A stretch of 44,376 nucleotides of DNA, from contig JAFUJQ010000012.1 of the NCBI GenBank assembly GCA_017473705.1, positions 1 through 44,376 of the forward strand, in the 5' to 3' direction. A model generated the notes under the pieces. It made no database searches, was not told where the DNA came from, and saw nothing but the letters and a program-made list of their open reading frames with translations. Source of the DNA: Bacteroidales bacterium. GTDB lineage: Bacteria; Bacteroidota; Bacteroidia; Bacteroidales; UBA932. Below are positions 1 through 44,376 of this stretch, one piece after another; the stretch's first letter is position 1; each line of letters opens with the position of its first letter. Both the position numbers and the translations under genes were made by a program.

Positions 1-103
1 TTGATTCGTTTGAATCAGAAATATGATATAACCTAATAATCAATTTGGTTGGTTATGTTTATCTTTTGTAATGATGCAAATGCAAGAGCGAGGAGAATGA
101 TTC

Positions 104-487
104 ATGAAGAAGAAAGTATATGTATTATGCGCCGTGATTCTAGCGATCCTGGCTGCAGTGGTCTTTCTGAAGAAAGACGAGATATTCCAGCGGGGCAATC
201 CAATCCCTTATCTGAATGCTGTGGTCCAACTTTCGGAAACCAATCCCTATGTGGCAGTGGATGAAGAAAATAGAATCTATATCTCCAAACGAGGGGATAA
301 GGAAGCACTCTTTCAGATGATCCAGGATACATATGGTGTAGAATTCATTGATCAGCTTGGAAGTGGTTATCTGTTTTCGGACGGCGAAAAGAGTTATATC
401 GTTAGCTCTGAAATCTACTGGGGTAGATTTACGGTCTGGACCTTACCATCCAGACACAAAGACCATTATTATTCAAATGAAAACTAA
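104..487 (+). CDS. Small membrane-anchored hypothetical protein
   Basis: This 127-residue protein is not recognised. Residues 1-5 are a basic start (MKKKV), followed by a hydrophobic segment to about residue 22 that reads as an uncleaved signal anchor or a signal peptide without a lipobox cysteine. The rest is polar and predicted to lie outside the membrane. The start is fixed by a GAGGAG sequence 8 nt upstream of the ATG. It stands alone, with the first 103 bases upstream as its only visible leader and a strong hairpin terminator directly after its stop. No catalytic motif is visible, so the function is unknown; a small cell-envelope protein is the most that can be inferred. Confidence 0.7.
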   Translation: MKKKVYVLCAVILAILAAVVFLKKDEIFQRGNPIPYLNAVVQLSETNPYVAVDEENRIYISKRGDKEALFQMIQDTYGVEFIDQLGSGYLFSDGEKSYIVSSEIYWGRFTVWTLPSRHKDHYYSNEN

Positions 488-527
488 AATGGCGGCGTAG
501 CCCTTTGAGGTTACGCCGCCATTTTTA
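486..527. terminator. Bidirectional intrinsic terminator
   Basis: A GC-rich perfect stem (491-499 with 512-520) is followed by ATTTTT on the plus strand and by TTTTAGTTTTC on the minus strand. It ends the small membrane protein gene on one side and the helicase operon (last stop at 564) on the other. Confidence 0.9.
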
Positions 528-563
528 ATGGTAAGGTTTATCGCTGAATGACATGGGAGAGCA

Positions 564-2795
564 TCAATGAGCAAGCCAGCTCAAAATTGTTTCCCGCAGA
601 GTATCCATGTCCAGTACGCCATAGGCAAATCCCTTTCGAACAAGCTCTTCGGGCAGGTACTCGTCGTACTTATCAAACAGTGGAAGTTCCTTGGGATATA
701 CCAGCTCCAGGGGATCGATGGGTTTTTGTATCTCATCCCGGACAATTCGGTAGAAATCTTCTTCGGATACCTTCATGGTAAACTGCATGTAGTAGGGCCT
801 TGCTGAGTCAAAGTTCTTAAGTCCCAATCGGTCACCACATTTGATCTTCAGGAAACGTTCCATGGCGAGGAATGCGTAGGTGCCCACCCAGGGAAGCAGG
901 CACCACATATTGCCGCCCAGATTGATCAGAGGGGTATCCGCAGCACCGGAATTTTCGGCTGTATAACGTGCCTGATCCAGTCTGGCAACGGCGTTTTTCA
1001 TGAGATATGGATACTGCTTATCTTCTTTCAATACCTTGCGCATCCGTTGCAGGATCTTGGTGTGCAGATCTCCGGGACACTCGCCAAAGTAGGCAGGAAT
1101 GCTGCCCTTGACCTGCTCGCAGTATACCAGATGGCGTTTGTGATCCACATCCAGAACAACCCACACATGGCCGGCAATGGCCAGCTTTTCACCAACAGGA
1201 GGCGGCAGCACGACCGTACCCAGTTCCTGAGACTCGCTGCGAACGGTGTATTCTTCGCTTTCCACGAATACGCCGTAGAACTTGAAGGAGTTGACTACCC
1301 GTTCACCCGCAAGGCCTACGATCAGACCCCCTTGCTCCGTCTGCTGGATATGATCTATTTTGATCAGATGCCGTAGCAGGACCTTATAGTCTTCCTGGGA
1401 TATTCGGCGGAAGTAGTGAAGCCGCAGGATGCGGTCCGCCAGTGCCTTTGGGGATAGCTCTCCGCAGGATGCAAGGGTGGACATGGTCTGGTGGTACAGA
1501 AGGCTGTAAGGAAGACGGTCCAGTCGGGGCGGTTCGCACCATTTTTCCTCCAGATAAAGCTGTACCAGCGAAATGCCCTGCAGCAGCTTCCAGGGGATCG
1601 TAGCTGGGAGCATTGCCCTTGCTTCAGGTTCATCCTCACGCATTACGAACCACATCTCAGATGGCTGTCCTCGGCGTCCAGTGCGTCCCATGCGCTGAAG
1701 GAAGGAGGAAACCGTCCAGGGTGCGTCGATTTGGAATGCCCGCTCAAGCCGTCCAATATCGATTCCCAGTTCCAGTGTAGCCGTAGTTACGGTAGTCATA
1801 TACTGGGACTCATCCTTCATGACCTCCTCGGCAGTTTCCCGATAGGAGGCAGAGAGGTTGCCATGGTGAATAAGGAACCGATCACGCTCGTGCTGCAGCT
1901 CGCAGTATTGCCGCAGGGTAGTGGTGACGGTTTCGCATTCTTCCCGGGAGTTGACGAACACCAGGCATTTCTTACCGCGGGTATGCTCATAGATATATCC
2001 GATACCTGGATCTGCGTTCTTAGGAGCATCAGCAGTCTTTTCTTCCAGAACGGGAAGCGCATCGTTTATCTCTTTACCCTCAGCAGCCTGAACATCCTTC
2101 ACATAGAAGTGTTCCATGCTAATCCGCCATTTGCTTCCCTTAGCTTCAATCTTAGGGATGATAGTCTTGCGGCCAGTGCCCAGAGAGAGGAATTCTCCGG
2201 TACCCTCCGGATCACCGATAGTTGCGGAAAGGCCGATCCGGCGGGGATTGACACCTGCGATTCGGCTGAGCCGTTCGATCAGGCACAGAGTCTGTCCATC
2301 CCGGTCACCCCGGAGCAGGGAATGGACCTCGTCGATGACAACGAATCGGAGATCACCGAACAATTTTGGGATGGCAGCGTGCTTATGAAGCAGCATCGCC
2401 TCCAATGATTCCGGTGTGATCTGCAAAATGCCGGAGGGACGCTTCATCAGGCGGCTCTTGTGGCTCTGTGCCACATCTCCATGCCAATGCCAGACCGGGA
2501 TATCTGCTTCGGCACAAAGGTCGGTCAGACGAGAGAACTGATCGTTGATTAGCGCCTTCAGAGGCCCCACATAGATGCAGCCCACAGACGCAGGGGGATC
2601 CTCAGAGAATAGCGTGATGATTGGGAAGAAGGCAGCTTCTGTCTTGCCGGAGGCGGTGGACGCAGTCAGCAGAACATTTTCGTCGGTATTGAAAATGGCG
2701 TCCGCTGCAGCCACCTGGATTGCCCGGAGGTTATCCCAATGGTTTCGGTAGATATAGTCCTGTACAAAGGGTGCATAACGGTCAAACACACTCAT
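564..2795 (-). CDS. Lhr/BrxHI-like superfamily-2 DEAD/DEAH helicase
   Basis: This 743-residue protein is an ATP-dependent nucleic-acid helicase. Motif I (TASTASGKTEAA) lies near residues 44-55, motif II is DEVH at 155-158, motif III is the LSAT segment near 194, and motif VI (QRMGRTGRRG) lies near 370. The remaining roughly 350 residues match the large C-terminal extension of Lhr-type helicases rather than a minimal RecQ. It is the last gene of an operon with a P-loop ATPase and a TerB_N protein. The start has GAGGT 6 nt upstream, and the gap to the ATPase stop is only about 10 nt. In known biology, Lhr-like BrxHI pairs with BrxD ATPases in several BREX types, and TerB-linked clusters also combine these proteins. 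A defence or DNA-repair role here is inference. Confidence 0.9.
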   Translation of the reverse strand: MSVFDRYAPFVQDYIYRNHWDNLRAIQVAAADAIFNTDENVLLTASTASGKTEAAFFPIITLFSEDPPASVGCIYVGPLKALINDQFSRLTDLCAEADIPVWHWHGDVAQSHKSRLMKRPSGILQITPESLEAMLLHKHAAIPKLFGDLRFVVIDEVHSLLRGDRDGQTLCLIERLSRIAGVNPRRIGLSATIGDPEGTGEFLSLGTGRKTIIPKIEAKGSKWRISMEHFYVKDVQAAEGKEINDALPVLEEKTADAPKNADPGIGYIYEHTRGKKCLVFVNSREECETVTTTLRQYCELQHERDRFLIHHGNLSASYRETAEEVMKDESQYMTTVTTATLELGIDIGRLERAFQIDAPWTVSSFLQRMGRTGRRGQPSEMWFVMREDEPEARAMLPATIPWKLLQGISLVQLYLEEKWCEPPRLDRLPYSLLYHQTMSTLASCGELSPKALADRILRLHYFRRISQEDYKVLLRHLIKIDHIQQTEQGGLIVGLAGERVVNSFKFYGVFVESEEYTVRSESQELGTVVLPPPVGEKLAIAGHVWVVLDVDHKRHLVYCEQVKGSIPAYFGECPGDLHTKILQRMRKVLKEDKQYPYLMKNAVARLDQARYTAENSGAADTPLINLGGNMWCLLPWVGTYAFLAMERFLKIKCGDRLGLKNFDSARPYYMQFTMKVSEEDFYRIVRDEIQKPIDPLELVYPKELPLFDKYDEYLPEELVRKGFAYGVLDMDTLRETILSWLAH

Positions 2796-2805
2796 ATGCT
2801 ACCTC

Positions 2806-4119
2806 TTACAAATCAAACTCGGCAAATTGCTGATCGGTGGATTCTTCAATAACAGCGTTCTGTGCGTATGTGAAGGAATCACTGCCAAGAAGGGTACGAA
2901 CCTTCACCTTCGGATTCTGATAAACGATATCCAGCACCTCAATGAAGTCACGAATCACCTCACGGGGCGTGATATGGGTGTCGGCGCCAATGCGGCCAAA
3001 TTCGATCTCAATGAAATCAACCATGTCCTGCTGCGTGACGATCTGCTTGTACTCATAAAGTCCTGCGTGGATGTCTGCCAGCTTTTCAATGAGGATCAGC
3101 ATTTCCTCATTGGTCAGCGGCAGAAGACGAATCACAGGGGACAGGAGATCCTTGTGCTCTCCGGAGAAGTGGCCCTCGGCCAGTCTGGAGCGCAGTGCTT
3201 CATAACTGTATACACCCCGCCGGGGATCCTCCATGCACAGAGGTGTGCCGCAGAGAATAAAGCCCAGGTGCTGCGCTTTGCCCTGCATGGCATCATTGTA
3301 CATGGTCAGAATCTTTTCGTAGTTATACTGTCGGGTGATGGCATTGGGGATCTTGTAGATATTCACCAGTTCATCAATGAGGACCAGCATACCGCTGTAT
3401 CCTGCCTGCTTTAGAAACGCAGCGAAGATTTTGAGGTACTCATACCAGTCATCGTCTGTGATGACGATATTCACCCCCAGCTCCTGCCTTGCTTCGGTCT
3501 TGGTGTTGTATTCGCCCCGGAACCATTTGAGGACCTTAGCCTTGGTCTCATCGTCACCGGAAATGTGAGCCTTGTAGTAGAGGGTCAGCAGCCTTGCAAA
3601 GTCAAAGCCATGAACCATTTCGTTAAGAGAGTAAATGACTGCGGAAATCTTCTTCTCAACCAGCGGAGCAAGGCCAGGATCGTTCATGCTCAGTCCGGAA
3701 GAAATCATGACCTCCTGCTGGACGTTATTGATCCACCGATCCAGAATCAGGGACAATGCACCGCCTTCGGGCTTGGTCTTGGTGGACATATTGCGGATCA
3801 GTTCCTTGTAAGTGGCAAGACCCTGACCACGGGTTCCCTGCAAACGCCGCTCCGGGGACAGATCCGCATCCACAACAACAAAATTCTTCGCCATAACATA
3901 GTTGCGGATAGTCTGAAGCAGAAAGCTCTTGCCGCTGCCGTACTTACCCACGATAAAGCGAAAAGAGGCACCGCCGTCAGCGATAATCTCTACATCCCGC
4001 AACAGGGCATCGATTTCTGCAGTACGGCCCACGGTAACATATTGCAGACCTACCCGGGGTACAACGCCGCCTTTTAAGGAATTGATCAGGGTCTGGGAGA
4101 TTCGTCTTGGAATTTTCAT
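2806..4119 (-). CDS. BrxD/DUF2791-like P-loop ATPase
   Basis: The protein has 437 residues. Walker A (GKYGSGKS) is at 58-65, preceded by VGRTAEIDALL. Walker B is GMLVLIDE, with D247 and E248. The arrangement and length match the BREX-type ATP-binding family (BrxD, DUF2791), whose members act with an Lhr-like helicase. The ATG overlaps the TerB_N stop as ATGA, so the two are translationally coupled. The helicase begins about 10 nt after this stop. PglZ, PglX and BrxL, the hallmarks of complete BREX systems, are absent from the window, so this is a stand-alone three-gene module rather than an annotated BREX locus. The inferred role is an ATPase that loads or controls the helicase on DNA. Confidence 0.88.
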   Translation of the reverse strand: MKIPRRISQTLINSLKGGVVPRVGLQYVTVGRTAEIDALLRDVEIIADGGASFRFIVGKYGSGKSFLLQTIRNYVMAKNFVVVDADLSPERRLQGTRGQGLATYKELIRNMSTKTKPEGGALSLILDRWINNVQQEVMISSGLSMNDPGLAPLVEKKISAVIYSLNEMVHGFDFARLLTLYYKAHISGDDETKAKVLKWFRGEYNTKTEARQELGVNIVITDDDWYEYLKIFAAFLKQAGYSGMLVLIDELVNIYKIPNAITRQYNYEKILTMYNDAMQGKAQHLGFILCGTPLCMEDPRRGVYSYEALRSRLAEGHFSGEHKDLLSPVIRLLPLTNEEMLILIEKLADIHAGLYEYKQIVTQQDMVDFIEIEFGRIGADTHITPREVIRDFIEVLDIVYQNPKVKVRTLLGSDSFTYAQNAVIEESTDQQFAEFDL

Positions 4120-5579
4120 GGCTTTACCATCTCTTTCAAATCATCGATATAGTCCTCGATCAGCGCAGGGGTATCGTCCATAACCGAGTCCAGGAATATT
4201 TCGTACAGTTTATCATTGATGCTGTCCGATAAAACGGACAGCATATATCCCTCAGCCTGTACCCAACTCCAATCCTGTCCATAAAGGAGGCATTGAAGAA
4301 GGCGATATTCTGCAGGTGTCAGGGGAGATTCCAGGGCAGGAGACGGATCATCCTGCATTTGAGCAGGCGCATCCTCCTTGCATTCCGGTGTAGTCTGGGT
4401 TTCGGGGAAATCTTCTTCCAGTTCATCCTCCACGGTCAATTTTTCCTGCGTCACCGCGGCCTCTTCACGAATTCTGGCAAGCTGCGAATAATCGATTGTA
4501 ATTTTCTTGGCTTCAGCAGCTTTCTTCTCAGCCAGAAGGGCTTGAGTCTCCTCACGGATAATTTTGATCAGCCACTTGGTATCTGTTTCGTATTTAACCG
4601 GGTGTTTGTAGGAATATTCTTCCCGCATGACGGCGTCAATTGTTTTCAGGACATCCTCCAGCTTGCTGCTTGGCCGCAGGGGACCGGCGTGCTTTGTGAC
4701 GGTCCAAAGACCGTTCTGGCAGCGATAGATACAGCGCTCGTCCACTGCGTATTCGCAGCTTCGCGTTTTAAGCGGGTTGCAAAAAACTGCGGTATCGAAA
4801 AGGCGTACCTGATACTGGCTGAGCTTACCAAAATATTGTTCTACCATGGTCTTTTTGGTTCGAGTTGCATAATGGTTCGATACCCGGCGCAGCACACGGA
4901 CAATGACAGTATCACAGTCAGCCTGATTTGCTCCGTAGAACTTGGATCGAGCAAGCCATTTGGGTGCTAACTGCTTCAGGGCATACATGATCTTTGGTTC
5001 ATCCTGATCCTGCACCATGTCAAGAATAGTGATGCTCCTGTCAAACACTACTTGAGGAGAATCACCCAGCAGGTTTGGATCCAGGTTGTAATAGACAACA
5101 TAGTCTGTCAGCCATTTGGACAGATACGAGAGAATGCTGCTATCAAGTTCGCCGTAAGAATCTTGGAATGCCTTAAGTTTATAATACCCGTCAAGCGGAT
5201 TCTCGACACCGACCTGATTGATCAACTCATAGATATACAGGAACGCAAAGGATAGGGAAGTCTTTTGGATATCACCTTTGCGCAGTTTGGTCCGCCATGA
5301 GAAATATCCCCGAAGCTCCTGATCAGTCAATGCCTGATATGTGGGATAATAGCGTACCACATTACCATTGAAGGTATAATCATCTTCGTAGTTAGCAAGC
5401 AGCTTAGCCTGCTTGAGAAAGATAGACTCTCTGGATTGCCAGTTGTTATTAGAACTATTTTCAAGAGACCGGGCGGTACGGATCATTGACGGTACTCGCT
5501 CAATAGGTTGCGGGTTTCTTGGACGAATTGGTTCGTCTTTGAAGATCGTTCCGTAGAACCACTCTGCGGCCTTTTTCAT
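4116..5579 (-). CDS. TerB N-terminal domain protein
   Basis: The protein has 487 residues when started at the ATG at 5579. A longer reading to 5714 is rejected because a good promoter lies inside it. The TerB_N region follows a roughly 60-residue polar leader and contains the characteristic YYPTYQALTD and GYFSWRTKLRKG stretch. The middle is poorly characterised. An acidic Pro/Glu-rich linker comes before a C-terminal roughly 60-residue helical segment (YRLLQCLLYG onward) resembling TerB_C. Known TerB-associated clusters couple such proteins to helicases and ATPases in proposed DNA-processing stress responses. As first gene of the operon it may be the scaffold or sensor subunit. Molecular function is unproven. 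Confidence 0.85.
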   Translation of the reverse strand: MKKAAEWFYGTIFKDEPIRPRNPQPIERVPSMIRTARSLENSSNNNWQSRESIFLKQAKLLANYEDDYTFNGNVVRYYPTYQALTDQELRGYFSWRTKLRKGDIQKTSLSFAFLYIYELINQVGVENPLDGYYKLKAFQDSYGELDSSILSYLSKWLTDYVVYYNLDPNLLGDSPQVVFDRSITILDMVQDQDEPKIMYALKQLAPKWLARSKFYGANQADCDTVIVRVLRRVSNHYATRTKKTMVEQYFGKLSQYQVRLFDTAVFCNPLKTRSCEYAVDERCIYRCQNGLWTVTKHAGPLRPSSKLEDVLKTIDAVMREEYSYKHPVKYETDTKWLIKIIREETQALLAEKKAAEAKKITIDYSQLARIREEAAVTQEKLTVEDELEEDFPETQTTPECKEDAPAQMQDDPSPALESPLTPAEYRLLQCLLYGQDWSWVQAEGYMLSVLSDSINDKLYEIFLDSVMDDTPALIEDYIDDLKEMVKP

Positions 5580-5630
5580 TCTATTGGTATCCGTATCCTC
5601 CACGCTCCTCTCGTTCAAATGTTTGCTATT

Positions 5631-5659
5631 ATCATACACTATCCATGAAGTACAGTCAA
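5631..5659 (-). promoter_or_regulatory. Sigma-A promoter of the TerB_N-ATPase-helicase operon
   Basis: On the minus strand a TTGACT -35 element (5654-5659), a 17-nt spacer and a TATGAT -10 element (5631-5636) sit about 50 nt before the ATG at 5579. This decides the start of the TerB_N gene, because all in-frame codons upstream of it lie within or before the promoter. Confidence 0.85.
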
Positions 5660-5735
5660 GCACGCAAAGATAACATAATGAAATCAAAGAAGCAGAACAA
5701 GCGGTATGCTCCAATATGGATCACACCGCTTGTAC

Positions 5736-6059
5736 TTATTCAGAGTGCTTCAGAACCAGATCAATAAGATCATAAATCAACGCCTGTTTCTCAGGCGAAA
5801 CGTTGTCAAGTTTATCAGCAAGGATAGTTGTCTTAACCTTGAAACCATGGGTTATTACATCACAAAGAATCTCATCGGCAGATACTTCAAGTGCATTGAT
5901 GATTTTCAGAAGAGACTCCAGGGATGGAATTCTTTCACCGCGTTCGACCATACCCATATAGTTTTTGCTCAGCTCTGCTTTGAATGCCAGATCTTCGATG
6001 CTCATGTTCTTCGCGTTGCGACACTTGCGAATATTCCGTCCGATTCTCTCCATTTCCAT
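5736..6059 (-). CDS. XRE-family helix-turn-helix regulator
   Basis: This 107-residue protein has an HTH_3-type domain over residues 4-62 (RIGRNIRKCRNAKNMSIEDL, then LSKNYMGMVERGER as recognition helix region) and a short helical tail, probably for dimerisation. AGGAGGT lies 7 nt upstream of the ATG. It is encoded just upstream of and in the same direction as the TerB_N-ATPase-helicase operon, which has its own promoter between 5631 and 5659. Small XRE proteins beside defence modules commonly repress them, so control of this operon is a reasonable inference. The ligand, if any, is unknown. Confidence 0.88.
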   Translation of the reverse strand: MEMERIGRNIRKCRNAKNMSIEDLAFKAELSKNYMGMVERGERIPSLESLLKIINALEVSADEILCDVITHGFKVKTTILADKLDNVSPEKQALIYDLIDLVLKHSE

Positions 6060-6178
6060 GGGTATGACCTCCTAATAGTGATATTCAATCACAAATAGTA
6101 TAGGTAATTCCCCCGATTCTGAAAACCAACTATATGTGTTTCAGAATAACGGTTAGTGGTGCTTTTTGAAAAAATATA

Positions 6179-6187
6179 TGGTACAAT
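6179..6187 (+). promoter_or_regulatory. Candidate extended -10 promoter for the SLOG gene
   Basis: TG(n)TACAAT forms an extended -10 element about 35 nt before the ATG at 6223. The -35 region is a T/A-rich stretch with no good match at the usual distance, so an extended -10 promoter is the best reading. Confidence 0.4.
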
Positions 6188-6222
6188 GCTTGTGTATTCT
6201 AATATAGATGGAGGAATCACTC

Positions 6223-6753
6223 ATGGTATACAATCGCAGAAAGAAAGAATCAATAGGGGCATCATTGACAGAGTCAGAAAAAAGGATGCGCAGGTGTGCC
6301 TTTACAGGTCATAGGCCGGAAAAGATTATCGGTTACGAGGGACGGATCATTGTAGAACTAAGGAAGGAAATCCTCAATGCAATATCAGATGGATACCGCG
6401 TATTCCTGACAGGTATGAGCAGGGGAGTCGACCTATGGGCTGCTGACATCGTAATTGAATTGCGCCGGTACAATAAAGATCTGAAGCTCATGTGCGTGAT
6501 TCCATTTGAGGGAATGGAAGACAACTGGCCAGTAGATTGGAAGAAGCATTATAACATGGTTCTCAAGCAAGCTGACTGGGTACAGGTGCTCTCAGACCGA
6601 TATTCGCCGGATGTCTATCAGAGGCGCAATCAGTGGCTTGTGAATCGTTCTTCCAGACTGATCGCAGTTTTCAACGGGGAACCCAGTGGAACCGGAAATA
6701 CAATCCGATATGCCCGAGAACAGGGAATCCCGATTCATATGATTGAGGTATGA
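6223..6753 (+). CDS. SLOG-family protein (DUF1273/YpsA-like)
   Basis: The protein has 176 residues from the ATG at 6223, which has GGAGG 8 nt upstream; an ATG at 6208 overlaps that ribosome binding site and is not used. Diagnostic features of the SLOG Rossmann-like fold are the FTGHRPEKI start of the domain, the FLTGMSRGVDLWAA loop with small glycine turn, and NRWL-like/GEPSGTG segments near the C terminus that would contact a nucleotide ligand. YpsA and other SLOG members bind nucleotide-like molecules, and some act in phage-defence or stress signalling. It lies divergent from the XRE-TerB module and is coupled to the next gene by a 3-nt gap. The specific ligand is not predictable here. Confidence 0.85.
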   Translation: MVYNRRKKESIGASLTESEKRMRRCAFTGHRPEKIIGYEGRIIVELRKEILNAISDGYRVFLTGMSRGVDLWAADIVIELRRYNKDLKLMCVIPFEGMEDNWPVDWKKHYNMVLKQADWVQVLSDRYSPDVYQRRNQWLVNRSSRLIAVFNGEPSGTGNTIRYAREQGIPIHMIEV

Positions 6754-6756
6754 GAT

Positions 6757-7320
6757 ATGAAGAAATATATATTGCCTGTTTGTGCTGTCCTACTCGTTTT
6801 GATTTGCATTATTGCCACCCTGCCGGCACCCGAACCAGAACACTGCGCGATCTGCGATTCCATTCCGTATCATGCTCCTGCGTTAGTTAACCTGGCCACC
6901 GGTGAAGTAGGAGAGTTGACCGTGTATGAGCCGCATCCATTCAAAGCAGGGGAGCTATGGGAATACCAGCAAGGCGGAACATTTAGCTTTTTGACGGTTG
7001 CAGGTGTCACCGGTTATCGGGATACAGCAAGATGGGAGTTCCATATCAGCATTCCTATAGAGCAAAATGAGTATGAGGAAAAGTATTTCTGTAAATCCTG
7101 CAGAGAAAAATTACAGCCTTTCTCTCAGACCGGATTTGTTTTGGCAGACTTGCGTCTGCCTTCAGAGCCGGAAATATATTTCATTCAGAATAATTGTGAG
7201 ATAAAGCTGGAGAATTATCTAATCCATATGGAGTGGAATGAATCAAATCAGTATGAGGTAACAGTAATAGGTACCATTGATTCTTCCGTATTCTCGGATC
7301 ATCCGATTGACTATGAATGA
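6757..7320 (+). CDS. Membrane-anchored protein with paired CxxC motifs
   Basis: This 187-residue protein is not recognised. Residues 1-25 are a signal anchor (MKKY plus a hydrophobic run). Two Cys pairs, CAIC near residue 29 and CKSC near residue 111, could form a zinc-ribbon-like site or a disulfide pair outside the membrane. The chain in between is beta-rich. GAGG lies 8 nt upstream of the ATG, within the end of the SLOG gene, so the two genes are cotranscribed. A strong hairpin terminator follows. A surface or envelope-facing role is inferred from the anchor only. Confidence 0.65.
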   Translation: MKKYILPVCAVLLVLICIIATLPAPEPEHCAICDSIPYHAPALVNLATGEVGELTVYEPHPFKAGELWEYQQGGTFSFLTVAGVTGYRDTARWEFHISIPIEQNEYEEKYFCKSCREKLQPFSQTGFVLADLRLPSEPEIYFIQNNCEIKLENYLIHMEWNESNQYEVTVIGTIDSSVFSDHPIDYE

Positions 7321-7326
7321 AAAGAT

Positions 7327-7367
7327 CAGGCAGCGCCTCCTTGAAGAGAAGCGCTGCCTGCAGTTTA
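7327..7367. terminator. Intrinsic terminator between convergent genes
   Basis: A 10-bp perfect stem (7327-7336 with 7351-7360) has a 14-nt loop. It is followed on the plus strand by TTTATTT and on the minus strand by a short T-rich run. It separates the SLOG operon from the convergent sensor-kinase operon. Confidence 0.8.
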
Positions 7368-8249
7368 TTTCCACTTGATGGATATGTGAAGTCTGCCATC
7401 TGAAAGACTTGCAGTTATAGATCCTCCCATCTGCTCCACCAGGGTCTTGGAAATTGCCAGCCCCAAACCATTTGAATTCCGGGCAGCTTCCACGGTGAAA
7501 AAGCGGTCAAAGAGCTTGCCTACCTGAACCTCATTCAGCCCGGAAGCAGTGTTAGAGAACACGATTTCACCGTCATCATGGAGGGTGATCTCCAAATCAC
7601 CGTCGCTGTATTTCAGTGCGTTGTTCAGGATATTGCTGAACACTCTGGCAAGAGCATCCCGGTTCAGCTGCTTTTCGATCCGCTTGCCGCTCATGTGGAT
7701 CCGGGGCTGGATACCCCGGCTGGTGAGGGCGCCGTAGAAGGCGGCGATGCTTTCCTCCAGAACACCGTTCACATGGACTGTTTCCATGATCATCTCCTCG
7801 GTGGAGAGGATGACAGAGTAGCGGAACAGTTCTTCGGTGAGCTGCTTCATGGCCTCCACCCGGTTTTCAACCAAGGATAAGTACCGGGCAGCGTCTTCAC
7901 TCTTATCTTCTTTTTGAAGCAGATCCAGATAACCGCAGATGGCAGTCAGGGGTGTACGCAGGTCATGGGAGATATTGGTGACTGCTTCTTTCAGTTCCCG
8001 GTCACCGTTCAGGTACTTATGCCGCTGTTTGCGCAAGATGCGAAGCTGCTCATTGATGTCTGCCGCCAGCTTTCGCATATAGGGGTCACGGGTAGAAATG
8101 TCAATGAGCGTGTTGGTATCTGCTGTCAATCGGTCACGGAACGCTTCTGCAATCTCCTGTGCCGATTTGCGCAGGAAATAAACCTTTGCAGCAAGCACAA
8201 AGATAATCAGAAGCAATATTCCGATGATGATTAACAGCAGATTTTCCAT
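7365..8249 (-). CDS. Membrane sensor histidine kinase
   Basis: This 294-residue kinase has one N-terminal membrane helix (about residues 4-25), no extracytoplasmic domain of useful size, and then a coiled dimerisation region. The H-box is NISHDLRTPLTA with phospho-acceptor H95. The N-box is NILNNALKYS, followed by an F-box-like segment and a G-box (GLGLAISKTLVEQMGG). Kinases of this small intramembrane type usually signal through a neighbouring ABC transporter. It is the last gene of the regulator-ATPase-permease-kinase set and presumably phosphorylates the OmpR-type regulator at 10093-10752. The inducer, often a lantibiotic or other peptide antibiotic in this family, is not known. Confidence 0.92.
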   Translation of the reverse strand: MENLLLIIIGILLLIIFVLAAKVYFLRKSAQEIAEAFRDRLTADTNTLIDISTRDPYMRKLAADINEQLRILRKQRHKYLNGDRELKEAVTNISHDLRTPLTAICGYLDLLQKEDKSEDAARYLSLVENRVEAMKQLTEELFRYSVILSTEEMIMETVHVNGVLEESIAAFYGALTSRGIQPRIHMSGKRIEKQLNRDALARVFSNILNNALKYSDGDLEITLHDDGEIVFSNTASGLNEVQVGKLFDRFFTVEAARNSNGLGLAISKTLVEQMGGSITASLSDGRLHISIKWK

Positions 8250-8259
8250 AACAGTCCTC

Positions 8260-9096
8260 TTATTTTATATCTTTTTTCTTGAACAACATACCGCCGACAA
8301 GCAATGTCACGATGGTAAATACAGCACTCATGGCAATCGCACGGACAGGACACTCAATGGCAACATTACTCAACAAAAGAGCCTGTCCGTTAGGAAGTAA
8401 TTCCAGAGTCACTTCACATACAGTACGGATCATGCCAGACAGATACAGCGGATTTGGTGCAGACTCCTGCATCACAACTGCACCATAGTTGTTGTACGTC
8501 ATGATTTCATTTATATCTGGCTCACACAAGCGGTCATCTAAAGCGGAAGCAGCCATTGCAAGAATGATGAATACCGCAAAGGTGTAGATGATGGTCATTG
8601 CTTTATTAGAAGAAAGACTTCCAATCACAGTATAGAGTGCAGCAAAAGATACTGCAAATCCCATTGCTACAAAAATATAGCCAACAAATTCAGATACCTC
8701 CACCTCTAACGGTCCAATCAATCCAAAAAGCAACGTACAGCTCAGCAGCCACACCGCAGTTAGAACGATTGATGCAAATGCACAGGAAATAAAATTGGAC
8801 AAGAAGATTTCATCTCTCTTATGTCCGATACATAATTTGTTGCGAATGGTTCCTTCGGAAAACTCAGTCCCAAGAAACATACTAATCAGCAATGCAAGGA
8901 ATGCCCCGATGAGCGGAGCCTGATTGAAATAACAATCTTCCAGACTCACGGCATAGCCCCTCGCCGCCATCGCTTCAAAAGAACCAGCGCTATTGAATAC
9001 ACTTGCAAGAGATAGAATCACAACAATTCCCACAACGCACCATGAAAATCTATCTTTACTGAAACGATGAAAGTTTGCAGTAATCAACTTACGCAT
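8260..9096 (-). CDS. ABC-2 family transporter permease
   Basis: The protein has 278 residues if started at the ATG at 9096, which overlaps the ATPase stop by 8 bases. The longer reading to 9192 lies inside the ATPase gene and is discarded. About six hydrophobic helices are visible. The first follows a basic amphipathic start (MRKLITANFHRFSKDR). A TEFSEGTIRNKL segment between helices two and three is the usual cytoplasmic coupling loop of lantibiotic-immunity and multidrug ABC-2 permeases. It partners the ATPase encoded directly upstream and is probably an exporter or immunity protein for a peptide antibiotic. Confidence 0.9.
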   Translation of the reverse strand: MRKLITANFHRFSKDRFSWCVVGIVVILSLASVFNSAGSFEAMAARGYAVSLEDCYFNQAPLIGAFLALLISMFLGTEFSEGTIRNKLCIGHKRDEIFLSNFISCAFASIVLTAVWLLSCTLLFGLIGPLEVEVSEFVGYIFVAMGFAVSFAALYTVIGSLSSNKAMTIIYTFAVFIILAMAASALDDRLCEPDINEIMTYNNYGAVVMQESAPNPLYLSGMIRTVCEVTLELLPNGQALLLSNVAIECPVRAIAMSAVFTIVTLLVGGMLFKKKDIK

Positions 9097-10003
9097 TACT
9101 GCCACCTCCCACAAGAGAGATATAGTAACTCTCCAGACTTTCATCTTTCTCCTGCATGGACAGCACTTCGCAATTTTCCTTTGCCAGAGCAACGGTGAGT
9201 TGGGTCACATTGACTTTTGCGTACACATCAGCGGTGGTTGCAGAGATGATCTTATATTCCAGATTCATGGAATCCAGAACACGAGCAAGAACTGCGGTAT
9301 CGCTGACTTCCATGCGGACACATTTGCGGCAAGCTGCATCCAGTTCCTCGGCACTCAGTTCTTTTACCATGCGTCCGTTATCAATGATACCGTAATGGGT
9401 GGCCAGACGTGAAAGTTCGTCCAGAATGTGACTGGAAATCAGAACGGTGATCTGTCTTTCACGGTTCAGCTTCAAAATCAACTCACGCATTTCCACGATA
9501 CCCTGGGGGTCAAGACCATTCACAGGTTCGTCCAAAACAAGGAAATCGGGATCACCGGCTAAGGCGACAGCAATGCCAAGACGCTGCTTCATACCCAGAG
9601 AAAAGTTCTTTGCTTTCTTCTTTCCGGTGTTCTCCAAGCCCACCAGCTTCAGCAGTTCGGGAATACCCTCATAGGACGGTAAACCAAGAACGAGATACTG
9701 TTGCTTTAGATTTTCCTCCGCAGTCATATCCATGTAGATGGACGGCGTTTCCACCACAGCACCCATGCGGCGGCGGGATTTCGTAATATCCTTGCTGTCA
9801 TTGCGGATGCCGTACAGAGAAAAGTTACCGGAAGTCGGCTCCTGTAATCCGCAGATCAGTCGGATCAAGGTTGTCTTACCAGCGCCGTTCTTTCCCACAA
9901 AGCCATAGATGGAGCCTTTGGGAACGTGCATGGTCAATCCGTTCAGGGCTTTGAAATGTTTGTACTGCTTCCCGAGGTTATCGGTTGTCAGAATGTAATC
10001 CAT
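9089..10003 (-). CDS. ABC transporter ATPase, peptide-antibiotic type
   Basis: The protein has 304 residues. Walker A is VGKNGAGKTT (about 36-45), the Q-loop falls near residue 55, the signature is the variant FSLGMKQRL (134-142), and Walker B is FLVLDEPVNGLDP (154-166), with an H-loop (SSHILDEL) after it. A C-terminal roughly 80-residue extension is typical of BcrA/LctF-like ATPases. An AGGAGG-type site lies before the ATG at 10003. It energises the permease encoded by the overlapping downstream gene. Tandem 23-bp repeats lie just upstream and may be the operator of the adjacent regulator. Confidence 0.93.
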   Translation of the reverse strand: MDYILTTDNLGKQYKHFKALNGLTMHVPKGSIYGFVGKNGAGKTTLIRLICGLQEPTSGNFSLYGIRNDSKDITKSRRRMGAVVETPSIYMDMTAEENLKQQYLVLGLPSYEGIPELLKLVGLENTGKKKAKNFSLGMKQRLGIAVALAGDPDFLVLDEPVNGLDPQGIVEMRELILKLNRERQITVLISSHILDELSRLATHYGIIDNGRMVKELSAEELDAACRKCVRMEVSDTAVLARVLDSMNLEYKIISATTADVYAKVNVTQLTVALAKENCEVLSMQEKDESLESYYISLVGGGSNA

Positions 10004-10042
10004 TGGGATTCCTCCTTTTCTGTGATAGCCTGATTCTAAACC

Positions 10043-10088
10043 GAAAAGGTAAAGGAAACGGTCAAGAAAAGAGTAAAGATTTCGTCAA
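10043..10088 (-). repeat. Two tandem 23-bp imperfect direct repeats, candidate operator
   Basis: Units 10043-10065 and 10066-10088 abut exactly. Both start GAAAAG and end GTCAA on the plus strand, with a central TAAAG; on the minus strand they read TTGAC...CTTTAC...CTTTTC. They fill the gap between the response regulator stop and the ABC ATPase start. The OmpR-class regulator next door typically binds direct repeats spaced about two helical turns, so an operator for the ABC operon is the likely role. Confidence 0.6.
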
Positions 10089-10092
10089 GATT

Positions 10093-10752
10093 TTATTCAG
10101 CCAGCTTATATCCGATACCCCAGACCGATTCGATGTAGTCTGTGCCGCCTGAATCCCGGAGCTTCTTGCGAAGATTACTAATATGCTGTTTCAGGGAACT
10201 TTCCGTACAGTCGGGCGTATCCTGACTGATCCGATCCAGTATCACAGATTTAGCAATGACCTGTTTGGGGTTCTGCATGAGCAGTTTCAGAATGGCATAC
10301 TCCGTTTTGGTCAGGCGGGCTTCGACGGATTTTGCGGTCACCTCATGGGAAGTCTGATTCAGCCGCAGATCGCCTACAGCAATCACATCCGATGTACTGC
10401 TGCCAGCCTTGCGAAGCTGTACGGTGATACGGGCCAGAAGCTCCGCCGCGTCAAATGGCTTGGTGATGTAGTCGACCGCACCGCCCAGGAGCAGATTCAC
10501 TTTATCCTGCACATCAACCTTTGCGCTGACCACGATGACCGGAATGCCCTGAATTTTGAGGAGCACTTCCTCGCCACTCAGGCCAGGGAGCATAAGATCC
10601 AGCAGAACCAAATCGGGTTTGTTTTGAGAAAGCAGGAGCAACGCTTCCGTGCCGGAGTAAGCCCGCAGCACATCATACCCATTACCCCGGAGCAGTTCTT
10701 CCAGCATATTTCCAATATAAATATCATCATCAATGACGGCAATCGTTTTCAT
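10093..10752 (-). CDS. OmpR-family response regulator
   Basis: This 219-residue protein has a receiver domain (residues 1-118) with acidic pocket DDD at 8-10, phospho-acceptor D52 (LVLLDLMLPG) and conserved K98 (YITKPF). The OmpR/PhoB winged-helix effector domain (about 125-218) contains the SSLKQHISNLRKKL recognition helix and a C-terminal GIGYKL hairpin. It is transcribed from its own promoter, followed by the ABC ATPase, permease and kinase genes. It should be the target of the kinase at 7365-8249 and the regulator of the transporter, probably through the tandem repeats at 10043-10088. Confidence 0.93.
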   Translation of the reverse strand: MKTIAVIDDDIYIGNMLEELLRGNGYDVLRAYSGTEALLLLSQNKPDLVLLDLMLPGLSGEEVLLKIQGIPVIVVSAKVDVQDKVNLLLGGAVDYITKPFDAAELLARITVQLRKAGSSTSDVIAVGDLRLNQTSHEVTAKSVEARLTKTEYAILKLLMQNPKQVIAKSVILDRISQDTPDCTESSLKQHISNLRKKLRDSGGTDYIESVWGIGYKLAE

Positions 10753-10780
10753 AGCGCACCTCGACGATCAGAATACAACA

Positions 10781-10809
10781 ATTCTAACGATATAAAGAAC
10801 CAGATTCAA
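10781..10809 (-). promoter_or_regulatory. Sigma-A promoter of the response regulator gene
   Basis: On the minus strand TTGAAT (10804-10809), a 17-nt spacer and TAGAAT (10781-10786) lie about 30 nt before the ATG at 10752. Confidence 0.75.
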
Positions 10810-10833
10810 GATAGAAATCCTTAATTTTTTAAT

Positions 10834-10865
10834 AAAGAAAAAGGACAGGCTTTCCTGCCTGTCCC
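10834..10865 (-). terminator. Intrinsic terminator
   Basis: On the minus strand a perfect 8-bp GC-rich stem (10857-10864 with 10843-10850) and 6-nt loop are followed by TTTTTC. It ends the small gene at 10873-11178 just before the response regulator promoter. Confidence 0.88.
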
Positions 10866-10872
10866 CAAATGT

Positions 10873-11178
10873 TTAATCATCCCACATATGTCTTTTCCAG
10901 TATTCATCAGTAGCCTTATCATAGGCAAACCGGACACTGGCAATATTCTCACCGTTCAGAATGGAGAAATAGGCCTTCTGGGTAATCTCGCTCAGCTCCC
11001 GGTTATGGTTGAAGAGGGAAGAGGCGATCACAACAGCGAAGACAGCGTCCGGGTACTTGGCTTCAATCTTTGCTTTCTCTGCAGGCGCGGCCTGCAGCAG
11101 CTCATTCATTCCAGGAATCATACTGAAAACGGCTTCCTCTTTGGATCGCAGATCCTGCATTGTGATGTTCTTATCCAT
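10873..11178 (-). CDS. Small conserved-type hypothetical protein
   Basis: This 101-residue soluble, helical protein has no recognised domain. Composition is balanced and hydrophilic, with an Ala-rich central helix (AVFAVVIASSLF) and a charged C terminus ending RHMWDD. AGGAGA lies 8 nt before the ATG. It has a consensus promoter (11211-11239) and a strong terminator, so it is an independent monocistronic gene rather than part of the two-component operon downstream. Function unknown. Confidence 0.75.
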   Translation of the reverse strand: MDKNITMQDLRSKEEAVFSMIPGMNELLQAAPAEKAKIEAKYPDAVFAVVIASSLFNHNRELSEITQKAYFSILNGENIASVRFAYDKATDEYWKRHMWDD

Positions 11179-11210
11179 AATCTATCTCTCCTTAAAACGC
11201 ACTAAGCGGC

Positions 11211-11239
11211 ATTATAGCATAGATTCTGAGGTTGGGCAA
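11211..11239 (-). promoter_or_regulatory. Sigma-A promoter of the 101-residue gene
   Basis: On the minus strand TTGCCC (11234-11239), a 17-nt spacer and a perfect TATAAT (11211-11216) lie about 30 nt before the ATG at 11178. Confidence 0.85.
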
Positions 11240-11282
11240 GTTAATTTCGCTTTACTTGAAGAGATATGTTAGAGGGGATTTG

Positions 11283-11311
11283 TTGACAAAGCCAGAATTC
11301 GGTATTATAAT
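11283..11311 (+). promoter_or_regulatory. Fully consensus sigma-A promoter of the attenuated cargo operon
   Basis: TTGACA (11283-11288), a spacer of exactly 17 nt and TATAAT (11306-11311) match the consensus at all 12 positions. Transcription should start near 11318, about 165 nt before the first enzyme gene, leaving a structured leader with a terminator. Confidence 0.93.
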
Positions 11312-11343
11312 AACTCCAGAATTTTGGAAAGGAGTTGAGCTTC

Positions 11344-11409
11344 ATGATGACCGTTTATATCATTTGTTACGATATTCGAAGCTTTGCTCCTTTGACTCAG
11401 GGCAGATAA
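11344..11409 (+). CDS. Leader peptide of the attenuator (21 residues)
   Basis: A 21-codon ORF (MMTVYIICYDIRSF...) with AAAGGAG 9 nt upstream sits between a consensus promoter and a terminator. The codons for IRSFA (11373-11387) overlap the GAAGCTTTGC segment that can pair with the 5' arm of the terminator. A translated short ORF placed like this is the hallmark of ribosome-mediated attenuation. The peptide itself has no other recognised function. Confidence 0.7.
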   Translation: MMTVYIICYDIRSFAPLTQGR

Positions 11410-11470
11410 TTGCCCGAGGAATAGGTATGTACTATGGCGCAAGCTTCATGCTTGCGCCATTTTTCGTTTT
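11378..11470 (+). terminator. Transcription attenuator: antiterminator and intrinsic terminator
   Basis: The terminator is a perfect 11-bp stem (11434-11444 with 11450-11460) followed by TTTTCGTTTT. A competing antiterminator pairs GAAGCTTTGC in the leader ORF (11378-11387) with GCAAGCTTC (11439-11447), with one bulged T. A small stem just past the leader stop (11401-11404 with 11411-11414) may act as pause or spacer. Ribosome position on the leader ORF would decide which structure forms. Confidence 0.75.
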
Positions 11471-11482
11471 CTGGAGGACACT

Positions 11483-12121
11483 ATATTAGATAATAAAGGT
11501 TTTGATTTATGGGCTGACGGTTATGACCGCAGTGTGGATATTAGTGATGAAGATGATACTTACCCCTTTGCCGGATATAAGAAGGTCTTGGCTGGCATTT
11601 ATGAGGCAATCCGGTTAGGGCAGGGGAAGAGGGTGCTGGACATCGGGTTTGGTACCGGTGTTCTGGCTGGCATGCTCTACAAAAATGGGTATGAGATTAC
11701 CGGAATTGATTTCTCCGAGAGAATGATCCAAATTGCTCAGGAAAAGATGCCTTCTGCCAGACTGATTCATCATGATTTTTCCAAGGGCCTGCCGGCCGAG
11801 CTTGCTGATTCAAAATATGACGCAATTATCTGTACCTATGCGATTCATCATCTGGATGATGCTGCTAAGACAAAATTTCTGAAGGAACTCCAGACTCATT
11901 TGAACATAGCAGGTAAAATCTACATCGGCGATGTGGCATTTTGTACCCGTGAGGAGCTGAACGCTTGCCGGGAGAGCTGTGGAGATGAATGGGATGGAGA
12001 CGAGTTCTATATTGTTGCGGAGGAAGTATCCAGGGAAATTGTGGGAGTACAGTTTGAGAAGGTTTCTTACTGTGCTGGCATACTTTCATTGGATGGTGCA
12101 GTATCTATCGGTAAGGAGTAA
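11483..12121 (+). CDS. Class I SAM-dependent methyltransferase
   Basis: The Rossmann-fold methyltransferase has motif I VLDIGFGTGVLAG, an acidic residue after the second strand (ITGIDFS), and a motif IV-like IICTYAIHHL. The N-terminal signature LDNKGFDLWADGYDRS, typical of this Firmicutes family, is encoded in frame upstream of the first standard start codon (GTG at 11534). It begins right after GGAGG (11473-11477) with an ATA codon at 11483 in the place of ATG. The annotated start is therefore the probable non-canonical ATA; the conservative start is 11534. Substrate is unknown. It is first gene of the attenuator-controlled operon, 3 nt before the next gene. Confidence 0.85.
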   Translation: MLDNKGFDLWADGYDRSVDISDEDDTYPFAGYKKVLAGIYEAIRLGQGKRVLDIGFGTGVLAGMLYKNGYEITGIDFSERMIQIAQEKMPSARLIHHDFSKGLPAELADSKYDAIICTYAIHHLDDAAKTKFLKELQTHLNIAGKIYIGDVAFCTREELNACRESCGDEWDGDEFYIVAEEVSREIVGVQFEKVSYCAGILSLDGAVSIGKE

Positions 12122-12124
12122 TAA

Positions 12125-12904
12125 ATGGAAGTGACATTTGTAAATCCCGGCATCGACTACATGATTGAAAAGATCATGGCTTTTCAGACCGAGGATGAAT
12201 CGGCTTTCTGGTCGGAACCTTTATATCATTTCTATCCCCAACTTGACAAAGACTATGCCGCAAGCCTGTCTTTCCCCGAAAGGAAAGAATACATTGAACG
12301 AACTATGCGGGCTGTTTATATTGATTTGGAAGATACGATAAATGAAAAAGCGGCATCGTATTCCCGTCATTGGGCTGTATGCAAAGAGCAGATCACCGCA
12401 GCACTGTCAGATGCTTTTAGTGTGGATTGTGCAAGCCTGTTCAATGACATACGGTGTAATGTAAGTCTGAATCCTATTGAACCTCGGTTCTTGAAAGAAC
12501 GATATTATGACACCTTCTATTTGAACAGTGAGAGAGGTGCCATCGGTGGCGGGATTCACGAGATCGTGCATTTTGTTTGGTTCTATGTATGGAACCGGCT
12601 GTTTGAGGATAACTACGATGAATACGAGCGCCCATCTATGAAATGGATTCTTAGCGAAATGGTGGTCGAATCCGTGATGAAAGATGAACGGCTCAGTTCC
12701 ATCAACCCCTACTTCCCCAGGGAACACGGTGGTTGCATCTACCCCTATTTCTTCGATATGGTGGTGGACGGCGAACTGATTTTGGACACGTTGGATTCTA
12801 TGTACAGAAGTCAAAGCATCGAGGATTTCATGCGAAATAGCTACACCTATTGCTTGGAGCATGAAGCAGAGATTAGAAAACATATCTACAAATCAGAACA
12901 ATGA
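12125..12904 (+). CDS. HExxH-motif hypothetical protein
   Basis: This 259-residue soluble protein is not recognised as a named family. A GGGIHEIVHF segment (H145, E146, H149) with SEMVVES about 30 residues later (E178/E182) has the layout of a gluzincin zinc site, so metal binding and peptidase-like chemistry are plausible. There is no signal peptide, so it would act in the cytoplasm. It starts 3 nt after the methyltransferase and precedes a GNAT by 10 nt, so it is cotranscribed. Peptidase activity is inference from the motif alone. Confidence 0.7.
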   Translation: MEVTFVNPGIDYMIEKIMAFQTEDESAFWSEPLYHFYPQLDKDYAASLSFPERKEYIERTMRAVYIDLEDTINEKAASYSRHWAVCKEQITAALSDAFSVDCASLFNDIRCNVSLNPIEPRFLKERYYDTFYLNSERGAIGGGIHEIVHFVWFYVWNRLFEDNYDEYERPSMKWILSEMVVESVMKDERLSSINPYFPREHGGCIYPYFFDMVVDGELILDTLDSMYRSQSIEDFMRNSYTYCLEHEAEIRKHIYKSEQ

Positions 12905-12914
12905 GGTGACAAAG

Positions 12915-13352
12915 ATGGATTATACAATTATCCCTTATGACAGAAAATACCGGGATGACATGATCTTCATGGTACTGGAAGCCAAGGACGCTCTTGATCG
13001 AGTTCCCAGACTGAACGAGGATCTGCTGGATGTTCAGAAGAATTATCTGGATACCGGCGATATGTTCTGGTTGGCAATCGACGAGCATGACCGTGTGGTC
13101 GGCTGCATCGGCTATAACTCCATTCCCGGCACCGCCGAAGTGAAGCTCCACCGGCTCTATATCAAGGCCGCAAGGAAGCACCAGGGCATCGGCACACGCC
13201 TGCTCCACACCGTCGAGCTGTATCTGCGAGAGCAAGGCAAAACCGCAGCTCATGTCCACCTGGGTGGCAAGGAATATTTTGAATCCCGTAGCTTCTACCC
13301 GAAGCATGGGTATAAGGAGTATGCGCCCAGTATGATGAAGAAAGAACTGTAA
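12915..13352 (+). CDS. GNAT-family N-acetyltransferase
   Basis: This 145-residue single-domain GNAT fold has the acetyl-CoA pyrophosphate loop ARKHQGIGTRLL (motif A, Q/RxxGxG/A type) after the LHRLYI strand, and ends with the typical FYPKHGYKEY strand. GAGGTG lies upstream of the ATG at 12915; an upstream ATG at 12861 lies inside the preceding gene and is not used. Substrate is not predictable. It is the third gene of the operon. Confidence 0.9.
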   Translation: MDYTIIPYDRKYRDDMIFMVLEAKDALDRVPRLNEDLLDVQKNYLDTGDMFWLAIDEHDRVVGCIGYNSIPGTAEVKLHRLYIKAARKHQGIGTRLLHTVELYLREQGKTAAHVHLGGKEYFESRSFYPKHGYKEYAPSMMKKEL

Positions 13353-13377
13353 TATCAATCCATAGGAGGTAGAAGAT

Positions 13378-14013
13378 ATGAGTAGATTTGCAGTGATCCT
13401 ATATCAGAACTTCTCGTTACAAGAAATCACTTGCCTCACTTCTGCGTTGACGGTGTGGTTTGACGAAAAGATTGACTTCATTGCAAGTGAAAATAAGGAA
13501 TACTTTAGCGAAGAAGGACTGCGTGTTACCCCTACAAAAGTAATGGCAGATGCCACTATCACCGACTATGACTGTGTGATTTTGCCGGGTACGATCAATC
13601 CGCTTCCTGCATTATATGATGAAAGACTGATCGGCTTCTTGAAAAACGGAATCAATACCAATGTCGTATTTGCAGCAATTTCATCATCTCCGTTACTGTT
13701 AGCAAAAGCAGGCGTATTGAAGGGCAAGAAGTTCACCGCCGGATTCTTCATGCAGATGGCAGAAGTGTTTTCGTTTATCGAAAAAGAGAACTTCACCCAC
13801 GAAGGGATTGTTTGCGACGGGAATGTTATTACCGGTATCGGTATGTTCTTCCGGGAGTTTGCAGAAGCAGTCTTGCAGAGATTTGAATACGATATTGGAA
13901 ATAATTTTATGCGCGACAAACCCGAAGATTATACAACAGAAGAACTTACATTCTATTGGTCGGAAGAAGATTACCATGAGTTTTTGGAAGAGCTGAAAGA
14001 ATATCAGTCCTAA
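13378..14013 (+). CDS. DJ-1/PfpI-like protein with Ser at the nucleophile position
   Basis: The 211-residue protein has the DJ-1/PfpI flavodoxin-like fold: an initial FAVILYQNFSLQE strand-loop, a DCVILPGT strand, and an elbow FAAISSSPLLLAKAGVLKGKK. In the family the elbow reads AICxGP with a catalytic Cys; here position 102 is Ser, so glyoxalase/protease-type thiol chemistry is unlikely. AGGAGG lies directly before the ATG. It is cotranscribed with neighbouring detoxification-type genes. It may be a binding or regulatory paralogue; function is uncertain. Confidence 0.8.
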   Translation: MSRFAVILYQNFSLQEITCLTSALTVWFDEKIDFIASENKEYFSEEGLRVTPTKVMADATITDYDCVILPGTINPLPALYDERLIGFLKNGINTNVVFAAISSSPLLLAKAGVLKGKKFTAGFFMQMAEVFSFIEKENFTHEGIVCDGNVITGIGMFFREFAEAVLQRFEYDIGNNFMRDKPEDYTTEELTFYWSEEDYHEFLEELKEYQS

Positions 14014-14040
14014 AGTATAACGGAAATAGAGGAGGACATT

Positions 14041-14409
14041 ATGGATATTCAAAAGTTTTGGGATGCTGTTCTGCGGCAGGATGCAGATGCCATCCGTGAA
14101 TACTTCCATCCCGACGCATGGGTGAACTGGCATAACACCAACGAGCATTTCACCGTGGAGGAATTTATCCGTGCGAACTGCGAATACCCCGGCGAATGGG
14201 ACGGCGAAGTAGAGCAGATCATTACCACCGATACGCATATCATTACTGCCACTCATGTGTACAACAAGGACGGAAGTATGTCCTGCCACGCCACAACCTT
14301 CATCCGGGTGATGGATGGCAAGATCGCATCCGTTGAGGAATACTGGGGCGATGACGGCCCAGCTCCCCAATGGCGGCAAGATAAGGATATTGGTACGACA
14401 ATCCGATAA
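14041..14409 (+). CDS. NTF2/SnoaL-like protein
   Basis: This 122-residue protein has the NTF2-like cone fold: an N-terminal helix (FWDAVLRQDADAIREYF), HPDAWVNWHNTNEHFTVEEF, and long beta strands ending in FIRVMDGKIASVEEYWGDDG. Members bind small hydrophobic ligands or act as isomerases and cyclases, but many have no assigned function. AGGAGG lies 6-7 nt before the ATG. It lies between a PfpI-like and a Nudix gene in the same operon. Confidence 0.85.
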   Translation: MDIQKFWDAVLRQDADAIREYFHPDAWVNWHNTNEHFTVEEFIRANCEYPGEWDGEVEQIITTDTHIITATHVYNKDGSMSCHATTFIRVMDGKIASVEEYWGDDGPAPQWRQDKDIGTTIR

Positions 14410-14430
14410 ACGGTAATATGGAGAATAACA

Positions 14431-14940
14431 ATGCGGCTATTATTTGAGATCGACACAAAAGATTATGACCCTAACGGCAAAGCTTTTGTTCGCCCGTCCG
14501 TTCGGGGTATCATCATCCGGAATGGTAAGGTTGCCATGGTACACAGTCTGAAATATGACTATTACAAATTCCCTGGCGGCGGCATTGAGGCCGGTGAGAG
14601 TCTGGAGCAGGCACTTCTCAGAGAAGTGGTGGAGGAGTCTGGATTACAAGTCATTACCAATTCCATCCGGGAATACGGTCTTGTACATCGGGTGCAAAAG
14701 GGCCAGAAAGAAGCTATGTTCATTCAGGACAACTACTATTTTCTCTGTGAGGTCGAGCCAACAATCCAGGCGCAGCATTTGGATGATTACGAAGCAGAGG
14801 AACACTTCACACTTGAATTTGTTGATCCAATCCATGCCATTCTTACCAATCGTGAAGTAGATCATGGCCCCAAAGATCAAATCATGCTGGAACGAGAAGC
14901 AAGGGTGCTGGAATTGCTGATGGAGGAAGGGATTATATAA
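14431..14940 (+). CDS. Nudix hydrolase
   Basis: The protein has 169 residues. A complete Nudix box runs from G50 to L72 (GX5EX7REUXEEXGU; E56, R64, E65, E68, E69, G71), so magnesium-dependent hydrolysis of a nucleoside-diphosphate-linked substrate is expected. The substrate may be a damaged nucleotide, NDP-sugar or dinucleotide. Its last codons overlap the proposed start of the following GNAT gene. It is the sixth gene of the attenuator-controlled operon. Confidence 0.93.
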   Translation: MRLLFEIDTKDYDPNGKAFVRPSVRGIIIRNGKVAMVHSLKYDYYKFPGGGIEAGESLEQALLREVVEESGLQVITNSIREYGLVHRVQKGQKEAMFIQDNYYFLCEVEPTIQAQHLDDYEAEEHFTLEFVDPIHAILTNREVDHGPKDQIMLEREARVLELLMEEGII

Positions 14941-15467
14941 TTTTTACTGAAACAGATCGTTTGCTCCTGCGCAATGTGTCGCCGAAGGATGCAGACATTA
15001 TGTACGACTATCGTAACAACGAGATCTGCGCCATGTATCAGCGGGGCCAGACTAAGGACTATGATGGCATCGTTGCCTTAGTGGAGCGCCGCAAGGACGA
15101 TGTGATGTCCGTGGATGCTCCATACATGGTGGCGGTTGCGCTGAAGGACACCAACGAGATGGTGGGGGAGATTGTGGTCATGCCAAAGGATGGCACAATC
15201 AGCCTAGGATACACCTTTTCCTACAAGCACCACCGGAAAGGCTATGCCTTTGAAGCGCTGACGGCCCTTATCAATATGCTCCATGAGCGATACCCGGAAT
15301 GGGACTTCATCAGTTTCACCGAAGCGGAGAACGAGCCGAGTATGGCTCTGCTGAAAAAACTGGGATACAAGGACATGGGCTATATCCCATCCATGGAATC
15401 TCAGGTGTTTGGAAAGTGGACAACCCCGGCAACGGAAGCAGAGATCGTGCAGGCAACAGGGAAGTAA
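14937..15467 (+). CDS. GNAT-family N-acetyltransferase, RimJ-like
   Basis: The GNAT domain has a FTETDRLLLRNVSPKDADIM start, motif A in SYKHHRKGYAFEAL, and the NEPSMALLKKLGYKDMG strand. The usual family start (I-F-T-E-T-D-R-L) is encoded from 14937, where the first codon is ATA overlapping the Nudix stop, with GGAGG at 14922-14926. The first standard codon is TTG at 14961, which would delete the first beta strand. I therefore give the ATA position and note 14961 as the conservative alternative. RimJ-like enzymes acetylate ribosomal protein N termini, small amines or drugs; the substrate here is unknown. Confidence 0.85.
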   Translation: MIFTETDRLLLRNVSPKDADIMYDYRNNEICAMYQRGQTKDYDGIVALVERRKDDVMSVDAPYMVAVALKDTNEMVGEIVVMPKDGTISLGYTFSYKHHRKGYAFEALTALINMLHERYPEWDFISFTEAENEPSMALLKKLGYKDMGYIPSMESQVFGKWTTPATEAEIVQATGK

Positions 15468-15480
15468 AAGGAGCGGTCAA

Positions 15481-16398
15481 ATGCACTTTGATAGCGATAT
15501 CTATTATGGAAATATCGTCAAAGGTGATCTTCGTGGCGCAATCACCTACATAAAGCAGTTCCCGGAACAAATCAACCTCTACAATCGATTCATGGATGTA
15601 TTCGAGCATGAGCAGTACATAACCTATGAAGTTGATTCAGAGCTGAACAACATTTTGACTGCCTATCAGCAGTATTACCGGGATGTATTTTACCTCTGCA
15701 TGGAAAAAGACCAGGCTGCGAGTAAACTGAGAGCGCGTCTGGCGGCTTTGTTAGGAATTACAGACGATGGCTTGGAGCTGTGCGATTTGGAGCAGAACCA
15801 GCTTGTGAGGCTCTTTATGAGCCGGGGGCTGCACTTCCTTGGCGGCAAGACAAGCGGTTACTATGGCCCCTATATCTGGCGAACGACGGAAACGGTATCT
15901 TACGATGTGGAACTGCCTGATGGCATTCAGAGCTATACAGTAAAACTCATTGATGGTTTTATTACCCGGAGCTGGATCGATTACCTTTCCTTTGGTGAGA
16001 TCGGTCCCGGCGGATGGGCGGACGGTGACGGTACCATCAACTGCGTGAAATCTGCCTGGGACTTTGAAAGTGAGAGATTCCGTGTGTCGCTTCTGAAACA
16101 CGAAGCCCAACACGCAAGAGATCTGGAAACGGACAAGGATATGTCCTCCGAGGATCTGGAGTATCGGGCGAAGCTAGTGGAGCTGATCTATTCCAGTGAG
16201 AGGAATTTGCTGCAAGCATTTGCCAAGGAAGCCGATAACTCCGATAAAAGCAACGGTCATGCAATGGCGGCATTTCGAATCATGAAAGGTTTTTCCGATG
16301 CACTTGGCGCGGACCGGATCCATCCTGCTGCAATCACAGTTGAACAGATACGTACTGTAGCACGATACCTGTTTGACAATGCTAGAGAAGGAAAATGA
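15481..16398 (+). CDS. Hypothetical protein with HEAQH metal-site motif
   Basis: This 305-residue protein is not recognised. KHEAQHARDLE at 206-216 supplies an HExxH pair (H207, E208, H211) with E216 and E225 nearby as possible third ligands. A WRTTETVSYDVELPDG beta region comes before it. AAGGAG is 7 nt before the ATG at 15481. There is no signal peptide. Together with the 12125 gene it is the second unassigned HExxH protein in one operon, though the two sequences do not look related outside the motif. Zinc-dependent hydrolysis is an inference. Confidence 0.7.
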   Translation: MHFDSDIYYGNIVKGDLRGAITYIKQFPEQINLYNRFMDVFEHEQYITYEVDSELNNILTAYQQYYRDVFYLCMEKDQAASKLRARLAALLGITDDGLELCDLEQNQLVRLFMSRGLHFLGGKTSGYYGPYIWRTTETVSYDVELPDGIQSYTVKLIDGFITRSWIDYLSFGEIGPGGWADGDGTINCVKSAWDFESERFRVSLLKHEAQHARDLETDKDMSSEDLEYRAKLVELIYSSERNLLQAFAKEADNSDKSNGHAMAAFRIMKGFSDALGADRIHPAAITVEQIRTVARYLFDNAREGK

Positions 16399-16400
16399 AA

Positions 16401-16901
16401 ATGGAACAACTTGAATTATACATTCCAAAGCTGGAGGATCTGTGGTTCTATCAGAAGATGATGTCTGACCCGGAAACCATGTCCTACAACGATCCCTGGG
16501 GCGGTTGTATCGACTACCCGGATGAGGTCTTGCCCGACTGGCATGCGAAATGGGTAGGAAAGGAGCCGGAGCGATTCTACGCCTACATTAAGCGCAGCTC
16601 GGACGGAGCATGGATCGGTGATGTGAACTTCCACTATACCCCGGATAAGGACTGGTGGGACATGGGTATCGTGATCTATGCACCCTATCGTGGTGAAGGC
16701 TATGCTGTTCCCTCGCTGAAGCTGTTGCTGGATCATGCATTCCGTGTCTGCGGTATTTCCCGGCTCCATAACAACTTTGAAACTACCCGGGACGCTGCCT
16801 GGGCTATTCACCGCAAGGTAGGATTTAAGGAAATGGGTGTAGAGGATGGCATCCTCCAACTTATGCTTACGAAAGAGGATTATCTGAGCAATAATCCCTG
16901 A
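16401..16901 (+). CDS. GNAT-family N-acetyltransferase
   Basis: The GNAT protein is about 166 residues, with an acetyl-CoA loop YAPYRGEGYAVPSLKLLL and a late NNFETTRDAAWAIHRKVGF strand-helix. It begins inside the previous stop region. ATG at 16401 has AGAAGG at a proper distance, while ATG at 16395 is too close to it. The Trp-rich central part (DKDWWDMGIVIY) is typical of a subset of aminoglycoside-like GNATs, but substrate assignment is not possible. It is the ninth gene of the operon. Confidence 0.9.
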   Translation: MEQLELYIPKLEDLWFYQKMMSDPETMSYNDPWGGCIDYPDEVLPDWHAKWVGKEPERFYAYIKRSSDGAWIGDVNFHYTPDKDWWDMGIVIYAPYRGEGYAVPSLKLLLDHAFRVCGISRLHNNFETTRDAAWAIHRKVGFKEMGVEDGILQLMLTKEDYLSNNP

Positions 16902-16918
16902 TTCAGAAAGGACTAATC

Positions 16919-17353
16919 ATGGTTATCGGAATTTTTGGTGAAAGCTGCACCGGAAAATCCACTCTTGCTGAGAAGATTGCCTCCAGCTTTCCCTCCGAAG
17001 AATTTACCGGCAAGGACTATCTGCGCCTTGCTAAGAATGAGAACATTGCCAAGGTGATGTTCCAGAACATGCTGAATGCCGCCGTAACCGGCGAGAACAT
17101 CATTTATGTTATCTCTGAGAAAGAGCATCTTTCGCTGCTGCCGGAGGGGGCCCTGCGTATCCTTGTAACGGCAGATTTGGAACTGATCAAGTCCCGGTTT
17201 GCCCAGAGAATGCGTGGCAACCTGCCTGCTCCTGTGGCAGCCATGCTGGAAAAGAAGCACGGCTGCTTCGATGCAGAGTCCCATGACATTCATGTTGTGT
17301 CCGGGGAAACTGACTTGGATGCAGTCGTTACACAAATCAATGCGAGGCGATAA
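16919..17353 (+). CDS. Small P-loop kinase-like protein
   Basis: This 144-residue P-loop protein has Walker A GESCTGKST (G7-T15) at the very N terminus. The layout of a cytidylate-kinase-like or AAA nucleotide kinase follows: a short LID-like region (SRFAQRMRGNLP) with basic residues and an EKEHLSLL segment. It is shorter than most nucleoside-monophosphate kinases, so the acceptor is unclear. Small kinases next to acetyltransferases and methyltransferases can be antibiotic phosphotransferases, but nothing here identifies the substrate. It is cotranscribed, 3 nt before the next gene. Confidence 0.75.
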   Translation: MVIGIFGESCTGKSTLAEKIASSFPSEEFTGKDYLRLAKNENIAKVMFQNMLNAAVTGENIIYVISEKEHLSLLPEGALRILVTADLELIKSRFAQRMRGNLPAPVAAMLEKKHGCFDAESHDIHVVSGETDLDAVVTQINARR

Positions 17354-17356
17354 GAG

Positions 17357-17845
17357 ATGCTGGAACTGATTGCGATTTCGGAAGTGAATGACGCATTGGC
17401 AGAGATGGTTGCTTTCTTCCGAGTAGAGCTGCGATCCTACAAAGGTATCGTATCAAAGCCATATGTGGATGCAGGCCGCGAAGAAATGGAAGAGTATCTT
17501 GCGGCTGGTTTCCCGGTATTTGCCGGCTTGGTAGATGGTCAGTATGCCGGTTATGTGGTTTGCCGTGTTGATAACGAGGTCGTGTGGGTGGAATCCATCT
17601 TTGTGAAAGAGGAGTACCGCCGTCACGGTGTTGCTTCCGCCCTGCACAGTAAAGCAGAGGAAATTGCTGCTTCTTATGGTGAGGAAACCGTCTATAACTA
17701 CGTTCACCCCAATAATCATCGAATGATCGAGTTTCTGCGCAAGCGGGGCTATACCGTACTGAACCTAATTGAAATCCGGAAGCCCTACAAAGGCGAAAAT
17801 CTGACGCAGGCAATTACTGTCGGTAATCATGAATTTGATTATTGA
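17357..17845 (+). CDS. GNAT-family N-acetyltransferase
   Basis: This 162-residue GNAT has a clear acetyl-CoA binding motif EEYRRHGVASALHSKAEE after the WVESIFVK strand, and the NYVHPNNHRMIEFLRKRGY segment that closes the fold. It is the last gene of the packed operon; the following 150 bases contain no terminator that I can see but hold a new promoter for the XRE gene. Substrate unknown. Confidence 0.92.
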   Translation: MLELIAISEVNDALAEMVAFFRVELRSYKGIVSKPYVDAGREEMEEYLAAGFPVFAGLVDGQYAGYVVCRVDNEVVWVESIFVKEEYRRHGVASALHSKAEEIAASYGEETVYNYVHPNNHRMIEFLRKRGYTVLNLIEIRKPYKGENLTQAITVGNHEFDY

Positions 17846-17857
17846 GGGGGAAACAAT

Positions 17858-17998
17858 GTGATCAATTCTGCCAGCAAAACGGTTGTGAGCGATCTTAATG
17901 GACCGTACAAGAAATCAGTTTACGCAACTGATGGTTTCCATTCGCCAATCAAAATGCACATAATGCTTTCTGGACATACACATTCAGCCGTGGTATGA
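17858..17998 (+). CDS. Possible small ORF or gene remnant
   Basis: A GTG-started 46-codon reading frame follows GAGGGGG at good distance, but shows no domain and overlaps the promoter of the next gene. It may be a leader ORF, a remnant or chance. Reported at low confidence because the ribosome binding site is good. Confidence 0.25.
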   Translation: MINSASKTVVSDLNGPYKKSVYATDGFHSPIKMHIMLSGHTHSAVV

Positions 17999-17999
17999 T
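17971..17999 (+). promoter_or_regulatory. Sigma-A promoter of the XRE-GyrI-like gene
   Basis: TGGACA (17971-17976), a 17-nt spacer and TATGAT (17994-17999) lie about 30 nt upstream of the ATG at 18030, giving the XRE gene its own transcript. Confidence 0.7.
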
Positions 18000-18029
18000 G
18001 GCCCCATCAATATGAAAGGCGGCAAAAGC

Positions 18030-18779
18030 ATGAAACTTGGTACAAATTTGCAATATTTGCGCAGACTTCACGGCAATATGACGCAGGAAAAACTGGCTGA
18101 ACAGATGGGAGTATCCCGTCAAACAGTGTCCAAGTGGGAGAACGGCGAAGCAAATCCGGATTTGGACAAGCTGCTGGAACTGAGTAGGCTTTTTTCCTGT
18201 ACGCTCGACGCACTGCTGAAAGAAGATCTGGCACCCCAAGCAGATTGCTTTTCTCCCGTTTCCATCGTAACCGTTCCAGCTTTCACCTTGGGCCGCTATA
18301 TCATTATCAGCCCCCAACCTGAGAATGATGTGCAGATGTATCTGGATAAATGGGCACAATGCAGCGGCCTATATGAAATTCCTGGCAAGCATCGGCAAAT
18401 AGGCTGGGACTTCCCATTCGTATCCATGGAACAGCAGAACCGGTTCGGACTTCGGGGCTATGTGGCTGGATGGATCTTACCGGAGGGCTTCGATCCGAAA
18501 TGCTCCGGCGTTGAGATTTATAAGCAGGATGAAGCACAATACGCAAGGATCACCGTCCACGATCCTTTCCAAGCCGCTTTTGAACGGATTCCCAAAGGCT
18601 ATCAGCGGATTATGGATTATTTGGGTGCCAACGGATTCAAGGAGAACCACGGGACGGAATTTCTCAGCTGCTTTGAGGAAGTCTACGAGATAAATGGAGA
18701 GACCTGTATGGATATCTATGTCCATGCTGATTGCGTTGGAAGAGGTAATCTGCATACAAATTTCAGCAGAGATATGTAA
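18030..18779 (+). CDS. XRE regulator with GyrI-like effector domain
   Basis: The protein has 249 residues. The HTH_3 domain covers residues 1-62 (LAEQMGVSRQTVSKWENGEA is the core). From about residue 75 a GyrI/SbmC-like effector-binding region follows, with the FTLGRYIIIS strand, Trp-rich pocket residues, and the FERIPKGYQRIMDYL helix of AraC-effector-type domains. This combination is used by Clostridia as a ligand-responsive regulator. AAAGGCGG lies 7 nt before the ATG at 18030; an upstream ATG at 18012 overlaps that site. It may control the downstream small-enzyme genes. Confidence 0.88.
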   Translation: MKLGTNLQYLRRLHGNMTQEKLAEQMGVSRQTVSKWENGEANPDLDKLLELSRLFSCTLDALLKEDLAPQADCFSPVSIVTVPAFTLGRYIIISPQPENDVQMYLDKWAQCSGLYEIPGKHRQIGWDFPFVSMEQQNRFGLRGYVAGWILPEGFDPKCSGVEIYKQDEAQYARITVHDPFQAAFERIPKGYQRIMDYLGANGFKENHGTEFLSCFEEVYEINGETCMDIYVHADCVGRGNLHTNFSRDM

Positions 18780-18868
18780 TAATCTGAACGCGGAACATGG
18801 AATGAAGTTATGCTTCCGCATAAAAGAACACAAGCTAATCGGAACCTATAGAAAGGAAAATGATAAGT

Positions 18869-19192
18869 ATGGACAGATCAATGATTGCATATTGTGGATC
18901 CTATTGTGGTGTGTGCGAATGGAAGGATAAACTTGGGTGTCAGGGCTGTAAAGCCTGCCAGGGCAATGTGTTTTGGGGAGAATGCGACAAAGCGAAGTGC
19001 TGCATCGAGAAGGGATTCGATCACTGTGGCGAGTGCCCTGAGCTTCCCTGTGAAAAGCTTTGCGGTCTTTTCGATGATCCGGAACATGGAGATAAAGGAG
19101 TTAGGCTCCGCAATCTGAAAAACTGGGCTTCCGGCAATGATACATACGAGAAGCTCGGAAATGCGGCGCAGGATCAGGCAAAAGAATTGTGA
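18869..19192 (+). CDS. Cysteine-rich DUF3795-like protein
   Basis: The protein has 107 residues from ATG 18869 (110 from 18860; both have AAGG upstream at imperfect distance). Twelve or so cysteines are arranged as CGSYCGVC, GCQGCKAC, KCC and CGECPELPCEKL, matching the small zinc- or cluster-binding family DUF3795, which is common in anaerobic Firmicutes. Function is not established. It is cotranscribed with the RibD-like reductase, which starts directly after its stop. Confidence 0.82.
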   Translation: MDRSMIAYCGSYCGVCEWKDKLGCQGCKACQGNVFWGECDKAKCCIEKGFDHCGECPELPCEKLCGLFDDPEHGDKGVRLRNLKNWASGNDTYEKLGNAAQDQAKEL

Positions 19193-19200
19193 GGGCATGG

Positions 19201-19881
19201 ATGAACAGACCTGTCACAACCTTATTTATGCTGATGTCTGTTGACGGGAAAATCAGTCCTGGCGCAACAGATGATTTGGATTTTGATAAAGACCTTCCAC
19301 ATATTACTGGAGTAAAGGAAGGATTGCAGCAGTATTACGATATTGAACAGACAACGGATTTGTGGTCTTTGAACTCCGGGCGCGTACAGGCAAAGATGGG
19401 TGTCAATGAAAGGGAACTGCCAGCAAAGACGCCTGTATCCTTCGTGCTGATTGACAACCATCACTTGACGAAGAACGGTGTACGGTATTTCTGTGCCCGG
19501 TCAAAAGAATTTGTTTTGGTAACTGCAAACAAGGAGCACCCTGCCTTTGGTGTTGAAGAGCCGAATCTCCATATCATCTATCAGGACGAGTTGGATCTTG
19601 AAGATATGCTTCATCTGCTTAAGGAGAATCACGGTTGTGAGCGTATCACGATTCAGACTGGCGGAACGTTGAATGGAATGTTCTTGCGGGCAAAGCTGTT
19701 TGACTATGTGGACATCGTTGTTGCGCCGATCCTGGCCGGCGGAAAAGCAACATCTACGCTTATTGACGGAGAGGCCATACTTACTCCTGAGCAACTGTAT
19801 GAACTGGGTGTGTTGGAACTTGAAAGTGTACAGCCCTTGAATGGTTCGTATATCAGAATGAGATATAGAGTTATATCCTAA
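19201..19881 (+). CDS. RibD C-terminal domain reductase
   Basis: This roughly 226-residue protein has the dihydrofolate-reductase-like fold of the RibD C-terminal domain: a TTLFMLMSVDGKISP start, a conserved ITIQTGGTLNGMFLRAKL glycine motif for NADPH, and a VDIVVAPILAGG segment. It lacks the deaminase domain of RibD, so it is a stand-alone NAD(P)H-dependent reductase of unknown substrate. The ATG at 19201 lies 8 nt after the DUF3795 stop; GTG at 19189 overlaps it. A riboflavin pathway role is not supported by neighbours. Confidence 0.88.
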   Translation: MNRPVTTLFMLMSVDGKISPGATDDLDFDKDLPHITGVKEGLQQYYDIEQTTDLWSLNSGRVQAKMGVNERELPAKTPVSFVLIDNHHLTKNGVRYFCARSKEFVLVTANKEHPAFGVEEPNLHIIYQDELDLEDMLHLLKENHGCERITIQTGGTLNGMFLRAKLFDYVDIVVAPILAGGKATSTLIDGEAILTPEQLYELGVLELESVQPLNGSYIRMRYRVIS

Positions 19882-19947
19882 TATATGGATTACATGAACG
19901 AATCAGGCTGGCATAAAGGACACTATACGTATGGAGAGATGTTTACC

Positions 19948-20352
19948 ATGAGTAGATTTAGCGAAAAAGGCTATTATGTTAAGGAAAATGCGCCTGTTTA
20001 TTTAACTCTGGATATGGATAGGACCGCAAAGTGGTTTGAAGATGTATTAGGATGGTACAGCAACATTGTCGAAAGAGATGACAGTGGAAAAGGCTGTTAT
20101 GGGGTGGTGTTTGATATGCTACCCGAAGTTGAGCTTGTGCATTTAGCACCATTTACGGGGATGCAAATGTTCTATGGTGAACCTGAACCGCGATTGATTT
20201 CGTTTATGCAAGTAAAGGGAATTGATCAGATGCGGGCTTACATTGTCTCAAATGGTTGGGAAAAGATCACAGAGGTGGTAACCCAGCCGTGGGGCGGAAA
20301 GACCTGTAGCTTAACAACCATAGACGGATATAGGATTAACATATTTGAATGA
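19948..20352 (+). CDS. Glyoxalase/VOC-family protein
   Basis: This 134-residue vicinal-oxygen-chelate protein starts at the ATG at 19948 with GGAGA 10 nt upstream. The two beta-alpha-beta-beta-beta units are visible: an APVYLTLDMDRTAKWFEDVLGW start and a second unit with GIDQMRAYIVSNGWEKIT and a C-terminal TTIDGYRINIFE strand. This is the typical bleomycin-resistance/glyoxalase architecture. Metal ligands are not all identifiable, so it may be a binding protein. Codons upstream to 19885 lack a ribosome binding site. Confidence 0.85.
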   Translation: MSRFSEKGYYVKENAPVYLTLDMDRTAKWFEDVLGWYSNIVERDDSGKGCYGVVFDMLPEVELVHLAPFTGMQMFYGEPEPRLISFMQVKGIDQMRAYIVSNGWEKITEVVTQPWGGKTCSLTTIDGYRINIFE

Positions 20353-20379
20353 TACGAATAAAGCCAGAGGCATAGTGTA

Positions 20380-20427
20380 TGAATGTACAGTCTGATGCTT
20401 GGTATCCTTTGGTTGGAGGTACATTCA
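20380..20427 (+). promoter_or_regulatory. Inverted repeat embracing a ribosome binding site
   Basis: A perfect 9-bp inverted repeat (20380-20388 TGAATGTAC with 20419-20427 GTACATTCA) has its 3' arm directly after GGAGG and directly before an ATG at 20428. In RNA it would close a 30-nt loop and partly mask the start, so translational control is possible. Confidence 0.45.
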
Positions 20428-20481
20428 ATGAATAACGAAGTAAAGGAATATCTGCGAAGGGAAATAATGTATGGACTATAG
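20428..20481 (+). CDS. 17-codon ORF coupled to the cysteine-rich gene
   Basis: An ATG after GGAGG (20415-20419) opens a 17-codon ORF (MNNEVKEYLRREIMYGL) whose stop overlaps the start of the 115-residue ORF at 20471 in another frame. It may be a translational coupling peptide, or the N terminus of a formerly longer gene separated by a frameshift. Confidence 0.35.
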   Translation: MNNEVKEYLRREIMYGL

Positions 20482-20818
20482 AAACTGCGCTGTAGACTGC
20501 GTAGGCGAGGACACACTGCATCAATACAAGAGTCAGTTTGAGGCTTGTGATTTTGATAGGGATGTTCTCTTTTCGGTACCTACCGGTGATGATGATCTTG
20601 GCCGCCGTGTAATCGAACCCGGACATATATATGAGACCGGCTATTCCAGATGCATCTGCTGGCGTCCCAGTTGTGAATCTGCTCATTGTGAGTGTTCGAG
20701 GCAAGCGTTGATTTTCCTATACTCTCAACTGCTGCCGGACAAACATATCTCTGTTGAAACGGTATGCACAGTCAACCAAGGTGCCCCGAATTGTACATTC
20801 AGAATAGTCGTTGAGTAA
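20471..20818 (+). CDS. Cysteine-rich protein, possible V4R/thiazoline-hydrolase-like C-terminal domain
   Basis: The 115-residue protein carries cysteines in CICWRPSC, CECS, VCTV and NCTFRIVVE. The HCECSRQALIFLYSQLLP segment with a closing C-x-F-R-I strand is the pattern at the C terminus of V4R-type small-ligand domains and of the L-2-amino-thiazoline-4-carboxylate hydrolase-like family. Those proteins are usually longer, so this may be a truncated or frameshifted copy. AAGGG lies 9 nt before the ATG. Function uncertain. Confidence 0.5.
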   Translation: MDYRNCAVDCVGEDTLHQYKSQFEACDFDRDVLFSVPTGDDDLGRRVIEPGHIYETGYSRCICWRPSCESAHCECSRQALIFLYSQLLPDKHISVETVCTVNQGAPNCTFRIVVE

Positions 20819-20893
20819 TACTAAGTCCAAATGCAGTATCAGCACTGCAATCGGTGAGTGAATACAAATCTGAAACAGAAAGGGTGGTTTTTT

Positions 20894-20932
20894 ATGAAGA
20901 TGAATCGTGTATGGAGGGTTCACGCTTCCTAA
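20894..20932 (+). CDS. Leader peptide upstream of the double GNAT (12 residues)
   Basis: A 12-codon ORF (MKMNRVWRVHAS) with AAAGGGTGG 6 nt upstream lies 30 nt before the GNAT start. Its stop codon falls within a hairpin that competes with a second hairpin over the GNAT ribosome binding site. The arrangement resembles translational attenuators of resistance genes. Confidence 0.55.
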   Translation: MKMNRVWRVHAS

Positions 20933-20954
20933 CCCTCCGAATCATTATTGGAGG
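20913..20954 (+). promoter_or_regulatory. Mutually exclusive hairpins controlling the double-GNAT start
   Basis: Hairpin A pairs 20913-20920 (GGAGGGTT) with 20931-20938 (AACCCTCC). Hairpin B pairs 20934-20942 (CCTCCGAAT) with 20947-20954 (ATTGGAGG, the GNAT Shine-Dalgarno) with one bulged G. They share 20934-20938, so only one can form at a time. Hairpin B would block translation of the GNAT gene. Confidence 0.6.
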
Positions 20955-20961
20955 AATGTAA

Positions 20962-21891
20962 ATGGAAAACCAAATTACCATCCGTGAAGCGATCACGGAA
21001 AATGATGTTGCTGCCTTTTGGGAGCAACTTCACATCTACCACAAGAGGGATATCTTCCCCGATTCCAACAGCGAGGACCTGGAATACTTCCTTAGTTCAG
21101 AGTATCACGATCACATGATGAAAATTCATAGCAGACCACAGGATCGGTGCTACTATCTTTTCTTCCACCGGGATGGGCAGGACATCGGCTTTGCTATGCC
21201 GGTGATCTACACCACAGAGGATGGCAAGTGCTTCATCATGGAATTCTGTGTTTTCCCGGAGTTCCGCGGTAATGGGACCGGCAAGGAATGTGCCAGGGTG
21301 CTTCTGGACTGGGCAAAGGAACACGGCGCACTCTATGCGGAATTGAACTACGGCGGCGATAAGCGGCGGGAGCGTTTCTGGCAGAGCGTGGGTTTCATCA
21401 AAAACGGTGCAGATGAATGGGGCGAACCTCTTATGATCCTGCCCCCAGCAGAGGATGTTCCCATTACCGTCGAAATTCTCGCTGATCCAGAGGACTGGCA
21501 GCTCAAAAAGCTGGAAAATGGATTTTTAAAGGAGATTGGAGAAGCACCTGCAACCGAAGAAAAGCAGGAACAGCTTGCCCAGGCGATCCGGGATGGCAAG
21601 ATCACATTCTTTATGGCAAAGCGCGGCTACCGTGCTGTTGGAATGTGTAGCGTGGCGAAGTGTTTCTCTACCTTTGCCTGCACCGATACCGGAGTATTCG
21701 ATGACTTCTACATTGAACCGGTGTTGCGCAAGAAGGGTGTAGCCCGGAATCTGGCACAGGCAGCACAGGACTGGTGCAAAGAAAATGGCCTAGCTAGTCT
21801 GACTGTCTGCTGCGCTCCCTGCGACGAGGGGATGTATCAATCGCTGGGATTTGATCTCAGACTGGGAGCAACTTTCGCGCATATAACCTAA
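20962..21891 (+). CDS. Tandem GNAT protein (two acetyltransferase domains)
   Basis: This 309-residue protein has two GNAT folds. Domain 1 (about 1-155) has motif A at FPEFRGNGTGKECARVLLDWA and ends WQSVGFIKNG. Domain 2 (about 168-309) has IEPVLRKKGVARNLAQAAQDW and ends MYQSLGFDLRLG. Both retain the (Q/R)xxGxG/A-type acetyl-CoA loop, so either could be active. Fused GNATs are often drug-modifying enzymes, but the substrate cannot be read here. The start has GGAGG 7 nt upstream; the leader ORF and hairpins in front suggest inducible translation. A hairpin follows the stop. Confidence 0.88.
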   Translation: MENQITIREAITENDVAAFWEQLHIYHKRDIFPDSNSEDLEYFLSSEYHDHMMKIHSRPQDRCYYLFFHRDGQDIGFAMPVIYTTEDGKCFIMEFCVFPEFRGNGTGKECARVLLDWAKEHGALYAELNYGGDKRRERFWQSVGFIKNGADEWGEPLMILPPAEDVPITVEILADPEDWQLKKLENGFLKEIGEAPATEEKQEQLAQAIRDGKITFFMAKRGYRAVGMCSVAKCFSTFACTDTGVFDDFYIEPVLRKKGVARNLAQAAQDWCKENGLASLTVCCAPCDEGMYQSLGFDLRLGATFAHIT

Positions 21892-21898
21892 ATTAGCA

Positions 21899-21926
21899 GA
21901 AGCCCCGGATGGCTCCGGGGCTTCGT
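21899..21926. terminator. GC-rich hairpin between convergent genes
   Basis: A perfect 11-bp stem (21899-21909 with 21914-21924) with a 4-nt loop sits between the double GNAT and the convergent MerR gene. The T tracts are weak on both sides, so it is a probable but not ideal bidirectional terminator. Confidence 0.65.
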
Positions 21927-21939
21927 TATGCGGATTAAG

Positions 21940-22833
21940 TTACTTTCTGCGAAGCAACACAAAATGGTTCTGGTCATCGTTGCTGGGCTCAACGCTGCAA
22001 CCAAAACGGATATCCTCAGTATCCAGTTTTGGAAGCATTGCGGCGATCATAAACATCGGAAATTCCATTTTATCCGGATGCTTTTCCTCCGTCAGAAGGA
22101 AATAGAAACAGTGCTCGTACCCCTTTTGCATTTCGGGAATATTGTCGAGAAACTCGTAGACAAAATTCCAGCCATGGCATTCCCATACAGTTTCACTATT
22201 TTCCGGTGTAAGGGTGTCTGTTTTTCCGACATCTTGGTCGCCGAGCAGAACGGTATCCTTGTAGCCATTTTCCTTTAGTGATTCGAATGCTTCAATCATC
22301 TGCTGTGTTCCCTGAATCACGGAACCATTCAAAATCATTTGCACATCAGATGATGCAGGTAAGTGGCACAGAGTAGTTCTTTCATAGAACTCTTTCAGTT
22401 TGGCAATAACAGTCTCTCCGTCCGCAGGGGATATACCAAATTCGCGGAGCATTTCAAAGTCCGATACCGCATGGAATAGATAATCGGATGCGCTTTGTAC
22501 TAATTTTTCCATATTGTTTTTTTCGGACAGATATGATTGTTGGATTTCTTTGATCCGCTCCAGCTTTTGTGCCTGCTCAGTGATCTTCCGGTCGAATGCT
22601 TCAAACACCTGTTGATCCGGCATGGTAAGTAATGCCTTGATCTCGTCGATGGTGAAGTCAGCGGCCTGAAGGTTTTTGATCTTCACAAAATCTATGGCCT
22701 GAGATTTTGCGTAATAACGGTACCCAGACCATTGATCCACCTTAACCGGTTTCAGCAGGTCAATTTTATCGTAGTACCGCAGGGTCTGTGCGTTGCAGCC
22801 GCAAAGGGAAGCGAATTCTTTGATAGTCATCAT
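21940..22833 (-). CDS. MerR-family transcriptional regulator
   Basis: This 297-residue protein has an N-terminal winged HTH (IKEFASLCGCNAQTLRYYDK, then GYRYY) of MerR type and a long dimerisation helix (about 80-118). A roughly 170-residue C-terminal effector region with no cysteine cluster follows, so it would sense a small organic ligand rather than a metal. It has a MerR-style promoter with 19-nt spacer at 22857-22887, consistent with autoregulation, and a second promoter farther upstream. Convergent to the double GNAT; the regulated genes are unknown. Confidence 0.9.
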   Translation of the reverse strand: MMTIKEFASLCGCNAQTLRYYDKIDLLKPVKVDQWSGYRYYAKSQAIDFVKIKNLQAADFTIDEIKALLTMPDQQVFEAFDRKITEQAQKLERIKEIQQSYLSEKNNMEKLVQSASDYLFHAVSDFEMLREFGISPADGETVIAKLKEFYERTTLCHLPASSDVQMILNGSVIQGTQQMIEAFESLKENGYKDTVLLGDQDVGKTDTLTPENSETVWECHGWNFVYEFLDNIPEMQKGYEHCFYFLLTEEKHPDKMEFPMFMIAAMLPKLDTEDIRFGCSVEPSNDDQNHFVLLRRK

Positions 22834-22856
22834 ATCTGCAACCTCCTTCCACCGCG

Positions 22857-22887
22857 ACTATATCATTATAGTTTGGTGTAAAGTCAA
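22857..22887 (-). promoter_or_regulatory. MerR-type promoter with 19-nt spacer and dyad
   Basis: On the minus strand TTGACT (22882-22887) and TATAGT (22857-22862) are separated by 19 nt, the distorted spacing that MerR proteins correct. The spacer edges form a GACTnTA / TAnAGTC dyad. This is the likely autoregulatory operator of the MerR gene. An overlapping TATAAT (22865-22870) is too close to the -35 element to be used with it. Confidence 0.7.
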
Positions 22888-22902
22888 TAGGGAATTTCGG
22901 GA

Positions 22903-22947
22903 TTATCTGAGAAAAATAAAGCCCGGAGAAATCTCCGGGGGGCACAT
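22903..22947 (-). CDS. Leader ORF overlapping a terminator (14 residues)
   Basis: On the minus strand a 14-codon ORF (MCPPEISPGFIFLR) with AAGGA 5 nt upstream starts just after a strong promoter (22966-22994) and runs through an intrinsic terminator hairpin. Its position suggests an attenuator ahead of the MerR gene, although a chance ORF on a terminated small RNA is also possible. Confidence 0.4.
   Translation of the reverse strand: MCPPEISPGFIFLR
22911..22939 (-). terminator. Intrinsic terminator upstream of the MerR gene
   Basis: On the minus strand a perfect stem (22933-22939 with 22922-22928, extendable by one pair) is followed by TTTATTTTTC. It lies between a strong promoter and the MerR-type promoter, so it ends a transcript of about 50 nt or attenuates readthrough into the MerR gene. 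Confidence 0.8.
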
Positions 22948-22965
22948 TGCTTCCTTTGTGGCTCT

Positions 22966-22994
22966 ATTATAGCAGAAAAATGGGTATTTTTCAA
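22966..22994 (-). promoter_or_regulatory. Strong sigma-A promoter driving a terminated leader
   Basis: On the minus strand TTGAAA (22989-22994), a 17-nt spacer and TATAAT (22966-22971). The only thing downstream before the terminator is a 14-codon ORF. Confidence 0.8.
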
Positions 22995-23046
22995 GACTTG
23001 TAGTTAAGCTTGTTTGCTGTAAAATAGAGGGCACAAGGGGGAATGT

Positions 23047-23508
23047 ATGATGAAAGAGTTATCTATCCGCCAGATGCAGATATCCGCAGCCAAAGATGAG
23101 ATCCGTTGCTGCAATGAGCTGAATCAGATCTACGGCCTTACCTTGACGGAAGCGGATATCACAGAATTAGTGGAGCTGCGTGGACAGGCTCTGAAAAGTA
23201 CCGGTAGGGTGGAGTTCGGTGGTGGAATACTACCAAAGCTGATCCGTACGTTCTGCAAGTCTCCATATGTAGATCCCTATAATTACGCATCGACGCTTGG
23301 TGATCTGCAAGATGCATTCTACTACTTCAAAAATGAGTCTGAGGATCGGTTTTCCGATGATGACCTGATCGAGTTTATGGAGAAAGTGTTCAACGGACAG
23401 GCCCATGGATCTACCGAAGAATTAACCACCATCTCTCTGGAAGAACTGTGCCGCTGGGCTCGGAATGACTTCGACAACCGTTATGCAGATGAGGAGGAAT
23501 TTTGGTGA
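23047..23508 (+). CDS. DUF6323-like protein
   Basis: This 153-residue acidic, helical soluble protein has no catalytic motif. Sequence features (LNQIYGLTLTEADITELVELRGQ-type opening, a conserved GGGILPKLI turn, and a C-terminal Asp/Glu-rich tail) match my recollection of the Clostridia family DUF6323, which is found beside DUF6179, as here. The stop overlaps the next gene as GTGA. AGGGGG lies 5-8 nt upstream of the tandem ATG codons. Function unknown. Confidence 0.65.
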   Translation: MMKELSIRQMQISAAKDEIRCCNELNQIYGLTLTEADITELVELRGQALKSTGRVEFGGGILPKLIRTFCKSPYVDPYNYASTLGDLQDAFYYFKNESEDRFSDDDLIEFMEKVFNGQAHGSTEELTTISLEELCRWARNDFDNRYADEEEFW

Positions 23509-24347
23509 GCCAGTTACCAATCAATCCGCCATCCCCGGAAGAACAACAGAGAATCATGGGGCAGATGTACCTTCTCATGGGAAAGCAAGTACAGAGCTAT
23601 CACAAACACCGCCACATGGGAAATAACTCTTCTGTCCCGGTTGAACTTGCTCAAGAACTGATGGAATCCATAGAGTACACGATCAATCAAGTGGGCGGAG
23701 TATATGCCCACAGAAATCTTGAAGAAGCACTTCGGCTTGGACAGGAGATTTTGGAGGACAAGCTCAGCAAAGCAAAATCCATGTTAGGGCTGGTCAGTGG
23801 TACTTCACCACATTGGCAGACAGAAGGTCGCTGGGAAGCACTTCGGTATCTGCGGCATTATCTGGAGCAGTACGATCATCTCCATCTGGCACATAAAGGC
23901 CCGGATGATCTGTTCTATCCCATACTGATTTCACCGCCAGAGGGCATCCAGGGAATCGACAGCTGCCTTTTCTATCTGAAGATCATGTGGATCGAGAACC
24001 AGATCATGGCGGGTGTTTCAGAAGCTGCATTGGAAGAGTTTTGGGACCGGCTACCTGTCGGCACACTCAATCAGTGTGAGTATCTACTGATCAACGGTAT
24101 CGGTAAGGCACTTCTGGGAGCCGGCATTGATCCGCTGGTGTTTGAATCAGAGGAACATATGCAGCTCATTATTGAACTGATGAGAACAACGGAAGATAGT
24201 TTGAATGATGCCGCCAAGCTTCTGTGTCAATGGCTCAATCTAAAGGATGAAAATGCCCTAATGTATGTAGAAGCAGTTATCCCACAACTGGCAATGTGGA
24301 TTGGTGACAATATCCATAATGGTAATCTGGAGAACATATTCCTATAA
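23505..24347 (+). CDS. DUF6179-like protein
   Basis: The protein has 280 residues from the GTG at 23505, which has GAGGAGG 7 nt upstream; TTG at 23502 is the alternative. It is all-helical and soluble, with an amphipathic N-terminal half and no recognised active site. It is translationally coupled to the DUF6323-like gene, so the two products probably act together. Assignment to DUF6179 rests on gene order and length as I remember them; the biological role of the pair is not known. Confidence 0.6.
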   Translation: MSQLPINPPSPEEQQRIMGQMYLLMGKQVQSYHKHRHMGNNSSVPVELAQELMESIEYTINQVGGVYAHRNLEEALRLGQEILEDKLSKAKSMLGLVSGTSPHWQTEGRWEALRYLRHYLEQYDHLHLAHKGPDDLFYPILISPPEGIQGIDSCLFYLKIMWIENQIMAGVSEAALEEFWDRLPVGTLNQCEYLLINGIGKALLGAGIDPLVFESEEHMQLIIELMRTTEDSLNDAAKLLCQWLNLKDENALMYVEAVIPQLAMWIGDNIHNGNLENIFL

Positions 24348-24352
24348 AGCAG

Positions 24353-24376
24353 CCCTTGGGGGATTTCCTCCAAGGG
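24353..24376 (+). terminator. Probable intrinsic terminator
   Basis: CCCTTGG (24353-24359) pairs with CCAAGGG (24370-24376) around an A/T-containing loop, followed by TTCTTGCATCTT. The T tract is broken, so termination strength is uncertain. Confidence 0.5.
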
Positions 24377-24379
24377 TTC

Positions 24380-24408
24380 TTGCATCTTATTGACAGTTTG
24401 ATTATAAT
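24380..24408 (+). promoter_or_regulatory. Promoter of the LytTR two-component operon
   Basis: TTGCAT (24380-24385), a 17-nt spacer and TATAAT (24403-24408) lie about 28 nt before the ATG at 24437. The -35 match is weak, the -10 perfect. Confidence 0.6.
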
Positions 24409-24436
24409 AGGGGAGAAATGGAAAGAAGGTGAACAC

Positions 24437-25135
24437 ATGGTCTACCGTGTTGCAATCGTTGATGACAATACAGCGGATGCAGAATTTGTACAAGGTATTT
24501 TGAATAGCTGGGCAGATCTTCGTCAGGCGAATATTCAGGCCGAGGTGTTCCCTTCGGCGGAGGCGTTCCTGTTCCGGTATGCCGAGGACAAGAATTGGGA
24601 TATCCTGCTCCTGGACATTGAAATGGGCGCTATGGACGGCGTGACCATGGCAAAGCGGGTGCGCCAGGACAATGAAGCGGTACAGATCGTGTTCATCACC
24701 GGCTACTCTGACTATATTGCCGAGGGCTACGAGGTGGCGGCGCTCCATTACCTGATGAAGCCGGTGAAACGGGAGAAGCTGCTGGCTGTGCTTGACCGGG
24801 CGCTGGAAAAGCGGAAGCAGGAGGAGCGGTGCCTGAACCTGGAAGCCTACGGTGAGATGGTGCGGATTCCGTTCTATGAGATCCGCTATCTAGATGTGCA
24901 TCAGAACTATGTGACGGTTCATGCAAAAGCAGAATATACCGTCAAGCGCACCCTGGGCGATTTTGAAAAGGAACTGGATGACCGCTTCTGCCGGGTGGGC
25001 CGTGGCATGATCCTGAATCTGAAATATATTCAGCGGGTCACCAAAACGGAAGTTCGGCTGTCTGACGGTACCGTGCTGCCCTTGCCCAGAGGCGCGTATG
25101 AGCCGCTAAACCGGGCAATTATCCAGCATACATAA
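24437..25135 (+). CDS. LytTR-family response regulator (AgrA-like)
   Basis: The protein has 232 residues from the ATG at 24437 (AGAAGGTG upstream). The receiver domain has DD at 9-10, phospho-acceptor D60 (ILLLDIEMGAMDG) and the MKPVKREKL segment. The LytTR DNA-binding domain (about 135-230) has the IRYLDVHQNYVTVHA strand pair and a FCRVGRGMILNLKYIQRV core. Such regulators bind two 9-bp direct repeats. Encoded with a GHKL kinase 11 nt downstream, followed by an ABC exporter, the layout of peptide-responsive exporter loci. Confidence 0.92.
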   Translation: MVYRVAIVDDNTADAEFVQGILNSWADLRQANIQAEVFPSAEAFLFRYAEDKNWDILLLDIEMGAMDGVTMAKRVRQDNEAVQIVFITGYSDYIAEGYEVAALHYLMKPVKREKLLAVLDRALEKRKQEERCLNLEAYGEMVRIPFYEIRYLDVHQNYVTVHAKAEYTVKRTLGDFEKELDDRFCRVGRGMILNLKYIQRVTKTEVRLSDGTVLPLPRGAYEPLNRAIIQHT

Positions 25136-25146
25136 GGAGGTCATCT

Positions 25147-25809
25147 ATGTCCCTCTTTTCAAAACAAATAGACAAGCGGATTGCTGCATATCAGCGGGAG
25201 CTGATCGAGACCCACTATCGGGAAGTGGACAATATGTACCGGCAGATTCGTGGTTGGCGGCATGACTACCGTAACCATATCCAGACCATGAAAGTGCTGG
25301 CGGCTAACGGCGACATGGATGCTATCAAAGCCTACCTGGATGAGCTCGACACCGACCTGAATACCGTGGATACCGTGGTTAAGACCGGAAACGCCATGGC
25401 GGATGCAATCCTGAACAGTAAGATATCCCTTGCGAAGTCAAAGTTAATTACCGTCGATTGCGATGCACATATCCCGGTGAAACTGAAAATGTCCGAACTG
25501 GATCTGTGCTGCATTATCGGCAACCTGTTTGACAATGCCATCGAAGCAAGTCTGTCCTTGCCGGAAGAACAGCGACAGATCCGTGTGTATATGGATATGA
25601 AAGGTACCCAGCTTTATATCTCTTTCACAAACCTTACTTCTACAAAGAAACTAGCGAAGGTAGGAAAACTGTTTCAGACCACCAAGGGTAACGGTCATGG
25701 CTTCGGTCTTGTGCGCATTGATAACATAATTGAACGACTGGACGGCTATCTGAGCCGCAACTCCGAGGACGGCGCTTTTACCACGGAGATTCTCATTCCG
25801 CAGGTGTAA
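25147..25809 (+). CDS. Soluble GHKL-domain histidine kinase (AgrC-like cytoplasmic part)
   Basis: The 220-residue kinase has H-box RHDYRNH with H39, N-box NLFDNAIEA, and G-box GHGFGLVRIDNIIERLDG near the C terminus. It keeps the dimerisation and GHKL ATPase parts of AgrC-like kinases but has no membrane helices; the first 25 residues are polar. The usual 5-7 helix sensor is therefore absent, so it must receive its signal from another protein or from the cytoplasm. AAGGAGG precedes the ATG. It presumably phosphorylates the LytTR regulator. Confidence 0.9.
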   Translation: MSLFSKQIDKRIAAYQRELIETHYREVDNMYRQIRGWRHDYRNHIQTMKVLAANGDMDAIKAYLDELDTDLNTVDTVVKTGNAMADAILNSKISLAKSKLITVDCDAHIPVKLKMSELDLCCIIGNLFDNAIEASLSLPEEQRQIRVYMDMKGTQLYISFTNLTSTKKLAKVGKLFQTTKGNGHGFGLVRIDNIIERLDGYLSRNSEDGAFTTEILIPQV

Positions 25810-25814
25810 ATTTG

Positions 25815-25844
25815 CAATTCATCACCCAGATTTGACGATTCGTC
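25815..25844 (+). promoter_or_regulatory. Candidate LytTR operator (two 9-bp direct repeats)
   Basis: CAATTCATC (25815-25823) and CGATTCGTC (25836-25844) are direct repeats 21 bp start to start, each preceded by TTTG. Two 9-bp repeats separated by 12 bp is the known LytTR site layout. They lie just after the kinase stop and about 70-95 bp before the ABC exporter gene. Confidence 0.6.
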
Positions 25845-25872
25845 CCCGAAATCATCCGGGGACGAATTTTTG
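25838..25872 (+). terminator. Intrinsic terminator after the kinase gene
   Basis: A perfect 11-bp stem (25838-25848 with 25857-25867) is followed by TTTTTG. It separates the regulator-kinase transcript from the exporter genes, and its 5' arm overlaps the second half of the candidate LytTR operator. Confidence 0.85.
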
Positions 25873-25910
25873 TGCTATCCTATGCTCAGAAAGGACGGTG
25901 ATTTTTCGTG

Positions 25911-27758
25911 ATGAAAGAAAAAACGAAAAAAGAAAAAACTCCCAAGCCAAAATACAACATGGGTCAAAACTCATGGTTTATGATAAAACTCGCTTGGACT
26001 TCGGGAGAGAAAAAGGTTATCGTGCTCAGTCTGCTCTCGGCGCTTACGGCTGTTGCGCTTAACCTAATCAATCTGTATGTTTCCCCAACGATACTCTCCG
26101 TGGTAGAACGAAAGGCTTCGGTTACGGAGCTGATCTTGACGATAGTGGTGTTCGTCGTTGCATTGATGGTCGTTTCGGCGGCATCCTCGTATGTGAACAC
26201 AAACACACTATATGGAAGAATTAGCACCCGCTGTGAAATCATTGCTGAGCTTAACAAAAAAGCCGCAACAACTTCTTATCCCAACATCTACGATGAGAAA
26301 TTCAAAGAACTGAAAATCAAGGCGCAGGAATCAATCGGTTCAAACCGAGCAGCAACCGAAGCAATCTGGACTACGCTCACCGATTTGACAACCAACATTA
26401 TCGGCTTCGTATTTTACGTTGTGCTGATGTCCTCTATCCAGCCGCTTCTGCTTGTTGCGATTCTCGCTACGACGGTTATCTCTTACTTTGTAAGTAACCA
26501 TTTGAATGAATGGGGATACCGCCACCGTGAGGAAGAATCCGAATACACGACGCAGTTGTATTATCTTGACCGCCGTTCAAGCGATTTGACGCTTGCCAAA
26601 GATATTCGCATTTTCGGGCTGCGCTCATGGATTGACGAATTGTATGCGAAAAGCATGGCGGCATACACGGCGTTTCAGAGCAAAGCACAGGGCGTTTACC
26701 TTTGGGCGAGAGTTGTTGATCTCTTACTCACATTCCTCCGTAATGCGATTGCATACGCTTACCTTATCGGTCTTGTAATCGGTAACGGACTTAGTGTTTC
26801 GGAGTTTCTGCTGTTCTTCAGCGCAGTAGGTGGATTTACCGCTTGGGTATCGGGTATTCTTGGCGGCTTTAATACGCTCCACACGCAATCCCTTGATATT
26901 TCCTCTGTTCGTGAATGTATTGAATATCCCGAACCGTTCAAGTTTGAGGATGGCGAACATATCGAAGCCGAAGCAGATAAGCTCTACGAAATCAGACTTG
27001 AAAACGTATCCTATCGTTATCCCGGTGCTGACAAAGATACGCTCACAAATATCAATCTGACACTTCACCCCGGCGAAAAGCTCGCTGTGGTTGGTTTGAA
27101 CGGTGCAGGTAAAACAACACTTATCAAGTTGATCTGCGGTTTCCTTGACCCTACCGAGGGGCGTGTTCTCCTTGACGGAAAGGATATTAGAGATTACAAC
27201 CGCAGAGATTACTACAAGATGTTCTCGGCGGTGTTCCAGGAGTTCTCGCTCCTTGCCGGTACGATTGCAACCAACGTAGCACAGGACAGCGAAGATATTG
27301 ATATGGACCGTGTCAAAGAATGTGTTGATAAAGCGGGACTCCGCAAGAAGATCGAATCCTTAAAGGACGGATACGATACCTATTTGAATCGAGAAGTATT
27401 TGAGGATGCTATACTTCTTTCCGGCGGTGAAACCCAGCGACTTATGCTTGCCCGTGCGCTTTATAAGAACGCTCCGTTTATTGTACTTGACGAACCGACA
27501 GCAGCCCTTGACCCTATCGCAGAGTCGGAAATGTATCAGAAATATAATGAAATGACAAACGGAAAATCCTCTATCTACATTTCTCACCGTCTTGCCTCTA
27601 CTCGCTTCTGCGATCGCATCATTATGATTGCAGATGGTGGAATTGGTGAGGAAGGAACACACGAAGAACTCTTGAAAGCGGGCGGCAAATATGCCGAGCT
27701 GTTTGAGGTTCAGAGCAAATACTACAAGGAAGGAGAGGATGAAGATGAAGAAAACTGA
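25911..27758 (+). CDS. ABC exporter half-transporter 1
   Basis: This 615-residue protein has an N-terminal type I exporter membrane domain (about six helices, residues 35-330) and a C-terminal ATPase. Walker A is VVGLNGAGKTTLIKL, the signature LLSGGETQRLMLARAL, Walker B PFIVLDEPTAALDP, and the H-loop ISHRL. GTG at 25908 immediately precedes the chosen ATG. Encoded with a second half-transporter whose start overlaps this stop, so the pair forms a heterodimeric exporter of peptide, lipid or drug type. Leu codons are mostly CTT/CTC in these two genes, unlike the CTG-rich neighbours. Confidence 0.92.
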   Translation: MKEKTKKEKTPKPKYNMGQNSWFMIKLAWTSGEKKVIVLSLLSALTAVALNLINLYVSPTILSVVERKASVTELILTIVVFVVALMVVSAASSYVNTNTLYGRISTRCEIIAELNKKAATTSYPNIYDEKFKELKIKAQESIGSNRAATEAIWTTLTDLTTNIIGFVFYVVLMSSIQPLLLVAILATTVISYFVSNHLNEWGYRHREEESEYTTQLYYLDRRSSDLTLAKDIRIFGLRSWIDELYAKSMAAYTAFQSKAQGVYLWARVVDLLLTFLRNAIAYAYLIGLVIGNGLSVSEFLLFFSAVGGFTAWVSGILGGFNTLHTQSLDISSVRECIEYPEPFKFEDGEHIEAEADKLYEIRLENVSYRYPGADKDTLTNINLTLHPGEKLAVVGLNGAGKTTLIKLICGFLDPTEGRVLLDGKDIRDYNRRDYYKMFSAVFQEFSLLAGTIATNVAQDSEDIDMDRVKECVDKAGLRKKIESLKDGYDTYLNREVFEDAILLSGGETQRLMLARALYKNAPFIVLDEPTAALDPIAESEMYQKYNEMTNGKSSIYISHRLASTRFCDRIIMIADGGIGEEGTHEELLKAGGKYAELFEVQSKYYKEGEDEDEEN

Positions 27759-29628
27759 AAGCAAAGTGACCTTGAACAGAGCTTTTCGAGCAAACAATCG
27801 GGCACTCAAACTGATATATAAGCACTATCCGCAAATGGTTATTTCTCATTTGATAAGCGTGGTTTGGAATGCGCTTACGCCTTATGTCGGCATTTTCCTC
27901 TCCGCACTCGTGATCGACGAGCTTGTAGGAAATAGAGACGTGCAGCGGCTTCAAACACTCGTTATTATCACACTTGTTTCTGCTGCGGTTATCGCTTTGG
28001 GAACGGCGTTCCTTAACAAGTGGAAAGAAACACAGAATACGGGTTGGTGGCTGAAGATTGAGCATATCGTTTCGGAAAAAATGATGGATACCGATTATGT
28101 TAATCTTGATGATACACATACCGCCGAAATGCTATCCACCATCCGTCAGAACTTTAACGGCGGTGGTTGGGGACTTGGCAGAGTGCTTGAATGTTACGGA
28201 GACCTTCTTTCCTCTGTCTTTACGATTCTCGGCGGTCTTGCTCTTACGGTAACATTGTTTGTCAGCAAAGTTCCAACTGATACAGGTACATTGGCAATGC
28301 TCAATCATCCCTTGGTAGTCCTCGGTGTTATCATTGTTATGTTGGCAGTTACCTTTGTAGCTCCTATGCTCAATAACAAAGCAGGAAGCTATTACGCAAA
28401 ACACGCAAATTCCCATAATCTCGGAAATCGTTTGTTTAGTTTCTTCGGCTATCTTGGATATTACAGCAATCTTGCAACCGATGTAAGAATGTATCGCCAA
28501 GATAAAATCTGCGACAGATATAACCGCAACAAAGAAGATACGTTCGGCTCTAACGGTTTGTTTGCCCATTATGCTTGGGGGCCTATGGGATTGTACGGAG
28601 CAGCATCAGCAGCTGTTTCTGTAATCTTTACTGGCGTTGTTTATGCCTTCGTGTGCTTAAAAGCATTGGCAGGTGCATTCGGGCTTGGCTCGGTAACACA
28701 GTACGTTGCCGCTATCACTAAGGTGTCGGGCGGTATATCAAGCCTTGTTTCCAACATCGGGCTTATGTGCAACAACACTCCGTTCCTTGAACTGACCTTT
28801 GATTACCTTGATATTCCCAACAATATGTATCAAGGCAGCCTTACCGTTGAAAAGCGCCGTGACAGAAAATATCAAGTTGAGTTCCGAAATGTTTCTTTCA
28901 AATATCCCGGTAGCGATAACTACGCACTCCGCAACGTCAATATGAAATTTGAAATCGGCAAACGCCTTGCGGTTGTCGGTATGAACGGAAGCGGTAAGAC
29001 AACCTTTATCAAACTGTTGTGCCGGTTGTATGATCCTACCGAGGGCGAAATCCTGCTCAATGGTATTGATATTCGCAAGTACAACTATCGTGAATACATG
29101 GACATCTTCTCCGTAGTATTCCAGGACTTCAAGCTGCTCAGCTTGAAGCTCGGTGAGAATGTAGCCGGCAAGGTTGATTACGATAAGGATCTTGTCATTG
29201 ACTGTCTTGAAAAAGCAGGATTCGCAGACAGATTTATCAAAATGAAAGACGGCACGGAAACATATCTTTACAAGGATTACAACAAAGATGGCGTGGATGT
29301 ATCCGGTGGCGAAGCACAGAAGATTGCTATTGCCCGTGCGCTTTACAAAGATGCTCCGTTCATTATCCTCGACGAGCCTACGGCAGCTCTCGACCCGATT
29401 GCCGAAGCGGAAATCTACGGAAAGTTTGACGAGATCGCAGGCGACAAGACCGCAATCTATATCTCCCACCGTCTGTCCTCTTGTAAGTTCTGCGACGAGA
29501 TTGCTGTGTTCCATGAGGGCGCTGTCATCCAGCAAGGCACCCATGCTGAGTTGGTAGCTGATGAAAACGGCAAGTATTACGAACTCTGGCACGCCCAGGC
29601 ACAGTATTATACCGAGAAAACAGCTTAA
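27745..29628 (+). CDS. ABC exporter half-transporter 2
   Basis: The protein is about 627 residues from the ATG at 27745, which has AAGGAG 9 nt upstream and overlaps the stop of the first half-transporter. The membrane domain (about 30-340) is followed by an ATPase: Walker A VVGMNGSGKTTFIKL, signature DVSGGEAQKIAIARAL, Walker B PFIILDEPTAALDP, H-loop ISHRLSS. It has no peptidase C39 domain, so any peptide substrate is not processed by this protein. It is likely controlled by the upstream LytTR two-component system. Confidence 0.92.
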   Translation: MKKTESKVTLNRAFRANNRALKLIYKHYPQMVISHLISVVWNALTPYVGIFLSALVIDELVGNRDVQRLQTLVIITLVSAAVIALGTAFLNKWKETQNTGWWLKIEHIVSEKMMDTDYVNLDDTHTAEMLSTIRQNFNGGGWGLGRVLECYGDLLSSVFTILGGLALTVTLFVSKVPTDTGTLAMLNHPLVVLGVIIVMLAVTFVAPMLNNKAGSYYAKHANSHNLGNRLFSFFGYLGYYSNLATDVRMYRQDKICDRYNRNKEDTFGSNGLFAHYAWGPMGLYGAASAAVSVIFTGVVYAFVCLKALAGAFGLGSVTQYVAAITKVSGGISSLVSNIGLMCNNTPFLELTFDYLDIPNNMYQGSLTVEKRRDRKYQVEFRNVSFKYPGSDNYALRNVNMKFEIGKRLAVVGMNGSGKTTFIKLLCRLYDPTEGEILLNGIDIRKYNYREYMDIFSVVFQDFKLLSLKLGENVAGKVDYDKDLVIDCLEKAGFADRFIKMKDGTETYLYKDYNKDGVDVSGGEAQKIAIARALYKDAPFIILDEPTAALDPIAEAEIYGKFDEIAGDKTAIYISHRLSSCKFCDEIAVFHEGAVIQQGTHAELVADENGKYYELWHAQAQYYTEKTA

Positions 29629-29633
29629 TCGAG

Positions 29634-29670
29634 ATACCCGACGACCTGCCATGGCGCGGTGGGTATTTTC
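29634..29670 (+). terminator. Weak intrinsic terminator after the ABC exporter
   Basis: ATACCC (29634-29639) pairs with GGGTAT (29661-29666) with additional short inner pairing, followed by TTTTCTT. The stem is interrupted, hence low confidence. Confidence 0.4.
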
Positions 29671-29683
29671 TTAGCATTAGGTG

Positions 29684-29712
29684 TTGACAACGAATATTAC
29701 AGGGTGTATAAT
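29684..29712 (+). promoter_or_regulatory. Fully consensus sigma-A promoter of the second attenuator
   Basis: TTGACA (29684-29689), exactly 17 nt and TATAAT (29707-29712): all 12 positions match, the same design as the promoter at 11283-11311. Confidence 0.93.
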
Positions 29713-29742
29713 CGCATAAAATCACAGGAAGGAGAACTGACA

Positions 29743-29841
29743 ATGTTCCGTTATTGCTTCAACGCTAATGATAACAAGTCCGGTAATGTTATGCCTAAGC
29801 ATACAGTCGGGCTTACATTGTCATACTCTTTTTTAGGATAA
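29743..29841 (+). CDS. Leader peptide of the second attenuator (32 residues)
   Basis: A 32-codon ORF (MFRYCFNANDNKSGNV...) with AAGGAG 8 nt upstream lies between a consensus promoter and a terminator. Codons 23-26 contain GGCTTACATTG (29810-29820), which can pair with the terminator 5' arm. The role is to report ribosome progress rather than to make a functional protein; this is inferred from layout. Confidence 0.72.
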   Translation: MFRYCFNANDNKSGNVMPKHTVGLTLSYSFLG

Positions 29842-29912
29842 TCTCGAAGCTAGGATTATAAAAAAGATGCAGTGCAAGCCGAAATGAAAGTTTCTGCTTG
29901 CACTGCTTTTTT
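29810..29912 (+). terminator. Transcription attenuator: antiterminator and intrinsic terminator
   Basis: The terminator is a perfect 11-bp stem (29869-29879 with 29896-29906) followed by TTTTTTA. A competing pairing joins 29810-29820 in the leader ORF with 29870-29880 (10 of 11 positions pair, one of them G-U). A further stem uses the T-run at 29828-29835 with the A-run near 29858-29866. It ends 18 nt before the GNAT gene. Confidence 0.75.
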
Positions 29913-29929
29913 ATTTAGGAGGTAAGAAT

Positions 29930-30496
29930 ATGAACAAACAAATCGACATCACCGATGTGGTGCTGACGACTGATCGTCTTACCTTGCGACCCTGGAGAGA
30001 ATCGGATTTGAACGATTTCTACGAGTATGCAAGTGTGGACGGTGTCGGTCAGATGGCAGGCTGGAATCCTCACCGCAATGTAGAGGAATCCAAGATGATC
30101 CTGGGCAGCTTTATCAAACACAAAAAGACTTTTGCTCTGGAGCACAGGGGAAAGGTTATTGGCTCTCTCGGTATTGAAGAGTACAGCGAAGAGAACTACC
30201 CGGAGCTGGATAGCCTGCAGGGCCGGGAAATCGGTTATGTACTGTCCAAGACTTACTGGGGTCAGGGATTGATGCCCGAAGCGGTCCAGGCGGTAATTGA
30301 TTGGCTTTTCAATGAGGAGAAACTCGACTTCATTATCGTCGGTCACTTTGATTGGAATGGGCAGTCCAAGCGTGTCGCCCAAAAGTGCGGCTTCCAGTAT
30401 ATCAAGACTACCAAATTTGAAACGAGATATGATACGGTTGAGAACTCTATCGAGTATATCCTGTATCATCCTGAAAGGAGAGAATCCCGATGTTGA
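29930..30496 (+). CDS. GNAT-family N-acetyltransferase (RimJ/RimL-like)
   Basis: This 188-residue protein has a TTDRLTLRPWRESDLNDFY start, the acetyl-CoA motif YVLSKTYWGQGLMPEAVQAV, and a final VAQKCGFQYIKTT strand. It is the typical RimJ/RimL-type GNAT fold, including members that acetylate ribosomal proteins or antibiotics. AGGAGGT precedes the ATG. It is the first gene after the second attenuator, overlapping the following fusion gene by 7 nt. Substrate unknown; inducible drug modification is suggested only by the leader. Confidence 0.92.
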   Translation: MNKQIDITDVVLTTDRLTLRPWRESDLNDFYEYASVDGVGQMAGWNPHRNVEESKMILGSFIKHKKTFALEHRGKVIGSLGIEEYSEENYPELDSLQGREIGYVLSKTYWGQGLMPEAVQAVIDWLFNEEKLDFIIVGHFDWNGQSKRVAQKCGFQYIKTTKFETRYDTVENSIEYILYHPERRESRC

Positions 30497-31845
30497 CACA
30501 TAAAGGAACCCAAACTATAGAAACTGCCAGACTCATTCTGCGCCGAGCAGTACGGGATGATGCAGAGCTGATGTTCCGTAATTGGGCATCTGATCCTGAA
30601 GTCACTAAATTTCTGACTTGGCCTGCCCATAGCAGCATTGCCGTATCTGAAATGGTGATTGAGAGTTGGCTGCAGGAGTATGAAAAGGAAAGCTACTATC
30701 AGTGGATGATCGAGCTGAAGGAGCTGGAAGAACCTATTGGCTCTATCAGTGTGGTCCGACAGAATGATCGTGTGGAAGAAGCTGAGATCGGCTATTGCAT
30801 TGGGCGACGCTGGTGGCATAGAGGTATTGTGACCGAAGCTCTGTCTGCTGTAATTGAATATCTTTTTACGGTGGTCGGCATGAACCGGGTGGCGGCCAGA
30901 CATGATCCCAACAACCCCAATTCGGGTGGTGTTATGAGAAAGTGCGGCATGAAATACGAGGGTACAAATCGCGCCTGTGACCGCAACAACCAAGGTATCT
31001 GTGATGCCGCACAATATTCAATTCTCCGTAGTGAATGGCAGAAGCCCAGGCACTTTGCCGAGGGAATAGTCTTTTCTGATGATGCTGAACTTGTGCAGGA
31101 GGTCTATCGGCGCTATGATGAGGATAGCCGTCTGAATAAGTCCAAGGCAGCCAGAGTGGAATTCTTAACGACTGTTCGGTATATCGAGAAGTATTTAACA
31201 CCCGGCGCAAAGATTCTTGATGTGGGTGCAGGTGCCGGAGAATATAGCCTGCACTTTGCCCGAAAGGGATACCGGGTGTCTGCTCTGGAACTTGCGGATG
31301 CAAACATAGCGGCTTTCCGGGCGAAGATGACTGACGATGATCAGATTGACTTGGTTCAGGGCAACGCCCTGGATCTTAGCCGATATGATAGCGACTCTTT
31401 CGATGTTGTGCTTCTGTTTGGTCCGCTGTATCATCTGCACGAGGAGGCTGACAAGTTGCAGTGCATAGAGGAAGCAAAGCGGGTGTGCAAGCCTGACGGA
31501 AAGATCTTCTTTGCGTTTATTTCCAACGATATGGTGATCCTCACCATGCAGCAGTGCCAGGATGATTACTTGATGAACGGCGACTACAACAAGGAGACCT
31601 TCCGTCTGGATGATTATCCCTTTGTGTTCCATACCCTGGATCATTGCAGAGAACTTCTTGGCAAGGCCGGTATTCAGATCACTCATGAGGTCGCATCCGA
31701 TGGAGCCAGCGAGCTGTTACAGGACCTCGTCAACAGACTAGACGAAGCGTCTTATCACCAATATCTGCGTTATCACTTCTACATTTGCGAAAAGCCTGAA
31801 TTCCTGGGTATGAGCAATCACCTATTATTTGTAGGCTCTGCATGA
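30490..31845 (+). CDS. GNAT-methyltransferase fusion protein
   Basis: This 451-residue protein has two enzymes joined. Residues 1-183 are a RimJ-like GNAT (IETARLILRRA start, GYCIGRRWWHRGIVTEAL acetyl-CoA loop, and the usual end YSILRSEW). Residues about 195-451 are a class I SAM methyltransferase with motif I ILDVGAGAGEYSLHFA (242-257), an acidic residue after strand 2 (SALELAD), and FDVVLLFGPLYHLH as motif IV. No frameshift is seen, since one frame is open throughout. Overlap with the previous GNAT shows cotranscription. Both halves look active, so one protein may acetylate and methylate the same or related substrates. Confidence 0.9.
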   Translation: MLTHKGTQTIETARLILRRAVRDDAELMFRNWASDPEVTKFLTWPAHSSIAVSEMVIESWLQEYEKESYYQWMIELKELEEPIGSISVVRQNDRVEEAEIGYCIGRRWWHRGIVTEALSAVIEYLFTVVGMNRVAARHDPNNPNSGGVMRKCGMKYEGTNRACDRNNQGICDAAQYSILRSEWQKPRHFAEGIVFSDDAELVQEVYRRYDEDSRLNKSKAARVEFLTTVRYIEKYLTPGAKILDVGAGAGEYSLHFARKGYRVSALELADANIAAFRAKMTDDDQIDLVQGNALDLSRYDSDSFDVVLLFGPLYHLHEEADKLQCIEEAKRVCKPDGKIFFAFISNDMVILTMQQCQDDYLMNGDYNKETFRLDDYPFVFHTLDHCRELLGKAGIQITHEVASDGASELLQDLVNRLDEASYHQYLRYHFYICEKPEFLGMSNHLLFVGSA

Positions 31846-31858
31846 TATCACGAAATGG

Positions 31859-31896
31859 AAACTCCGAAGGAGCAACAGCACCTTCGGAGTTTTTAT
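31859..31896 (+). terminator. Intrinsic terminator
   Basis: A perfect 11-bp stem (31860-31870 with 31881-31891) is followed by TTTTTA. It ends the GNAT/methyltransferase operon; on the minus strand the T tract is poor. Confidence 0.9.
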
Positions 31897-31910
31897 CGTT
31901 GCAGAAATGG

Positions 31911-32561
31911 TCAGATCTGTGCTTCAGCCTGTTTCAGTATGGGAGTTGATATTTTGCGATTGAAGAAATCAATCAAAGGTCCCATGCACATCGCGGTTAG
32001 GATGGTACCAATTCCGATGAATGTGGTAATATGGCTGGCAGGTCCACCGCTGAACAGATACATCCCGATTCCAAGAATAATACAGACAATATCTGTACAG
32101 ATCCGGACATACTTGAATTTACCCATGTGCCACTTGTTCGTACAGACAAGGGCGATAACATCGTATGTGGACACACCCAGATCAGCAGTCATGTAAAGGG
32201 AGGAACCGAGACAAAGGGACAGAAATCCAAGTGCAAAAGCGATAACCCTAACGATAGCAGATGCGTCCGGGAAGATGCATTCAAGCATGCTCTGGGAAAA
32301 GTCCACGATATAGCCCAGTAAAAACAAATTGATGAATGTAGAGATGCCAATGTAATGGCGGTCAAAGACCAGAGCGAATAACAAAAGTACTGCGTTTACG
32401 ATGACATAAAGGGTGCCGAAATCGAGTGGGAACAGGCTGTCAATTCCACTCATGAAAGACTGAAACGGATCAACACCAAAAGCCGCGAATTTGAAAGCTC
32501 CCACGCTGATAGCAGTGATGACAACACCAATCACAGAAATCAGAATTCTCTTGTTTCTCAT
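31911..32561 (-). CDS. YczE/YitT-like integral membrane protein
   Basis: This 216-residue protein has six or so hydrophobic helices. Glycine-rich loops such as FAAFGVDPFQSFMSG and MTADLGVSTYDVIAL contain the repeated (A)DLG/FGVDP...-type motif of the YczE/YitT membrane family, in which two homologous halves each carry it. AAGGAGGT precedes the ATG. Function in the family is not established, with transport suspected. It lies downstream of the GPH symporter gene behind that gene's terminator. Confidence 0.85.
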   Translation of the reverse strand: MRNKRILISVIGVVITAISVGAFKFAAFGVDPFQSFMSGIDSLFPLDFGTLYVIVNAVLLLFALVFDRHYIGISTFINLFLLGYIVDFSQSMLECIFPDASAIVRVIAFALGFLSLCLGSSLYMTADLGVSTYDVIALVCTNKWHMGKFKYVRICTDIVCIILGIGMYLFSGGPASHITTFIGIGTILTAMCMGPLIDFFNRKISTPILKQAEAQI

Positions 32562-32599
32562 TTACGAAGACCTCCTTAGGTCATCAACGGCAATGATTG

Positions 32600-32632
32600 T
32601 ACAAAGAGCGGACCCTGCCGGATCCGCTCTTG
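32600..32632 (-). terminator. Intrinsic terminator after the GPH symporter gene
   Basis: On the minus strand AGAGCGGA (32623-32630) pairs with TCCGCTCT (32605-32612), followed by TTTGT. It separates the symporter from the YczE-like gene. Confidence 0.75.
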
Positions 32633-32667
32633 ATTTGTGTGGATAGATAAAGGGGCAGGGGAGAAGC

Positions 32668-34029
32668 TTACTTCTGAGCAGCCATGAGAGCTTTGTTCTT
32701 CTTCTCGACATCCATCTGGGACAGCAGCAGAGTGATCAGGACGCTGATGATCATGGGAACCCACAGGTACATGAAGTTCAACATGCTCAGTGCGGAAGCA
32801 GACTGAACTGCTGCAGCGTTGACATAGCCACTGGCATCCAGCAGAATACCGGTGATGGCAGTACCCAGACCGCCGCCGATCTTAACGCCCAGAGAGGTGC
32901 AGGAGAACATGGAACCGTCTACACGCTTGCCCTTGGTCAGATATGTATACTCGGAGCAGGATGCGATCAGGGCGTTCAGGTCGCCCTGCATGGGGCTCAT
33001 GCCGATGTTGGTCAGCGCAGTGAACAGGAGCATCAGAGGAACACTTCCAAAGTAAGCGGACACGATAACCAGGATGCGGCAGACAGTTGCGAAAGCATAG
33101 CCCGCCAGATTGACCTTATACATGCCGTTCATCTTCTGGATAACGGTGGGAGCGATCAGCAGGCCGATAATCATGGGGATGTTGGTGAAAGAGGCGAAGG
33201 TACCCAGCAGATTCGCGTCACCCATAACATAGGTCATGAAGTAGATGCCGATACCGACGAATGCGTTGCTGATATGGCTCAGCAGGTAGATTCCACAAAT
33301 CAGGATGAAGTACTTGTTGGTGAACAGCAGCTTGGCAGTTTCGATGTAGCCGATTTTTTCGGCGGGAGCATCAGATTCCTTCTTGTGCTCCAGCTCGGAC
33401 TCGGGCAGCTCCTTGACTGAGAAAACGGAGAAGGTATTGACGGCCAGACCAATCAGAGCGTAGATAACAGCAATCCACTTCCAACCCTGAGCGCCGCCGC
33501 CCAGTGCTTCAACGGAGTTTACAGTGACAGCCTGAATGAGCAGGCTGGTAGCGAATGCGAAGATGAACCGAAGAGATCCCATCTGGACACGCTCATGTTC
33601 GTTCTTGGTGATCAGAGCGGTCAGAGCGCCGTAGGCAATGTTATTTGCGGTGAAGAACACAGCGTTCAGCATCGTGTAGGCAATGAAGAAGAAGGCGTAC
33701 TGCGCGGTCTGACCCCACTCCATGGGGATTGCGAAGCAGGCGATTAGACAGACAACGTTGCCGATGTAGGGCCACAGCATCCAAGGGCGGGCTTTGCCCA
33801 TCTTGCTGCGGGTGCGGTCGATCATATTACCGAAGAATACGTCCGTGACGCCGTCAAAAATTTTGGAGACAGCCATCAGGGTACCGACGATGCCAGCGTT
33901 CAGTCCGACGGTATCGGTCAGATAGATCATTACGAAGGATGAGAGCAGTGCGTAGACCATGTTGCCGGCAATGTCGCCGGTGCCGTAACCGATTTTATTA
34001 AACCAATTCAGATATCTTTTTTCAGTCAT
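32668..34029 (-). CDS. GPH-family sugar:cation symporter
   Basis: The protein is about 453 residues from the ATG at 34029 (AAAGGAG 7 nt upstream; the longer frame to 34098 has no ribosome binding site). Twelve membrane helices of the MFS/GPH (glycoside-pentoside-hexuronide) type are visible. The family pattern IGYGTGDIAGNMVY at the N terminus and the D-rich loop FFGNMIDRTRSKMGKARPW after helix 2 are present. It should import a galactoside for the GH42 beta-galactosidase encoded upstream on the same strand. Confidence 0.93.
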   Translation of the reverse strand: MTEKRYLNWFNKIGYGTGDIAGNMVYALLSSFVMIYLTDTVGLNAGIVGTLMAVSKIFDGVTDVFFGNMIDRTRSKMGKARPWMLWPYIGNVVCLIACFAIPMEWGQTAQYAFFFIAYTMLNAVFFTANNIAYGALTALITKNEHERVQMGSLRFIFAFATSLLIQAVTVNSVEALGGGAQGWKWIAVIYALIGLAVNTFSVFSVKELPESELEHKKESDAPAEKIGYIETAKLLFTNKYFILICGIYLLSHISNAFVGIGIYFMTYVMGDANLLGTFASFTNIPMIIGLLIAPTVIQKMNGMYKVNLAGYAFATVCRILVIVSAYFGSVPLMLLFTALTNIGMSPMQGDLNALIASCSEYTYLTKGKRVDGSMFSCTSLGVKIGGGLGTAITGILLDASGYVNAAAVQSASALSMLNFMYLWVPMIISVLITLLLSQMDVEKKNKALMAAQK

Positions 34030-34340
34030 GTTAATGCTCCTTTTTGATTTGGTTATGAGTGGTAGTTGGTGGGTGATAACCGGGCGATCGCATCGCAAAG
34101 GAGCCGTTTTGAAGTGGCCACATTTTCAGTCCGCCCCGCGCTTGCCGCTACGATCTTTGTGTCTATATTTTATTAAAATACTATTCAAAAATCCATAAAC
34201 AGAACTGGAGAAAACATGCACAGAATTATTCTCTTATAAATAAGTCACACAATTTTATCGTGCATGGGTAATATCGATAATAAATTAAACACGGCCTGTT
34301 GCTTCACAGGCCGTGTTGACATTGAAATGCATTGAAGTTG
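34030..34340 (-). other. 311-base intergenic region between beta-galactosidase and symporter
   Basis: It contains the beta-galactosidase terminator (34275-34316) and an AT-rich stretch (about 34155-34190) with a weak TTTGAA-16-TATAGA promoter on the minus strand. A roughly 120-nt symporter leader follows, with short palindromes (GTGGCCAC, GCGATCGC) and a GGTTAT/ATAACC stem just before AAAGGAG. No riboswitch consensus was recognised. Confidence 0.5.
34275..34316 (-). terminator. Intrinsic terminator after the beta-galactosidase gene
   Basis: On the minus strand a perfect 11-bp stem (34306-34316 with 34289-34299) and 6-nt loop are followed by TTTAATTTATT. Confidence 0.88.
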
Positions 34341-36353
34341 TTAGTTAGGCATGGAAATGAGAACGGTATCGTACTGCTTCATCATCTTCCCGGCAGTCAC
34401 GATCTGGCCGGTAAGTAGATCGGTGCAGTTGTCAAAGCAGGAAGGAAGGGGAAGAACCTGATCCTTGAAATTGAAAATGAAATAGTAGGTGCAGTTTTCT
34501 GCCTTTCTGCAGGTAACCTCAAGTCCAGTCGCTTCGCTGATTACGGGGGCCACATTCGCAGCCTGCACAGCCATCTCCAGAACCTTGGCGATACCATCCT
34601 TATTCATATTGGTGCCGAAGTAGTAAGTATAACCCTTACCGTACTGATTCCTGGTGATAGCGGGCATATCTACATAGAAATTGGATGCGTATCTTGCCAG
34701 ACACTCAGCGCCCTCCAGGTGCATCAGGTCACACAGCAGATTGCAGGTAGTGCTTGTCCCATCGGTGAAGGTGATGGTGTTTATCTGCTCAGGCGCAAGG
34801 GCATCAATTTCTTCAACCCAGATACCAGCCAGTTCCTTCAACGGACCGGGGTAGCCGCCCAGATAAACGTTGTCGGACTGATCCACGAGACCGCTCATGA
34901 AGGTAGTGATCAGGATGCCTCCGTTCTGCACGTACTCAGTAAGCGCTTCCTTCATACCTTCCTTAACCATGTACAGAACAGGCGCAACCACGATCTTGTA
35001 TTTACTGAAATCCGCATCGAACGGGATCATGTTGACACCAATATTCTTGTCGTAGAAGTACTTATAGTACTGATGGATCTGGTTCACATAGGTCAGATCT
35101 TCAGTAGGTCCACTGGTATATTCCAGTGCCCAATAGTTGTCCCAGTCGAAGATAATGCCCACTTCTGCTTCGTTTACAGCACCGAGGATGGAAGTGCCAA
35201 GGCGCTCCAGCTCCTCACCAAGCTGTTTCACTTCCCGGAAGACACGGGTATTGTTGTGACCCACATGGCCGATCACTGCACCATGGAACTTCTCACAGCC
35301 GCCAATACTGCGGCGCAGCTGGAAGAACTGAACAGTATCCGCACCGTGAGCGACAGTCTGCAGGCTCTGGGCACGCATCTGACCGGGCTTCTTCAGGGAG
35401 TTGTAGGGCTGCCAGTTCTGCTGGCTGGGCGTCTGCTCCATAAGCATGAAGGGAGCATCCTTCAGACCGCGCATCAGGTCATGGCTCATTGCGGTGAAGC
35501 TCCAGGGAGTGTTGTAGCTGGGGTAATTGTCCCAGGAAACGATGTCCATTTCCTTTGACCACTTGAAGTAATCCAGGAACTTGTAGGTTCCCATCAGATT
35601 GGTGGTAATGGGTGTATCCTTCACGTAGGGACGAACCGCATCCCGCTCCATTTTGAAGTTTTCCAGCATGCTGTCCGACATGAAGCGGCGGTAATCGATC
35701 GACAGGCCGGCAAAAGCGGTATCCGTGCCGTTCTCCATACCGTCACCCAGGGCATTGGGGGCCACAATCTCATCCCAGTCATAGACAGTATGACCCCAGA
35801 ACTCCAGGTTCCATGCCTTGTTCACAGCATCGATGGTGCCGTACTTCTTTTTCAGCCATACCCGGAATGCCTTCTCGCAGTTCTCGCAGTAGCATTCGCC
35901 GCCGTACTCGTTACTGATATGCCAGCAGGTTACGTGAGGATTGCTTCCATACCGTTTTGCCAGCTGCTCGGCTATTGCCTTGGCATACTTCTGAAAGACA
36001 GGAGAGTTGGGACATGCGTTGTGCCGCTGGCCGAATTTATGCCGACGTCCCTGATAATCGACTCTGCCTACCTCGGGATATTTCCTGTACATCCAGGAAG
36101 GCATGGCACCGGTGGAAGTTGCCATGACAATGTCATAGTTCTCCTTACTCAGCATGTCCACGATTTCATCCAGTTCATCAAAGTAGTATTCCTCTTCAGA
36201 GGGCTGGATCTTTGCCCAGGAGAACACATTGATGGTAGCACTATTGATACGGGCATCCTTGAAGTATTCCATATCCTGCTCCCAGACTTCTTTGGGCCAC
36301 TGATTGGGGTTGTAGTCTCCTCCGTAGAGGATTCTTCCGAACGGTTTGTACAT
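34341..36353 (-). CDS. GH42 beta-galactosidase
   Basis: The 670-residue protein begins FGRILYGGDYNPNQWP, the standard GH42 start. The acid/base is E149 (HISNEYGGECYC), and the nucleophile E306 (FMLMEQTPSQQNW). The zinc-site cysteines C114, C154, C156 and C159 are all present. The catalytic barrel (about 1-390) is followed by the trimerisation domain (about 395-600) and a small C-terminal beta domain. No signal peptide, so it hydrolyses beta-galactosides in the cytoplasm after uptake by the GPH symporter. GAGG lies 9 nt before the ATG, with a TATAAT but poor -35 upstream, which suggests regulated expression. Confidence 0.96.
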   Translation of the reverse strand: MYKPFGRILYGGDYNPNQWPKEVWEQDMEYFKDARINSATINVFSWAKIQPSEEEYYFDELDEIVDMLSKENYDIVMATSTGAMPSWMYRKYPEVGRVDYQGRRHKFGQRHNACPNSPVFQKYAKAIAEQLAKRYGSNPHVTCWHISNEYGGECYCENCEKAFRVWLKKKYGTIDAVNKAWNLEFWGHTVYDWDEIVAPNALGDGMENGTDTAFAGLSIDYRRFMSDSMLENFKMERDAVRPYVKDTPITTNLMGTYKFLDYFKWSKEMDIVSWDNYPSYNTPWSFTAMSHDLMRGLKDAPFMLMEQTPSQQNWQPYNSLKKPGQMRAQSLQTVAHGADTVQFFQLRRSIGGCEKFHGAVIGHVGHNNTRVFREVKQLGEELERLGTSILGAVNEAEVGIIFDWDNYWALEYTSGPTEDLTYVNQIHQYYKYFYDKNIGVNMIPFDADFSKYKIVVAPVLYMVKEGMKEALTEYVQNGGILITTFMSGLVDQSDNVYLGGYPGPLKELAGIWVEEIDALAPEQINTITFTDGTSTTCNLLCDLMHLEGAECLARYASNFYVDMPAITRNQYGKGYTYYFGTNMNKDGIAKVLEMAVQAANVAPVISEATGLEVTCRKAENCTYYFIFNFKDQVLPLPSCFDNCTDLLTGQIVTAGKMMKQYDTVLISMPN

Positions 36354-36543
36354 GATGGATCACCTCATATATTTTGCTGCGCAATATTTCACTACGGATA
36401 TTATATCGGATATTTGTGCCGAAGGAAATATACTGAATAATATGAAACATGCACTTTTTGATTCTTTCAAGAAGGATAACGGAGTATCATATTTGGGATC
36501 AAAAATTTGATTTATGTGATGCAAGTTTTCTTCTTGGACATGG

Positions 36544-36572
36544 TTGATTTGCTATACAACAGTTGCTATAAT
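36544..36572 (+). promoter_or_regulatory. Sigma-A promoter of the isochorismatase-like gene
   Basis: TTGATT (36544-36549), a 17-nt spacer and TATAAT (36567-36572) lie about 37 nt before the ATG at 36609. Confidence 0.85.
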
Positions 36573-36608
36573 GAAGCCACAAAAATCATACAGCAAGGAG
36601 TGCTTACT

Positions 36609-37118
36609 ATGAAATATCTTATTGTTGTCGACATGCAGAATGATTTTACGACTGGCAGTCTGGGCAGCAGCCATGCTGCAGCCATTATTCCCAATGTGGT
36701 CCAGAAGGTAAAGACCTTTGATGGCCATGTTATCTTTACAAGAGACACTCATGGCCCGGATTATATGCAGACACAGGAGGGCAGAAAGCTTCCTGTCATG
36801 CACTGTATCAAGGACACCGAGGGCTGGCAGGTGTGCGATGAACTGAAGCCATATGTTAATCATGTGGTGGACAAGATTACCTTTGGCAGTGTCGATTTGC
36901 CCAATATCCTGAAAGATGCCGGAGAACCCATTGAGGAAATTGAGCTGTGCGGCCTCTGCACGGATATCTGTGTGATTTCCAATGCCATGATCCTGAAGGC
37001 AGCTTTCCCCGAGGTGAAGATCTCGGTGGATGGAAGCTGCTGCGCCGGTGTCACCATGGAAAGCCACGCAACCGCACTGAATGCCATGAAAGCTGTTCAG
37101 ATTGATGTAAAGGAGTAA
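36609..37118 (+). CDS. Isochorismatase-family cysteine hydrolase (nicotinamidase-like)
   Basis: The protein has 169 residues from the ATG at 36609 (AAGGAG 8 nt upstream). The family catalytic triad is visible as D8 (LIVVDMQNDF), K89 (VVDKITF) and C121 (CGLCTDICV), with the cis-peptide region before the cysteine. Nicotinamidase is the commonest activity for single-domain members this size, converting nicotinamide to nicotinate in NAD salvage, but other amidases share the triad. It is divergent from the beta-galactosidase gene and followed closely by a flavodoxin-fold reductase in the same transcript. Confidence 0.9.
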   Translation: MKYLIVVDMQNDFTTGSLGSSHAAAIIPNVVQKVKTFDGHVIFTRDTHGPDYMQTQEGRKLPVMHCIKDTEGWQVCDELKPYVNHVVDKITFGSVDLPNILKDAGEPIEEIELCGLCTDICVISNAMILKAAFPEVKISVDGSCCAGVTMESHATALNAMKAVQIDVKE

Positions 37119-37123
37119 CTTGA

Positions 37124-37702
37124 ATGAAGAAGCTTCTGTATATCGATGCCTGCATTCGTGATGAGGAATCCAGAACCAAACGGATTGCGGAACCGATCGT
37201 AAAGGCGCTGGAAGGGAAGTACGATATTCAGCGTTACACTCTGAATGATATGAATCTTTCCATCGTCCAGAAAGATCTTGTCAAGGAAAGGAACAGTGGC
37301 ATCATTAATCCCATGGTGATGACCTGGGCCGAAACAGTCCGGGATGCAGACCGGATCGTGATTGCAGCGCCCTTCTGGGACATGTCCATTCCAGCAGCTC
37401 TTAAGAATTTCCTTGAGTTGTGCTCCATTCTGGATGTGACCTTTAAGACCAATGATAAGACCTGCTATGGCAACTGCAGGGCAGAGAAGATGCTGTTCAT
37501 TACCACGAGAGGCATGGATATCCCCACCGGTGATGTACGAGAGCAGGCTACTTCTTATCTGAAAGCGCTGTCCTGGCTATGGGGCATCGGCCCTCTGCAG
37601 GTAGTTGCAGCACAGAACATGGACTACGCATCTGCTGCTGAGATCGAAGAGAAGATTGGAGTGGCCATTCAGGAAGGTCTGGCCATCGTCAACGATTTTT
37701 AA
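37124..37702 (+). CDS. Flavodoxin-fold NAD(P)H oxidoreductase (AzoR-like)
   Basis: This 192-residue protein has a KLLYIDACIRDEESRT phosphate-binding start and an IAAPFWDMSIPAALKNFLE segment, the conserved flavin-contacting loop of the FMN-dependent NADH-azoreductase/NQO family. The LFITTRGMDI strand follows. FMN-dependent quinone or azo reduction is expected. Cotranscribed with the isochorismatase-like gene (5-nt gap) and followed by a strong terminator. Confidence 0.9.
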   Translation: MKKLLYIDACIRDEESRTKRIAEPIVKALEGKYDIQRYTLNDMNLSIVQKDLVKERNSGIINPMVMTWAETVRDADRIVIAAPFWDMSIPAALKNFLELCSILDVTFKTNDKTCYGNCRAEKMLFITTRGMDIPTGDVREQATSYLKALSWLWGIGPLQVVAAQNMDYASAAEIEEKIGVAIQEGLAIVNDF

Positions 37703-37721
37703 TTCTCTATAATACATATCG

Positions 37722-37753
37722 AGAGGGCTTGATCTGCATCAAGCCCTCTTTTC
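37722..37753 (+). terminator. Intrinsic terminator
   Basis: A perfect 11-bp stem (37722-37732 with 37739-37749) and 6-nt loop, followed by TTTTC. Confidence 0.9.
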
Positions 37754-37827
37754 AATAGCAGCTGCTATAAGGATATATGTTTTCAATAACGGTGCATACT
37801 AAAGAAAAAGGAAAATGAGGTATGCTT

Positions 37828-38595
37828 ATGGCGGTATCACACAGAGGTGCCATATCTTTTGGAATGGTCCATATTCCCGTAGGGTTGTACACTGCAACAC
37901 AAGAAAACGATATCCATTTCAATCAGCTGTGCAGGGCAGATGGTAGTCGGGTTAAGTACAAGAAAGTCTGTTCTGGTTGCGGCAAAGAGATTGGACCAGC
38001 GGATATCGTGAAGGGGTTTGAATACGAAAAAGGAAAGTATGTGACGCTGACGGACGATGATTTTGAAAAGGCAAAGTCAGAAAAGGATAGGACAATCCAT
38101 ATTCTACACTTTACGGATCTTCAGAATATCCCGCCAATCTATTACGATAAGACCTATCATGCTGTCCCGGAGCAGGGCGGAGATAAAGCCTTTGAACTGC
38201 TGCGCCAAGCAATGAAAGACGAAAATAAAGTTGCCGTTGCTAAAACAGTCATGGGCACCAAAGAAAAACTGCTGGCGCTGATCCCCACGGATGACGGCAT
38301 CCTGATTGAGACACTGTTTTTTGCAGAGGAAGTAAAGGAAGCACCAAAGGAAATCGGGCATCCGGCAATCCAGGAAGCGGAGCTGACGATGGCAAAGACG
38401 CTGATCAATGCCATGGTACAACCCTTCCAGCCAGAACAGTACAAGGATGAGTACAAAGCAAAACTCTGGGCGATTATCAATCAGAAGATTCAGGGCAAGG
38501 AGATCACCGCACCGTCTGAAACCATTCAGGTCAATGTGATCGATATCATGGAGGCCCTGAAGCAGAGTCTGGCAAGGGTAAAGACCAATGGGTGA
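37828..38595 (+). CDS. ku: Bacterial Ku protein
   Basis: The protein has 255 residues from the ATG at 37828 (GAGG 7 nt upstream; ATG 37822 is too close). The family start AVSHRGAISFGMVHIPVGLY is present, with a CxxCGKEI zinc-like turn near residue 48, the KYVTLTDDDFEK segment and the Ku core beta barrel. Ku homodimers encircle double-strand DNA ends and recruit the ligase encoded directly downstream, with which this gene overlaps by 8 bases. It is a two-gene non-homologous end-joining module. Confidence 0.95.
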   Translation: MAVSHRGAISFGMVHIPVGLYTATQENDIHFNQLCRADGSRVKYKKVCSGCGKEIGPADIVKGFEYEKGKYVTLTDDDFEKAKSEKDRTIHILHFTDLQNIPPIYYDKTYHAVPEQGGDKAFELLRQAMKDENKVAVAKTVMGTKEKLLALIPTDDGILIETLFFAEEVKEAPKEIGHPAIQEAELTMAKTLINAMVQPFQPEQYKDEYKAKLWAIINQKIQGKEITAPSETIQVNVIDIMEALKQSLARVKTNG

Positions 38596-39526
38596 CCTGT
38601 TCCTGGAAAAGGGTATCAAGCCTATGCTGATTGGTGCAGAAGGTGATGCCTTCGATTCTGATGAGTATCTCTATGAGCTGAAGCTGGATGGGGAGCGATG
38701 TATCGCATATCTGGATGCGAATGTCACCGATCTTCGGAACAAGCGGAACATCAAGATGCTTCCGAAAGTACCGGAACTGTCACAGATACACCAGCAGGTA
38801 ACGACCCGCTGTATTCTGGATGGGGAGCTGGCAGTCATTCATAACGGAAAACCAGACTTCTTTCTGATCCAGAAACGATCCATGATGTCCAATCCACTGA
38901 AGATTGAACTGGAATCTCAGCGTCATCCTGCCTGTTTCACGGCATTTGATATTCTGTACTATGATGATCATCCGGTTATGGATCTGCCGCTTACAGCGCG
39001 CAAGAAGCTCCTGGAAAGCGTTATCCGTGAGGAATCCTCCCGGTTTGCAAGGTCACGGCATATTGAGGGGCAGGGGATTGCATTTTATCGATTGGCTGAG
39101 GCGCAGGATCTGGAAGGTATCGTGGCCAAACGAAAGGACAGCAAGTATTATTTCGATAAGCGGACAAAAGACTGGATCAAGTGCAAGTATCTGAAGGACT
39201 CCGACTATGTGATCTGCGGTTATATCCCGAAGGATAACAGCATGACCAGTATTATCCTTGGACAATATCGGGGTGCCCAGCTTATCTATAAGGGCCATGT
39301 GACTCTGGGCGTAGGAGGGGACTCCTTTCAAAAGATCCTGGGTCTTCCCAGAATAAAGCAGCCAAAGATGATCGTCCCAGATGAAAACGAAAATACAGTC
39401 TGGGTAAAGCCTGAATTAGTGTGCACAGTAAAGTATATGATGAAAACCGAATCCGGAAGTCTGAGGCAACCAGTATTCAAATGTCTTCGGGAAGATAAGC
39501 GTCCGGAAGAATGTAAGGAGGACTGA
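38588..39526 (+). CDS. ligD: ATP-dependent DNA ligase, LigD ligase-domain type
   Basis: This 312-residue ligase has motif I with nucleophile K32 ([10 protein letters not shown]), motif III region [20 protein letters not shown], motif [16 protein letters not shown] and motif V DWIKCKY. An OB-fold C-terminal domain follows (about 200-300). It contains only the ligase domain and lacks the polymerase and phosphoesterase domains of full LigD, so end processing must be done by other proteins. It overlaps the ku gene and the next start follows one base after its stop, so all three are cotranscribed. Confidence 0.93.
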
Positions 39527-39527
39527 A

Positions 39528-41525
39528 ATGGCAAATCGATTGTACAGAGAAAAATCGCCGTATCTGCTGCAGCATGGAGAGAATCCCGTAGACTGGTACC
39601 CCTGGTGCGAAGAGGCGTTTCAAAAAGCAGAACAGGAAGATAAGCCTGTGTTCTTAAGTATTGGATATTCTACCTGCCATTGGTGTCATGTGATGGCTCA
39701 TGAATCTTTTGAGGATCAGGAAGTAGCTGAGATTCTGAATCGTGAATTTGTCAGCATTAAAGTTGACCGCGAAGAACGGCCTGATATTGATTCAGTGTAT
39801 ATGTCTGTATGCCAAGCGGTAACTGGCTCCGGCGGCTGGCCATTGACCATCATCATGACTCCACAGCAGAAACCATTCTTTGCTGGAACCTATTTTCCCA
39901 AGAAAGGGGCCTATGAGAAAATGGGTCTGACAGAACTGCTGGAGCGTGTGGCTTTTCTTTGGAAAGAAAACAGAGAAGATCTGATCAGGGCTGGCAATGA
40001 AATTACCGCTGCCATAAATCAGAGCGGCGCAGGCAGCGGACATGAACCAAATCGAAAGCTGGTGGAGCGGGCTGCTTCGCAGCTTGTTCGAATCTTCGAT
40101 GTGAAGTGGGGTGGATTTGGACAAGCGCCGAAATTCCCAACCCCGCACAATCTCCTGTTCCTGATGCGATATGCATCTACAATGCGGGAAAGAGGGATCA
40201 TGAAGATTGCACAGATCACGCTGGAAGATATGGCCAGAGGAGGCATTCACGATCACATTGGCGGTGGGTTCTCCCGGTATTCTACGGATGAAATGTGGTT
40301 GGTTCCACATTTTGAGAAGATGCTTTATGACAATGCATTACTGCTTATGGCCTATGTCAAAGCGTATCAGCACACCAAACGGGAGATGTTTGCTGATGTT
40401 GCCCATAGGACAGCACAATATATCTTGAGAGAACTGACCAGTCAAGAGGGCGGCTGTTACTGCGGTCAGGATGCAGATAGTGACGGTGTCGAAGGAAAAT
40501 ATTATGTGTTTACGCCCAATGAAGAGAAGCAGATTCTGGGGGAATCAGACGGAGAAGCATTCTGTAGGCTCTATAACATTACGGATGCAGGCAACTTTGA
40601 AGGTAAAAGCATCCCCAACAGGATCGGGGCCATGGCGGACGGCTGGGAGCTAAATGATCCCAGGCTGAAGAAGCTATATGACTATCGACTGAATCGTACA
40701 AGCCTCCATAAGGATGATAAGATCCTCCTTTCCTGGAATGCTTGGGCATTGATTGGTCTGGTACAGGCTGGTGCGGCCCTGTCTGAGAGAAAATATCTGG
40801 ATGCAGCCATTCGAATCCATCAGTTCATCGAGACAAAAATGACAGATGCAAATGATCGGTTGTATCTGCGATACCGGGATGGAGAAGCGGCGAATGCAGG
40901 CCAGCTAGATGATTACGCCATTTATGCGCTTGCGCTTCTGGAATTGTACCGTAATACTTTCGAAACAGAGTATCTGGAAAAAGCTATTCATCTGGCAGAG
41001 AAGATGACAGAGCTATTTGAGGATAAAGATCACGGCGGCTATTTCATGACTGCTTCTGACAGTGAACTTCTGATCGCCCGCCCCAAGGAAACCTATGACG
41101 GTGCCATTCCCTCCGGGAATTCGGTTGCAGGAATGGTTCTGCAACGGCTGTCTTATCTTACTGGAGAAAGGAAGTGGCAGGAAGCCGCACAGCGGCAGAT
41201 GCAGTTTCTTGCAGATTCCATCTCTGATTATCCTACGAGCAGTTGCTTTGGGGTGTTGTCGATGATGGATGCCCTGTATCCATGCCGGGAATTAGTATGT
41301 GCTACCAAATATGGTATTCCCAGCGATCTGAATGAATGGCTGAAGGGACATCCAGCGGATGATCTTCAGATCCTGTTAAAAACCTCAGAGAATGCGGAAC
41401 TACTTTCTCGCTGTGCACCGTTTACCGCAGATTATCCTGTTCCAGATCAAGGAGTAACATATTACCTCTGTGAGGACGGTGTCTGTAAATCCCCTGTAGA
41501 TGATTTTTCACAATTGAATCTTTGA
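39528..41525 (+). CDS. YyaL-like thioredoxin-domain protein (DUF255)
   Basis: This 665-residue protein has an N-terminal DUF255 thioredoxin-like domain (about 1-165): [17 protein letters not shown] start, STCHWCHVM redox-type motif near residue 49, and [12 protein letters not shown] long (alpha/alpha)6-barrel part (about 200-640) follows, related to N-acylglucosamine 2-epimerase folds, with [20 protein letters not shown]. This is the SSP411/YyaL family; biochemical function is unresolved. AAGGAGG lies inside the ligase gene end. It completes the ku-ligase operon. Confidence 0.92.
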
Positions 41526-41533
41526 AATGGCAT

Positions 41534-41557
41534 GAGGGAGAACAAGAGTTCTCCCTC
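41534..41557. terminator. Hairpin between convergent genes
   Basis: A perfect 10-bp stem (41534-41543 with 41548-41557) and 4-nt loop lie between the YyaL-like gene and the convergent tocopherol-cyclase-like gene. Flanking T tracts are weak on both strands, so termination is probable but not certain. Confidence 0.5.
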
Positions 41558-42395
41558 AAAATTCATATTCAAAAGCGGCGTTTTCGGCGCAAAACGTAAG
41601 CAAAGGAGATCCATTCTCTTCAAAGCAGTAATATACTTTACATGAAGGATGCTCATGAATCGTACGAATCATGGCTCCATCAACAGGGGCTCGAAGCGGA
41701 TGGCCTGAATAAGCCTGAGGTTTTATAGTCAAAGAGAATGCGTCTTGCCGTATGATGATCTCTTCCGGAGTTATCTTGACTGGCTTGGCGCCCAGATAAG
41801 TGGCCAAACGGTATTCCTTTCCTCGCAGAAATACAACTCCGATGACACCAGTAAAGCGAAACCCACAAAATGGGATATCCGCAACGGAAAGCATCAGTGA
41901 CCCATCTGGTAAACTACACTGAGTCCACACATATTCCTTAGGAAAAGAGTGTCCGCGGTCACCCTCAATATATCCTATTGAATTCTGGAAAACATATGGG
42001 ATACCGTTAATTTGGATCTCACCATCTACTGAATGATGCATACTGTAAACGCTATGCCTGCACTGCATAAACGGGACATATTGAAAAGGCCCCATTATGT
42101 CATACTGAATTGGCGTAAAGCTGCCAAATCTTATGGATCCTCTAGCGGAGCAATCAGATGCTTGAATGTCCAAGTTGATTCCGTCTCGACCAAACCGATT
42201 GCCGGCGATTTTGATATGATTGTCCTTATATTGAAAATCTGAGTAGGGGAATTGTAAGTTGTAGGCATTATGATCCGTAATCATCTGTATTGCGCTGAAG
42301 TGTGAATGCTTCGTTCTATGAATAGATGGGATTATCGCCAATGTCTGATTATCCGACTGGCAGCGAAAGTACCAGCCACAGAAATATTTTCGCAT
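41556..42395 (-). CDS. Tocopherol-cyclase-like protein
   Basis: The protein has 279 residues from the ATG at 42395, which has GGAGG 7 nt upstream; the frame continues to 42542 without a ribosome binding site there. It is beta-rich, with a FCGWYFRCQSDNQTLAIIPSIHR start, ITDHNAYNLQFPYSDF, MGPFQYVPFMQCRHSVYSM and HSFPKEYVWTQCSLPD segments. These match the bacterial branch of the tocopherol cyclase (VTE1)/lipocalin-like family. A cyclase role is known only for plant and cyanobacterial members; in Clostridia the substrate is unknown. Cytoplasmic, monocistronic. Confidence 0.85.
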   Translation of the reverse strand: MRKYFCGWYFRCQSDNQTLAIIPSIHRTKHSHFSAIQMITDHNAYNLQFPYSDFQYKDNHIKIAGNRFGRDGINLDIQASDCSARGSIRFGSFTPIQYDIMGPFQYVPFMQCRHSVYSMHHSVDGEIQINGIPYVFQNSIGYIEGDRGHSFPKEYVWTQCSLPDGSLMLSVADIPFCGFRFTGVIGVVFLRGKEYRLATYLGAKPVKITPEEIIIRQDAFSLTIKPQAYSGHPLRAPVDGAMIRTIHEHPSCKVYYCFEENGSPLLTFCAENAAFEYEF

Positions 42396-42614
42396 ACAGG
42401 AACCTCCATTTATCGATGAGAGAAATGATTCCCATATTTCTGAGTGATTAAGACCTATTTTTGTCACTTTTTCAAGTTTGCAGACATAATAGAAATAGAG
42501 TATGCCTTGAATCAGCGCGGTAAACAGAAAAATCAGTTGCATGATAGGAGAAAACCGTGTAAAATGAATTTGAATTAAGGATAATACCTAATTATCCTCA
42601 GGAGGATGGAAAAA
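42396..42614. other. Intergenic region between divergent genes
   Basis: These 219 bases hold the leader of the tocopherol-cyclase-like gene and the start region of the methyltransferase gene. No consensus promoter stands out. The right end is the 32-bp element repeated in inverted orientation at the window end. Confidence 0.5.
42577..42608 (+). repeat. Left copy of a 32-bp inverted repeat (gene leader)
   Basis: Identical over 32 bases to the reverse complement of 44345-44376. It ends at the Shine-Dalgarno of the methyltransferase gene. It contains two competing hairpins: 42579-42585 with 42591-42597, and 42594-42598 with 42603-42607, the latter over the AGGAGG sequence. Confidence 0.85.
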
Positions 42615-43319
42615 ATGGATATAGAAAGTCCCAAAGACATCTACTCATCGATGAGCTGCGTTTGGCCTGATGATGATAGGTGGTATAACTACACTCACAA
42701 ATATATACTAGACTTTATTGCCAACAATTTAGCTCCGAAGCTGTCTCAAAAAAGTGTATTCCTTAATGCCGGATCTGGCGGAAGTGAGTATGATCTTCAA
42801 GGTTCTTGTCATCATGTCGACATTGCCGAAAACCTGATTAGTAAGTTCGATCGATACACCGTTGCTTCAATAGAAAAGATGCCACTTGAAGATAATTCTT
42901 TTGATGCGGCTATTTGTGTAGGAAGTGTCCTGAATTACTGCGATGCTGTAAGTAGCCTAAGAGAATTGTCTCGTGTTATTAAACCTGGTGGATACTTAAT
43001 TCTTGAATATGAGCGTAGCAATACGGGGGAATTGTGGCTTACATCTGAATACGGAAAAAATGCAACGAAGCAGCAATATGATTATATGGGACATACCCAT
43101 ACGCTTTGGCTATATTCAGAAAAGGTGATTGTTCAGATTTTAAAAGAGTGCGGTCTCGACATAATAAAGCAAGAACGTTTCCATTGCGTCAGTGCTTTAG
43201 TAAACCGAATTACACATCAAGAAGAATATTCCGGTCAATTTGCTCGTTATGATATGTGGGTCAAGCCCCTTTCCTACTTGATGGCACATAACATAATTCT
43301 GTTATGTAAAAAGTCATGA
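42615..43319 (+). CDS. Class I SAM-dependent methyltransferase
   Basis: The protein is about 234 residues from the ATG at 42615 (AGGAGG 9 nt upstream; an ATG at 42606 overlaps it). The shortened motif I is FLNAGSGGSEYDL, followed by the strand VDIAENLI. IEKMPLEDNSFDAAICVGSVLNY is motif IV and VIKPGGYLILEYE the usual post-I strand. It is the methyltransferase fold, substrate unknown. The local base composition is AT-richer than the rest of the window. It is convergent with the GNAT-membrane gene, and their coding ends overlap by 6 bases on opposite strands (43314-43319). Confidence 0.88.
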   Translation: MDIESPKDIYSSMSCVWPDDDRWYNYTHKYILDFIANNLAPKLSQKSVFLNAGSGGSEYDLQGSCHHVDIAENLISKFDRYTVASIEKMPLEDNSFDAAICVGSVLNYCDAVSSLRELSRVIKPGGYLILEYERSNTGELWLTSEYGKNATKQQYDYMGHTHTLWLYSEKVIVQILKECGLDIIKQERFHCVSALVNRITHQEEYSGQFARYDMWVKPLSYLMAHNIILLCKKS

Positions 43320-44339
43320 TTTCGACTTAGTTAAAGCGGAGAATGCCAATGTCATTATACCCGTGAATGTTGCTGACACCGCAGCAAAGAGTCCTGCAAA
43401 CATATCAGGTTGAATGTTCATCTTCTTTAGCGCATAATATGCAACCATTGACACAAGGAATGCACCGATGGTTACACACGGAATACCAATTCCGAAAATC
43501 AATCTGCGTGCAGTCTTATTTTTCTTCCCGGGTACGAATCCGGCAGTACTTCCATTAAAGTGGCAATCTGGAGCTTTGTAGTAGGCGCATGAAATTGCCT
43601 GATTTGACAGAATAATGTCTCCCGTTATTTGCTCTACTTTCGTTTTTACTAGATTATATTCAGACTCTAAATGCTTTCTATATTCAGAACTTCGTGACTT
43701 ATCTGCCACTTCGTACCATGGATAGTAGTGTTCAAAGTATATATCATGCACAATCGAAAGATAAGTTTCTTTTTTAATAAAAGGCATAGATTGTTTTGAC
43801 TTAATCATTAGTTGAAAGTCAAAATTACTCTCATGATTGTCTAGTCCAAGTCTAGGCTGCCGATACAGCACATCAGCAATACGAAAATCCTCCATTTGAA
43901 GCATTTTCTTGGAAAAAAAGCTTTCTGCATCAACTGATTGCTCAGGGCATTTAGTACTAACCTCTGTGGCAATATAGTCATAGTCAATCATATTTTCGGA
44001 AAAATACCGTTGAATAAGGCTGAACAAAGGGTAGAAAACACTGTTTAGGCGGTATTCTTCTTTTAAAACAATGTAGTCTATAATAATAGTCTTTGTTGTC
44101 AGCAGATAGCCAGCTTCAACAAATCCGACAAGGTGATTATCCCAATACAATCCAAAGAAGTACATTGTTCTCTTGGGTTGCATTGAACTGTGATCCGCAA
44201 AATACATTATCTCGTTCGAACTAGTTTTGGTATCAACAGGTATAGTATCATTGTATAACATGAGAGCTTTCACAAAATCTTTGTCTTTTGCAGAAGTGAA
44301 ACGCTTGACGTAAAATGTTGCACCAACAGTATTTTCCAT
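43314..44339 (-). CDS. GNAT-like protein with two C-terminal membrane helices
   Basis: The protein has 341 residues and is not a known family to me. Residues about 10-175 have the secondary-structure pattern of a GNAT fold (HLVGFVEAGYL, TIIIDYIVLKEEYR) but the acetyl-CoA glycine loop is not conserved: LKEEYRLNSVFYPL replaces RxxGxG. A helical linker with KSKQSMPFIKK and SRSSEYRKHLESEY follows. Then come two hydrophobic helices at roughly 279-305 and 313-335, with a short basic tail. The protein should sit on the inner face of the membrane. It starts with GGAGG 7 nt before the ATG at the end of the repeated 32-bp leader. Function unknown. Confidence 0.7.
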   Translation of the reverse strand: MENTVGATFYVKRFTSAKDKDFVKALMLYNDTIPVDTKTSSNEIMYFADHSSMQPKRTMYFFGLYWDNHLVGFVEAGYLLTTKTIIIDYIVLKEEYRLNSVFYPLFSLIQRYFSENMIDYDYIATEVSTKCPEQSVDAESFFSKKMLQMEDFRIADVLYRQPRLGLDNHESNFDFQLMIKSKQSMPFIKKETYLSIVHDIYFEHYYPWYEVADKSRSSEYRKHLESEYNLVKTKVEQITGDIILSNQAISCAYYKAPDCHFNGSTAGFVPGKKNKTARRLIFGIGIPCVTIGAFLVSMVAYYALKKMNIQPDMFAGLFAAVSATFTGIMTLAFSALTKSKS

Positions 44340-44344
44340 GCTGT

Positions 44345-44376
44345 CATCCTCCTGAGGATAATTAGGTATTATCCTT
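44345..44376 (-). repeat. Right copy of the 32-bp inverted repeat (gene leader)
   Basis: Reverse complement of 42577-42608, identical over all 32 bases, forming the leader and Shine-Dalgarno of the gene at 43314-44339. It runs up to the last base of the window, so the repeat may be longer than seen. Confidence 0.85.

Follow-up and report, generated by a model that had tools for sequence, protein, structure and literature searches.

The vmlR leader of Bacillus subtilis contains an anti-antiterminator, an antiterminator and a terminator, and it acts through ribosomes that stall at a three-codon uORF. It additionally has a hairpin that sequesters a Shine-Dalgarno sequence (PMC9226507). The cplR leader, which is clostridial, carries a three-codon uORF within a 5' hairpin (PMC10201436).

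We analyzed a 44,376-nucleotide stretch of DNA, referred to as the window (positions 1-44376, forward strand, of contig JAFUJQ010000012.1, assembly GCA_017473705.1, Bacteroidales bacterium, GTDB UBA932). It contains a leader in front of eleven genes. We think it likely (a probability of roughly 0.78) that this leader is a ribosome-mediated transcription attenuator, one of a family of leaders that precede many resistance-like operons in a group of genomes around an Oscillospiraceae gut metagenome-assembled genome (MAG). Comparison of the family members shows their anatomy, covariation of helices, alternative pairing and conservation of the early codons.

Anatomy of the leader in the window

The features of the leader are listed below. 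L007 is a related locus with a leader of the same kind.

11283-11311, + strand: sigma-70 type promoter (TTGACA at 11283-11288, 17-nt spacer, TATAAT at 11306-11311; 12/12 matches)
11328-11343, + strand: arm 1, the leader Shine-Dalgarno sequence and 5' half of the anti-antiterminator (partner 11378-11393)
11344-11409, + strand: leader ORF of 21 codons (ATG at 11344, TAA at 11407-11409), product MMTVYIICYDIRSFAPLTQGR
11378-11393, + strand: arm 2, with two alternative partners, arm 1 (anti-antiterminator) and the 5' arm plus loop of the terminator at 11436-11447 (antiterminator)
11396-11418, + strand: small additional hairpin at the stop codon of the leader; L007 has no counterpart of its 3' half
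11434-11464, + strand: intrinsic terminator (11 bp, 11434-11444 with 11450-11460, 5-nt loop, TTTTT); its 5' arm is arm 3

An earlier, sequence-only reading of this DNA had described a consensus promoter, a 21-codon leader ORF with a ribosome binding site and an 11-bp terminator. All three are present where it placed them. The promoter is the sole 12/12 site among 19 promoter-like sites in 12.7 kb scanned, a total that is not above that in shuffled sequence (mean 21.3). AAAGGAG lies upstream of the ORF start, and a second in-frame ATG at 11347 would give an ORF of 20 codons. The 163-nt leader has a predicted fold of -57.6 kcal/mol versus a shuffled mean of -39.0 (z -5.4; none of 200 dinucleotide shuffles was as good).

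We found that the alternative pairing proposed in that reading, 11378-11387 with 11439-11447, exists. It is extended by 11389-11390 with 11436-11437, for a predicted -15.4 kcal/mol. Taken alone, this antiterminator is moderately unusual (52/2000 shuffles were as good, and 28/1000 in a second test). The reading had lacked a third helix, the anti-antiterminator of arm 1 with 11378-11393 (-21.8 kcal/mol; 3/2000 shuffles were as good). Because arm 1 also pairs with 11378-11393, there are three mutually exclusive helices, and in these predicted folds the leader is a full anti-antiterminator / antiterminator / terminator switch.

We searched for the same architecture in 1.08 Mb of DNA, the window plus 80 loci, on both strands. 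The whole architecture was found at 7 places; L007 had the top score and the window was second. When the condition of a downstream gene was dropped, there were 13 places, the best of which outscored L007, and five shuffles gave 0, 0, 1, 0 and 2. One further place was the leader of a metK-like gene (L021 665-828, - strand), which is probably a SAM riboswitch; the scan is therefore not specific to leader peptides. Another candidate leader attenuator, with the peptide MFEMRISSVEIVTEYSMRPSAYEYHQKAV, was picked in two Butyrivibrio contigs (L058 934-1095 and L061 2483-2645).

A family of leaders around an Oscillospiraceae MAG

L007 is the closest of the 80 loci kept from a scan of genome contigs for the methyltransferase encoded by the first gene behind the leader (gene 1); its methyltransferase is 73% identical to that of the window. 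It comes from the Oscillospiraceae MAG RGIG4187 (G545), from roe deer colon. A complete promoter-leader-terminator unit lies upstream of this methyltransferase gene. The two leaders are identical at 10/12 positions of the promoter hexamers, 10/13 of arm 1, 8/13 of arm 2, and 9/11 and 10/11 of the terminator arms; ORF sequence outside arm 2 is identical at 13/33 and 7/20 positions. There are two A-U to G-C double changes between arm 1 and arm 2. The Shine-Dalgarno sequence of L007 is weak, and its pairing of 5' UTR and ORF is not above shuffles (1050/2000 as good; 392/1000 in a second test).

We built a covariance model, R1, from the window and L007. When it was run over the 80 loci and the window with a threshold of E up to 5, just two places exceeded 24 bits, the window leader and L007. 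Likewise, none of the 39 methyltransferase loci L008-L046 had this leader when up to 260 bases upstream were read by eye (119-151 bases only for L010, L012, L015 and L025; L047-L086 lay outside that reading). In the genome of L007, R1 found a second copy of the leader, before a gene 84% identical to window gene 10. Across 199 genomes around G545, at E up to 0.001, it found 16 places in 14 genomes. On reading, 12 of these (10 genomes) had the full anatomy, three were terminators only (L101, L104 and L106, discarded) and one was another leader type (L105, also discarded). A second model, R2, built from 13 members, found 36 places in 24 of 197 genomes of G545's order. Of these places, 2 were already known members, 1 (L120) was new to the family, 1 (L149) was of the second leader type and 32 lacked the anatomy. 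R2 also found a further leader copy on the fetched stretches, in L110.

Covariance searches and reading together gave 15 members in 12 genomes with the same anatomy. Some members are closely related (L007/L092 and L099/L103), so the member counts are not independent. A promoter matching 9-12 of 12 positions is located 29-40 nt before the leader ATG in 14/14 members tested. One leader copy (L092 1619-1501, - strand; L094) has an ORF without a stop codon before the terminator that continues in frame into the kinase-like gene.

These features bear on the possibility that the leader is a riboswitch or a protein-bound attenuator and that the short ORF is incidental. The alternative helices would suit any ligand, and the L092 ORF has no stop codon before the terminator. 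However, an ATG follows arm 1 in 15/15 members and heads an ORF of 19-29 codons in 14 (that of L092 runs on), and in 11/14 members tested the ORF ends 19-30 nt ahead of the terminator. Codons 2-3 are conserved and the loop of the anti-antiterminator is not, and inspection by eye showed no conserved core beyond the arms. Rfam searches, which covered 3 of the 15 leaders (window, L007 and L120), gave no match at the gathering score in the window or L120, and at E up to 5 the window and L007 leaders matched only unrelated families, all below their cut-offs. We consider a ligand-bound leader highly improbable.

Comparative tests of the helices

We compared the helices in an alignment of 13 members. 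For the anti-antiterminator and the terminator together, 89.8% of cells were paired, 15/26 pairs had changed on both sides versus 7.2 in shuffles, and the covariation score was 0.40 versus 0.25 in shuffles. None of 500 shuffles matched the paired cells, the doubly changed pairs or the covariation score. Separately, the anti-antiterminator had 82.3% of cells paired and both-side changes in 9/15 pairs, and the terminator had all counted cells paired and both-side changes in 6/11 pairs. The model used to find the members also served to fit this alignment, which favors the two helices of that model; the antiterminator lies outside it. We therefore used tests that need no alignment.

Arms paired better with partners from their own leader than with permuted partners: only 59/20,000 permutations were as good for arm 1 with arm 2, and 48/20,000 for arm 2 with arm 3 (13 members). 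Dinucleotide shuffles of the region from leader ATG to terminator, combined over 14 members by Fisher's method, gave p 2e-5 for the antiterminator and p 7e-13 for the anti-antiterminator. In single members the antiterminator is often unremarkable (421/1000 shuffles as good in L100, 401/1000 in L107).

On fixed alignment columns, the antiterminator was 76.9% paired (11/500 shuffles as good) with a covariation score reached in 12/500, and its doubly changed pairs and doubly changed cells were matched in 84/500 and 181/500 shuffles. The column-wise covariation of the antiterminator is weak. The check for compensatory changes suggested by the sequence-only reading was thus positive for the anti-antiterminator and terminator, and for both alternative pairings in the own-partner test, but weak for the antiterminator by columns. 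Overall, comparison supports a mutually exclusive anti-antiterminator and antiterminator that share an arm.

Ribosome masking and the leader codons

We predicted the folds of transcripts cut before the 3' terminator arm, with a ribosome masked codon by codon. An antiterminator was counted whenever arm 3 paired anywhere in the ORF region. A ribosome masked at codons 1-2 gave the antiterminator in 14/14 members, and one at codon 3 in 13/14. In the window, the productive stalls were codons 1-4 of 12 tried (7 in a second test); arm 1 re-pairs at codon 5. The first codons are not the sole productive place in every member, because a stall at codon 8 still yielded the antiterminator in 6/14 members and the unmasked cut transcript preferred it at equilibrium in 7/14.

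Full-length folds had the terminator in 14/14 members. With the full transcript, the window terminator prevailed at 22/22 masked ribosome positions; in L007 the antiterminator formed at 2/21. The order of folding must be assumed, because the terminator wins in the full transcript and half of the unmasked cut transcripts choose the antiterminator.

We found that the early codons are conserved. Among 14 members, codons 2-3 are CTG in 6/14 and AAT in 7/14, respectively, and codons 4-12 are not conserved. None of 10,000 codon shuffles reached the observed value.

An amino-acid attenuator of the trp/his type, in which a shortage of charged tRNA would stall the ribosome at regulatory leader codons, uses the same architecture. 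The leaders also have some candidate codons for it: Tyr at codon 4 in the window (from the second ATG) and in L007, and Asn at codon 3 in 7/14. Against this, there is no run of a single regulatory codon in the leaders, codons 4-12 vary, the controlled gene families are not biosynthetic, and the window has no T-box or other Rfam match. An amino-acid attenuator seems to us very improbable here.

A further alternative is arrest of a specific nascent peptide, as in ErmCL or ErmDL, where the peptide senses one drug in the exit tunnel. S-[FL]-A-P or a close form occurs in arm 2 of most of the 15 peptides, and R-x-R was seen by eye in one (L095). However, no arrest motif is conserved in the 15, and the S-[FL]-A-P letters fall on the very RNA arm whose pairing with the Shine-Dalgarno arm is required. 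In L108, arm 2 is retained but lies in another frame, which indicates that RNA rather than peptide is selected there. The gap-free alignment of the window and L007 ORFs over 20 codons has differences of 12/14/10 by codon position, with no sign of peptide selection. A stall at these letters in the window would also come too late, as arm 1 re-pairs by codon 5. We regard peptide arrest as improbable.

The central proposal of the sequence-only reading, that the choice between termination and readthrough depends on where the ribosome sits on the leader, is supported by comparison of the 15 members, if unevenly. Sensing probably takes place at the first few codons and not through the leader peptide as such. 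The masking and codon data fit a leader that senses ribosomes held at the start codon or immediately behind it, as published for vmlR and discussed for cplR (PMC9226507, PMC10201436, PMC12121999). Leader identities as a T-box, a SAM riboswitch, a trp-type leader or an Erm-type leader were set aside on the evidence given above.

The eleven-gene operon of the window

The leader had been proposed to head an operon of eleven genes. The spacing agrees with this: eleven co-directional genes are separated by ten gaps of -4 to 27 nt and followed by a gap of 166 nt, in which there is a 10/12 promoter at 17971. Three weak terminator-like sites (5-7 pairs, 3 G-C each) lie within the gene string on the same strand. 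The genes are as follows.

11483-12121, + strand: gene 1, class I SAM-dependent methyltransferase (Pfam Methyltransf_25, E 4e-19)
12125-12904, + strand: gene 2, 259 aa, with the letters HEIVHF (HExxH-like, by eye); no match in Pfam or NCBIfam
12915-13352, + strand: gene 3, GNAT acetyltransferase (Pfam Acetyltransf_7, E 5e-12)
13378-14013, + strand: gene 4, DJ-1/PfpI family (Pfam, E 2e-20)
14041-14409, + strand: gene 5, SnoaL-like (Pfam, E 5e-9)
14431-14940, + strand: gene 6, NUDIX hydrolase (Pfam, E 1e-14)
14961-15467, + strand: gene 7, GNAT acetyltransferase (86% identical relative behind the L119 copy of the leader)
15481-16398, + strand: gene 8, 305 aa; no match in Pfam or NCBIfam
16395-16901, + strand: gene 9, GNAT acetyltransferase (Pfam, E 1e-16)
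16919-17353, + strand: gene 10, small kinase-like protein with a P-loop, GESCTGKST (leader copies L094 and L110 precede relatives of 84% identity); no Pfam match, and no PDB match at E up to 1
17357-17845, + strand: gene 11, GNAT acetyltransferase, last before the 166-nt gap

Gene 1 has ATA at its in-frame start (11483), where L007 has ATG. The ATA may be a rare start codon, a change or an assembly error. None of the eleven genes reached a curated NCBIfam cut-off among the matches listed (for gene 1, the best 25 of 58).

Genes behind the other leaders

We found seven kinds of first gene behind the leaders: ABC half-transporters, MccF-like S66 peptidases, GNAT acetyltransferases, methyltransferases, P-loop kinase-like proteins, a histidine phosphatase and a metallophosphoesterase. 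They are distributed as follows.

ABC half-transporter first: L095, L097, L098, L102, the second copy in L110, and L120 (L120 by eye)
S66 peptidase first: L099, L103 and L108 (L103 via a start near-identical to that of L099)
Methyltransferase first: window and L007
Kinase-like protein first: L092
GNAT first: L100
Histidine phosphatase first: L096
Metallophosphoesterase first: L107

Six of the 15 members precede ABC half-transporter genes, and the pair was seen in five. The S66 protein behind L099 matched structures of the MccC/MccF family in the PDB (best E 9e-85). In the L096 operon, the first gene is followed by APH-family, HD-domain and methyltransferase genes and a relative of gene 10; in the L107 operon, it is followed by a relative of gene 7, an APH-family gene and an HD-domain gene (the last via a similar start). 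Thus, three of the eleven window genes (1, 7 and 10) have relatives, 73-86% identical, behind their own leader copies. For the other eight, the 13 stretches fetched (12 carrying this leader, 1 of the second type) contained no close relative at E up to 1e-10. The sequence-only reading had called the controlled genes uncharacterized small enzymes; this description is better amended to one sample of a larger pool of genes that share the leader.

By family match, the MccF-like, APH-family, ABC half-transporter and GNAT genes are candidate resistance genes. None of the proteins given to NCBIfam passed a curated cut-off among the matches listed (for four proteins, the best 25).

A response of the leader to drugs is plausible by analogy, because half-transporter pairs and MccF-like peptidases lie behind sister leaders and the logic is that of vmlR, bmrB and hflXr. 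The resemblance to Firmicutes attenuators noted in the sequence-only reading is borne out by these three systems (PMC9226507, PMC4191407, PMC6310831). The leader might instead be a general sensor of translation status that answers any slow initiation or early elongation, such as in cold, starvation or ppGpp accumulation, and not drugs in particular. A sensor of stalling at the start codon is inherently non-specific, and the NUDIX, DJ-1 and HD-domain genes could encode general stress enzymes. However, the leaders repeatedly precede half-transporter pairs and genes for MccF-like peptidases, APH-family proteins and acetyltransferases, a drug-handling set. We consider a general sensor unlikely, though clearly less so than the amino-acid, peptide-arrest or ligand-bound leaders. 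Stalling at the first codons would probably be caused by translation inhibitors, as in the analogous systems.

Affinity of the contig

Several genes of the window have close relatives in the G545 group and none that we found in the genus to which the window is assigned. The window's MAG is 71% complete. Among 300 genomes of the assigned genus, relatives of the gene 1 methyltransferase (E up to 1e-30) and of genes 2 and 8 (1e-8) were found only in the window's own genome, as were methyltransferase relatives at 1e-40 among 247 genomes of the order. R1 gave no convincing match at E 0.01 in the 299 other genomes of the genus; its one 23-bit match (L088) sits at the end of another gene and was discarded on reading.

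By DNA similarity, the leader had no homologue besides the window itself in 101 relatives of the window's genome, and two matches of E ~0.009 in other genomes were 27-nt pieces. No similarity to the leader was found in plasmids (E up to 0.1), nor was the leader found in viral contigs with one terminator pattern. Relatives of gene 10 were found neither in plasmids nor in viral contigs, those of the methyltransferase were not found in viral contigs, and a 2.8-kb stretch with the leader and first genes had no match in phages.

The gene at 39528-41525 of the window has a 74% identical relative in G615, which belongs to the G545 group and carries the leader. The gene is missing in 10/10 sampled genomes of the assigned genus, and also in the other 10 of 11 genomes sampled from the G545 group. 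This pattern of gene relatives is suggestive only. The 44-kb contig may have been misbinned into the assigned genus or transferred from the G545 group, and might not belong to that genus.

At 564-4119 of the window, there are BREX-like neighbors, a DEAD/DEAH helicase gene adjoining one for a BrxC/BrxD-type ATPase (576 bits).

A second type of leader

The window also contains a second attenuator-like leader, at 29684-29912. It has a TTGACA-17-TATAAT promoter, a strong terminator and a fold z of -6.2. Its ORF (29743-29841) has 32 codons and the product MFRYCFNANDNKSGNVMPKHTVGLTLSYSFLG, and the ORF stretch GGGCTTACATTGTC pairs with the terminator 5' arm. This leader heads a GNAT gene and a GNAT-methyltransferase fusion. 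L105 and L149 (G545:C31) are similar leaders of the second type, with a GL[TA]LS stretch, before a methyltransferase-like gene.

In addition, four loci in three genomes of G545's order (L124, L126, L132 and L145) have similar-looking long structured RNAs that end in a terminator. These four RNAs had no Rfam match at the gathering score.

Discussion

Translation of the leader, stalling of ribosomes on it, its inducer and the benefit of the enzymes are inferred. By default, an unhindered ribosome would load early, complete the leader of about 20 codons and depart, or none would load. Arm 1, with the Shine-Dalgarno sequence, would then pair with arm 2, the terminator would form, and RNA polymerase would halt near 11465. 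Under induction, a ribosome held up at one of the first two to four codons would hide arm 1. Arm 2 would capture the 5' arm of the terminator as it emerges, no terminator would form, and the eleven genes would be transcribed. The likeliest trigger would be a drug that stalls initiating or early-elongating ribosomes, of the lincosamide, pleuromutilin, streptogramin A, tetracycline or phenicol class.

The family as a whole could be a cis-acting RNA regulon, in which copies of one stalled-ribosome attenuator have come to stand before seven or more kinds of resistance-like gene. The operons would share no protein regulator, and genes would move from one leader-headed operon to another. An uncultured gut lineage would then answer translation inhibition by one distributed program. 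We give this broader notion even odds. If it is true, the eleven-gene operon of the window is an array assembled from a shared pool behind one leader. The presence of one leader before many unrelated genes marks them as a candidate translation-stress program of uncultured gut bacteria. Several genes behind the leaders are without known function, and searching with the leader offers a way to find new resistance or drug-modifying enzymes.

The class of mechanism is already known, and the leader family described here is a new variant of it. Among the matches listed in our literature search, in which subscription papers were mostly outside the coverage, none dealt with this leader or with a leader-peptide attenuator shared by many Oscillospiraceae genes.

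The closest likeness is to vmlR, in which an anti-antiterminator holds the start of the uORF, followed by an antiterminator and an intrinsic terminator, and a stall at the uORF start opens the operon. In contrast to the leaders here, with about 20 codons and many unrelated targets, the vmlR uORF as described has three codons (MIN) and one ABCF target (PMC9226507). The rli80 leader of hflXr in Listeria monocytogenes likewise has three mutually exclusive helices, a short ORF over the anti-antiterminator and transcription attenuation; its leader of 14 aa has an RLR arrest motif, whereas none is conserved here (PMC6310831). Upstream of bmrCD in B. subtilis, bmrB is a leader-peptide transcription attenuator before a half-transporter pair. 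It is longer, with the terminator inside its ORF, whereas the leader ORF here usually ends before the terminator (PMC4191407).

The cplR leader of Clostridioides difficile combines a terminator with an antiterminator and stalling of the start-codon type. Its terminator hairpin hides the gene's own ribosome-binding site, whereas the site of gene 1 is downstream of the terminator (PMC10201436). The toiL uORF of topAI-yjhQP in Escherichia coli senses several classes of drug, with stalls at the start codon included, but it is described as acting on translation and Rho-dependent termination, with no intrinsic terminator (PMC12121999). In these papers, drug-responsive leaders are treated gene by gene; here, one homologous leader stands before many unrelated genes.
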